Source: Utricularia gibba (taxonomy: Eukaryota > Streptophyta > Magnoliopsida > Lamiales > Lentibulariaceae). From it: a DNA stretch of 64,000 nt. Of this stretch, positions 1 through 64,000 are shown in pieces. Both the position numbers and the translations under genes were made by a program. Within the stretch, counting starts at the first letter, position 1, and each line of letters opens with the position of its first letter. The stretch covers positions 1,488,001 through 1,552,000 of the forward strand of contig NEEC01000011.1 in assembly GCA_002189035.1 (NCBI GenBank). Direction: 5' to 3'. The notes beneath the pieces were generated by a model, which had not been told where the DNA came from, ran no database searches, and worked only from the letters and a program-made list of their open reading frames with translations.

Positions 1-214
1 AACCAATGTTTCTATCAATGTTTAATGACTACGATGTTTGCATATATAATGATTTGCGTATACATAGTTGTGTGTTTCTATAATTTTGTAAGATGTATAA
101 GGATAAATATGGGCTATCCAAAAGGAAATTTTGTTTTTCTATAAGAATTGGTTGCTATTTTCCTAAGAAGGGTGGACAAAGGAGAAGGTTACTCTAATTT
201 ATAAGAGTTCTTTA

Positions 215-860
215 GTCGTGAGAAAAATACTATTTATATTGTTTTCTGCAATGTCTTAAAAGCAGTTAATCTTATAGCAGTGGAGTGGATTATGCCAAAA
301 TATAATAACACACAAATTCATTCTTTTTTCATAAAAGAACCTATGCATTCTTATTTAAGTAATTGTATTTGTGTCATAGATGGAACTCATATTAAAGCAT
401 GTGTTCATGAAGCTCAAAGGGTCCGATACATTGGTTGTAAGTGTTATCTTACCCAAAACATACTTTTTGTTTGTGATTTAGAAATGTATTTCACTTATAT
501 TATAACTAGTAGTGAAGGAATAATTTATGATAGTAGAATTCCTATAGATTATATTAATCAAGAGTGTCTTTACTTTCCAGCAATACCCCCAACTAAATAT
601 TATGTGGATAGAGTAAGAAATCGATTTTTAACCACAACATACATGGTAGATGTTGGATTTGCAAAGACCATTGGATTTATGATACCTTATTATTGTGAAT
701 GATATCACACACCAGATTTTCAACTCAGAGCAATTAAAGGATACAAAAATCCACGATAGTACTTCAACTCCAGACATTCTTCACTTCGAATTGAGAGATC
801 ATTTGAAGTATGAAAGAACAGATTCCATTTAGTGTGCAAAAAAATATGAAATTTAAGCAT
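215..860 (+). pseudogene. PIF/Harbinger transposase relic (DDE nuclease core)
   Basis: The 140-codon open stretch at 280-702 reads as the core of a plant PIF/Harbinger (DDE_Tnp_4) nuclease. It has a DGTHI block with the first catalytic Asp, then a TQNILFVCDLEM block, then YDSRI and a degraded form of the family's VDxGYA block. After a stop at 700-702 the same frame continues with HSSLRIERSFEV, matching the conserved RHSSLRNVIERSFG segment, but is broken by two more stops near 759 and 813. The N-terminal helix-turn-helix part is missing or decayed beyond recognition. It is a dead copy. Family assignment rests on motif recall, not a database search. Confidence 0.8.
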
Positions 861-870
861 CAAGTGAGGA

Positions 871-3640
871 TAGTAATTTGCTATGTCATGTGAATGCTTT
901 TTGTGATTCTATTACGAATCAATTGTCGGCTACTTATCAAAGAAGAATGTGATGTAATGCCTTTAATTTTAGATTTTTCACTATTATATACTTTGATTTG
1001 ATGCTTTATTTAAAAATTATTTACAGTTAACGTGTATTAATATAACAAAATAAAGTATTATAATAATAAAGGGTATACAGTGAACTTAAAATTATAAAGG
1101 TAATTATTTATAATTTACTTCAACAATATAAGTTCTACATATTACTAATTTTAAATAGATTACTTCTATTTATTCTATATCTAATTATACAATAATTTCT
1201 ATTTGTCAATTAAGAAAAAATTATAGATTAAATTCATAGACTACTGATGGTAATTCTACAAGTGCACAGAAACCGTCGAAATAATAAAATAAGATCATAT
1301 CCACAGGAAATTGTTATTGAAATATTCTTTTCAAAACAAAGAGTAAAAAAGATTGGAAACAAAAGAAAGATTGGTTTTTGAAGACAATAAGAAAAGTGAC
1401 CTTGGATCTAAAATCCACCTTACTTGAAACTTGCCCTTGCGTGTGTGCAAACCTTGAAAACTGACCTGCTTGCGCAAGATTTGGGGGTGTTATACTAAAG
1501 TAGTGCTACTCGTTGACCGTTATAGCACCGTCCCTTGTTTTGTAGGATTATGCAATCAACCACGCCACCAGAGCCATTTCACCTCTTGTGATAACCCATG
1601 TTTTCCCCATACCCAAATCTAACCCCTACACCTCATACCTCGCAGACAGATTAGACAGAATGTGTCTTACCAATAATGTCCGATTGAGCCCTTCTCCTTA
1701 GGTGCTTGAGGCCAATCTTTGATTCTCCCACACTCCCTTAGGGTTATATGGTACTAAAAATCACGTTGGTAAAGAAAACGTGTGAAAAACAGAATCAGAC
1801 CTCAAATTAAATGCTGAAAAACATAGTAAGAAAGTCACGCGCGCAGCACTTGCGCAAGCAAGGCTTCACAGCAGATCCTCAGCCGCAAGAGCTCACACGC
1901 GAATGCTTGACTCTAAACAACAAAAGTTGATGAAAAATGAAGGGAAAGGAATCCAAAGCATGCTAGACTCGACTCTAAACCCTAGATTGACTCTCTGGTC
2001 GTCCACCACTTCGACTCTCTTAGGTCCTCGCGTTTGGATCTTTATATAATGGTGGGGATTTGCCGAGCTTTCTTGATGGGTTCGCATCAAATCTTCTATC
2101 CGAATCTTTGAAGATTTGATACAAATCTTCTAGGATGAGATCCAATTTCTCCAAGATAAGATGTGGATCTTATCTTATCCGAAAATTTTTGACCGAGTTT
2201 TCATCCGAATTTTTGATCGAAGATTTTCAAAGTAGCTCGAAAATCCTCCAAATTATTCCAAATTCGTCCTGAAAAATCACAAAACACACTTTCTCTCCAA
2301 AAAGATCAAAGTGGTATGAAAGATATAAAATTCTTCTAAAAACATAAAGAAAGTGGGATAAAAAGAATGCAAAACTCATCGAAATGAGTCTCAAAAAACA
2401 CAAATATAAGTGACACAAAATAACTTATCAACTACATCTTAACTCTTTGTTCTTTATAGATTGAATTCTTTGATGAGATGATTTTATTTTTTATTTTGAT
2501 GGTTTTTGTGCTTACATAATTATCTTGGATAAACTTTTTTTAAAAAAAATATGTGTGATATATATATACTAATTATTATTAAATAATCAATTTGATAATT
2601 AAATTAAAATATTATGATCTATATACTATTGATCATTAAATGTGTTGCTTTATTTTTAATCAATTATTTATTATATATTACATTTTCCGAAAACTTTAAT
2701 ATTTAAAATTTGAAAACTCAAACTAAATATCTACTTATTTCCACTTCAAAAAAATAATTTCAATGAAACAGTTTTGGTTGGAACAAAAATTGTTCGTAAA
2801 GCTACTGTAAATCCTTTTGAAGTATAAGATATTTTCATTGGAATTTTTGAAAATTGGTTCTAATTTATAATAAATTACTCTTTATGTATTTAATTATCAT
2901 CTATAAAACAATTAGTTTTCCATTCGCAATAGGTTTGTCATGCATGAATTTATTGAACCTATAAACTCAAAACCAAGCACTGAAATACAAATCTAAGTTA
3001 ATTGTTTTTTATTTAAAGTTTTTTGGTAGAGCTCATTTGATAATACCGTTGTAATGTTAGTGTTTGATTAGATCGAGTGTGGAAACCTTTTCTTCATTCT
3101 ATTATTGAATTCATATTTTTGTAATTGTTTTGATTATTGTGTGGGGTGTACAAGTAAGTAGAGATCTTGTAGTTCTAAATTCAATAAAATTATGCTTCAT
3201 TCATAAAAAAAATTATGGTAAATTGATGGTATAATCAAGGATATAAATTATAGTTGGTGATTTGATGCCCAATTGTAGAAGTCATTTTGTGATTTATGGA
3301 TCTTTTCTAAAATTCATTCAAATCTCATAAAATCTCCACACATGAAAAAAAGTTTAGTGACTTCGTTCATTCTAATCTTTTATATAATTCATTAACTCAA
3401 AGCCATATTATTTTATTTTTTAAATTAATTATTTTGAACATTCTGTTTTTTTTTTTGTTTTTAGTAAGACTTATTGAAATTTTTCTAGATATCATATGAT
3501 AATGGATATTCAACTGAATTTAATTCAAGTAATGACAATGAAACATCCTCAAATAGTTTTGAGCATACAAGGAAAATAATTGCAGCAATTGTTGTATTCA
3601 TTGCTTAATATTACTTTGTAAATCTTGTTAGAATACCCTT
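871..3640. other. Intergenic, repeat-like, no gene seen
   Basis: This stretch is AT-rich and has no supportable gene. A block at about 1240-2110 is clearly less AT-rich and resembles leader or terminal DNA of a decayed LTR element, but I see no paired LTRs, PBS or coding motif. The short minus-strand ORFs at 1893-2090 and 2227-2418 show no family features. Confidence 0.4.
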
Positions 3641-4906
3641 TTGAATAAGAAAACTTATGGGGTTGCGAAGCTAAAAGAAATACATGATGATAATCCGATT
3701 ATATGTTATGATGAGTTAAGGATGGATAATTTTTTTCAACTTTGTGACCTATTGAAAACAAGTTATGGACAAAAGTCATTTGGTGGTATTTATGTTATCG
3801 AGCAAGTTGCTCATATACAAAGTCATCTAGGTGAGGAGTATCAACATTCTAATATGGGTTTGTATTGGATTCATTCATCATTTCGCTTGAAATTATGTAA
3901 TGCTTAGAATTATGTAATAACTCATGACTTTGGTATTGATGTTCCTTCCTTAGCTGCTACAATTCATAGATCAGTGCACTCAGTTTTGAAAGTATGCTTG
4001 AAGATGTTTATGCATTGCATTCATTTATTTCGATCTCATGTTGTCACTCCTCTACAAATTGCTAATGACGATTGCTATTGTTGTCATTTTCAGTTTCTGA
4101 GTTTATAAATATATTGTTATTGATTCTTGGTGTATTGTGTTGTTTCATGTTCATTCGAACATGTTTTAATAAGATTGTATAAGAGTTATTGATAGTATAC
4201 ATGTGAAAGAAAAGCTTCCTCTAAATCAAAAAATTTTATATATAGGAAGAAAGTGTTATCCAATTTAAAATATTATGATAGCAATAAATTTCAACTTATA
4301 TTTCCCCTTCATAGCACTTGGTTGGAAGAAGTTGCTCATGATTCTCACATTCTTGTGGCTGCAATTAATGATCAACCAATAAATTCTCAATGTATATTCA
4401 TGGTGAGTGATGTTATCAATAACTTATATAATTATCTAATTTCATGTTATGTACTTTATATTAATTTATTTTGTAAGAAAGTATTATCTATGAACTTGGG
4501 TTACGCCAATAAAATAGGTTTTCTTGTACCCTATAGAAAGGTTCAGTATCATTTGTCGAACTTTCAAAGAAATCCAAGGTCCAGGAATGAGACGGAATTG
4601 TTTAACTTCAAGCAATCATATCTTAGGTTTACTGTTAAAAGATCATTCGGCACACGGAAAAAAAATTAAGTTGGTTAATAATATTCCTTCTCCAATTCAT
4701 TGGAAAACATAGGTTCAAATAATTATAGCTATGATGGCTATACATAATTTCATTCAAATCATGAATATGAATGATTTAGATTTTAAGAAAAATGTAGTAG
4801 AGTATGATGATCAATACACAATAAATGATCTAGATGACACTATAAACTATGAAATTGATGCACTCCAAGATATGCTTCGAGCGAGAATGAAGGTTGATAC
4901 TTGAGA
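3641..4906 (+). pseudogene. Second PIF/Harbinger transposase relic
   Basis: Three pieces in transposase order mark a second Harbinger copy. Positions 3641-3907 carry the N-terminal region (CYDELRMD, then EQVAHIQSHLGEEYQHS), which in this family precedes the nuclease. The stretch 4253-4669 has HDSHILVAAIND, then YANKIGFLVPYR and YHLSNFQ, which are the later catalytic blocks, and KRSFG. From about 4712 to 4904 the C-terminal MAIHNFI segment is open to a TGA stop. The DGTHI segment with the first catalytic Asp is not recognisable between the pieces, and stops and frame changes separate them. It is a different, more complete copy than the relic at 215-860 and may pair with the Myb-like ORF downstream. 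Confidence 0.8.
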
Positions 4907-5400
4907 ACATGGTGTGTTGTTTGCATAGCTTGGTAATTATTGATCATTTCTACTTACACATTTTATGGAGATTTGATGATTATACTATTACAATAATATC
5001 AAAATAGTAATAGCTTCGTGTTTTGCTTTACCCATTTATGATTTCAACGTGTCTCCAAAGATTCATACTTGTACTAGTTTATGGAAGCCACTTTTTTATT
5101 TTTCTAATTGATACAACAAAAATTGTAATACATCTTATGCAGGAATCAAGTGCAATGCAATTGAATTTATTACTTTGCACCATTGTAAATAATATTAGAA
5201 TGTAGTAGGAATTACTTGCTACTACAATAGCTCAACTAAAGAGTCATATAATAAAAATCATAACAAAATAACTTTTGTAATACTTTTCCTAACAAAACAT
5301 ATATCAAAAATTTTAACAACATTACTATTGCGCTAGTTAAACATTAAAGAGCATCTTTAGGAAATCATCAAAGAAGTTACTTCCTTGTATGCTTTTCTTC
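4907..5400. other. Spacer between the two Harbinger ORFs
   Basis: AT-rich DNA with one 60-codon ORF without family features. It probably belongs to the interior of the same Harbinger element, between the plus-strand transposase and the convergent minus-strand Myb-like ORF. No TIR was identified. Confidence 0.3.
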
Positions 5401-5404
5401 AACT

Positions 5405-6380
5405 AATAACAGTAAATATCCTATTCATGATGTACAAAAGCAAGTCTTGATATTAGAGATGCTCGTGGATCGGGTTTGATCCGGAACCATCAAGAACCAG
5501 AATCAAACCCAATTAAATATCCAGTTAATCAGTTTTTACTTGGACCATCAATTTCAGTACTTAATCGGTTTCGATCCGATTCTAGATAATAACCGATTAT
5601 AAAAATTTTTATTTATATTTTAAATTTTTAAATATTAATCATTTAAAGCATCAATTTTATTTATTTTATTAGTATATAAATAATAAATTATATTGTTAAA
5701 CTTTAAATGCTATACAGATTTATTCATAAAAATACAATATATTACATAATTAGTATTATAAAAAAAATTATTTATATAAAAATGAAAAATAATCGATTTG
5801 TGTTCAAATAAACGATTCATAAGAATATAAATATAGATCTAGATCATTTATAATTGGTTCTTATAACTTTTCATCCATACTTAGATCATTTATTATTGGT
5901 TCCAATTTATCTACTCTTAAACAGATTCGGTTTTAATCAGTTTCAGATAATATGGGATCAATGAGCATCCCTACTTGCTATGTTATCTTTAGCAAACATC
6001 CAAATATGTCGTTTTGTTTCATTTTCAAACATCTAAATAGCATAACCATATAGATCTCCAACATGTTCAATTGTGAGGCACTGATCAATTATATTCATGC
6101 GCTTTTGCAATTCGCACATTACATCTTTCTTCACTCTCTTGTCACATAAAGATTCAGTCGCTTCGGCCATCTTCTCCAAAGTGGTAGCAATCACATTTTT
6201 TTCTGTTTCTCTAGCCCTTTTCTTTGTGTTTGCAACTGATCTTTTGACTTGAGTTGGCAAATTTGTTCATCTTTCGAGGGTAGGGATTGATCCACTTGGA
6301 GTTTCCACATGTTTGGTGTCTTGAGTTGGAGAAGTGTCTACAAGATTTTACACATTGGAATCCACATTTAGTGGTACAAG
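5405..6380 (-). pseudogene. Myb/SANT-like second ORF of Harbinger, interrupted
   Basis: The 75-codon minus-strand stretch at 6033-6260 is rich in Lys and Glu and ends in a segment typical of the C-terminal half of plant Myb/SANT-like Harbinger accessory proteins. Reading on past one stop gives MFENETKRHIWMFAKDN, after which a 520-bp insertion (5454-5973) breaks the frame. Rejoining across the insertion continues to a plausible stop near 5425. Harbinger elements normally encode such a protein next to the transposase, where it helps bind the element ends. The assignment rests on composition and on the neighbouring transposase and is less secure than the transposase calls. Confidence 0.45.
5454..5973. 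mobile_element. hAT-type non-autonomous element (520 bp)
   Basis: The segment starts TAGAGATGCTC and ends GAGCATCCCTA, so its ends are inverted repeats matching at 10 of 11 positions. The flanking octamers are CTTGATAT (5446-5453) and CTTGCTAT (5974-5981), a 7-of-8 match, as expected for an 8-bp target duplication. TAG(A/G)GATG ends and 8-bp duplications are the hAT superfamily signature. The interior is AT-rich without coding potential. The insertion lies inside the Myb-like Harbinger ORF and is therefore younger than it. Confidence 0.75.
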
Positions 6381-9272
6381 TATTTGTATATTGAATTCAT
6401 ATTCATTAAACTATTATAAAAATTCGCTTTGTAAATAATTTCATTGTTATATTGGTTTTTAAAATTCATCTTTGATACTGTTGTTGAATGAAGTTTTATT
6501 TGTGGTCATTGATATATTATTTTTGTATTTTGAACAAGTGTATGTTTTTTTATCAATATTAAACATTCCAATGTTGCTTACTTTATTTTTAACACTTGAT
6601 TGTAGTTGTGCTTAATTATCATGTTATACTTATCCATGAGACAGACTTGATTAGTTTTTTTTTATTGAAGTATATTGATGTTTTTCAATGATAATGTACA
6701 TATTGGAGTTCGTTTTTAATTTTTAAACATCCTCATGATATGGTTGGAGTTTGTGATTTATATGGAATAAGATAGTTACTTGGGAATATTTTATGATAAT
6801 AGACAATGACATTCGGACTATTATGATATATATTACATTATTATTCAGATTTTTAAATTTTGAACTAACAAATTGGGAGATACCTCGTTTTCTCTAATTG
6901 AATTGGAAAAAAACAAACAAACAAACTTATTGAAAAGATGGAGATGCCCCTTCTTTGAGTGAGAAAAGAAAAGAAAAATGAAGAGAGAGAAGAGAATTAA
7001 GAATGAGGAGCATAGGATAACATTGGTTATTCTGTGAACAGCTCTAGTTAACCTTTAGATCTATATTTTCCCATCATTTTTCCATCCATAACTTTCAGTT
7101 TCAACAGATCTACAACTCACACCAGCAGCCATCTGACACTTTTATTTTCATTTTCTTGCTATCCACTTCTGACTGTGAACATGTTACTATATTTCCTGCA
7201 TTTTTCATGCTTTCATTGTGATTGTGGTACTTGGATACGAACGAAAAGCCTCTTGTAGACGTTATTTTAGTTTAAGAACTTGTTTATGTTTGAGTTTGTC
7301 AGTTTTTAGTTATTGAGTTTAACATGTCTATTATTCACGCTACTCTTTACTTTGTTTTTGGATGTGATTTTCAATAAAAATAAAAGACTTCGAGAAATTA
7401 TTTGTATTACATTCCATGTAGATTCGATCTTTGCTTGTCGTACTATTTTAATTTATGTGATTTATATAATAAAATAATCAGGATTATAAATTTCTTTTGA
7501 TGTGTTGAGTATACTTGATCATGACATTTATCACAAGTATCAACGTTCATCAATCATGAGTCAAGAGTTATACACCAAACTCAATTTGTGCCACAAGTCG
7601 ATCAAAGTTGCATAATTGAGTTGCAAATACTAAGAGGCCCAGCACGTATCGCATGTGTGTGCACGGGGCATCCATCCTATTTCGCAACACAACCTGACTG
7701 CAACGCGTAGGGGATCATTTTCCTGATGCGTGGCATCATTTCTCGCCCGGCATGCATCGTGTCATGTGCACTATAATCAATATTTGTGACAAATTGTGAA
7801 ATATAGCAGCGTTGTACTTTAATCATTACTAATCATAGTATATATAAAATAGTAAATTTACTTAGTTCAAACTCATATAAAAAATAATTAACTCAACATA
7901 TATTAGTTGAGACAAACAAGAGTCACTTATTCACATTTAGAGCGAGTTTAACCCACGTGTCACTCTAATAATTAGTACTCATGTTGAGGACTAGAAGATA
8001 AAATGAATATGTCTTGCCCAAAAAGTCAACCCATGTTTATCCCATCGCTGAAAATCATGCACGTGACAGTTTCATGTTCATATTGGTGACTGATAGGCAT
8101 TTACAATGGGCAATGAAGGAAGGATTCGTATTTGGGGGTTGGTGAAGCAGACCCACGCAGATATCCATCACTTTTATCTCCCCGCATTCATTTTCATAAA
8201 AAATTACTCCTGTCGCTGTTAAAAAAATATTACTGTCTTTACAACTGTGAAAATGGAAGATTGTCCAAGGTTTTATAAATAGTAAATAGAATGGTTTTAT
8301 CTAAAAGTAATATTTGATTTTAATTAAGGGAAAATTGTGCCAATAATTACTAATATTTACCTAAACGATAGAATTGATCTCTCAAAATAATGTCTTAATT
8401 CCTATTATTTTAAAAGTATTTATAATTGATCTCCACGGTTTTCAAATCAGAAAAAAATAATCTCCATGTTCAAAATTGAGCAAAAATAATCTCCTCTATT
8501 TACACTAATGTTAAAATCAATCTCCAATTTAAAATTTTAATATTTTCCCATAATTTAATTTTACTATTTTCGACCACCCGCCCCCTACCCTTTTAGTTAA
8601 ATTGTTCAACAATTCTAACCTTCACGACACAAAGTATCAATTTTTTTATTTTCATTTTTTTATTTTGGTGATTTTTGTGACATTTTCGTCATTTCTGAGA
8701 ACTAGAAGCAATGAGTGCATAATGATTGGTGGATTGAATCAGGTGGACGCCTAGGGAGCTGTTCTTCCGGCACATGGAACATAATAAAAAATGATTTCGA
8801 AATACTCGAAATAGAATTTACGAAAATTATTTCAAAATACTCAATTATTGTCGCACTTCATTATTAATATTTATTATGACGGGTAGGAGTAGGATACGCC
8901 AAAAACAGCAATTCTTGAAGTAGAATGTCTAAACTACCCCTTAGAGTTCGCCAAATTTCCAAAGTCAGCCACTACCGTGTGAACGGCACTGCAAAGAGTC
9001 GATCCGGTGCCTGAATTTTCGTGCATGGAGAGTACATGGATATCGATAGCTACAGTAATTTAATCAATACAAATGCCTTCACAACAAGGTAGAAAAGCTA
9101 AAAAACAAACGCCACTGCACGAACTAAACAAGGAGAAGGAAACATAAAAGAAAGAAACTGGAATCTGGATAATCGCCATTGCTTTGCTACTATCAATTCT
9201 AATTCCAACTGTTAAACAAAAATTGACCATTAGAATCCATGGTAGCAAAGCCCCCCAGCTCCTTTTTTTGAC
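6381..9272. other. Intergenic, no gene seen
   Basis: AT-rich DNA. A purine-rich tract of AAAAG and GAGA units lies at about 6958-7005. A segment near 8330-8540 repeats ATTGATCTC- and AATAATCTC-like phrases and looks like a decayed repeat. Positions 9003-9272 are the 3' flank of the CLE gene. Confidence 0.4.
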
Positions 9273-9533
9273 CTAGTTGTGAAGAGGGTTTGGTCCAGTA
9301 TGCACTAATCTCTTCTCCTCTTCAACTGAATCACTGCTCCGGCGATCCGCCTCCGGTGACAGGATGAATACCCGGTCCTTCCTCGCTACCGGGGACCGTG
9401 AACGTGCACGCGTAACCGTCATTGCCTCGGCGGAAGAGGAGGGAGGGATTTCGCAGAGCATGAGAAGAACCCCGATTGAGAAAACCAGAGTTGTTGAAAT
9501 GGGGTTTCTTCCTCTTCTCCTCCATAAAGCCAT
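9273..9533 (-). CDS. CLE family signalling peptide precursor, CLE16/17 type
   Basis: This intronless 86-residue ORF has the layout of a CLAVATA3/EMBRYO SURROUNDING REGION precursor. Residues about 12-35 form a hydrophobic signal peptide for secretion. A variable basic and acidic middle follows, and the C terminus ends exactly in RLVHTGPNPLHN at residues 75-86. That is the 12-residue CLE motif, directly before the TAG stop. A His rather than Pro at motif position 4 is, as I recall, typical of Arabidopsis CLE16 and CLE17, so the peptide is not obviously defective. A Lys-Arg pair spans the start of the motif, a plausible processing context. Such dodecapeptides are cleaved, hydroxylated on Pro and perceived by LRR receptor kinases of the CLV1/BAM/CLV2 type. 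The ATG at 9533 is the only one giving a signal peptide in this frame. Which CLE member this is remains inferred from the motif alone. Confidence 0.9.
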   Translation of the reverse strand: MALWRRRGRNPISTTLVFSIGVLLMLCEIPPSSSAEAMTVTRARSRSPVARKDRVFILSPEADRRSSDSVEEEKRLVHTGPNPLHN

Positions 9534-11400
9534 CGTTTTCTAAGCTCTCACACACGATGGAGGATAATATCTAAATACCATATTTATTTATTTAGTTATT
9601 TATGCAACACGGGTACTGGACTGGCAATCAGTACCCACCCAATCGAAATTGCGGAGGCAGCAACACTGGAGAAATGAAATGGGGACAGACAGGGAAACCA
9701 CATTTTTCATTATAATGAATTTAATAAATAACTAAATGGATCATGTATTTTTTTTATTACAAACCAAATATCTTATAAAATTAGGGTTTTCGTGTAGGTG
9801 ATTACTAAGTGTGTAGTATGTGCGACTTAATTAATAACATATATTTAATTCATGAGTATAAGTTATTGTATAAGTATATGTAAAATAATTAAAAGTAGTT
9901 TGTTTGAAATTAAACAATTTATTTATTAAATAAGTCATATTTTCTTAATTTATGTGATAAATAGTGAAGTAGTTAGAATTGAAATATATTAAAAAAGTAG
10001 AAGTTAAATTTTAGAATAAATAGAGTTATTTTGTAAAACACTTATTTTTACTTTTTACTTTAAATTATATGTTGCAAAATATGTCACACACACTACAACC
10101 TAAATATTTGATTTGGATAGTATAACATCAATTATTAAATCATTTGAAAGATAAGTATCAATTTCGTATAAGCAATTTTTCATTATCAACTCCGAAACAT
10201 CGACACAAATTGTTTGAAAAATTGATAGTGCTCATCCCTAATTTCATGTATATTGGTTGTACATAATTGTCACACTATTTTGTTTTGATTTTCCTATGTG
10301 GGGTAATGATATATACTAGTGATATAAGAATGAGCCACATGACCCATCTCTTTAAGAAGCATTAATGGTGCCACGAGGTGGCTAATTTTCGACCCTTTGT
10401 GAAGATAGACAATGCAATCTATCTCACACCATCAAACTACACCTATCTAATAATATTACTTAAATAGTAGTTGTAAACTTTATTTAGGTAGATGAGTTTC
10501 TTTTTTTTTGTGTGAAAGTAACCTTCAATCTGACGGCTGAAACCGTGTTTGAGAGTTTGAGGTGTATCAATTAATTATTGACAGTTGGGACTATATGATG
10601 TATTTGAAAGCAAAGTGGCCCATGACTATATAAAAAATTGGTCGTATTATGTGAAAGATAAAATCATAGTAGCTATTTTTTCCTATAGTATTTTGTCATT
10701 TGAAAGTTGGTCTTTATTATGATATTAGGATGTAATCTTTCAATTTCGAAGCTTTTGATCGACGTCTTTTTCCTACTTCTACTTGAATTGTCTTGTTCTT
10801 TACCTGTTTTCTATATTTTGAATTTCTTTTGGTGCTCACGTTTGTTTATTATTTTTTTGGTTCTTCATTGTTGGATCAATTTCTTTGAGAGTCCAATGAT
10901 GCTCCTGTGTAACAAGTGCCGTGCCATGCACTTGTTTGAGAGTCTTTGTATTATTTTCTTATAGTTTCTGAACTTTGTTGTTGTGTCGTAGTTATTGCAA
11001 TTCTCTTGGTGGTATTTTTGTGAACTACAATGTAATTTTGAATTCTTTGTTTCACAGAACAATCTGATTGGATTCAATAGTATGGATTTAACTTAATGAT
11101 GGAATAGGATTTCATTATTGCAATGAATCACAATGAATATTCATTTTTTTTTGTATAAGAGATTCAAATTATAATTAAAAAATAGGAGGAAATAAGTAAA
11201 TAAATAAATTACGGTTAATACAACTACCTAAAATGGCTTTTTTTTCCTTTTTTTTCTTCAATTTTGAATGTTGTGGATCCTTGTAAAATGAGAAATGTGT
11301 ATTATTGTTTTTTAGCATACAATATGCATGTAAATTTAGTGAAAAGAAGTGCTAATACAAGCACTGAAATAGATAATAGGAAAGGGTTTGAAGGTTAAGA
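9534..11400. other. CLE upstream region and intergenic DNA
   Basis: On the minus strand, about 30-60 bp upstream of the CLE start, lies an A/T-rich run of AAATAAAT units that could serve as a TATA-like element. The rest, to 11400, is AT-rich. The overlapping opposed ORFs at 10707-11077 show no family features and look fortuitous. Confidence 0.35.
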
Positions 11401-12330
11401 ATGGTTTATCATGTGGATGAAATTGATTCCATTGAAACCCTCTTCCGTATAATTTACAAAAGTACCATCTATCATATCCTTTCAATTACCTTTATTAATA
11501 ATTGGAATATTCGACATCTCGATATGAAAACTAAATTCCTTCATTGTGAAATCATTAAGGATATCTACATGGAACAAACAACAATAATGCAAAGTAAGAC
11601 ACTCCTCTTGCATGTATGCAACCTGAATCAAGCTTTATATGAATTAAAATAAGCACCTAAAGCATAGTTTAATCAATGTAAGTTCTTTATTTTGTTCATC
11701 AGTTTTTCTTATAGCCTTGTCGACCACTCTTTATTTATTGCACATGAGGGACAAGATATTCTGATGTCGCTTCTTTATGTGGATGATATTATTGTAACAA
11801 ACACAACAACAAAGTTGATGCAAAAGTTAAATAATAAACTATCCTTGGAGTTTGAAATGAAGGATCTTGTAACCTTGCATCACTTCCTTGGAGTGCAAGT
11901 GTTGGACACCCCTAAATAAATTCATCTCTCACAAACACATTATGCTATATCTCTTTTGGACAAGTTTGGACTTCATGATTATAAAATGGCAACAACACTC
12001 TCAATTCTCAAACCTAAACATTACACATAAGTGTGAAGCTAATAGTACACCCCATACCCTTCTGAGTATTGATTGAAGAGCTTCAATATCTCATTTTCAC
12101 AATGCCTAATATCACTTATAATGTGAATTAGGTCTCACAATTCATGCACTCTCCAACTATCTATCATCACAATCTTGCTATTCGAATATTAAAGTATATC
12201 AATGGAACTCAATCTTTTGAGTTCTCATATCACAAGAACTCTCCAATGCAATTTGAAGCCCACTCACATATGGACTGGACAGCTTACCCTTTTGCTTGTA
12301 GGGATGGGTTGCAGAGGCTGAAGGGCTTCT
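11401..12330 (+). pseudogene. Ty1/copia reverse transcriptase relic (element A)
   Basis: Broken reading frames give the copia RT in order. They are the HLDMKTKFLH block (normally HxDVKTAFLNG), QALYELK before a stop (normally QALYGLK), then LLYVDDIIVT, the RT catalytic YVDD box, and FEMKDLVTLHHFLGVQV. Further on, LAIRILKYINGT matches the start of the RNase H region. Several stops and frame changes show that it is dead. The 3' end of this element seems to resume at about 14750-14892, with a minus-strand copia relic in between. Confidence 0.8.
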
Positions 12331-12899
12331 ATAAAATTTCGGGCTATTCTGGGTATGGTCTCCCATATAATAAATAAAGCATTTTATTCAAGTATTAAAT
12401 ATTCATATACATATTAATATTATTTAAATAATTTACATAAACTAATTTAAATTTATCATATGACTTATTAACTCACATTATTTATTCAAAAAATAATATA
12501 GTGCATGTAAAAATGAATTAAAATTATTAAAAACTAAAAATAATTATAATTATAATATATAAAAACTCTGTTATTGAGTTGGGCCTTAGACCCCTAAACC
12601 TAATTAGCCCTAAGGGCTTCGAGCTTCAAGTCAAAAAGCCCGATAAAATTTTGGATCATCTATGTATAAGCTCAAGCCTGATATGCTTCACAAAACACTA
12701 ATCTTATATTGTGATAACCTCTACCTTACATTTCTTCATAAATCTCATACTTCACTCTCACTATAAGTATATTGAGATTGACTATCACTTTGAAAGTTTC
12801 TAACTCACTATCTTGGAGGCTATGTAGCAAGATTTGTAAAACAAATTTTTGAATAAAACTTGATTTTTGTAGCACAATATGAGTAATTTTCATATATTC

Positions 12900-14400
12900 A
12901 ATCACGTAAAAATATATGTTATCAGTACAACAATTTTATGAGTGAATCGGCTAATTGCTCCTCATATGGCACATGCTCCACCTCAATTATTTTTCCTTTT
13001 ACATTAAGTGCATGTTACTTGACATTGATATGGTTGCATCTGGAGAAGAACACATTATTTTCAGCCATGCATATTGCTGATTTGTTGTCGAGATTAAGTT
13101 CGATTGGTTTCTTCACCATCATGTTCAAGTCTTCAAACAGTTTTAGTAACAAGAAGGCATGATTATCTGTTGTAGATCCTCCCATGTATTTTACTTCTAC
13201 AGAGGACTATGCTACGATCTATCGTCTTTTGTTGTTCCATGCAAAGGCAGTTCTACCAATTAGAAAGACATAGCCAGTTGTGGACTTAAAGTCGCTAATA
13301 TCACCTAAAAAATTGCTATGTACAAAGCACTTGATGGATAGATCAGTATATTTCTTGAAGGCTAAGTGAAAATTTAAAGTGCATCTAGTGTAATTTAAGA
13401 CTCGTAAGGCACTTTAAAAGTGGTTGTAGTGAGGCTTACTCATAAACCTGGACAAGAGATTTATTGTGAAGGCGATGTCAAGTTTATTATATGTGAGGTA
13501 TATTAACGATCATATGACTCTTTTGTAGGTAGTCTCGTTCACCAGGTTATTAGGATCATAGATAACTCCTTTGTTTTCCTTTGAGATTACCATTGGTTTA
13601 GCATTAGGTGAGATAGGGACTGAAGCATATTTTATTTTATGCAATTTGTATCTTTGGATCAAATCACTAGCATATTTCTTTTGACTCAAATATATAACTT
13701 TCACTATTTATGTGACTTCAACTCTTAGGAAATAGCTTATTAGTCCAAGATTAGTTATTTCAAAGGTACTCAAGAATATCCTTTTTTATTAGTTTAAACT
13801 TCAACTTCATTTCTTTCAACAATTAGGATGTCATCTAGATAAAATGATAGAATTATAGTGTTCTATTCATCACGCTTTAGCACATAAAGTCTAGGGTCGT
13901 TTTCATTTCTAACAAATCCTTGCTATTCTAGATATGTATCTATTTTGCTATACGACTCCATCAAGATTTGCTTGAGGCCATATAATGTTTTGTGTAATAT
14001 ACGCACCTCATTTTCATTTCCAAGTTCAGCGAAGCTTGGTGGTTGGTCTACACAAATTTCCTCACTTAGTCTCCATTCAAAAAGACCAATTTTACATCCA
14101 GGTGATACACGTTCCATCTTTTGGTTGCTGCAATTCCAAGTAGGAGTTTAATAATATCTAATATTGCAACTGATGCAAATGACCCTTGATAATAAATTCC
14201 TTCCCGTTGGCTAGAACCTTTTGCAACTAATCTGGCTTTCAACTTATTCACAACGCCATCTGAATTTAGTTTCAATCTATGCACCCAATTAGTTTCATTT
14301 TTTATTCTTGGGTCTTTCAACTAAAGACTAAGTTCCATTCTTTCTTATGAAGTCTAATTCAGTTACCATGACTTGATTCCAACAAAGATGCTTGAAAGAT
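12900..14400 (-). pseudogene. Ty1/copia pol relic, opposite orientation (element B)
   Basis: Read on the minus strand, about 14400-14280 gives HLCWNQVMVTELDFI, the usual start of the copia RT domain. The stretch 14320-14066 gives KARLVAKGSSQREGIYY and NVYHLDVKLVFLNGD, and 14040-13960 gives LHKTLYGLKQ. Then 13704-13510 gives QKKYASDLIQRYKL. The RNase H tail at about 13120-12930 reads LDNKSAICMAENNVFF and EVEHVPYEEQLADSL. Stops and frame changes interrupt it. RT and RNase H are in the expected copia order, with no LTRs recognised at its edges. It lies inside element A in opposite orientation, which suggests nesting. Confidence 0.8.
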
Positions 14401-14749
14401 TTGGCTAAATTTTTTAGTTCTTTAGCTGAAAAAGCTTTCCCTACTATATTTTCTAATAAGTTCATAGATTACATCTTTATAGTTGTATTCCTAACAGAAA
14501 TAAGTATAGTCATTGCCTTTTGGAAATCTGAACCAGTTGGCATGTTAGGCTGATTCATAGGACCTTCTTCCTCTCAATTTTGATCTCTTAGGTCTAGACC
14601 CATACAGCTTGGCCCATCGTATAGTCCAGTTTTCTATGCAATGTGTTTTCGTCTTCTTCATGATCTAGTGCTTTGAGGCAGCATTCCTCTTACTTCCATG
14701 ATTTCACCAAGTAGAGTTGAACTGTCTCTTCATCCTCTAACAAAGGAGC

Positions 14750-14892
14750 GTGACTCTAGGTTATTTGGTGACTTGACATGTTTTAACTCAAGACCAACTA
14801 ATAGATCATTTAACAAAATGAATGACAAGTGGGAGTCTGTTGTATTTTAGAAGCAAACTTAGCCACAAATCGCAATGAAATTTGAGGGAGTG
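14750..14892 (+). pseudogene. 3' end of copia element A with polypurine tract
   Basis: On the plus strand, GACCAACTAATAGATCATTT and the following bases read DQLIDHLTK, the copia RNase H tail (normally DQLADxxTK). The purine-rich GAGGGAGTG lies at 14883-14891 and is followed directly by TGTTG, the expected transition into a 3' LTR. This matches the orientation of element A at 11401-12330, not that of element B. Confidence 0.55.
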
Positions 14893-15480
14893 TGTTGAAA
14901 AGGACCATTAGATAAATAATAAGGTAGGAATATTGAATGATAAGGATACGGGAGATAAGAAGTATGATGTTTCTAAATGAGAATGTTAAGTCAAATGATA
15001 ATCTAAGTCATCAATACGTGTATATGGTATGGTTAATCATTCGATCCATTAGAGTGATCATGGCAATTTGTTACATCTTATAAAGAAGGAAATAACTTCA
15101 ACACATGGATGTAATATTAGAACATGCATGGAAAGATGCTTCATCTAGAGAATTGCTGCTGCATGCATGAAAATATGCTATTTTTTTTAGTATTTGAAGG
15201 ATACTCAATATACATATTGTATATTTACATACATTAATAACACATATTTTATTAGTGTTTTTATGTTATGAAATTGAGATCATTAATGATAAAATCATCT
15301 ATTTTAATTATGATTTTTAATATTTCGTTAACTATAGTGTTATTTGTATTTTTATGCATAATATAAACTAAATTGATGATTCAGTCTATATTATGATTTC
15401 TAATATTCTTCTAAGTGTTAGTGGTAACATTATGAATCAAATTTAGTTAGTTTGTATGCACAAGTCGATAGGTACAAGAT
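14893..15480 (+). repeat. Candidate 3' LTR of copia element A
   Basis: The segment begins TGTTGAAAAGG directly after a polypurine tract, as copia 3' LTRs do. The right end (a terminal CA) cannot be placed because no 5' LTR partner was found, so the end given is only an approximation. Confidence 0.35.
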
Positions 15481-16450
15481 ATAAGAAGGAGACGTGATTA
15501 ACATTCAGCCGCCCTGAGTTTGCATGTTCAGATTAGGAACCGTATGAATGTTAGAAACAATGTACTGACTTTGAAAAATTAGTATTTTTTTGGAGAGGGG
15601 AAGGAAAAAAAACACGACCAAACCCCAGGAGGAGAGGGAGAACACGAAGGAAGGAAGAAGAAGACGATTTTTCAAAAGAAAAATCTCAAATATGAAGAAC
15701 AAGCATCGAAACTCAATTCAACGCTACTGTTCCACGTTTTGAACAGTAGCAGATGGAAACAAAACACTTTATTTGCTTAGTTTGCTAAACACTTTACTTT
15801 CATTGATTGTTTTTTTGACAATATTAGGATATTTTCTTCAGTCTATAACTATGAAATCTTACTTTATTCTCTATACATGAGTAGCTAAACCTTAGGGATG
15901 CATTAAGGTATAGAATGATGATGTGGGGTTAGGGTTAATAATGCAATTGATCTTTATTTCTTACTTCTTGTTTGGATCATTTGATGGGTAGACCTAAGGA
16001 AGTGAACAACAAATCCAGGCGAGGACGGTACAACCGGGTAGACCTAGTTCTATACACTTTGCATGCGGGTAGACCTAATTGCGATGTTGGAGATGATATT
16101 GAGGACTATATGAGCCAAAAACATGATGAATGACCTAAGTAGATTTAGGTTGTTTGAAGTTGTGAATATAGAAACTTTTTAGATTAAATTAGCTATCTTA
16201 AAACCACATCACCTACATATATTTAAGGCATCTTAGTATTACTCTGTGTTAGAACTAGTATTTGTTACCTTCAGCGTTGAAACTTGATCATGTTTACTGA
16301 ACTTGCTTACTATTGTTAGGTTTAGCGTTGACTAAGACCCACTGTTATACCGAATTTTGCATCACGAGAAATACATTGCAAGCATCAACTCTTTGTGATC
16401 GACTCCGAATTCCATTTTACATTTTGTATTTAATTTGTATTTTATGAGAA
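15481..16450. other. Non-coding block with GGGTAGACCTA triplicate
   Basis: No gene is seen. Notable are a purine-rich tract (15593-15665), a 9-bp perfect inverted repeat around CTACTGTTC at about 15723-15749, and three exact copies of GGGTAGACCTA at 15986, 16036 and 16067. The block looks like leader DNA of a decayed LTR element, but this is inference. Confidence 0.35.
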
Positions 16451-19400
16451 TTAGGGATTATAAATTTATTTGGTACAAAAATTTTATTTTTACAACGACA
16501 TTAGGAATTTTCGTTTATCATACATTCATCAACTTTAAATTATCCTCTTCTATAAAAAAACTTTGTAATATATGAAACAAAGTGCATGGTATATAATTGA
16601 TTCGATTCCTCTTTATGTATACACATTTATAGTCCCATGTATATTTTTTTTTACATTAAGAAGCATCACTGATGCTTAAATAGATTTTATATTATTTAAG
16701 GAACAAAAAATGTGTTATGAAATATCACACCTCAAATTTAGTGCAAAGAAAAATAGTCAATGTACAAAATCAAATATTTGAATTTTAGAATTTGGAAAAC
16801 TGATAGATATCCATACTGTTATACTCAAATGGTACTTATTTTTTACCCTCATCATAATTAGAAAATTATGTGTTCTAAGACATTTATATTCCAGGATTGT
16901 AACAAATTTCCGGATACAATTGGAATACTAAGCTTCTTAACACAATTTTCCTAATACAACATAACAACATATATTAATGTTTTGGGTAATTGTAAATCTT
17001 TCAATACTTATGAACTTCCTTAATTGTAGAATATTCACATCCAAATGTTTTTTACATAGTAATTATGTCATCTAATTTATATTATTATTTCAAAAATAAT
17101 ATGACATACTCATCAATTTTTAGTACATTTTCTTTTTGTTTAATCAATATGTAAGAAAAAAAGAATATTGTGTTTAATTGATAAATAGAATAAAATTATA
17201 TTAAGATGGACAAATTCTACTTAATGTCCATAAACACAACACTCGTCACTAGAATATCAATATTTATAATGATTAATTTCGTATGTTTCGAATTATCAAC
17301 ATTATCAAAAATGAATATTAAATGTCTTGTTTCATATTAGTAGACAATATACTTCAATTACTTGATTTTTGCATTGGTTGGTAGAATTTCTAAATGTATA
17401 TGAGTAACATTATTGTTCTCCATTTCTCATGGAGCAGATGAACTTAGATAATCTTTTTCATTTACTTCATAATTGGTCAAATTCTTTTACTCAATGTCTT
17501 GTTCATGTAATGAAGTCCACACAATGTATTGAAAAGTGCTACATCATATAGAAATTGAAACTCGAATATGTGCAATCATTAGTTTGACATCCATCCTTTG
17601 CATGTGCTTCCTATTACCAATGTTACGAGCTATTCTTTATCATCCTCATCTAAGAAATAAATAAAATATGATATGATAATATGTTTAAAGAAAATATGGA
17701 ATCAAAATATATATACATAAAAAAAAAATTATACGATACTTTTCTAACATTTAATGAAACCTAAAGCTATCTAGGCATTATAATCTTATGTATTTTGATA
17801 AAATGACATATACGAAACTAGTGCTTTAATCTTCACTTAAATCTCATAAATTAATTATGATCCTAATTTCTATCTTAAATGATATTGTAAAGTGATTTGT
17901 GTGAACAATAAATAAGTATTTTACAATGTCAAACAATGCACACATGAGATAATAGTGCATTAGTCTTACATAACTTCATAAAAGTGACAATATTGTCAAT
18001 GAAAATTGGTATCAAATGAAATAAAAAAACATGCATGATGCATCAAATGAAACACAAATTCAATGAACGATTGAATTAGTAATCTCAACATACATCTAAA
18101 ATGTTCAATAAATACTATATAAACATAAAATCCCACATATTACTGTGGTTAATTTGAAAGTTGTTATTATCTTCCTTATTTGAAATAACAAAATTCAATG
18201 ACACAATGTATTTTTGTTTGATTTTAGCTTGAATTCATCTGTTATGTTAATATAATTCTCAAACTTTCAAAATATTAAAAAATTGATTTACATTAAAACC
18301 CAAAAATGCTAGTAATTTAAATAAATAATAAATAAATTCTTAAAAATATTTATAGAAATAAAAAAAATTGTTAAAATATTTATCGTAATTTAAAGAAATT
18401 ACAAAAATTTTTGAAAACCTTTGTCATAACATAAATCAAAAATAAATTCTTAAAATCATTTATAGTAATCTAAAAATTTAAAAATTAAAATTTTACTATT
18501 AATTTATAAACAAAAAATCAATTTTTTTGAAAAAATTATTAATAATTTCAAAGTCAAAAGAAATTTTAAAAAAATTATAAGACATTTTTAGTACTTTAAA
18601 GAATTCAAAAAATAGAAAAACAATTACTACTAGAACAAATGACTTGTTGTATTGTAAGTATTTACATGAACTAATTAATGGAGCAGGTAAACCAGAACTG
18701 ATTACACATGCGAAATGGAAGAAAATAAATATAAAGACACTTTTATTTGAAAATGGATAGATGCACGTATGCATCATCAAATGAGTGACATCAAAGATGC
18801 TATGATACTATGAAAGCTTAGAAATACACTTTTAATAATGAATTTTCAAAGGTAAAATATCCTATACAAAAATTTCTAATTTTTAATTCAATAAATAGAA
18901 TTTTATATTTAATATCTTATAACACATACCAAATCCAATATATGAAAAAATATTAACTTTTTCTTACAATTCACTTTCAAATATACCAAACAAGGCTTAC
19001 TTGTCCATTACATAGATCTGCATATAAGTCCACAAATATGGGCCTTATTAACAGAGATTATCGGGCCAAAAAGCCCACTTGCGCTGCCGTGTAGCCCATT
19101 GAGCCGACGCACTATTTTCACGAATGATGCAACTTCTTATCCTGGAAACCAAGCCCTAGATATTTTACCAGATATATTAGCCTATGAGTAATTAAATTTT
19201 TTTAAAAAAAATATTTTTAAAATTCTGGATTGAATTAGTTTATAATTTTTATATAAATTCTGGATTGAATTAATTCATAATTTTTTGCGTTCAGTTTAAT
19301 AATTTTAATAAAAAATGTTATTTTTAAATTTAAAAAAATAAATTGAAATAATTAATTTTATTTTTTATAATAAATTGAATTCGATTCAATATATTTAAAA

Positions 19401-19560
19401 AATATTCAATTATAAATATATCGAAGAATGTATTAAACCCCATTTTAAAACATTGTTATGAAAGTATATCCACTATAAACATACAACCACGAATCTATTT
19501 TCTAACATTTGGTTTGAAAGCCAAATCTACATTAGAAACATTGTATTATAATTAATACAT
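16451..19560. other. AT-rich intergenic DNA, nothing recognised
   Basis: Over 3 kb of strongly AT-rich sequence. The stretch 18230-18620 is especially rich in A/T with TTAAAAATATTT-like phrases. The 93-codon minus-strand ORF at 18499-18780 is low-complexity Phe/Ile-rich and not convincing. Confidence 0.4.
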
Positions 19561-21116
19561 TATAAAAAAAATTAAGTTGACCTCATGGGCTAGTAAGTCA
19601 AAAGGCGCTGCTGCGCATTCTTCACAATTCGGTACAGTCGACAAGTTGACTCGCCTAACATTGTGTATTATGGACCATTAAGAATATTACTGGAATAGTC
19701 CCGTTTAGAATTACAGTATTACCCTCTGCGTCGGACCCCACACCAAATTGTGCTTGGGGAATGATTGGCTACCGCGGAACACAGTATCGCACCATGCGGC
19801 GGAGCGGGGATTGGTTGGTTGCCTTGGTGGGCCACCTGGTACCGCAAAAGTGAAATCAAAATGCTTCAGGATAATTATCATCCAAACACGACAAGACAAA
19901 ACAAAACAATTTTTTAAATATTAGAAAAAATTAAAATATGGATACACTACATTGGAATATCCCATCTTATAATTAGGGTGGGTATCGCACCGGATATCAT
20001 GGGATTTATTTTAACTGAGATTTGGAAGTGAGATTAGAATTGATTTGATTGAAATTTAATTATATTTATCTGCTTGATTGCATATTTGATTCAAAATACA
20101 TAATTATCTTCGTTTAGATTAAAACCCTAAACATCAATAATTAAGATTTCTTGTTCATTTTGAAGGCATAGGATAATTGTTCTTTTCTTTTTTTAATTTA
20201 ATTGTCGTAAGATATCGAGTTTTATGATCAATAATCACAAATTAATCATTCATCATTTCTCTTACACTTACATTATCAGAGTAATGATATACTACATTAG
20301 TTTTAGAAAGAGAACATGTTTAATCAGAAAAACTATTTTAATTTTGTATGAAACATTTTATTTCGAAAGAACATAATATAAAATCGTGATAGTTAGATGT
20401 CTAAAATGAACAATATGGTATAATGTAAATTGAATATTTACATTTGAGTTAACCAAATATATAAAACATACATATAACATACATTCCAAAACAGCCATTT
20501 TTCTCAATGGTATGCCCAAATCATGATCCCTTTTTCTTCAAGATTCTGACTGGATTCTCGTTTCTTGATTTTTGCGTTAACCAACCTCATTACTTAAGGC
20601 TCACTCTACCAATCGAAACCCATCCATTCAGACATGTTACGTCCCTATTTTTTTTAACGTCGTACAACTTCCAGTGCAGTGAGTACTTGGAGTGTTGGTG
20701 ATTAATTAATATATTCGGGATGGAAGACCACAACCTGCATATATTATTACAATGTGTCATTGATGATGCATCCCTTTGGACATTGCAACACTTGCGAGTA
20801 AGTCAATGAAATTTGAAACAAATTGAGTTTATGCAAGGCGCAGGGTCAGGCTCCAGTACGGCAGGGGGGCATCGCTATTTGTGGACCAGCAAATCGCAGA
20901 AGACTTCTGTCACCCGCCGCACGTGAAATGTTGGCACACGAGCTTATCACCATCGCCCACCTGTCCCTCCCTCAATTTTCCCCCCTTTTGATTAATTATT
21001 GTAACACAATTAAAAATCCATAAGCACTTTTCTAAATACATATTTAATAATGCATTAGATTGAATAATTAAAATAATTAGAAAATAAGAAATTTGAAATA
21101 ACCCATTTTAAAATCT
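19561..21116. other. Intergenic DNA with two GC-richer islands
   Basis: GC-richer islands lie at about 19730-19850 and 20830-20970 in AT-rich DNA. Each holds a short ORF (62 and 66 codons) without recognisable domain, signal peptide or splice partner. They might be exon relics, but I cannot assign them. Confidence 0.35.
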
Positions 21117-21119
21117 TTA

Positions 21120-21311
21120 GATGCCGTTTTATAGTAGATAGGTTTAAGTATATTGAAGTATAATGTAATTAATTATATATATTTAATTATATATAATGTT
21201 TGATATTCTAGAATATAATATAAAAAGTATGAAAATAATTAGTCTCTCATTCATTTATGTATATTATCTACATGTTAAAAAAATGAATATACAAATGTTA
21301 TAATCATACAA

Positions 21312-21357
<46 letters not shown>

Positions 21358-21420
21358 TAAACAGTAGTATATTTATAAACTTAGATATAAATCTTCTACA
21401 TCCAATTATCAAAAATACTC
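21120..21420 (+). mobile_element. Tourist-like MITE, copy A
   Basis: A 301-bp AT-rich segment is flanked by TTA on both sides (21117-21119 and 21421-21423). Its ends are diverged inverted repeats related to those of two other copies in the window, and it shares internal phrases with them in the same order and orientation, such as AATGTTTGATATTC and ACATGTTAAAAAAATGA. A (TA)n microsatellite has expanded inside it. A 3-bp TTA/TAA duplication points to the PIF/Harbinger group. Confidence 0.65.
21317..21354. repeat. (TA)19 microsatellite
   Basis: A perfect dinucleotide run of 38 bp within MITE copy A. It is likely length-polymorphic. Confidence 0.95.
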
Positions 21421-21556
21421 TTACCCTAATGACATTTGACTTCTAAATTGGGAATTTACAGGGTTGCGTTGGTGAAAATAAAAAAAGGAAAATAATTATA
21501 AAAAAGTTTTTACTATTTGCATGTACGGGTTTGAAGGTAAAATGGTGACATGGACG

Positions 21557-21565
21557 TATTTATAG
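21557..21565 (+). promoter_or_regulatory. Possible TATA element of the PIN gene
   Basis: TATTTATAG lies about 165 bp upstream of the PIN start codon, in the position expected for a short 5' UTR. There is no further evidence for it. Confidence 0.3.
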
Positions 21566-21727
21566 TTGCCTTGTATGTGATGATTCCTCCTCAGTCAATT
21601 AACTCTCCCCTGTCGAGAGCTGAACCAGATCAGAAAGTGTACGCCATTTTCTCCTCTCCTTTGACAGTTGCATAACTACTTTTTCCCCTTTCCTCCGCCG
21701 CCGAAGCTTCTCCGACCGCCGGGAAAC

Positions 21728-24248
21728 ATGATTACTTTGCATGATCTATACGTGGTCCTCACGGCGGTGATTCCTCTGTACGTTGCCATGATACTGGCCT
21801 ACGGCTCCGTGCGCTGGTGGAAAATCTTCACTCCCGATCAGTGCTCCGGCATCAACCGCTTTGTTGCAATCTTTGCCGTTCCTCTGCTTTCCTTCCATTT
21901 CATCTCCCAGAACAACATCTATGCGATGAATTTCAGATTCATAGCGGCAGACACTGTTCAGAAATTGATCATGCTTGCGCTGTTGTTCATTTGGGCGAAT
22001 TTGAGTAGAAGGGGAAGCCTGGAATGGTCGATTACCATTTTCTCGCTCTCCACTCTGCCAAACACTCTGGTAATGGGGATTCCCTTACTTATCGCTATGT
22101 ACGGCGAGTATTCTGGCAGCCTCATGGTGCAGATCGTGGTGCTGCAGTGTATCATCTGGTACACTCTTTTGCTTTTCCTGTTCGAGTACCGTGGGGCGAA
22201 AATGCTGATATCGGAACAGTTCCCGGAGACGGCGGCGTCCATTGTGTCGTTTAAGGTTGAATCCGATGTCGTGTCACTCGACGGGCAGGATTTTCTGGAA
22301 ACGGACGCGGAGATTGGGAACGACGGCAAGCTTCACGTTACTGTGAGGAAATCAAATGCTTCTCGGAGGTCTTTGGGGCCTGGATCTTTCCATGGGATTA
22401 CGCCGCGGCCGTCGAATTTGACCGGAGCTGAAATTTACAGTTTGAGTTCTTCAAGAAATCCGACGCCGAGAGGGTCGAATTTTAACCACGCTGATTTCTA
22501 TTCGATGATGGGGTTCCCGGGAGATTGTCGAATTTCGGCAACTCCGATACCGGGAGACTGTCGAATTTCAATGTTGCCGATATGTATTCCGTACAGTCAT
22601 CGCGTGGGCCAACTCCCCGTCCGTCGAATTTCGAGGAAAACTCTGCCCCGGCAGCGGCGGTGGCGGCGGCGGCTGTGACGAATTCCCCAAAATTTGGTTA
22701 CTACGCCGCGCCGCCGGTGGCTTCTGCGGCGGCTGCAGCTTCTTACCCCGCACCGAATCCCGGAATCTCCTCCAGCGCGCCGCCCAAACCTGTGAAATCT
22801 CAGCAGCCCCAACAGATTTCGAAATCCCATAGCGATGCTAAGGAGCTTCACATGTTCGTCTGGAGTTCAAGCGCTTCCCCTGTTTCTGAAGTTGGCACCG
22901 GCGGCGGCCTGCATGTTTTCAACGCGCCGGAGTTAGAACAGCCGGGAAGATCCGATCAAAGCACTAAAGAAATCAGATTACTAGTTAATGACCATCCCCA
23001 GAAGGGAGAAACCAGAGGTAATTTATCAGTAATTTTTTTTCACTCTTAAACCTCCACTTGTCTGCTCATTCCTCGTTTTCTTCAGCCGCCAGAGAAACTC
23101 CCAATGAAGATTTCAGTTTCGCGAAAGGACTCCTGGAGGAGGATAAAGACAAAGAGGAACCCACCGGCCTCCCCAAACTGGGCTCCACTTCCACCACCGA
23201 ACATGACCCGAAAAGCGGCGGCGATGATCCCGCTCCTCGGAAACACATGCCGCCGGCGAGTGTAATGACCCGGCTCATCCTGATCATGGTTTGGCGTAAG
23301 CTTATCCGCAATCCCAACACATACTCCAGCCTCATCGGCTTAATCTGGTCCTTGGTCGCATTTCGGTAACGAAATCTTTCTGCAAACATTTAAACTCTGA
23401 AACCTTGTGCTTCCTCCCGATACTAACACAATTGTGGTTTGATCTCGTAGCTGGAATGTTCACATGCCTAAAATAGTAGAGAAATCAATCTCCATCCTCT
23501 CCGACGCCGGCCTCGGAATGGCCATGTTCAGCTTAGGTTGGTGATTACATCTTGATCGTCCATTTTGCTTTCTTTTTTCTCCCTGAAAGCTCCCACTCCC
23601 ATAACTGTCATTAAAATTGACGAAGGCCGACACATGGGTCCGACGCCCAGCGGCCCTGGACTGGACTGGGACTGGGACTTGTTAATTTGTCGCCGAGAGA
23701 GCTGGTGGTTGGGATTTAATTCACCGCAGCGGTAACTTTTTCTGGTGTGTTGTGTTTGGCAGGTCTTTTCATGGCCCTCCAGCCTAAAATCATTGCCTGC
23801 GGCAACACCATGGCCGCCTTCGCCATGGCCATCAGGTTCCTCACCGGCCCCGCCGTCATGGCCTTCGCCTCCATCGTCGTCGGCCTCCGCGGCACGCTTC
23901 TCCACGTCGCCATCGTTCAGGCGGCTCTTCCACAAGGCATCGTCCCCTTCGTCTTCGCTAAAGAGTACAACGTCCACCCCGCCATTCTCAGCACAGCGTA
24001 AGTTTTTTAGTATTTTCGAAAATTAATCATTCTAATATTCTATTTTACATACTTAGATTAAAAATTTACATATAGAACGATTATTTTTCAATTTTTCAAA
24101 TTCATCCTACAACAAACAATGCAGCCACTTGACCCATTTGAATTCTAAAATCTTTTTTTTTTATTTCCTCCTTTTTGGCAGGGTCATTTTTGGAATGCTG
24201 ATTGCTCTGCCCATAACCTTGGTGTATTACATCCTCCTGGGATTGTGA
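21728..24248 (+). CDS. PIN-type auxin efflux carrier (PIN3/4/7-like), one apparent frameshift
   Basis: Exons are 21728-23017, 23086-23365, 23451-23536, 23763-23997 and 24182-24248, all with GT-AG introns and consistent phases. They encode about 652 residues once a one-base gap is allowed for. The protein is a canonical long PIN, a plasma-membrane exporter of indole-3-acetic acid. The N-terminal membrane domain starts [21 protein letters not shown] long cytosolic loop carries three TPRxS(N) repeats (TPRPSN, TPRGSN, TPRPSN), the sites phosphorylated by PINOID/WAG kinases to set polar localisation. The C-terminal membrane domain contains [13 protein letters not shown] and ends [11 protein letters not shown]. 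Loop composition and the [10 protein letters not shown] block favour the PIN3/4/7 clade. The oddity is in exon 1: after MGFPG the frame shifts by one base at the GGG run 22519-22521, and translation resumes cleanly as RLSNFGNSD in the next frame. One extra G would restore the gene, so an assembly indel is as likely as a real mutation. Confidence 0.93.
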
Positions 24249-26012
24249 GAGGGGGATCGGGTAGACGAAGGTGCAGGAGTCATACGGTGTGCCGTGTCCG
24301 GTCCTCACACGAAAAGCAACGGAAGCGGGTTTTTATGAATTAGTTATCCTATGATTAGTATCTCCTTGTATTTATTACAATTAAATGCTCCCCATTTGCT
24401 GGTTTTTAGTGGGTTAATGACTCACTAAACACACCCTAATCCATGATTAAATAACTCTGGTAAACTTGGCAACACAAGGGACAGGCGCTCACTGACACGC
24501 AAAATGGTGATACGTACACCTGCACTTGCAGCGAAATAAATAAATAAGACCCTGGATTTTAAATAAATAAACTCCCAAATGCAAACGCTGTCGTTTTGGG
24601 GGGAACACCACCTAATCTCTGCTTTCGCATCTCACGGCTCCCTTGGTGCAGCAGAATTGGTAGATTCCTCTGGAGGCGGATCGGATCTAACCCACATAAT
24701 AATTAGCATCCTCAATTTGGTGCCTCTTTTTTTAATTTAATTAAAAAATTCCCGGTTAATTTAGGTGTTTTTTTAGTTCATGGAGCAATCCCGACCCGGA
24801 ACATATGCACGAGACACTGTTTTTATCATATAATACTACAAATGAGATCTGACATTTCTGACCATGGACGGTCCGGGCCAATTACCTCACCACATGCGCA
24901 TCTGTGCACTACCACCAAAGGGCGTTTTCGTAAAAATTAGTTAGAAACCTCATCACCTACACTTAACTTTTTAACTTTAGCGTGCAATAATGAAAGTTAA
25001 AATTGTATTTTTTAGATACAAATACACTTTCTTGACTACTGATCCTAATATATTAAATTAGATAAATATAAATGAAATCTAAATATACAATAAATATAGA
25101 TTATATTTAATAAAAATTAGTTTAAATCGATTATTAATGATTTATAATTTATTATATAATTGATTATTTCACTTTTAAATCTTATTATTTACTTTGTGAA
25201 CTTTATTTCATGTTCTTTAGTTGATTACTACGAATCCACTAAGAAGGCCGATGGGGAATGGCTAGTTGTTTTCGTCGAGCTTCAAGTAGCGGTTTCTCAA
25301 TAACTCCGACCTTTGTACTTGCGTATGCGATAGTGGGAGATGTTGGGAGGGGGACAAGGATGGTCCCGCCCAGTTGCTTCTCGCCATAACCATTTTTCCC
25401 TTTTGCTTCATGTCTCATGGCGCATCACCCATCCTCTTTCACTACCAAGAACCTAACACAAAAAAGTAGTCAATTTATCAATCAAACCCATGTCTCCTCT
25501 CCTGAATCCAGCCCTAACCCATCATTCAAAATCTCCATTATTATTCCAGATGCCTTCTTAATTACCCCATCTACTCCCTTTAATACAGTGATTAACTGAG
25601 GATGCTCATGTCTAAACATGTCGCTGCCACCCTTTTCCCTCTTAATTTATTTCGTTTTAAAAAAGATACTTTTCTTCGCGTAATGAATGGCTTGCTTTTG
25701 GGGAATTAAAAAGAAGAAAGGATAATAGTTCCAGGGATAAGGAGAGGTAGGGATCATGGAGTGATGGATGATGCATGTGGCGTGGCTGTGATGGGGCATA
25801 TGCATGGGACAACAGCATGCATACATGGGGAACGGGCCCGGCTCGCGCTCTGAGCTGTAGTGTGGTTCATCCCCCGACCCGGTGGGGTGCATGTCATGTG
25901 CCTCCCCATGCCCATGTTTCAATGTGTTTTTTTGTTATTTAATTCAAATCCATATCATAAATCGGAGGGAAATTATTGACAGCCGATCCGGATTCCGATC
26001 TTTTTTGCAGTT
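24249..26012. other. PIN 3' flank and intergenic DNA
   Basis: The first ~150 bp are probably the PIN 3' UTR. Beyond that no gene is recognised. A GC-richer tract at 25735-25925, dense in GCATGC and ATGCAT, carries a His/Pro/Met-rich minus-strand ORF that I do not accept as a gene. Confidence 0.35.
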
Positions 26013-26017
26013 AAAAG

Positions 26018-26520
26018 GTGTCGGACGCGGCTGTTATAAATGTCATCGTGTCCAATATTGAAGAATAATTTTCTCTTAAAAAAATTGACATTTACACCAT
26101 GTTATAGAGGTGTGGATATTTGAATTCTAAGATACACGTATTAATAATCTCAAGCAAATCAAGCAACAATAATAGTCATGTAAATACTATATAATCTCAA
26201 GTATGTATTTCTATCAATTTCTAATCATACAAAGCTTAAAAATCTGAAGGCGATTCTAGAAAATAAGATTTTCTAGTAAAAACAAGAATAATCATATAAT
26301 CTTATTCTCTGATTTTAATATAGAACAGTTAAAGACTAGAATATTTAAAAATTAAATAAAATTGTTAATAATTTAGCTTTGAAATAGGTGAATAAGGATT
26401 GGGCACACGCGCAGATTTAATGGAGAGAATGTAGCAAATGTTACTGAATTTACATTGGGGTGCCGATAGGGTGAAAGGTGTCCGACACGTGATTCACCCT
26501 TAACGCGGCCGTGTCCGATC
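26018..26520. mobile_element. Possible foldback/TIR element (~500 bp)
   Basis: The left side near 26020 reads CGGACGCGGCTG, then TTATAAATGTCATCGTGTCC. The reverse complement of the right side near 26515 reads CGGACACGGCCGCG, then TTAAGGGTGAATCACGTGTC. These are GC-rich, imperfect inverted repeats of about 35 bp in AT-rich DNA. No clear target duplication was found, so the exact ends and superfamily are open. Confidence 0.4.
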
Positions 26521-26915
26521 TTGTCTATTTATGGAATGCTACCATATTGCTTGGATGCTGGAATAGCTTGTAATTATGATTGGGGTACTGATATTAATGA
26601 TGTCGATTGTCACTTATAAATAATATTTATGAGTTATTCGCTCACTAGTTTATTCCATTATTTTTATATTTTATTGAATAATTTAAGATAATGTTGGAAT
26701 ATCCGTTTCAGGTCTCCCTCCCGATATACATGCTTCAAGATTATTTCTCCATACCCTCATCTCGATTATTTGGAAACCATATCTTCTATTATTGTATGCC
26801 AAATGGTGTTTCTAATGATAGGGTCGAAAAACTATGATCGAACGACTTGCTTATTACATACCCCTTAACCCCATTGAACTTCATACTCCACGTATTAAGA
26901 ATTTACATATTTTAA

Positions 26916-27195
26916 AGGTAGTTTGATAGTAAAATATCAATATGTTTAAATATAATGTAATCAATTATATACAACATTTGATATTCGAGAATAAAAATTT
27001 GAATATGTGACTTATATAGATATAATCAATACATTTATTCCTCGTTTATTTATATATATTACTTACATGTTCAAAAAATGAGTATATCAATAACATAATT
27101 ATATAGGATTAATATACATATACTAGTTAATAAAACAATGATATATGTGTAAATTTAAGTATAAATCTTTTATACTATAATATCAAACACTCTTT
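26916..27195 (+). mobile_element. Tourist-like MITE, copy B
   Basis: About 280 bp flanked by TAA (26913-26915 and 27196-27198). The ends read AGGTAGTTTGATAG and, inverted, AGAGTGTTTGATA. The interior shares ATATAATGTAATCAATTATA, then ACATTTGATATTC and ACATGTTCAAAAAATGA with copies A and C, in the same orientation. Confidence 0.7.
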
Positions 27196-27198
27196 TAA

Positions 27199-27614
27199 AA
27201 GCCTGAAATACGATATCAACTCCACCTCCATTCGAATGTTTTGGGTAGGAATTCGACCCATCTGGTGCCGGCAATTCAATCCAACATCGCATATGTAAAG
27301 GAGGAGCCAAATGGAGTGGATTGCTAGTGTAGTGTAGTGCGATGGCCTGGTGCTGTCTCCATATTTGGGTTGTTATTGCCAACAAAATTTGGCGTATTTT
27401 TTAAGAGGTGGGCGGTTGGAAATGGTCCACACCCATGTTCCTTGTTCTATCAACTCATGTGCCAACCCCTTTAAAGTGCAAGTGATGATGTAGTGGGATT
27501 GCTTCATATCCCATCTCTATGCCAATCCAACACGGATACACCCTCACGAAAAAGGACAACTCCGATCGTGGCTTGTTTCTTCAGGGCAATTCCATGGCTG
27601 TCGGAGGAGGCCTT

Positions 27615-27657
<43 letters not shown>

Positions 27658-28175
27658 CACTCACTCAACAACCAGAGATCGAATTTCCACTCCCATTTTC
27701 GATCAATGTCTTCTTCTACATGGGATGGCATCGAAATAAAGTTCTTCATTGAACATTTTGAACTCCCAACTCTTTAGGGGTCCATAAGGAGTTAATACGT
27801 GACTTAGGTGTGTTGACTGAAAAAAGAACAATAACACTCAGAATCAATAAACCATAGATTCAATAATTCATATGCTAAGGATATTCGGATAGGATGCAAT
27901 TGAATTCACAAAATTAGGAAACGGTTGTGATCTAATCCCATCCTCAGACTAGTAAATTGGCTTTGGTGATCCAAGACCAAGCAATTATTATATTAAACTT
28001 ATTCTATCAATACACGAATTGTTGAAATAATCCACCAGACGATGATTAATGGAATGCATGCCCATGCAGTAACAACAATAGTACTAATAATCAGAAACCA
28101 TCTTCTGAGACATGTACGGGGCTGCTGGCATCTACTTTTCACTCTCTCCTTTTACCCTTTCTTTCACCCCCACCA
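27199..28175. other. Intergenic DNA with a CA microsatellite
   Basis: No gene seen. The plus-strand ORFs at 27493-27777 and 27519-27752 exist only because the CA run is open in two frames. Confidence 0.4.
27616..27655. repeat. (CA)20 microsatellite
   Basis: A perfect 40-bp dinucleotide run, likely length-variable. Confidence 0.95.
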
Positions 28176-28184
28176 CTATTTTTT

Positions 28185-28305
28185 GTACAAATTCCTTATC
28201 ACACCAATACTTGGAGAGAATTCCAAGTTCTAACCAACTTTGTCTTTTAGTGGTATATTTCATTTCCACATCATAATTTTTTATTTAATTTTTATACAAA
28301 AATTC
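28185..28305 (+). repeat. MULE 5' terminal inverted repeat
   Basis: About 121 bp that pair with 32000-32121 in inverted orientation, with scattered mismatches and small indels. The outermost bases differ (GTAC against GGGGG) and similarity starts at AAATTC. Confidence 0.9.
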
Positions 28306-28399
28306 AATAATCATTTTTTATTTATATTTTACACGAAAATTCAAATAAATAATATATTATATTTTTTTTAATATTATATTATAATCAATTGTTCAACAC

Positions 28400-28975
28400 A
28401 ATAATACATACGTGACATTAACATGTTTAGATTTTAGCATTAAAATTCTGTAAAAAGTTTGGTGTAACATTATATTAATTTATCTTTTTTTCAATTCAAA
28501 ATTAAAAAACGAATCAATAGTACAAATGTGATACTTACATGTTCAGAAATAGCATTAAAATTCTGAAAAAAGTTTGGTGTAACATTATATTAATTTATCT
28601 TTTTTCCAATTCAAAATTAAAAAACGAATTAATAGTACAAATGTGATACTGACATGTTCAGAAATAGCATTAAAATTCTGAAAAAAGTTTGGTATAATAA
28701 TAAATTAATTTGTTATTTTTTCAATTCAAAATTAAAAAACGAAACAATATTACACATGTGATACTGATATGTTCAGATTTTAACATTAAAATTCTGAAAA
28801 AGTTTGGTGTAATATTAAATTCATTTGTCTTTTTTCCAATTCAAAATTCAAAAATGAATCAATAGTACACATGTGATACTGACATGTTCAAATTTTAAAA
28901 TTAAAATTCTGAAAAAGTTTGGTGTAATATTAAATTCATTTGTCTTTTTTCCAATTCAAAATTCAAAAACGAAGT
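28400..28975 (+). repeat. Five 115-bp tandem repeats in the MULE 5' subterminal region
   Basis: The phrase AGTTTGGTGTAA, or a close variant, starts at 28456, 28571, 28686, 28801 and 28916, a spacing of exactly 115 bp each time. Each unit also contains ATGTTCAGA-like, TTAAAATTCTG and CAATTCAAAATT phrases. The last two units share substitutions and look most recently duplicated. The array ends about 60 bp before the transposase start. Subterminal repeats of this kind could bind transposase or carry the promoter. Confidence 0.92.
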
Positions 28976-29036
28976 ATATAATCAAATACACATCTCATAT
29001 CATCATTCTTTCTCTTTTTTTTCTCTTACAATTTCA

Positions 29037-31742
29037 ATGGCTTCCTCTCCAATTGAGATCCGGTTGTACTGGGGAGGTAACTTGTTTTATGGAAACAATG
29101 GTATGTGCTATGATTCACCACCACGATTTTCTGCTTGGGTTGCTCGGGATACCTCAATATCCATGCTGCTGTCGTTGATTTATGAAGTTATGCAACTATC
29201 TTCAATTGAGTATTCTATTACCATCATTGTGAATTATGTTGCTATGGATTCAACAATGGGTTTTCAGAGGTACTGCCATCCTCTTGATCAAACGGATGAT
29301 AGTTTGTCTTTGATTTTTAATCAAAGTCGTATGGTTTCAAGTGTTGATATCTATATTAGTGCAATTCCAAGTTTCATGAATTTGATCATTCAACAACACA
29401 CTGGTATGTAATTTTTTTTCCAAATAACATTTATTATTATTAGTTTTAAATTACATTTTGGATATTTTTTTGAATTTATATGATTAAATTATGCTAATGA
29501 TATATTTTAAGTTTTATTTCTAGTTAATGTTGGAGAAGCATCAACCAATCATAATAATCCATGCACTTCAACAACATATCACAATTTTTCACCACCAGAA
29601 TCACCTTGTGATGAAAACATATTATGGGATTCGGATAATTTATGTGAGGAAGATGCTACTGAGCAAGCTGAAAACGAAATGATGCAAGAAGTAATTCCAT
29701 CTCCACTTTCTTCAAGTGATGATGATGAACAAATAGAAGGCAGGTTTTATGAAAGCGATGTGGCAATGGAAGTTCCAACAGCAGTTGAGTTTGAAAAGAC
29801 TTTAAACTTCTATGATGGGACAAACGATGATCCATGCAAGGGGGTTTTCTTCAAAGATAAAACTTTAATGAAGGTAGCATTGAATTATTATTGTATCACG
29901 AAGCTGAAAAGGCCTTTTCATGTTGAGAAGAGCAACAACGAGTAGTATGAAATAAACTGTATCAATCAAAATGCAACACCTCCATGTGAATGGCGTGTTA
30001 GGGTATGGAATAGCAGTGTCACTCAGTTTTGGACTGTGACACAATATGAGAGGCCTCATACTTGCTTTTCTAGCATTTCCAGAACTGCTAGAAATGATAG
30101 CATTACTAGCAACTTTGTGTCTCTTCATATTATGAACAAGGTTAAAGCGAATCCAGGGATACGTGTTTCTGATGTCATTGATGATATTGATGAAGTTTAT
30201 CATTTTAAGATATCATATAAGCTTGGATGGATTGCTATTAGGCGTGCTATCATGCATATGTATGGTACTTGGGAGGAATCGGTGACAAAGCTCCCTTCTT
30301 ATTTGTTATCTATTAAGGAATCTAATCCAGGTAAGTCATTTTTATTATTTTACAAATATTGATGTTTGTTTACTAACATATTTGTTTTATCACAGATACT
30401 ATGTTTGAATATGAGAATCTTCGTTCTCATGATGGCAAGCAAATGCTACACCATATATTTTGGGCTTTTGGATCATGCGTCCATGCTTTTAGGTATTGTC
30501 GTCCGGTTATTACTGTTGATGGAACACATCTATATGCAGGATATAGATATCACCTTCTAATAGCATGCACACTTGATGTTGACCGCACTATAATTCCACT
30601 TGCATTTGCTATTGTTGAGGAAGAATCTTATGAATCCTGCTATTGGTTTTTTAACCTTTTGGTTAAGCATATCGTGAAAGGACGTCGTATTTGTCTAATA
30701 ACTGATCGTGGTGCAGGATTATTATCTGCGATTAAGGATATACTTGCTTTCAATGAGCCTATAGGAGATTATAGATTTTGTATGCAACATCTACTTGCAA
30801 ATTTTATATCCCATTTCAGGTCGAAACATTTGGTTAATTTATTTTGGGAAGCTGTCTTGACTTCAAAAAAAGAAAAGTTTCAGATAGCTATGCAGAAAAT
30901 CATAAATAAGAATGAGGCAACATTTGAGTATCTCCATGAAATCGATCCAAAGCGATGGACATTATCATATGATGATGGCATTAGGTAACTTGAAATGGAA
31001 TAATTTTATTCATATTATTACTATGTTAACTTTATATTTCTTATTTTTGCAGATGTGGTGTGCATACCACAAGTATCTCTGAATCATTAAATAGTGTTTT
31101 ACGTGGGGCACGAAGATTACCTCCAAAAGCTCTTGTTGAGGCAACTTTCGAGAGATGTGTAAAGATTTTCACAAACAGTAAAGCGAAGATAGATTTACTC
31201 ATGGAAAGGGTCAATTGCTTACTCTATATTCACTATCTGTTTATAGGAAATGTGATGACAAATCAATCAACTACAGGATCGAGAAATACAATGCAAAGAA
31301 AATGAGTGTCACTGTGATGTCTCGAAGCAAAAATTCTAGAAAAAACACACATTATTATATTGTTTGTTTGACAGATTTGACATGTACTTGTGGAAAGTGG
31401 CAGCAAAAAGTTATTCCATGTTCACATGCTATTCAGGTAAGAATTATCTTTTGATGTATTATGTTATTTGTAATATTATAACAGTTGTTAATTTTATTTT
31501 TCTCTTAGCTATACAAGGAATTCAATGAAGATGCAAGTTCTTATATTTCAAAATATTATCAAGTGAAGACCCTTGTAAAAATATACAAAAGTCAATTTAA
31601 TCCACCAATTCCTGAGACTGGATGGGGTGCATCTCCATTTGATCTTGTTCACAATCTTGCAAGAAGAGTGAATACCAGAGGTTGTGCTAGATCAACACCA
31701 TTTTCAAGCAGCTTAACTCATATACATTCGAAGAGAAGATGA
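29037..31742 (+). pseudogene. MULE transposase (MURA-like), one stop and one frameshift
   Basis: Exons are 29037-29403, 29524-30330, 30396-30984, 31053-31436 and 31509-31742. All introns are GT-AG and phase-consistent, giving about 793 codon positions. An N-terminal PB1-like region (IEIRLYWGGNLFYG) is followed by an acidic linker and the MuDR DNA-binding region (GVFFKDKTLMKVALNYYCI). The MULE catalytic core has VDGTHLY (first Asp), ITDRGAG (second Asp) and the CMQHLLANF block. The C-terminal SWIM zinc finger reads CTCGKWQQKVIPCSHAI. Translation is broken by a TAG at 29943-29945, between the linker/DNA-binding part and the core, and by a one-base loss in the GGG run near 31208-31210, after which the frame resumes as QLLTLYSLSVY. 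Everything else is intact, so this is a recently inactivated copy or partly a sequence error. Confidence 0.92.
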
Positions 31743-31999
31743 AGAGTTGATTAATTTCAATTTTAGATATTTTCGAAAATGTGTTTTTGAGACTTTGGGA
31801 TTTTAATTCGAATAATATTGTTTATGCATTTATTAAATATTTTATTACATAATTTTTGCATATATTTAATTGTTATGTTTTAATTTATTGATTAATATAA
31901 ATATTGTAATATAATTATATTGTAATATATTATATTTAAATTTTTTAATATAAAATATGATTAAATATATATTTTTTTAGAAAAGTATGCATTTATATG

Positions 32000-32121
32000 A
32001 ATTTTCGTGCAAAAATAAATAAGAAATGATGATGTGTAAATGAAATAAACCACAAAATGACAAAGTTGGCTAGAACTTGAAATTATCTCTCCAAATATTG
32101 GTGTGATAAAGAATTTCCCCC
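32000..32121 (-). repeat. MULE 3' terminal inverted repeat
   Basis: Inverted partner of 28185-28305. It ends at a C run directly before the CTATTTTTT target duplication. Confidence 0.9.
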
Positions 32122-32130
32122 CTATTTTTT

Positions 32131-34330
32131 ACCCCGACACTTTCCTCCATTTCCTATCTAAGTATGGGTATTTGACAGAGTTGGGGCCCGTGAGCTGATG
32201 TGCAGGAAAAAAGTATGTGAACTGGGGGAGTTAGATTAGGGTTGGGTTCCGAGTAGAAGAAGCATGGCATGGGATGGAGACATTATTGGAAATGGAAGGA
32301 AAGCGATGATACTTTTAACTCGGCTTTTCACTCAGACTTTAGGTACACGTCACCTTTCATCACATGCTGGTGCAAGTAGCCGGGACTGGGACTGGGACTG
32401 GGAAGGTCCCTTTGCTTTATCGCGACACTACATACGATTGCTAAACCAAACTCATGGCTGCCTTCTCTGCTCTGCTCTCTCCTCTCCCGTCTCCTTATTT
32501 GCTTGTTCCGATGGCTTTCGGAATCACCATCCCGTTTTCATACTTTCATTCTCAAAGCCACGTAAAATATAATTAGGAACCATAAACTCAAACACATTAA
32601 TATGATTCCAAACACAACACACAGGTTTCCTAACAAAGGTATTTATAGTTCGGAATAATAAACTATACCTACATTTGAAAAAATCACTCCATAATTGATT
32701 TTAATAGAATTAAGAATTCTGATAGAATGAGACTTCATATATGTTTAGAATTATTATTTTTTTTAGAATAAATGTTATAGAATAAATTCATGTTTAAAAT
32801 ATAAAAAATGAGAATTCATATTAAAATTATAATTTAAAACATAAGGTAATTAAATTATTTAAAAGTAATTCTCCAAAATTAATTCTCATATAATAGAATT
32901 TGAAATAAGTTTAAAAGAAAGAATTGATTTTGAATAAAATTAATTATGATGATTTCCAAAGGTTTGATTATAAAACCAGGGTACAAAGTACAGACACACG
33001 GGTGCCCAAACCCACCCCTTTTTCGAGGCCCGCCGCACCTTTAGCCAAAGATAGTTTGGGCCTGTTATGGGCCTACCTTGGATGTATTTGGGCTTGGGAC
33101 TAATCACTAAGAAGCCTTTCAGTATCAAAATTAGGTTGGTGTAGGTCATTTTGGGCCGTATGTGCACGTATATCTTCTTTTATTTGATAGAGCATGAGAG
33201 ATTATTTTGTACTATATGAATCATTATTTTGCTAAGAATTGATTTGTTATACTATACATTAGTTATTATTACAATTTATTTATTTCTTTCTTGATTTATG
33301 ATAAAATACAAAATAATCTATTATATGGATTAATTCCATAATTCAAAATAGAATATTACCCTTCCATTCCAGAAAACATTTAATTCAATGATCAATTTTA
33401 TTATTTTTCAAGAAGATTTTCTACCTTCAATTTCACTATTTTTTTGCATATCTAATTGAGACCATATAACAGAAAATGGTGTAAAAAAAAAGAAAGTGTC
33501 AATAAAAACAAAGGAGCTCATATAAAAAATTTATTTCATCATGAGTATTTCAATTTATTTAAATTAACTACACACACGTCTCTAATGAATAAATTAAAAG
33601 TTGATTGGAAAAAAAAGAAAGAAAAGAAAACCAAAACTAAAACCGGAGCGTGTAGCTTCAACTTCGATAATGGTCAATTATGGTGCTAGGGCACTCAGTT
33701 TCCACGCCTAAGATTAATTAATTAATGCCTAGAGCGTAATTAATTGATCTAAGAAGTAAAGATATTATCATATGATTTTTTTATAAAACATCTTCAATGT
33801 TATAAATGATGAAAAAGACTGTAAATTAATTGTACGAACAGTTTTATCCAATTTAACCAGACTATTATTATGAATATTTTATTATACAAAATGAATTAAA
33901 AAGCGTGGAAACAAACCTTGTCGCACCACACACGCCTTTCTTCCAAGAATGGAAATGGTGTCCTTTCCAGGCAATAAAATATTCATGCACGTAAATGCAT
34001 TGTCTGAATATTATTATGATAATTATTATTTCCAAAACACAGGCATTCAAGAATTTCTTCTAATTACTATTTATTAGAATTATTTAAACCATAAATATTA
34101 GAAGGATAAGGAAAATAGTTAGAACAAGCATTTGGAGGTGCCCCTTAGAAAAAATGCATCTATTATTGAATTATAATATCACATTTCTTTTTTTTTTTCT
34201 TTCTCGTTAGAACAACGACAAATATGTAATAGAGTGGCGGATTCCGATCATTAGCATGGAATATGTAATGTAGAAAGTAAGGGACGTAGCTTAATGCTGC
34301 AATTACCGATAAACCCTTCTCCCTGATCGC
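32131..34330. other. Intergenic DNA, no gene accepted
   Basis: A GC-richer tract at 32180-32570 contains a 102-codon ORF without family features. The stretch 32990-33170 is also GC-richer, with GGGCC motifs. The remainder is AT-rich. Positions 34250-34330 are probably the 3' UTR of the proline-rich protein gene. Confidence 0.35.
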
Positions 34331-34720
34331 TTACCAGAAGGCCGTGATCGCTAACAGGATCAACGGCATGGCGGATCCGATGGAAAGGCGCCTGCCGGAG
34401 TTGGGGTACGACGTCGACGGATACAAGTCTCCGGGTGGTCCACTTATGATAATGTAAGGAGGCCCAGGTGGGTCCCAGCACCCTCCGCACGCTGGCGGTG
34501 GAGGGGGTGGGCATTTTTTGACCGGGGGCGGAGGCGGAGGCGGACATAGCGAGGGTGGCGGAGGCGGAGGTGGAGACGGGAAACAAGGGAGGTTGCAGGG
34601 GCAGCCACCGCACTTGGTGCCGGGGTCGAGGCCGCCGTCGCCGTCGCCATCTTCGGCGTGAACTCCGAGTACCAAAACGGCGGCGAGCGTTAGATGCATC
34701 AGCCAGTTGATCCTCCCCAT
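34331..34720 (-). CDS. Small secreted proline-rich/extensin-like protein, probably GPI-anchored
   Basis: This intronless 129-residue ORF begins with a signal peptide (MGRINWLMHLTLAAVLVLGVHA, cleavage likely near residue 22). A Cys-rich stretch CGGCPCNLPC follows, then three runs of six or seven prolines broken by Ser, Cys, Leu or Lys. A second CGGC and a PPGPPY segment come next. The last ~16 residues are hydrophobic (MPLILLAITAFW at the end), as in GPI-anchor signals. Such hydroxyproline-rich proteins are modified in the ER/Golgi and sit in the wall or on the outer membrane face. GC content is far above the flanks. Antisense ORFs over the same bases are shadows of the proline codons. Its exact role is unknown. 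Confidence 0.8.
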   Translation of the reverse strand: MGRINWLMHLTLAAVLVLGVHAEDGDGDGGLDPGTKCGGCPCNLPCFPSPPPPPPPSLCPPPPPPPVKKCPPPPPPACGGCWDPPGPPYIIISGPPGDLYPSTSYPNSGRRLSIGSAMPLILLAITAFW

Positions 34721-35940
34721 GGAAGAGAAGTCGGAGATGGAGAAGGGGTGTTGAGAAATGTATGTCCTAACAACGCCTACTTAGGGCGTGGGAAGAAAGA
34801 ACTGTGGCGGAGAAAAGTAAATAAAATAATCGAGCCCTTTTCCCTACCTGTAAATGTACATGAATATACAGTAATTCAATTAAATTTGGAAAATCACCAA
34901 TCAAATCTCCTAATGAATATAGCATTTTTCCAACATTAATTTAAAATTCAAGTATTAATCAACACACAAAGTACTCCTGTCCAAAAATCACTTTTCAAGT
35001 GGCATGAGTTCTTACAAATTGTTCCCTGGCAATAGTTCTTACAAATCACTTTTGGGAGACATTGAATGATTTATACCTCCTGCCCACTAATTCATGCATC
35101 GGGAATGATGGAATGGAAAGCAAGCCATTTATTGTGAATCATATGAAAAGCCTTCCATATCAAGTGCTGTGCCAAAACGAACCTCAATTATTTACTTCTC
35201 CAACTATTCTATACACTTCATTTCATGTCATGCCCCTCAGAATCAACAACGAGAATAAGTCATTACGCACTTATTTTTGTATAATATCACTCATTTCAAG
35301 CATCCAATCATCACAGTTTTAAATTATCTTTTTTTTTTTGAGAAAAGTTCGATAAAATCTCTTATGTAAAATCAAAAGAATTATTCTATTTAAATATATT
35401 CTCTCCTTCATCTATAATTAATTTGAAATATTACCAGTAGGCCTCTGCCCTTACATTTAATAAGGTGTTGGTCTTGAAAATTATTGTTTGGTAGCCAACT
35501 TTATGTAATTCAAAAACTGATTTCCAATGGGGTGAGGTGATTTCATCCACAAGTGTGTGTGTGTGTGTGTGTGTTTATTTTGATGTCCCTTAGAAAGAAT
35601 GCATAATGAGAAGTAAAGAATAGAGGGATGTGGGAGTGTGCAGCATGTGGCATAGCCCAACCTAATGCCACTGGGATTTCAATAATGGAGAGGTTTGGTT
35701 GTTTTACTTGGAAGTCAAGAGGAGTGGAGAGGAGCATTTCGTGTGGGTAGAAAAGGCGAAGGAAGCCAGCTCTTCGTGATCCACCCACCCCACACGCCCC
35801 TAACCACTTCTATTCATATTTTTATATATATAATTATTACTAGCTCATAACAAATTTGAATTTTTATTTTTTAATAATGTTAAAATTAGTAATCATTTTT
35901 TGTATTTTGTATAGCAATTCCTTTTTTATTGAAGTTGGTC
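34721..35940. other. Intergenic DNA with a GT microsatellite
   Basis: Upstream region of the proline-rich protein gene (transcribed leftward), then AT-rich DNA. ORFs at 34694-34939, 35062-35322 and 35543-35788 lack domain or coding signals. Confidence 0.35.
35553..35574. repeat. (GT)11 microsatellite
   Basis: A perfect 22-bp dinucleotide run. Confidence 0.9.
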
Positions 35941-35943
35941 TAA

Positions 35944-36207
35944 GGAATCGTTTGATAGTAAAGTATTAGTATATTTAAATATAATACAATTAAGTATGTA
36001 TAATCGATAATGTTTGATATACGAAAATAAAAGTTTGAGTATAGAACTAGTATATACTAGATTCCCTTTGCATTTATATATATACTCAAAAAATAAATAT
36101 GTCAGCGATATAATCATATAAAATTGATATACTTATTCTAATAAATCAAACAATGGCATATGTATACATAGATATAAATTTTCTATAATCTCTTATCAAA
36201 CGGCTCC
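35944..36207 (+). mobile_element. Tourist-like MITE, copy C (best-preserved)
   Basis: A 264-bp element with inverted ends GGAATCGTTTGATA and, from the right end, GGAGCCGTTTGATA (12 of 14 match). It is flanked by TAA on both sides (35941-35943 and 36208-36210). The interior matches copies A and B in order (ATATTTAAATATAAT, then AATGTTTGATAT, then ATATAATCATATAA). The short TWA duplication and GG(A/G)xCGTTTG end fit Tourist elements, which PIF/Harbinger transposases mobilise. Confidence 0.8.
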
Positions 36208-36210
36208 TAA

Positions 36211-36949
36211 GTGTGGCTCCATCCGTGTTTGATGTTATTGAGCCAATCCAACTTTTTTATATACGTTTTGAAGAATGAAAAATCATGATTTAATGCATTT
36301 TTTAGATCCAATCAGAACATTTTATAATTTAATTATTATCGACATTTTAAAATGGATGGATCCAAACATGTTCTGTTGATCGCACCTCGAATATTAGTAT
36401 TATAAAAATGATGTTTTGAATATTTTTTAATTGATTCTTTTATTTTGGTGATCAGTATAGATCTAATAAATATTAAATATTGAGACTGTAGCAAAAGAAA
36501 AATGCTTAATAACTTTCATTTAATGAACACAAAATCTATAAGAACAAGATTGACAAGAAAAAATTACACATTCTCCATTGATTGGTAGGATATAAATATC
36601 CAATATTGAGGTTACACAAGCATTCTATCAGTGTAACAAAAACAAAATAAAAGGTCTAATAATCTAGACCAGTGGTTTTAACTACAAAATCATTTCATGA
36701 TAAAAAAGGATTTTTTCCAATAACTTTCAATCTTATTTGAATTGAGGTTAATCTCCAACAATCAGTAATCTTATTTGAAAATAATATTAATATTAATATA
36801 AATATAATAATAACTATTTAATTTTTAAATATAACTTTTAAATCCATAAATATTTAAATTAAATATGCACAATTACTTAACAAATGATTTCGGTAAGAGT
36901 TTCAAAAATCGAAACAAATTTAATATAGAAATAATATATTGTTATTTTT
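36211..36949. other. AT-rich intergenic DNA
   Basis: Nothing recognisable. Confidence 0.4.
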
Positions 36950-37029
36950 TTTCATATTTCATATTGCCGTGGGTGGAGGAGCTAACTGCATGTGTAATAT
37001 GAAATATGAAATATTTCATATTTCATATT
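36950..37029. repeat. Inverted repeat cluster with a perfect 34-bp palindrome
   Basis: Positions 36996-37029 form a gap-free palindrome whose half-site is AATATGAAATATGAAAT. A further 16-bp copy of one arm, TTTCATATTTCATATT, lies at 36950-36965, so the first palindrome arm can also pair across a 30-bp GC-richer loop. Confidence 0.9.
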
Positions 37030-38157
37030 TCACAAGCCCATGTGGATTTTCTTATTGGGCCTAACGAGTTAAGTATTGCGCTGTGTAACAATATCTCAGC
37101 CCAACTAACATCATTCTTATGCTTCCCATTCCGTGCAGCACGTATTGATCTGCTGCACCTATCACTAGGCTAGTTATAATATTTTTTTGTAATACTAATA
37201 ATAATTAATACGTATTCGAAATAATGAAAAATTAACTACACATTTTTTTTTTGTTATATGAATTATTTTCATCCAATCACCTATAAAAATTAATATTTCA
37301 TATATTTTTGTCCACTGGAAAATCATTTTGTAATTCGATTACAAATATTAAAAATGGCTTTTAATACCATTTGTAATAATCATAATATATATTTTATATT
37401 TTTCAATTTTATCAATTTAAAATACAAAATTTTGATGTGATATTTTTCTATCACAATGGAATAGAATTGAGCATAGTCGAATATCAATTTTATTTATATT
37501 CGTTTATTAAATTAATTAAATATGTATTTTGTTTATGCTATTCAAATAAAAATAAGCATAATTCAATCACGAGTTAATTTATTCATCATAACAAACTGTT
37601 ACCACTACCCACAAAATTATTTCCTGAAGAAAAAGTGTTCAATATCTCAGAATCCGACCCAGACGTCCACATCAGGTTAGTGGCTCCCGTCAAACGTGTT
37701 ACTTGCAATTGCTTTTTGACAAGTGGAAAAACGAATTAACCGCGGTTAACTTTGTTTTCTGGGTTTTACATGTTTCTTTTACCGCTCGTTGGAGAAAGGG
37801 GAGGGGGTCAAGAATGGGTGTAGTACAAGGGGGCCTAGTTGCGTTACATCTGCATGTGGAAAATATTGGCAGCAGCTGCAGCTTATGATCGCTGTCACAT
37901 TCCAGATTCTTGGTGGTCCTCATTTATTCCACTAGAGCAGTAGCAGTAACAGTACAAGCTCCCTCTGTTGATTCACCCTACTAGTCGTGTGCCAAGCCAC
38001 CACTATCTTGATCGCCTTGGGCCGTCTTCAACATTGAAAGATACAGAGGGGAAAACAGGGTTCTCAGAGCACAGTCAGACACACAGAGATACATGGACGT
38101 GACGACGGTAGCTAAAGGATTACTACATCATAGTTAACATGCTGCTTTGCTTCTTGA
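37030..38157. other. Intergenic DNA and HIPP 3' region
   Basis: AT-rich to about 37620, then GC-richer. The last part is likely the 3' UTR of the HIPP gene. The overlapping ORFs at 37699-37923 look fortuitous. Confidence 0.35.
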
Positions 38158-39443
38158 TCACATGATGGAGCAGCTGCTCGTGTTCTCATCGCTGAACATA
38201 TGGACAGCTGAATGATCACCACCACCACCACCGCCGCCGGTGTATCCGAGGCCATCGGAAGGGAGAGCACCGTAGTTGTAGTAGTAACCGGTTGTTGGAG
38301 GAACGAAAGGGGACCTGCTGTACATCATCTGGGGTTGCTGCCGGTTCTGGAGATTGGTCATCGGATTGTTGTATTGGTGATGATACCCTGTTGCCATTGG
38401 GAATCCTCCGGAAGCGTGCATCATGTTGGCTGGGCTCCCTCCATTTCCATGAAAACCAGCTAAATTCATCATTGTGTTGATGTCGTTTCCATGATTTGCA
38501 CCCCCAAACTGTGGGATGTTATTCATCTTCATGTTTGCTGGGCTTTTCTGATCAACGCAGCCAGAATTTGGGGCAGCTTTTTTACCTCCATTCTTGTGGT
38601 TATCAGTGCTTCCATTTGCAGCATTCTTGGCTCCAGCCCCTTTCTTTGCAGCTTCAGCTTGCTGCTTGAACATCTGACTCAACTTCTCCCTGAAAAGCTG
38701 TTGCATCTCTTTCTCTTCATCGAATTCTTCATCGTCATCAGGGTCACAGTCATCCTCTTCAGATACAAGAGGAGACTTCTTATTTTTCAAGGATTCATGA
38801 TCCTTCACCGGATTTGGTTTCGGCGCTTTGTTGTTCTTGGCATTATCATCCTTGATGGAGGAAGGCTTCAGCTTCTGGTTTGGGCTTGTTTTCTGGGACC
38901 AGAGCTCAGCATGTTTCCCAGCTCTAACAAGTTTCTTGACCAGAGTTGCAGGATCCACACTCCCAGAAACAGTAACTTTCTGCTGATCATAATCCACAAT
39001 AACTTGATAAACTCCTGATAGTTCAAGCAAGAATCCAGAATCAGAAGTGACCACACCAAAAACTTGATTAGCCAGAACTTTCAAGCTAATCGGAGTGTAC
39101 CATAAGATCAAACATTTAAAAAGAAAAAAGGAAAAGTAGAACGTGTAAGCATCAAAAGGAGCGAAACTGTAAGTTCACAGAAGTACAAAGCAATGGAACC
39201 TTCAATTTTCTGAAGGACTTTCTTCACCTTCAGCTTGCAACCATCACAATGTATGTTCACTCTAAGAACACACGTCTGTGGAGAGCAAACAGGCAGAAGG
39301 AAAATACAAACCAGTAAAAGATTTAATCACCACCAACACAGGACAAGAACATGGCTCCACCATTTGACAAGTGGGTGCAACCAGAGAAATAATTGCAAAA
39401 CTACCTGGATCTTGAGCAGCTTAAAGTCTTCATCTTTAGTCAT
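38158..39443 (-). CDS. Heavy-metal-associated isoprenylated plant protein (HIPP)
   Basis: Exons, in transcription order, are 39443-39405, 39275-39200 and 39014-38158, joined in frame to give 323 residues. Exon 1 encodes [13 protein letters not shown]. Together with exon 2 it forms an HMA domain with [14 protein letters not shown], whose CxxC (Cys23 and Cys26) binds a soft metal ion. The domain continues [19 protein letters not shown] long low-complexity region follows, with Lys-rich, acidic ([16 protein letters not shown]) and Asn/Gly/Met-rich parts, including a run of seven glycines. The C terminus is CSIM, a CaaX box for farnesylation. HMA plus CaaX defines the plant-specific HIPP family, tied to metal handling and stress responses. 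The start at 39443 keeps the HMA domain whole. A longer unspliced ORF reading into intron 2 gives a false start at 39111. Confidence 0.93.
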
Positions 39444-40286
39444 TTCTTCTTCCTTAGTGCAGAGTTACGAAAGATCTGCGCCCATGAAAACGAACCCAAG
39501 TTAGCATATAACACCCAAATCCAATAATGTTCAGTTCAACACCATTTAAGCTTCTTTTTCACAACATCCACAAGCTAAAAACATGGGAGGAGGCATTTTG
39601 GTAAACACAGCAGTGAAATTTAAGGTCAGGAAGAGAAAAAAATTCACACACGGAAACAGACGCAGGCAGTAAAATCAAAGCAAGAAGATGAATGATAGAG
39701 AGCTTAAAGGTACTTTGAGATTAAAAAACGGGACCGGAGGAGCCGAATTCTTTCTGGGTCTTCCCGGGGACCCGATGGGGCTTAAATTGCAACACTTGCT
39801 CGGAAAGAGTGACATGACAGACTATTCCCCATTTCTTTTTTCACGGCATTCATTTCCTCTGACATTCATTCTCACCAGTAACTCAAACAGTAGGAGGAAT
39901 TAAAAATGAAAAACTTTTAAACTTTTTTTTTGTTTATAATGTGGACAAAATTTTGATGTCTGATTCTTACGAGTCACGTCTCGTTCTGAAGATGATCAAG
40001 TGGAGATTTTGCTGCAACCCACGAAGACTTGTCACAACTGATCTCTCGAGATCATTCAGACCATGAGAAGGCGTGTCGGCTTTAAGGCAAACTCTTCATG
40101 AATCATTACTCCACATTTAATTCCAAGTTATCTTTCCCAAGAAAAGAGGGTAGCTTTTCATAATCAGCTTTCAGTGTAGTACTTCACATAACAGATGAAC
40201 GCACGAAGGAGCTTTGGCAACATCGCTCATAGCATTTTTAACAATGTACAAAGTTACTTGGACTTGCAGCTCACCGGTTACTCCAT
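39444..40286. other. HIPP 5' region and PSF3 3' region
   Basis: Between two minus-strand genes. The right part probably holds the PSF3 3' UTR and the left part the HIPP leader and promoter. The ORF at 39688-39903 has no features of a gene. Confidence 0.4.
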
Positions 40287-41452
40287 CTAAGGTCCTTTCC
40301 TCTTTCTGCCCAAAGCAGAGCATATTTGGAGCCGGGGACCGCCCACCCGCCATTTCTTGAATGCGGCTATGGAGGATTGCCCAGCTTCGTACACTTCAAA
40401 ATGAAGAAGAACCACGTATGACAATCACAGAAGGGATAACTTACGAGGAATTGATATATAAACTCACATTCAGCTTCCTCATTTGTCAAAAGCTTCAAGA
40501 ACTTGGGAGTTACTGAAGGCGTTGTGGTGTGAGCCTTGGTCAACACCTCCCTGTACCTTGTACGGAATGCCACAAGAAGGAACGGTCCTACTGTTCTGTC
40601 ACCAACCCTGTCGATTAAAATATAACGAGACGAATTGAAGAATGACTTGGCAACTGTGTATTAACGAAGTCGAGGGTTCCTGATCTTACAATGGTGCCAT
40701 CTTACATCCTAAGCTGTAGAGGTAAGGGCATCTGCTTCTAAGATCCACATGGGCAGCGTCAGCAGCGATTTCCTCCCTTGTTTTCGATCTGGAAATTAAC
40801 AAGAATGAACCTTCATACTGATGAAGAAAAAAATTCCAAAACTGAATTTACTGAAGCAACTTTTAATAGAAATATTTCCTGCAGGATGAATATAAGCTGA
40901 TAATACATAAGAATGCTTGCAACCACTTCCCTTCCACGTGTATATATCATCGATTATAAACAAGAATAGTTGAAAATGCATAATCAATATTCAAAAGGCA
41001 AACAAAAAAACAGTCGAAAAAAGAAAATATACTCTTTGTCAAAGTATGGAGGAACCCTGATGGATACAAGTTGCCTTAGATATAACTCGCGTGCCAACCA
41101 GAAGGGCAGTTCTATTCTACAACCGGCTTCCACCTGGAAGTAAAGAAGTCACAAAAATGTGAGAGAAAAGAGCTTAAACAAGGATTACCCTGTTTTTTAT
41201 GCAGGCATGATCATGCCATGAGGCACCCCAAGTTATGGCAGAATACACAAAAAATAACCTTATTGGCCTCATCGCTTGTGTCAAATAGACCAACACCATG
41301 TGCAGAATGCTGGAACACTGACGGCACGCGCTGAAAAAATAAGAGCCACGCCATAGATTAAAAATCCCATAGCTTGAGGAAATTCAAGATGAACTTCAAT
41401 CTCATACCTCTTCTTCAACTAATATATCATCTATGTCGTAGTAGTTGGCCAT
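40287..41452 (-). CDS. PSF3: DNA replication complex GINS subunit PSF3
   Basis: Six exons, in transcription order 41452-41408, 41330-41259, 41133-41033, 40788-40690, 40607-40468 and 40393-40287, join with consistent phases and GT-AG introns to 187 residues. That is the usual length of plant PSF3. Landmarks are the start MANYYDIDDILVEEE, then GVGLFDTSDEANK, ELPFWLARELYLRQLVSI, VDLRSRCPYLYSLGCK, VGPFLLVAFRTRYREVLTKAH and the C-terminal WRVGGPR followed by a basic tail. PSF3 joins SLD5, PSF1 and PSF2 in the nuclear GINS complex, which with CDC45 and MCM2-7 forms the replicative helicase. No frame errors are seen. Its upstream region carries an MSA site and is duplicated upstream of the next gene. 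Confidence 0.95.
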
Positions 41453-41761
41453 ATCACAATCCTTAACATACAATTCTACTCCAGTGCAGGTTTATTTCTC
41501 GCCCAAGATAATTTAGCACCAAATCAACCTAAACTCGATATTTTCTTCACAGCTACGAAGGGCTACTCGGTGCAGCATCCGCCCCGCATATAGTAAGAAA
41601 TAGAATCAATAAAACTATCGACCTAAACTCGGGGCGGGGACAAATTCCATAGAAACTTAGATAGCTGCATTTCCAACTTCGCAGCTAGGGTTTTGTGCAT
41701 AGCCGATTTGCGAGTTGCTAAAAGAGGTTTTATCAGTAAGCTTGGGCTGTAAAAAGCCCAA

Positions 41762-42352
41762 CAATGATAAAACTCAAAATTTCAAGAAACGAAGCTAAAA
41801 ATCAATGAAACCCAGAAAAATAAGAAAGTTCCACCAAAAAGAGGAGCTTCAAGCCCTCCGACAACAACCAGCAAGAGAACCCTCTAATCCCATCAATAAC
41901 TTGGCATACCCAGAAGCTGGAATCTAATTTCTATGATTTTCCTCCCACAAAACAGTCAATTAAAAGGAATGAGAAAGTTCCAGCAGCAAGATGGAAGTTC
42001 CGGCCATCAAAACAGTCATCAACTACGTAGAAGTCATCACTTCCAGCGACAATAAGATAATTCCACAAAAAAAAGAACCCTTCCAATGCTTCTCCCATCC
42101 AAGAATTCCCACAACAATGAAGAAGATGATTGGTCGCAATACCTTCCGCAAATTCGGTGAAATGCAGTCAGATCACCCCACGAATCTCCAATACGGCGTC
42201 CACAAATCACAGAGTGAACCCTCCGAATCGATGGTAGAATTCCCTTGTCTCGAAAAATCGCACAAGTCCCCCCGCCCAACTGAGCAGAGTTCTTCCAAGG
42301 AAAAGCGGCCGGCCAATCAAACCTAACGGTCGTCAAAACACATTTGAATAAT
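41762..42352. repeat. Upstream duplication, copy 1 (PSF3 side)
   Basis: About 590 bp that align along their length with 46071-46588 in the same orientation, for example GAATCTAATTTCTATGATTT and AAGAAGATGATTGGT. Copy 1 carries extra sequence near 42006-42105. It begins 310 bp upstream of the PSF3 start codon, so it likely includes promoter and leader sequence. Confidence 0.9.
42322..42331 (+). promoter_or_regulatory. MSA-type site upstream of PSF3
   Basis: CCTAACGGTC fits the mitosis-specific activator consensus YCYAACGGYY bound by three-repeat MYB factors. It lies about 870 bp upstream of the PSF3 start codon, at the distal end of the duplicated segment. Function is inferred. Confidence 0.45.
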
Positions 42353-44116
42353 ACATTCGCCTCTCCCCTAAACCCCTCTTCATTCGGATAAACTTGCAAA
42401 ATACAAAGGAAAATAATTTCAATTTATAAAACAATTAAAAATTAAATGAATTTTGAAAACATGAGTTTCAGTATTCTCCTTCGCACCCAAAATTACTACA
42501 TGTTTGGTTTTCTGTTAAATATGAAGTTTATATATAATTATATACAAAATTCAGTTTATTTCAAAATATATCAATAAAGTATTTGTAATTTTACATAAAA
42601 ATATTTTAAAAAACTATTTAGATTGTTTTAGTTGTGAAAATTCCTTAGTAAATTTTTTAATGGGTTATTGGATATTATTTGTTGTATTCTTGTTATAAAA
42701 TATAAATTTAAATTTGGTGACCCAAATCACTAACAAATTTAAAGTACTACTCATACCAAAGAATAAAAATGCACTAAGAATTAATGGGAGTTTGGCTTAT
42801 GATGAAGAAGAAATTAAATGATTTTTAAGAAGAATAGTGGGATCAACTTAGAAATAGGACTTATGATAAAGCCAAAAAATTTGTAACAAAAGAGAAATCT
42901 CTAGTTTTAGATTGCCTCTCTTGTATGTCGAACATGGAAATTGTGACATAGAAAGCATAGATTAGCGTTGCATATTTGCTGAAAACAAAATAGGAATGAC
43001 TGATCAAATTACCATGATTATAGAAAATATTTGATAAATAAAAATTTTCATATCATTATGCAAATTATAAATCTTCATATCGAATAAAATTTAAAAACTC
43101 CATTCACATAAAAGGATATCTCAAACAAAAGTGTAGAACAGAATCAAAATCGAATAACTTGTGTTAGTAACATGCTAATGGGATGTAGAATCATAATTAA
43201 AAGTAATAATAATGTGTTGATGTAGTAAATAAAATTGAATAAACAGACATGAGATAATAAACATCGATAGCATACAAATAAAAACAATGATGTCTCAAGT
43301 TCATTTGGGTAATGTGTTAAAATAAATTCTTAATTATAATATATATTTTTACAACTTCACAACTTTGAATAATTTAGATATATTAAGGTAATTTTCTAGA
43401 TTTCAATTAGCAATACATTCGAGTTTTACTAACTATTCTATACTTAGTTCTAATATTTTGTAAAATATTCAGAACTAAATCTATATATTTCTAAAGATTT
43501 TTATCCGAAAATATTAACATATTCTATATATCTTTATTTTTTTAATTCTTACCATGCTACCAACACATACCTAAAGTATTTCAAATAGAATCTAAAAACC
43601 TTGTCATTTTTGTTTTGAAAATATACAATGTGTATATTATGGTTTTCTTGGTATTCAACAATACCAAAGTTGAAATTTCATTGCACATTTTACCATATTT
43701 TAACCATTATCATACCAATATATTCATCAATAATATGATAAATTTGTTCTATCCATAACGCCATGTTCATTTATCAAAAAAATGATGATCATTTATGACA
43801 CATTATATTCTAATAGCTTTTATTTTAAGAAAGAACCAGTACTGTCAGATATAAGTTTTCAAAAACTTTCTTTTAATGTGATTAAAACAGTTGAATTACA
43901 CTCAATTACACATGTTTAATGGCATCATAATATACAGCAAACAAATTTATAACTGTATTTTGAGCATTATTAAAAACAGGTAACATAAATTACCAATTTT
44001 CAAAAACAAAATCGCCAAGTGGTACCTATGAGATCAGCAAAGGGTTGCCCGCATTTCCTTCCCTCCTTTGGCTTCCAGGGTGATCTGCAGCTGTCCCTTG
44101 ATCAAACTTCACCTGG
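42353..44116. other. AT-rich intergenic DNA
   Basis: No gene or element recognised. It separates the PSF3 upstream region from the 3' end of the SUMO-like gene. Confidence 0.4.
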
Positions 44117-45719
44117 TCAGCTTGGCTTCAGATGCACTTCAATTATATCGTTTTCTTCCATCCCGAGACTGTCGGGAGTTGCTGTAGGACTAACTTTATC
44201 ACCATCAAACAGGAACACTAAAGCTTTTGCATCAACTTTGATCCTATCTGCATACATCCCGAAGAGCCGCTCAAATTTATCATCCTGTGAGCCACATTAT
44301 ATAGATGTCAACGACATGAGAACCAAGTTCTGAAAGTGGGACGCATTGTGAAGATCAGCAGCAGATTTCTTCAACTTTAAACAGCTCTATAGGAAGGCAG
44401 GTATATAGAATACATGATGCCCATTCTAGTTCAATCTATTAGTTTTGAGTCCTTGAAGAAGAAAAACAGGGGAATGTGTAAATGTGGAACCAGTCAGGCA
44501 TGTGAATACATGGCTATAGTTTCTGATAATGCTGTTGATACTTGAAAGGAGAATAAAATCACTAACCGTGAAAACTCGAAACTGCTTCACTCCTTCCTTA
44601 TCTTGGATAGAGATAACAATCTTTGGCCTTTCAGGGCAAGGAGCCTGTGTCTCCGCAGCAGCAGAGTTTGCAGAGGAGGACTGTTGTGAAGCATCCAGAT
44701 CTTTTCTGATGGATTCTTCGACAGCTCGCATAACATCTTCAGCAGACTCAGCAAAAGATTCCAACTCCTGCTTTTTTAACCTGGGAGCAAGTTTAAAGAA
44801 CAGTGATGGTATGAGACGAAAACTAATTTGACCATACGAGATAAAAAAGAATACATATAATTGCAAGCCACTATCTTTGAGATCAAATTCTGATGGACAA
44901 CTACATAACATCCTATATAGGCCCCTTTTAATCGGCTTCTATTATTGAAAAGAAAAAGGACATCCCAGACGCGCAGAGTCTGTTCAAGAGAATCAATGCT
45001 GCAGCTGCAACATGAAACACTAACTGATCACAACAACAAAAGCCACCACAGATGCACCAGAAACAATCACACGCATTAACTACACGACATATAGTGCAAG
45101 TTCTGACACTAGTGAGCCAACTATGAGCTGATGCTCTCCCTTATTCTCATACCTCAAGGCTTTCAATGTCGAGTCCACCTCAGCATTATGATTACTAACT
45201 TTATTAATCTTCGGCGGGGGAGGTAACCACTCCTCTTCATCATCAATAACCAGTATATCTTTCGCGTTGCTCTTTACATTCTCTCCATCTTTCGCTTGCT
45301 GTTCCTCCTATTATTCATCAACACGAAACTGGATCAATATGACATTCAAGAGCGTAAAGAACCACATGGGAAGAATTATAAAATAGAAATTAATACCGCA
45401 TCTTCAGAAAATTTCCTTTTTTTCTGTCCAAAAACAGTTGCGCCATCTGAACTATCATCTGCAAGTAATAAAATATAAGAAGTCCCACTTAAAAAAAAAA
45501 AAAACTAAAAAGAAACATTTACGCCCAAACCGACCATCAAGGCACACTACTTCTGAGGGCTGGATTCGGGAATAATCAAAAAGGGGTTCAAATTCATCGT
45601 CAGAATCCTCCTGAAGGAAAAAATAGCAATTTAAACTCCTAGAAATCAAATCCAGAAAGTAAAAGTCAGCCAACTTTCAGTACTACTTGCCATAATAAGT
45701 TATCCCATAAACATACCAT
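44117..45719 (-). CDS. SUMO-like-domain protein of the Rad60/Esc2/NIP45 type
   Basis: Exons, in transcription order, are 45719-45717, 45610-45523, 45458-45397, 45307-45153, 44780-44567 and 44284-44117, giving 229 residues with all phases agreeing. The start codon is the last three bases of exon 1, and the protein continues EDSDDEFEPLFDY from exon 2. After a basic QKKRK stretch and an acidic VIDDEEEWLPPPP motif comes a helical EDVMRAVEESIRKDL segment. The C-terminal ubiquitin-like fold (about residues 156-229) reads KIVISIQDKEG, then FERLFGMYADR and LFDGDKVSPTATPDSLGMEE, ending EVHLKPS. The end lacks the GG of conjugatable SUMO, as in Rad60-type SUMO-like domains, which bind the SUMO E2 and act in genome stability. 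I believe Arabidopsis has a similar small protein. The exact ortholog is not settled. Confidence 0.87.
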
Positions 45720-46394
45720 GGATGATTGCCGCCTGATTTTTTCTTTAATGTGCACTCTCGAACGCAAAAAAACAAGATGCGACCCTGCATGGTACACCCA
45801 GTTCTGGGGTCAGACGGGTAACTGATGCAGGCAGTGTCTAATATACTCATAATCTCACAAAATAATAATTAGCTTTTCACCCAAATGCGGATCTGATATC
45901 AAGGTCTAACCAAAAGTTCAGAGGTCAAATGTGAGTGACTATTCATTCACTACAAGCATTCCAACAACGTTCATCAACGGTACTAAATTCCAAGGAAATG
46001 AACTCAAGTTCAGAGACATTCCCACAGAAAGAGTTCACAAAAGCCAACTTGAATAATAAACCTTCATCAGCAATGATAAAACTCAAAATTTCCAGCACCA
46101 AAGCTAAAAATTAATGAAATCCAGAAAACTATGAAAACTCAATCAATAAGAGGAGCTTCAATCCCTCCAAGAGCAACCAGCAAGAGAAACCTCAAATCCC
46201 ATCAATAAGTTGGGATATCCAGAAGCAGGAATCTAATTTCTATGATTTTCCTCCCACAAAACAGTCGATTAAAAGGAATGGGAATGTTCCAGCAGCAAGA
46301 TGCAAGTTCCGGACATCAAAGAATTCCTAGAACATTGAAGAAGATGATTGGTACGCGGAATACCTTCCGAAAATTCGTCGAAATGCAGTCAGAT

Positions 46395-46409
46395 CCCCCC
46401 CCCCCCCCC
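46395..46409. repeat. C15 homopolymer
   Basis: Fifteen consecutive C residues inside duplication copy 2. Copy 1 has only a short ATCACCCCA at the equivalent place, so the run grew after the duplication or is inflated in the assembly. Confidence 0.95.
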
Positions 46410-46557
46410 GGGAATCTCCTCCGAAAATCACAGAGAGAATGCTCTGATCGATGGTAGAAGAGAAGCCGTAGCCTTCGTTCCCTTGTCTCGAAAAATTGCA
46501 CAAGTCCCCCGCCGAACTCCGAGCAGGGTTCTTAGGAAAAGCGGCCGGTCAACCAAA

Positions 46558-46568
46558 CCTAACGGTTA
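46558..46568 (+). promoter_or_regulatory. MSA-type site upstream of the SUMO-like gene
   Basis: CCTAACGGTTA fits the full YCYAACGGYYA consensus. It is the duplicate of the site at 42322 and lies about 840 bp upstream of the start codon. Confidence 0.45.
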
Positions 46569-46588
46569 TCAAACACATTTGAATAACA

Positions 46589-47494
46589 AATGGTTCAAAC
46601 CCACGATAGAAAAGGGGCCCATTGGTCACGGCCCTCTCGTTCCGCTAAATTTTAATCCGAATTTCGTCAAACATTTGCAAACGAATTTAATTTTGAAAAG
46701 TAATTTAATTTAAAGTTTATATACATTATTTTGCTCCTGATCCGGCCCAAACTAATTCACAAATAACGGGCTAAGGGTCTATTGCAAAATCAAGTAGGCT
46801 GGCAGGCCCACTCACGTCTCTATTCGCCGCAACCTTTTACTATCATAGATATCATGTGAATTTCGTACAAGGTTGTTTAATAAAATTACAATAAAAACAC
46901 TTCAATTTTTTATCAGTATAAAAAATTTAATCTTTAAATTTTCAAATTGTAAAAAAAAATACATCAATTTGTCCAAATCGTGTAATCAATATTTAAATAT
47001 TTTTCAAAATTTATAAAAAATAAACCAATTCATTACACCGTGAACTAACTTTGGTTTCAAACTCAATAAAAATTTTGTACTATGACTTTTCACATTCTCA
47101 TCTTGAGTAAGACAAATCAAAATCCCCTATTATGATTATATCATATTTGTGTCTCATTATTTCTGAAGTTCGACAAGAATAAAAGTATCAAAGGAGAGAG
47201 AATTGAAGTTGTGAATAATGTTTACAATGATGCATCGTTAAAACAGTATTACAGTCAAAATTGGTTAGTTTTGATAACATGATTGGTTAAATGTATAATT
47301 TATAAGTTTGATGACATACTATTTACAAAAAAAGTAAATTAAAGAACTTATAATGTAATTTTGAAATTTGTGGGTTAAACTTTTCACAATAACTATAATT
47401 TGAAATATCACCGGCAAACTCCTTTGTATTTGAGAAAATTGTCTGCACTTAAAATATAAAATTAATATAATATGTGAGTTATGTGTTCCAAAAT
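46589..47494. other. AT-rich intergenic DNA
   Basis: No gene recognised. It ends at the 5' LTR of the copia element. Confidence 0.4.
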
Positions 47495-47800
47495 TGTTGA
47501 AAGTTCCTTTGAGATCCCTAAGTTGAAGCCAGTCGATGAAAGTGAAGATTATGCGAAGATGTGGCTTCTATGTTGATAGGAAGAAAAAGAAGGAACAAAT
47601 CTTCAATGACTAAAAGAAAATGTTGCTATTTTGTTTTTGCTGTCACATGTTCATCATGTGAATGTGTTGTATTTAAACAAAGAATCTTAAACATGAAATT
47701 ATGGTATTTTCCTCTGTTTTTCAATGATGTTCTTTTCTTCTTGAACCTTAGTTTTTTGACTTCTTCTCTTATCTAAAGCTTCTATTTGCAATGATTCACA
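47495..47800 (+). repeat. 5' LTR (306 bp)
   Basis: TG...CA ends. It aligns with 52153-52476 through phrases such as GTTTTTTGACTT and TATTTAAA. Confidence 0.9.
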
Positions 47801-47803
47801 GCA

Positions 47804-47815
47804 TGGTATCAGAGC
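47804..47815 (+). other. Primer-binding site complementary to initiator tRNA-Met
   Basis: TGGTATCAGAGC, the standard plant copia PBS, lies 3 bp inside the 5' LTR end. Confidence 0.92.
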
Positions 47816-48096
47816 AACATGACTCTCATCACATGTGAACCTGAAAAGTATTTTGTTGAACTTGCACTATAAATACATCTCAGTTGGTTGTAAATACATG
47901 ACTTTTGATTTTTGCCAGAGTCAAGTATGCTTAATGAATACTCAAGATTACTCCTTACCTCAAACTGAAATGTTTGTAGTTTGTAGTGACACTCCCAAAC
48001 AAATATAGGGCACATTGTAGGAAATATATGGGGGAGGAGACAAGATGAAGAAATATAAGCAATACAATTTAATGGAAGAGTTTTGAACAAAATGAA

Positions 48097-48357
48097 ATGG
48101 AATACTATGAGACTTTCAAACAACATTATGACAAAACCTACAAACTTGTGAATGACATCAAAACTCTGGGAGAATACCTACCAGACTCCAAAGTTATTGA
48201 AAAAGTCATGATGAACTCACTAGAGAGGTTCAAAGAAAAATTCCTTGTCATTGAACTAGAAGAAAAAATGAGAAAAATCACAGGTCATGAAGAAGAGATG
48301 AGCTTCTTTGAATTCATCAGAGAACTCCAATCTTATGAAAAATATATGCAAATCTAA
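48097..48357 (+). pseudogene. copia gag remnant
   Basis: The 86-codon open stretch has the plant copia gag pattern YYDKTYKLVNDIKTLGEYL, then KVIEKVMMNSLERF and LQSYEKYMQ. It lacks the start of gag and the downstream zinc knuckle, so only a fragment is open. Confidence 0.75.
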
Positions 48358-48639
48358 AAGAAATGCAGCATTACTGCACAATCAAAGTTGGTACTATTTT
48401 TAAGGGGATCATCAAGTTCAAATTTAAATAGAAAACCCACTGCTGATGCTTCATTACTACGGATGAAAGAGAAATATCCATTTGTAACAAAAACAATCAT
48501 ACCAATAAAAAATGTTAGATAAAGAATATTAGCTTATGTATATACTTTTCTAAGCTATTTCATAAGCCCGAATCTTGTTGATACCACATAAATGCTACCT
48601 ACACATATTACAAAACTAAATGTCACATTGAAAAAGTGT

Positions 48640-51600
48640 GTCCTACAATGGAGAAAACAGAAATAGATGACACTCATTCAAATGCGAAAAACTGGCAAGA
48701 AGAACATGTTGCTAGTTTCACCTACTTTGAAAAAAAAAAGAAATTTTTATCCTTGATGCTTGTGATGTTAGATTTACCCTTATGTCGAGTCAACAGTACA
48801 AAATCAAGGTTGACATGTAGACAATGGTGCAACAAGCCACATATGCACCAACATAAATTACTTCACATCTCTGTCAAAAGTTACTATTGGACAATTATAC
48901 GAATCAATTGGACATTCTATAATAATATTGGGAAAGAGCACACTTTGTCTACCTATAGAAAAAAACTTCATGATAATACATGATGTATGCTATGCTCCAG
49001 AAGTTGTTCAAAATCTCGTAAGTTTTGGATAATTATACACTCAAAACTTCAAGTTATCTCTTTAGAAAGAGAGCATAGAAATCTTTAATCTAGATTCTTC
49101 ACTCTCACATATTAATGTTCGTTTGAACAACAATCTATATAAACTCCAAATTGGCATTGAAAAAGCAATGACACTTGTAGTCTCTAAAAAATCTGCCTTA
49201 TGCAATAATTGACTAAGCCATTATAGTATCAACAATCTTAAAATTATAAAGAAAGAAGAAACCATTGATGAATTGAAAGGCATAAAATTCTCATGATTCT
49301 AATGTCATACTTGTTTAAAAGGAAAGACTACAAGACAATTATATTTGTCTAACGACTCTACCAATTATAGAAAACTTGAAATTGTTCGCTTAGATCCATA
49401 TAACCTCTTCAAAGAAGTTTTCCTCAGCGGCATTAAGTATTTCCTTATTTTTATTGACGACTTTACTATATATTGTTGCGTCTATTTCATGAAATCAAAA
49501 TAAAAAACCCTTACTATATTCAAAAACTTTAAACATGTGGTAAAAAAATAAAGTAATAGCAAGTTGAAGATATTGCGGTCAAATAATGTAGCTGAATATA
49601 TGTCATCTACCTTCAAGTCTTCTTTCCAAGAAGAAGAAAAACCAAATGATTTGAGATATAACAAAATGCTTACTTTTTAAAGAAGAACCTTCTTTGACAT
49701 TTTAAATAGAAGCAACTTCTATTGCTATGTACTTACTATATCTATTATCCTCGAGAGTCATTAATGACAGCTCTTCTTATAAATTGTGGACAGGTCGAAA
49801 GGTGAAGATTAGACATCTTAGGACTTTTGGACCAATCTGCTTTGTTCACGTTCATAAGTAAAGAAGATCAAAATTAACTTAAAAAACACAAATATGCATT
49901 TTTGTTAGCTATAGTCTAGTAATAAAATGTTACATAGTGTATTTATCTGCTACATAATTTACAACCATCAGTAGCGACATAACTTTCAATAAGTCTAAAA
50001 ACTATACCTTGATTGACGGAACACTTGTGATGATAGGTCAATTTCCGTTATAAGGAAAAGAAGTTGGGAGTATAGATACATCACCTATATCTAATCTCAC
50101 TCTTGGTGTAGTGCTGCTTTTGGTAAATTTCAGACACCTTAGTGTATGAAGTTCACAAAACTATTAGCCCCTTGTTGACGAACATTCCTTTACATCTAAA
50201 AATGACCATTTGGGTGATGGATTCAAAACTGAAATTATGGGCAAGACTCTTGGTCTCGTTCTTCAAGTATTGGAAAATTATTGACTGACATCTTTGATGA
50301 TTCCCCACGTACATTGGATCACAACTATCTAACAATACTTACTTCTAATGACACTGATTACTATAATCAAACACTTAAAATAAGAAAGAGAAAACCTTTG
50401 TCAAATAAACTCAGTAACACTTGGGTTTCCAGATCCACAACAATTGGGAACTCCTCTTTAGAAGATGAATTTTCAACTTCCAACATAGAGTAATTATCCT
50501 ATCAAGTTGTTTGTGACCCAATTAGTTATACCGAAGACTTCAAAGATAAGGAATGAGTAAAGTCAATGGAAAGAGAAATGAACTCAATAGAAAAAAATGA
50601 CACATGAGAGGTGTTAGACAAACCAAAAAATATGTCAGTACTAGTGATTGACACCATGTGGCTGTACAAACCAAGTTCAATTTGAATGGTACAATAAACA
50701 AGAAAAAAACTAAATTAGTAGCAAAGGGATACTCTCAAATTAACGGCTCAAACTACTGTGAAGTATTTGTCTCTATAACTCGATTGTAGACAATATAGCT
50801 ACTTCTAGCTATTGTAGCAAATTATAATTAGGAGGTACATCATATAAATGTCAAAACATCTTTCTTATGGTATTCTATCGAAGGAAATTTATTGCAAACA
50901 ATATAAAATGTTTGTGTCATCTGGAAATGAAGGGAAAGTCATGAAACTTAAGATAACCATGCATGGATTAAAACACGCTCTCAATGGGTTGAAGAATCAA
51001 GTCAACTACTTCTTTGAATCTATACAAAACCTATTTTGTATCTCAAAAATTCAAAAAAAGGAAAACCTTTGATAGGTATCCACATCGATGGTCTTTTAAT
51101 TAACTCAAACAATGAGCATATGATACTAGACTTTATAGGAAAAATGGAAGAAGAATTCCAAATGACAGATCTTGGCCTCATGTGGTATTATTTGTGTTTG
51201 AAGATACATCAAACACCTAAAGTTGGTATATTACTAAATCAAAGAAAATATGTCTTAGAATTGATAAAGAAATTTGGAATGTAAGATGCTAATCCCTACA
51301 AAATATTTATGGATACAAAACAAATTTTCAAGGAAAATAAAAAGTGAAGATTGATGTGATGTAGTAACATATCGTAGTTTGATTGGAAACTGAATATACT
51401 TGTCTCTCACCAAAGAGCTATTGTGTGAATGTCCTATCCAAATATCTAATACTACCAAAATCCAATCATCTTTTGTGTAGAAAAAGATTACTACGATATG
51501 TAAAAGAAACATCAGACTTTGGAATATTCTTTACTTATTTTATGTAAAAGAAACATCAGACTTTGGAATATTCTTTACTTATTTTATGTAAAAGAAACAT

Positions 51601-52104
51601 CAAATTTTGGAATATTCTTTACTTATTTTAAAAATGCATACCTTGTTATAAGTATATATGCAAATAGTGATTGTGTAGTAAGTGAAGATGTCAAGAGCAT
51701 TTCTGCCTTCATTACTTTTCTGAACAATAGTCCATTTTTGTGGTGTACAAAAAAACAATCAGTTGCGGCTCAATATGTTGCAGAAGCCGAATACATATCA
51801 ACCTCACAAGGTTCAAAACATTGTGTATGGCTAAAACAAATTCTCAAAGACATAGGATTCAGTTATATTATGGCAACATCACTCTATATTGACAACCAAT
51901 TTGCAATCCTAATGGTAAGAAGAATACGTGTCAATTTAGTAGGGCAAAACACATTCAGGTGAAAGATCACTCTCTCCGATATGCAATGAAAACACAAAAA
52001 ATTGAACTGAGGTATGTTCAATCAAAGGAGCAATTGGCAGATATACTAACCAAATCTCTGGGAAAGATAAACTTTCATAGGCTTCGATTGAAAATTGGAG
52101 TGTA
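48640..52104 (+). pseudogene. copia protease-integrase-RT-RNase H remnant
   Basis: In order: a decayed protease region (48640-49000), then SHYSINNLKIIKKEE and CHTCLKGK, which are the pre-integrase zinc motif. FLIFIDDFTIYC is the integrase core near 49440. RT follows from about 50600, with KLVAKGYSQINGSNYCEVF and a degraded HIDGLLINSN box in place of YVDDLLI. RNase H (51640-52104) shows KKQSVAAQYVAEAEYIS and YVQSKEQLADILTKSLG. Stops occur throughout. Confidence 0.85.
51501..51632 (+). repeat. Three 44-bp tandem copies inside the copia element
   Basis: TAAAAGAAACATCAGACTTT and its continuation start at 51501, 51545 and 51589. The unit is not a multiple of three, so it adds frameshifts at the RT/RNase H border. 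The third copy has diverged slightly. Confidence 0.92.
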
Positions 52105-52138
52105 GAAAATTGAAGAGTTTATGAAACTTACTTCTTTG

Positions 52139-52152
52139 AAAGATAAGGGGAG
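52139..52152 (+). other. Polypurine tract
   Basis: AAAGATAAGGGGAG directly precedes the 3' LTR and primes plus-strand synthesis in this element class. Confidence 0.85.
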
Positions 52153-52476
52153 TGTTGAAGGTCAATTTGAGGTCCTTAAGTTAAAGTCAGTTAATAAGAA
52201 TGGGGATTAGGCAAAGATGCGGCTTATGTGTTAGTAGAAAGGGAAATGCATGATAAGAAGAAGAAGTAACGCATCTTCAACGTCGAAAATAAAATGTTGG
52301 TACTTTGTTTTTGTTGTCATGAATTCATCACATGAAATAACTGTATTTAAATAGAAAATCATAAACATGAGATCATGATGTTTTTTACTTTGTTTTATAA
52401 TGATGTTTTTTTATTCTTAAATATTAGTTTTTTGACTTATTCTCTTATCCAAATCTTCTATTTGTAGTGATTCACA
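52153..52476 (+). repeat. 3' LTR (324 bp)
   Basis: Partner of 47495-47800. TG...CA ends, visibly diverged. Confidence 0.9.
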
Positions 52477-52766
52477 ACAAAAATAGCAATTATATCTATT
52501 GTGATGAAATAATTATTAAAATCGAATTCAATTGAAAATTTTTTTTATTAAATTTGAAAATATATAGATATATGGCATATATATCAATGGCAAAGAATGG
52601 GTGACACATTAATACATTTACACTAAATTTTTTTATTTTTTAATAATATTAAACATACAATAATATTTTGATTTTATAATTTTAATAATTTTTTAATTAA
52701 AAGTGCATAATATTTTTTTAATGATATCACTTGACATGACTATGATTAACAAGATTTTTACGATAT

Positions 52767-55037
52767 CTAATTGACGATATTGGTTACAGGGCCCTTGAAC
52801 CAGTGCCGGGCGCTACAAAACCAAGAACCAAGGGCGAGGGCGATCACTGCTCCGACAGCTACCGGCGTGTAGTTGAGGGTTTGGGTAGTAATCGGATAAG
52901 CAACGGGCAAGGAGAAGAGAACCGAAATGATGGCCACCCAAATCACCGCGATCCAGCCGACGACGAGGCCGTATCGGCCCAAGTTGTACGGCCCCGGGAC
53001 GAAGCTTTTCTTGGCTAATGTTACTCGGAAGAATATCGGCAAGGCGTAGGCGATGTAGAGCCCGATCGTCGCGATTGATACCATTGCTTGGTATGCCACC
53101 AGGCTGCCCAGCGACTGCAACAAACAGAGATTGAAACAGAGATTTTGGAGGAGGTATTGGGTTCCCATTTCGATTTTCGAATGTTTTGTTTATAGGAGAT
53201 GATGGCCGTACCGTTAGCGCCATGCAGAAAGCTACGAGTGCTGAATACCACACTGCGTTTGTGGGAACATCTTGGTTGTTCACTTGATGCCAGGAGTTGG
53301 AGAAAGGCATAGCACCGTCTCTTGAAAATGCGAATGCCATCCTGAAAACCAGTTCCCAGATAAAATCATCATCGTTTTGTGGAGATTCTACTATTTGTCA
53401 TAGGAAAATGAAAAAGGATGAGAATGAGGAAACAGTAATCTTCTGACCTGGAGTTGCTGGTTAGTGAACTCATTCCACAGAAAAATATGGCTACCGCAGC
53501 TACACCGAGGCAGATGATACCTCCAAATCCATGGCCAAATCTGTTCTTAAAAGACCTGTAAAATAGCTCGGCGATCGCATATCCACCGGCGTCGTTTCCG
53601 GTGTCCAAAAGACCAGAGACGTCGGTTACAGCAAAGGTGATGCCTATGATGTAAACCCAACCAACAATAACCGATATGCCAATGGAGCTTATGATTCCCT
53701 TCGGGCCATTCAAATCCGCATTCCTGGTTTCCTCTGTCTAAACAAACAAAGCTGAGGGATTTTGATTTGGAGGAGGAAGAAATCTGCGTCAAGCAAGAAC
53801 ACTCACCATATGCGCAGATGCATCATATCCTGTTAAGGTGTATTGGCTAAGTAGAATTCCTAGAAAGAAAATGTATGGTGCACTAGTAATTCCTTGTCCA
53901 TTATCTCTGTTGAAGTGAGTAAAGACGAACTCCGCACTTGCTCTCTCTGTCGCAACCAAGGGAATGGTTATTGTTAGAAGAATCACACCTGCAAACATTG
54001 GGAAATATATCAAAATTTCAAGTGTTGTTGCGTTCAAAATCCAAGAGAAAAGAACAGGGGGCAGCTGAAATAGTGAAATCAACAGAGCTTTTCATTACCA
54101 AAAATATTCCAAGCGGCAGCAAAGCGCCCCAAAAAGGATAGCCATGAAATAGGAAGACTGTTAAGAAGAGCGTGTGTGAACAAGATTCCGGCATGTAAAC
54201 CAATAACAACATACTTAGAAGGATCATATCCTCCACCATTCTTCCCACCAGTACCAAGAAGAATCATCACAGAGATTATCTGAGCTAATGAAAAATCTAC
54301 ACTTGCTGTAACAGCCCACTGCATTAAAAAATATCAGATTTAAAACTTAGAAGGTCAAAGAGTTCGATGTTTAAAAGTGATTCAGCTTCAATACGGCAGA
54401 CTAAGTGGGTGAGTTATCACTCCCAAACAGCACAAAGCGTTGAAGTTTACCTGACCAATCATGTTAAACCTGCAGATTGAACAAATGAATTGGCTAACAC
54501 CCGTCTGAAGAAAAGAAAAAAAATACAACAATCTGATGAACAAATTACCATCCAGTTATCCAGGAAGCAAAGGGAGCCCAATTTGGGCCAGCAAGTTTAG
54601 CACTCCAGTAATAAAGTCCTCCAGATGTAGGGAAAGAAGAGCAGATTTCGGCCATGGAAAAACCCACAACCAGAGTGAAACACCCAACAACAAGCCAGCC
54701 ATAAACAAATGAAACAGGTCCCCATACGCCAGCCCAGTGTTATACAGAGTCGTCACACCGGTAACTATAGATATGATGGAAAACGAGAAGGCGAAATTTG
54801 ACCACAATCTGCAAGACCAGACATACCCATAAAAGAAAAGGATCAAACCATATCCACCCAAGAAACAAAAGTTCAAAAAAAAGTGGTCAAAAGAAACGGG
54901 GATTACGATAAGTCTCGCTTGAGCTCTTGCTTGTACCCAAGCTGGTTCAAACGAGCTTGCCCAGAATCAGTAGAAGTCTCTATCTGTTGGACGTGTTGGG
55001 GAAGAAAGGATTGATTATGCCCAGGTCTCAACTCCAT
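52767..55037 (-). CDS. BAT1/GABA-permease-like amino acid transporter (APC family), one apparent frameshift
   Basis: Eight exons, in transcription order 55037-54907, 54808-54549, 54469-54451, 54318-54099, 53988-53807, 53737-53448, 53341-53212 and 53114-52767, give 526 residues if one base is restored. The N-terminal cytosolic tail is followed by SLWSNFAFSFSIISIVTGVTTLYNTGL and then about 12 membrane helices. Typical marks include SMAEICSSFPTSGGLYYWSAKLAG, GYDASAHM, MAFAFSRDGAMPFS and the tail WFKGPVTNI. Plant members export or exchange amino acids such as GABA, Ala, Arg, Glu and Lys, and have been placed at the plasma membrane or mitochondria. In exon 2 the run CCCC at 54720-54723 (GGGG in the gene) is one base short: TYNTGLAY reads on as GPVSFVYGW only if a fifth G is supplied. 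All other phases agree. The 19-bp third exon is a microexon. Substrate cannot be read from sequence. Confidence 0.93.
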
Positions 55038-58033
55038 CTTTCTCCTCTCTGTGAGCAATCAAGGGAGCGCGAGCGAGACAGAGAGAGAGAGAGACGGATT
55101 TTGCAACCGTTCAAATGAAATGGCGTTCGTTCGTTCCCACGGTTTGGGGTGAAGTGAATACAAACAACTCTTCTCCCATATGAACGCGAACGCCAGTCGC
55201 CAATCATCAATCATCCCATCCATCCATCAGCACAAAAGTTAAGTTGGCCTCGTGGCACTGTCGGCCCTCTCTCTCCTCCTCCCTCAACCTCAACCAACAC
55301 ACCTCTCTTTTGAAGCATACTTGTCGTTTTCGCCATTAAGAAATAAATATAGAAAATGCACTTCCCCATGCAATTTGGACTTCTTAATCTTCGTTTTCGA
55401 GAATTACCATGTCTTGCCATTTAGGTAAACCGCATCAATCATTTAGAAAGTGATCATTAATACTTTATTTTTCAACTCAGAAAAAAAGTTTGTTTCAAAA
55501 ACATCAACAATACAAATTTATCATTTCAGTGTGGTCAACGGTCAAGAGGAAGAATTGGGATTTGCGAGTGTGTACACGTGTCCCACGTGGTTGATTTTTA
55601 ATTCCAAATTGATGATGATGAAAATGGGCCATGGTCACCGTTGCCAAATTACCCGAACAACACGTAACACGGTTGAATAAAGAAATCTAATCCGCAGCCC
55701 CAACAATCAATGAATGATTTAAAAATAACCACTACAACATTAACAACGACGAATATTACCCCTAACAAGTCAACTATGAATAAAGTCGGCCACCCAACCA
55801 ACTCCCTTTACGTGAATAAAATTAACATTTAATTCAACCATAAATTACTAGTTACTTCTGCCGTTTTACCCACAGTGATTATGAAGTTTGTTCTTATATT
55901 TTAAATCTTATATTGTACTCAAGTCGTATTTTTCTTAAAAAAATCAATATAATTTTAAATTATTATAAAAATCAAACAAGTTCAACAAAAACGTTAACGT
56001 TGAACTAACTAGAAAAACATACCACACAGAAATTGTGATATTTACAATGTGTAATTATGTAAATAAAATTAATTAAATTACCAAATTGAAGTATTTTACA
56101 AACTATTTTAAATTAAGATATTTGTAAATTAAAATAATTTATACAATAAAACACGAAATGAGACACATATAATGATAAAAAAATAAATAAATATTTTCTT
56201 ATATTATTATTTATTCATAAAACATTAAATATATTATTTTTTAAAATTTAAAACATATAAAATTAAACATCATATATTCAACAACCTTTTCCCAACCTTA
56301 TCTATTTTACAAAGAAAATAGAGAAGTAGATGTACTTTTTGGTAAGTTGGGTTTGTTGGAATAGGGATTGTTGTAAACAACCCGTACAAATTCAGGTATT
56401 TATAGTTTTGGTCGGTAGTTTTACTTGCATACACGTGTACCAATGACACCCTACGCTTTTTTGGGTAACCAACGAAGATGGTGGGATGGGAAGTCCTTAT
56501 AATTTGTGCCTTTTTTGTCTTGCTTTTCCATTTCTGCTGTTTTGCTTTGTAATTTTGAATTTGACTATTCAAGCTTATGTTTTAAAAATCTCAGTTCAAC
56601 AGCTAATTAAAGAGATTGAACTAAATTCAAATGATTTCAAATAAAAAATAAATTAAAATCTAATCATAGTTAAATTATATTTCAATTATGATTTAATTAA
56701 AATTTAATCACAATTTGATGCTTTGTTTTAAAAAAACGAGTCCTTCAATCATGATTTGAACTACAGTTAAACATCTTAAATTGCAAATTACTTATGTAAA
56801 TGATTTATAATTTTTATTTGAATAAGTAAAACACTGATTGAAACATTTCTTTGTAAGTTTTGAAAATTTAGAATGAGATTTTTTTTTGTTTTAACTGATT
56901 AATCATAAGAACTGAAAGATAGATTTTGTTATATAATTTAATAGGATTTTGTCTAAGAGATGAATTCATGAGTTTCCATGTATAAATCGGTAATTTTGAG
57001 CACATGTTCCAAGCCATATATATAAAGAAAGTTGAAGGGTAAATTTGAAAGAGTTTGTACTTTAATAAAAATATTAAAAAATAGAATTAAAAATACTTTA
57101 TTTAATAAAACTGCAGACCTCTAATTTAAGTTACATTTGATTCCACTTTTCAAAAAATACTTCTCGAAAAATGATTCCTATAAAATAAAAATTATGTTTC
57201 CATAGCTCATTAAAAATATGATTTTTTTCTAAATTTCTATTATTTTTAGATTAGATGCTAAATGTATTGAGTGATAATTTTTTTTAAACATCTTGATAAA
57301 AAAACGTTTTAAACAAAACATTTGTTTAGAATGGCTTTTATTTCTAAAGAAATATTTTAAAAAATTAAAGAGAATAAAATTATTTCTTAAAAAATATATT
57401 TAGAGAAATATGAGCCAATAAAGGCAAATACTTATTTTTTTGTATAAAATGCTTTTGAAAAACACAATCAATCATACCCCAAGTTTTGCAATTTCCTTAC
57501 AAAACGACATAACTTCCGAATGGTCCATCGTAAGGCCTGAAATAATTATGTTAAGGTCATTGATTATTGGCACGCTGTGGCCCTGTATATCCATATATTT
57601 GTTTACGGCCATCCGTCAGCCTCACGTGGCTGCTTAGTGGCCCATGGGCCGTATAATGACTACATGAACAACTACCAAATAACTGAATATAAATAACTAG
57701 GCGTTACATTATTAAATTGTCGATATATTTTAAATTTATAATGTAATTCAGTTGTGTATAAAAATGATATTTTTCGATCAGACTTAAATTCAGTACATGA
57801 AGCAGGAGCATCATGTAGGATCTATTATGGTTATTTTTGACAATTTTAAATTTTTTATTAAGGACAATTTCGTATAAAAATTAGTTGTTTGAAATTTGAA
57901 AATAATTTTGAAATTTTGCTAAATGGGGAAAAGAAAATGATTTTGAAATTGGAATTTATCCAAATCCTTTCCCCAAGATAACGGGCGATGTTTCGCTCTC
58001 GGGGGTCAAACACCACCGATTGAAGGATTACCG
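55038..58033. other. Bidirectional intergenic region
   Basis: It holds the divergent upstream regions of the BAT1-like gene (leftward) and the hydrolase gene (rightward). A short GA run lies at 55081-55094 in the BAT1-like leader. GC-richer DNA at 55530-55680 includes CACGTG-type boxes. The rest, especially 55860-57440, is AT-rich without recognised genes. Confidence 0.4.
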
Positions 58034-60844
58034 ATGACGATCGCCCGATGCAACTTTTATCCGGCGATTCAGGTCGCCGCATCTCACAACCGCATGGGCT
58101 TCCAACATGCCGCCTCGTTCCGCCGTCTAACGGTGAAAGCTCAGGGAATCAGAGGTTTCTCCTCCAATGAGATGCTCTTCGCGGAAGATGGACAGATTTG
58201 TAGTAAGCCTTCAATATGCACAGCCGATGAACTCCATTATGTTAGTCTACGCAACTCGGACTGGAGACTTGCTCTATGGCGCTATAAACCATCATCTAAG
58301 GTATTTATTTTATGTAGTAAGCTCTTTGTTTTGCGTGTTGTTCATTGATCCTATTCGGTATTTTACACGTTTTTGTTTATGAATATGTCGTAGAGAGGTG
58401 TCAACCTGTATTATATGAGGGAGAGAAATTTAAGGATTTTGTTGCGTTGTAAGCAGGCTCCGCGAAGGAATCATCCGCTTCTCTTATTATCAGGAGTGGG
58501 AACAAATGCAATTGGATATGACCTCTCTCCTGAGGTCAGTTGCATCCCCTCTTATCGTTAAAACTATGATAGCTTATTGGCAACATTGGGTTACTTGTAT
58601 TAGCAGTTTTTGGTGCATATTCTTGTTTAAATATGTGCATCGTAATGCGGGATATTCATGTTTGATATGGTTTACTGTTTAGCCAGAGAGCTGAGAGAAT
58701 ACACTGACATTTTTATGCTGTACACCATGGGTGTGACAAATGCTTTTCTAATTGGTATATCAATGCTGAATTATCTAATTGTGCGATAGCGAGCAACCAT
58801 TTTCCTGAAATAAATTTTTTGGCTTGTTTTTGGGTGGTAAATTTAGTCATGAGTCGTGACTGGTGGTTGGAATGCAACTATTGCAGTCTTCATTTGCTCG
58901 TTATATGTGTGGCCAAGGGTTTGATACTTGGGTTTTGGAAGTTCGTGGGGCTGGATTAAGTATACGGACACCAGATTCTAAAGATATTGAAAGATCATCC
59001 AATGAAGTATCTGAGAAAATGGAGGCTACTGCAGATAATGTAACTGATGGCGTTCTCTCCTGGAGAATGGAGAAACCTGCGGAAGTGATGACCACTTATC
59101 TGCAAAATGGAGTGCCAACTGCCTGGGATCAACCAAGATTGGTGTCTGTTTTTACTGACACTTTGATGCTATTGTCGGAAAGAGTTTCTGGTTATCTTAA
59201 TGAGCGCCAGTCAAGGATCTTGTCTGCCAAGTTTTTTGATCAAATATCAAAGCTCTTTGAGGATTCCCTTATTTTTGAACGCGTCAATAATATAAGGGAA
59301 AACTTTTTCAGTTTATTAGGAGCCAGAAGAAATTCCGCTTTTGTTGGTCAGATTCATGATATTAGCCAAAAACTTGTTGATGTCATCTATGAACGTCAGC
59401 GCTCTGTATCTCAAATTTTTGATCTTCAAGAGCGGTTGATGGCCAGTATCAAAGATTTCCAGAAGCAATTAGATTTGATTGCCACTTATGATTGGGATTT
59501 TGACATGCACTTAGAAGAGGACATCCCAGCTGTGGTGAGGCATCACTCACTTAGAAACAAATATTTGATTGTGAGATCTTGGTTATTTTTTGGATTTTTA
59601 AATGTTTATTTGGTTTCCAATATCTTGTTCTTTTTTTCTGTTTGTAGATGGGATATATTAGGTCTAGATGCAAACCTGCGGATGGCAGGGTATTTGCAAT
59701 TGGGCACTCCATGGGGGGCATATTGCTCTACGCACGTATCTCAAAATGCGGTATGTACAATTTTTAATTCACTGTGGTTCTTTCATCTAATCAGTTGTTA
59801 TTAGTGGTAGTTTTGGTTGCATAGGTGTTGAAGGAAAAGATCCCGGATTTGCTGGAATTGTTACTTTGGCTTCATCTCTTGATTATGCGTCATCGAATTC
59901 AGTTCTCATGCCACTTCTACCTCTTGTAAGTAGATGAAGTTGATTTTACTCCCATGTATGGAATATGACCTCTTTGGCAATTCTTCTTCTCCTTGTTTTT
60001 AAAATATATGATTACGCACTGCAGGCTGACCCTGCTCAAGCCTTGAATGTCCCTGTTGTTCCTTTAGGGGCCTTGCTCGCTGCAGCTCATCCTTTTTCTT
60101 CCCGTCCTCCTTATATCTTGTCATGGCTTAATGATCTAATATCAGCACAAGATATGATGCATCCCGAGCTCCTCAAGAAGCTTGTGATGAATAATTTTGG
60201 TGAGCCCAATACATGTTGCATTTAGCATCCATGTTTTTTTGAAAAATATATCACTAAATCCCGAAAATCACAAAAAACACATTGAAACAAGCTAGAGAAT
60301 TCTCATTTTATTCCGGAATCACAGGTAATGTAGTAGCAATATCATTGGTTTTGGCAGGTACCATTCCCGCTAAATTACTACTACAGCTAAAGACCGCATT
60401 GCAAGAAGGAGGACTGAGGGATACAAGTGGGACATTTTTCTACAAGGATCATCTTCATAAAGCCGATCTACATGTCTTGGCTCTTGCTGGTGATCGAGAT
60501 CTGATATGCCCTCCTGTAGCTGTAAAGGGTTTGTTTACCAATTCTCTCTGCGCAAATCATGAAGCTTTTCATAAGTTGCTCAGCTCATTTTCACCCATAT
60601 AACATGCAGAAACTGTGAAGCTCATTCCTAAACATTTAGCCACTTACAAAGTGTTTGGGGAACATAATGGTCCACATTATGCGCATTATGACTTAGTAGG
60701 AGGCAGGCTGGTATGTACGCGTTCTCTCTTTCTTTGGTCAAATTCGTTGTATTGAGATGCCTGATGTGGATTGCTATGTAATATACACAGGCAGTGAAGC
60801 ATGTATACCCATTCATAATCCAGTTTCTCAGCCGGCACGATTGA
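58034..60844 (+). CDS. Alpha/beta hydrolase family protein, likely plastid-targeted
   Basis: Exons are 58034-58300, 58457-58534, 58887-59534, 59648-59750, 59825-59925, 60025-60199, 60358-60528, 60610-60710 and 60791-60844. They give 565 residues with no frame error. The first ~45 residues are rich in Ala, Arg and Ser and lack acids, like a chloroplast transit peptide. The fold starts HPLLLLSGVGTNAIGYDL (oxyanion region). It has the nucleophile elbow GHSMGG (Ser352), the acid in ALAGDRDL (Asp503 or 505) and the His in HNGPHYAHYD (His540). A roughly 190-residue, mostly helical insertion fills about residues 140-331, between the early strands and the nucleophile. That layout matches an uncharacterised plant family (I recall Arabidopsis members near At1g15060 and At1g73750). 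The substrate is unknown; esterase or lipase activity is only inferred from the triad. The protein ends FLSRHD. Confidence 0.92.
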
Positions 60845-61577
60845 ATGATGTTGTACAATATACATCTGCTACATTGTCTTGATCATCATAAGCAATGCAT
60901 GTATTACTTGGGATGTTTCAGACAATTACTATGTTGGATTTCTGTGAAGCCTTGCCTTGGAACATGAACTGGAAAGAAGCTTTTGTATATGCCACTCAGG
61001 TTCTTCAGGAAAGTATATTAGCAATCTTGGAGTCCTACACTAGTTATGCTCAGGATGGACACATTTCAGTCTCCATGGTTTTCTCCAGTTAGCAATCTGC
61101 CCCTGGTTCCAACCAATCGATGTGAAGCTGCTATTATTACATTTCGTAGTCTTGATTCAGCACTGTTTGGCAACTACTCCTTATAGAATGTGAATAGAGA
61201 GTGAATGTCTAGTCGCGAACTACCCCTTCTATTGTGTAAACAGAGAGCCAATATGCAGCATGAATTATGTATCGATATAGTTCCTCAGAATCTCATGCTC
61301 CACTTGAAAATGCATTTCTGTCAAGTTTCCTGATGTGTCTTTGTTGACATTATCTTTCATTATATTGCGTTTGTACACTCTTCTTAAAATGTCTCAGGAA
61401 AGCTGTACGTTGCCTACAAGATCAAGCTGTGGATCAGTATATGGTTACGTCTGGGAGTGCGTCTTCCGAATCATCTCCTGAAGTTATTAAACTTAAGGTA
61501 AGAGTTATGATCCATTTGTTAGAAAAATACTACACCTGCTGGAACACCCGCTGACAACAAGAAATAAGATTCAGCAT
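60845..61577. other. Convergent 3' flanks, with exon-like segments
   Basis: Between a plus-strand and a minus-strand gene, so mostly 3' UTRs. A plus-strand segment near 61397-61497 (KAVRCLQDQAVDQYMV and on) is bounded by AG and GTAAG and looks exon-like. No start, family or partner exon could be assigned. Confidence 0.35.
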
Positions 61578-62981
61578 CTATCTAGCTTTTCTTTTCTTTG
61601 CTGCGCATTTGCATATAGGGCATGAATTCTTCTTCAGGAGCCACTGCTTTATGCATTCAACATGATGATGGTGTCTGCATTCCAATATTGCCACCTCATC
61701 ATCTTGTGCGTATTTTTCCTGCGTTAATCCAGTCACATATCACTATTACATCCGTGAAGGGTATGTATGTCCGGTGTTAAAACAGTCTTATTCTAACCGC
61801 AGAGAAAGAGTCAAACTTCACCTGGCAGATGCTGCATTTCCGATCTCTTTGTCCATCATTCAAAGACATTGAAGCAGCAAGATCATTATCAGGATCCTTG
61901 ACGATCATCAAGCACCCAGGTATCTCTTTTTCTTCAAGTCCAGTTCCCACATATCCGATCTTATCACCCAAATTAAGCAGCTCCTGACATGCCCAATAAA
62001 AATGAGTTATTTATGAATCTGAGTTCAACTCACTTGATCCATTGCTCCAGCTGCCAACCTCGTAAGACATTTCTTCCACATCCAGTCTCAAGTCCTGGTC
62101 GGGATCCTCCACCCGCCCCCTGACATTTACAAATCAAGCAACCATTGATCAGAAAGTATATACTAACTACGTGCCTTCTTAGGATTTCGAGATTTTGAGA
62201 ACCAAAACCTTGTGAAAGGACTAGGATTTTGTGTCTCCGCAACCCCGAACCACAAATCATCCATATTCCATAGATGGTCATAACATAATCCCCTTCCGGT
62301 TAGTAGAGTTTGCGGGGCGTCATCATCTGCCAAACTTGATGTTAAATGATGCATTGCTTTTACAGATCTCAGGTACCAGAGAGTTAGAAGATTATATTAC
62401 GTGTCAAACCTCACTTACCTCCTCTTCAGAGTGAGAATCAATCCCAAAAGATGATGATCGAGAGCCAGTCCCATTTCCTCTAGCCAGCTGCAGCGGGACC
62501 AGTTGACTAAAAAATAGTGGTTTTTGCAGATGAAACAGGGAAAATGCAGTTCCAATTACCTTCACCCGATCGATTCTTGGAGCTGGGTTTCTGCTTATAG
62601 TTGAAAAATCTGAAGAAATTCGGATTCCTGGTGAGGCACAGCTCGAGTGAGGTATATCAATCGCAGCAGTTCTTTCTCCCTTCCTCGTCGTCTTCCTCCT
62701 TCGTCCCCCATTTACCTTCTCTTTAGTTCCCCACTCCGCGGCCGACCGGATAATCGCCGGCGCCGACGGGGGATGGAGGAGATGCTCTTGCAACTCATTC
62801 CTTCTTTCAGCTTGAGGAACCACAATCTCTTGTTCTCACTGCGGCTATGAAACTTTGATCCCTCGTGTTTTGAGGAGATCCACAAGTGACCCATCCTGCA
62901 ATTTATTTCATGGGATGTTCTTCTTCGGGGTCTGTTATGCTCATCATCATCAGCAGTAGCAGCAGCAGCAGCTCGAGGCAT
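61578..62981 (-). CDS. RING-H2 E3 ubiquitin ligase (MBR-like), N-terminus uncertain
   Basis: Secure exons, in transcription order, are 62560 and upstream, 62487-62419, 62367-62209, 62119-62059, 61983-61822 and 61718-61578. The C-terminal half is unmistakable. NMDDLWFGVAETQNPSPFTR, DLRLDVEEMSYEELLNLGDK and IGYVGTGLEE are conserved blocks of plant MBR-type ligases. The RING-H2 follows, CSICQEKYAQDDEVAILEC, then HHHHVECIKQW and CPIC. It recruits an E2 enzyme to ubiquitinate targets, probably in nucleus or cytosol. Two frame problems remain. Exon 62487-62419 and exon 62367-62209 meet with one surplus base, perhaps in the AAAA run near 62360. A likely start ATG at 62981 (MPRAAAAATADDD) is out of frame with the next block near 62826-62845. 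The gene model upstream of 62560 is therefore provisional. Confidence 0.85.
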
Positions 62982-64000
62982 GGCTGACACCAGTCCCAAA
63001 CACGAGGAGAAAGAAGGAAAATGGGAGATATGAGTCAAGCAGGAGAGACAAAGGAAAGGTAAGAAATCTTCCAAAAAGCGACAACTATCCATTTTCTTCA
63101 AGTTGCTTCATTTTACTGCCTGAACCTCTGCTCTCTCCACCATGTGGCCCTTGTTGATGCCTCTAAGCTACATTCTTTCAGCACCAATTATTTTCCCTGC
63201 ATAATTTGATTCTGTCTTCAATGCACCCGAGACCGGTGTTTCTGAAGCGGGTTCGGTTCCGGATCGGACATCTAACAAGAAATAAAATAAAACATGCGTA
63301 TGCTCACATTGGCATTTTGACAACCAAAAATGTTGAGGATATTTCATATGTAGGGCTTGATATATCACTAGAATTTGTTAAAATAATTTTATTTAAAATT
63401 AAAAATTTAACTTCATCATTAACCTCAAAAACTATCAAATTTATTTATTTTAATGATGAAATAAAAGTTATTTTAAAAAAAATTATATTATACATTTTAT
63501 ATGTTTATAAAACCATATTAAATTATTTCAATGCTATTCAATAATTTAATTTAACACTCTCATTCATCCATCATCAAATTAAGATCCTTTCTTATTTTTA
63601 ATTTACTATTCTAAAGAACTGTAGTTACCTTTTTTATTTATCGTTATTGGACTTCCCTCAATCCTATCATCGAGAACCTTAGGTATTTACAATTCCAACG
63701 ATCAGTGCTTCAGTTGTTCCGCTATGATATGCAAGTCAAACTGATTATGTGGTTGTGATTTATTAAAGTTTTTTATTTTTTAAATTAAAAAAAATCAGAT
63801 AAGCTGTTTGTTTTCATTAAGCACTGTCGAACATTTTTTATAAATTAAAAAAATGCAACGATCGCATACATTGCTTATTTTCACTGTACAATTTACTAAA
63901 ATGTACAACCCTGAATAAATATTATTCTGTTTATGATAAATATTTATATTGTTTAAGGATGGGCTATACATTTTAATAAACTGCACAGCGAAAATAAGTT
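62982..64000. other. RING gene upstream region and AT-rich DNA
   Basis: Possible leader and promoter of the RING-H2 gene up to about 63250, then strongly AT-rich sequence to the window end. The ORFs at 63168-63544 and 63795-63986 show no family features. Confidence 0.35.

Follow-up and report, generated by a model that had tools for sequence, protein, structure and literature searches.

Several described systems resemble parts of the locus treated here. The closest are promoter shuffling and 5' exon shuffling, with which it shares the arrangement of upstream DNA, a putative non-coding exon and the start of a putative leader intron placed in the same orientation at unrelated coding regions. 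It differs from them in that three nuclear genes are involved, without a transferred organelle gene, and in that one copy bears an internal intron of another gene. A literature search for shared leader or promoter duplications found no direct precedent in the library searched, which is not evidence of novelty; the front-end duplication is real and low-copy, and its only novelty is as one more case of a known kind.

Control elements offer further comparisons. The MSA element is a G2/M motif and marks G2/M genes (PMC9730800). The consensus of this target of MYB3R factors, YCYAACGGYY, occurs in two of the copies, one of which also fits the 11-mer. However, the site is single, was not independently retained, stands beside a gene for replication, not for mitosis, and is missing from the third copy. 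PSF3 resembles telo-box plus site II promoters (PMC3022908) in that two site II motifs and a telo box stand no more than 310 bp from its ATG, but these elements lie outside the repeated segment or at its edge, and no such association is seen at the SUMO-like gene. Plant RENi (Rad60-Esc2-NIP45) proteins are 210-240 aa long, with a polar, low-complexity N-terminus and one C-terminal SUMO-like domain (PMC549199), and those such as At1g68185 are matched in size and in the single C-terminal domain by the 225-aa protein encoded here.

The duplicated segment and its neighbouring genes

The window analysed is a 64-kb stretch of plant DNA from Utricularia gibba (C255:1488001-1552000, C255 being contig NEEC01000011.1), and unprefixed positions refer to it. 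It contains two genes, each preceded by one copy of the repeated segment, or module:

40287-41452, minus strand: coding exons of PSF3, a GINS subunit (Pfam PSF3_N, Sld5; exon matches)
41759-42351, minus strand: module copy upstream of PSF3, comprising upstream sequence, a putative exon 1 without coding sequence, and the beginning of a putative leader intron (alignment to 46068-46586; low copy genome-wide)
44117-45719, minus strand: RENi-type SUMO-like gene, 225 aa, with a single C-terminal Rad60-SLD (Pfam; exon matches; sequence)
46068-46586, minus strand: module copy upstream of the Rad60-SLD (RENi-type) gene (alignment), without the ~85-90 nt segment of the PSF3 copy that is partly common to the SufD copy

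In a local alignment on the same strand, the two copies are identical in 436 of 487 aligned columns (89.5%), with 138 gap columns. The observed duplication agrees with the earlier note, which had placed direct duplicates at 41762-42352 and 46071-46588, with ends correct within 3 nt. It is not a chance resemblance, because each segment is the other's sole near full-length match in a genome search (E 1e-87). The biggest gap is the piece of ~85-90 nt present in the PSF3 copy and missing from the SUMO-like copy; conversely, the latter has an 18-nt insert absent from the former. The 10.5% divergence, about 0.11 substitutions per site after correction, rules out an assembly artefact as the source of the two copies and would date their duplication to roughly 8 million years ago if the rate is taken as 7e-9 per site per year. 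A coding exon within the module is rejected, as the indels between the copies are not multiples of three and there is no common ATG-led frame.

The identities that the earlier note had given to the genes are borne out by Pfam. The PSF3 protein, assembled by hand from its exons, contains both GINS PSF3 domains (PSF3_N 1.6e-14; Sld5 1.3e-10), and the hand-assembled SUMO-like protein of 225 aa has a Rad60-SLD at residues 152-221 (5e-11), consistent with the proposed Rad60-type protein. The coding regions flanking the copies are thus unrelated (PSF3_N and Sld5 versus Rad60-SLD), also as proposed. GINS, including PSF3, acts in replication initiation. The ATG positions read from the sequence are 41452 for PSF3 and 45719 for the SUMO-like gene; the module lies upstream of both, at 307-899 bp from the former and 349-867 bp from the latter, matching the approximate 310-900 bp upstream of both minus-strand start codons suggested before. 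The first coding exon of the SUMO-like gene ends with its ATG, which alone makes up the coding part of that exon.

The window also contains other repeats. Five 115-bp units stand in tandem at 28399-28973 (90% matches), and three 44-bp units (97%) at 51497-51630, where a Copia-like open frame begins; retroelement traces similar to this frame occur near 47600-48500 and 52255-52476.

A third copy, a common donor-like site and a shared intron

A SufD gene on the minus strand, 416 kb from the window pair (Pfam: SufBD_N 6.3e-11 and SufBD core domains), carries an older, partial third copy in its 5' leader. This copy is ~22% diverged in alignable blocks, and it shares with the PSF3 copy part of the ~85-90 nt segment missing from the SUMO-like copy. 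Unrelated coding regions, with PSF3, Rad60-SLD and SufBD domains, therefore carry homologous 5' DNA in the same orientation. Read in gene sense, the sequence AAGGTATT, which contains the donor-like AAG/GTATT (slash at the putative splice position), is invariant in all three nuclear copies. The features concerned within the window are:

42138-42145, minus strand: donor-like AAG/GTATTG of the PSF3 copy, first intron base about 42142, in the invariant AAGGTATT; best donor of the copy, at the 98th percentile of window GTs by an approximate matrix
46359-46366, minus strand: donor-like AAG/GTATTC of the SUMO-like copy, first intron base about 46363; T rises from 29% to 41% across the site
45308-45396, minus strand: intron 3 of the SUMO-like gene, homologous over nearly its whole length to a block in the SufD leader (84 nt, 77%; unique pair genome-wide)

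The matrix used for donor scoring is approximate, and its percentiles are rough. By this measure, no site in the PSF3 stretch ranks above the donor-like one in AAGGTATT, and in the SUMO-like stretch the coding-intron donor alone does so; in the SufD stretch, two other GT sites score slightly above it. A change in composition is also observed at the site: T content is 32, 29 and 27% upstream and 42, 41 and 42% downstream in the PSF3, SUMO-like and SufD copies, respectively, and introns checked in these genes are 40-46% T, like the downstream sequence. Together, the invariant donor-like site and the T step resemble the junction between a non-coding first exon and a leader intron. In SufD, this putative intron can be followed further, as a classic acceptor, TTTCATAATGCAG/GGG, stands 46 nt before the ATG; on this ground, a 455-nt intron in the 5' leader of the gene is probable.

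The oddest part of the locus, and the one most worth a second look, is the homology between intron 3 of the SUMO-like gene and the SufD leader, which runs almost exactly from splice site to splice site. The sharing is observed directly: leader block L028:4504-4587 (84 nt) matches 45315-45397 at 77%, with an alignment score of 74, compared with 33 at most for 1000 simulated (shuffled) sequences, and a pattern made from the intron-3 block matches at these two places only, genome-wide. Between the exons flanking intron 3 and the surroundings of the SufD block, no homology was found (p about 0.3-0.4). An intronic snoRNA as the cause of the shared introns is rejected, as Rfam returned nothing above gathering scores and only chance-level matches. 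An intron may have moved between genes that also share the leader module, being gained by copying of leader-intron DNA or inserted into the SufD leader; we consider this rather unlikely. If true, the moved intron would be an addition to a shared captured 5' end of the SUMO-like and SufD genes.

Candidate control elements upstream of PSF3 and the SUMO-like gene

The candidate control elements in and beside the module are:

41686-41693, minus strand: telo box AAACCCTA between the module and the PSF3 ATG, about 235-240 bp from the ATG
41743-41760, strand not assigned: inverted site II pair TGGGCT..AGCCCA, straddling the gene-proximal edge of the PSF3 module
42322-42332, plus strand: MSA-like CCTAACGGTCG of the PSF3 copy, which fits the 10-mer and misses the 11-mer YCYAACGGYYA by its last base
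46558-46568, plus strand: MSA-like CCTAACGGTTA of the SUMO-like copy, which fits the 11-mer YCYAACGGYYA

The earlier note had described a match to YCYAACGGYY(A) in both copies. This holds for the 10-mer; the 11-mer is found in the SUMO-like copy only. Within the 64-kb window, YCYAACGGYY occurs twice, at 42322 and 46558, on the plus strand in both cases and once per copy, and each gene thus has one MSA consensus upstream of it, inside the module. The chance of such a match in one module is about 0.6%, and the core is kept with its CCAAT/GC context in both copies and in a mitochondrial fragment of the module (see below). On these grounds, a shared promoter module with an MSA element could give PSF3 and the SUMO-like gene common cell-cycle control. 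However, because the segments are duplicates, the two sites amount to one observation. Identity is uniform along the module, at 90.7% for the promoter and exon part and 89.1% for the intron part, without extra constraint at the MSA-like site, and the single AACGG core is absent from the SufD copy, which lacks that part of the module. Moreover, a G2/M motif (PMC9730800) is ill-suited to a subunit acting in replication initiation, the strict E2F site TTTSSCGC is found nowhere in the 64-kb window, and PSF3 possesses separate telo-box and site II elements outside the module. We therefore regard common control by the module as quite improbable. The proposal that one module drives two genome-maintenance genes through the cell cycle finds no support in these observations, and co-regulation of PSF3 and the SUMO-like gene is possible but unsupported.

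The position of the PSF3 elements bears on where the gene starts. Telo boxes of translation-related genes cluster mostly at -50 to +50 of the transcription start site (PMC3022908). Because the telo box and site II pair of PSF3 lie between the module and the ATG, its main transcription start may fall outside the module. The earlier note took starts outside the duplicate at both genes to speak against its proposal; at PSF3, one of the two, this may be the case.

Origin of the copies

Copy counts refer to the window's own 100-Mb assembly, which contains N stretches, and all are lower bounds drawn from the best candidates reported. A DNA search of this assembly found two full copies and a third, diverged one, located at about C255:1950665-1950842; a 64-nt piece was also found, at C515 and C402. 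With 3 mismatches allowed, a donor block pattern has 3 matches genome-wide, a promoter block pattern 4 (two nuclear copies, the mitochondrial C515 and the numt C402) and a distal intron block pattern 2, each with 0 matches in its reversed control. All of the nuclear copies observed (n = 3) lie upstream of an ATG and in the same orientation relative to their own gene.

The 64-nt piece corresponds to 42282-42345, on the promoter side of the module. It occurs at C515:234070-234132, including a match to the MSA 11-mer, and is 89% identical to the PSF3 copy and 82% to the SUMO-like copy. Contig C515 is mitochondrial, as it bears COX1 in two stop-free pieces. The piece is found again at C402:1629069-1629131, in a nuclear copy (~1.65 kb) of that mitochondrial DNA. 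The piece may have passed from nucleus to mitochondrion or in the reverse direction.

The best explanation of the repeated segment, which we hold to be fairly likely, is that it is a copied gene front end, in which proximal upstream DNA is followed by a first exon without coding sequence and by the beginning of an intron in the 5' leader, and that it came most probably from the SUMO-like gene and was copied to PSF3 and SufD. The SUMO-like gene is the likeliest source because it alone has two blocks in common with SufD as well as one in common with PSF3, although the direction of copying is a prediction. The front end would most likely have been part of this RENi/At1g68185-type gene originally; local DNA duplication would have added a copy, by now diverged by 10.5%, upstream of PSF3, which neighbours it on the same strand, and the SufD leader 416 kb away would hold an older, partly deleted copy. 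Transcription of the SUMO-like and SufD genes is predicted to start in or just before the module, and the AAG/GTATT donor to be spliced to a gene-specific acceptor ahead of the ATG. At PSF3, where the gene's own telo-box/site II promoter would stand between the copy and the ATG, the copy is predicted to affect expression at most as an extra upstream start or enhancer.

Several observations count against this account. The PSF3 and SufD copies share part of the ~85-90 nt segment, and a later deletion in the SUMO-like copy must be assumed, which may have occurred at a CATCA/CATCC microhomology. The direction of copying is further blurred by the 18-nt insert of the SUMO-like copy, missing from the PSF3 copy. 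In SufD, other GT sites equal or beat the shared donor by the approximate matrix, and the SufD homology to intron 3 ends at the intron borders, which plain copying and random deletion would not predict. For further copies and for the ancestral state, the evidence comes from one plant assembly, the window's own (100 Mb, with N stretches).

The copy at PSF3 might instead be neutral duplication debris, without effect on PSF3 transcription and kept merely because it is young, as its uniform divergence, multiple indels and lack of a conserved island would allow, together with the other PSF3 promoter elements nearer the ATG. We judge this unlikely, given that all three copies, the old one included, have retained the donor-like site and the step in composition, although this has no bearing on PSF3 alone. 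The earlier note's alternative of a transposable element inserted twice, here taken as the repeated insertion of a MITE, SINE or Helitron fragment near genes, appears very improbable. Three dispersed nuclear copies, every one near a gene, and a fragment in mitochondrial DNA might suggest such an element; however, the low counts in DNA searches and pattern scans make it unlikely, with just three nuclear copies in 100 Mb (a lower bound) despite sensitive patterns. The many further genomic copies by which the earlier note would have recognised a transposon were not found in the search of the 100-Mb assembly, nor was a transposon-like family with many dispersed copies; the module is represented by two full copies and one old partial copy. 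The ends of the copies have no terminal inverted repeats, and their flanks show, by eye, no clean target-site duplication (a common TTGAATAA does not bound the homology), features that are not required in every transposable element class. Moreover, orientation to the gene is constant, a donor-like splice site is common to the copies, and the SufD copy takes in a gene intron.

A whole-genome-duplication origin of the copies is rejected, as the homeologous C328 segment is without the module and without the SUMO-like gene. This segment, L029 (C328:2054500-2060500), holds a decayed relic of the last PSF3 exons, with stops inside, and, ~100 bp away, a RING-type gene whose identity to 61409-62928 of the window is 77%; in the window, PSF3 and the RING-type gene are 20 kb apart.

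At present, the locus gives no support for co-regulation of two genome-maintenance genes. If transcripts confirm the copied front end, it would be a compact, datable case of the front end of one gene copied to two unrelated genes, one of them adjoining, and would provide a natural test of the spread of promoters and leader introns.
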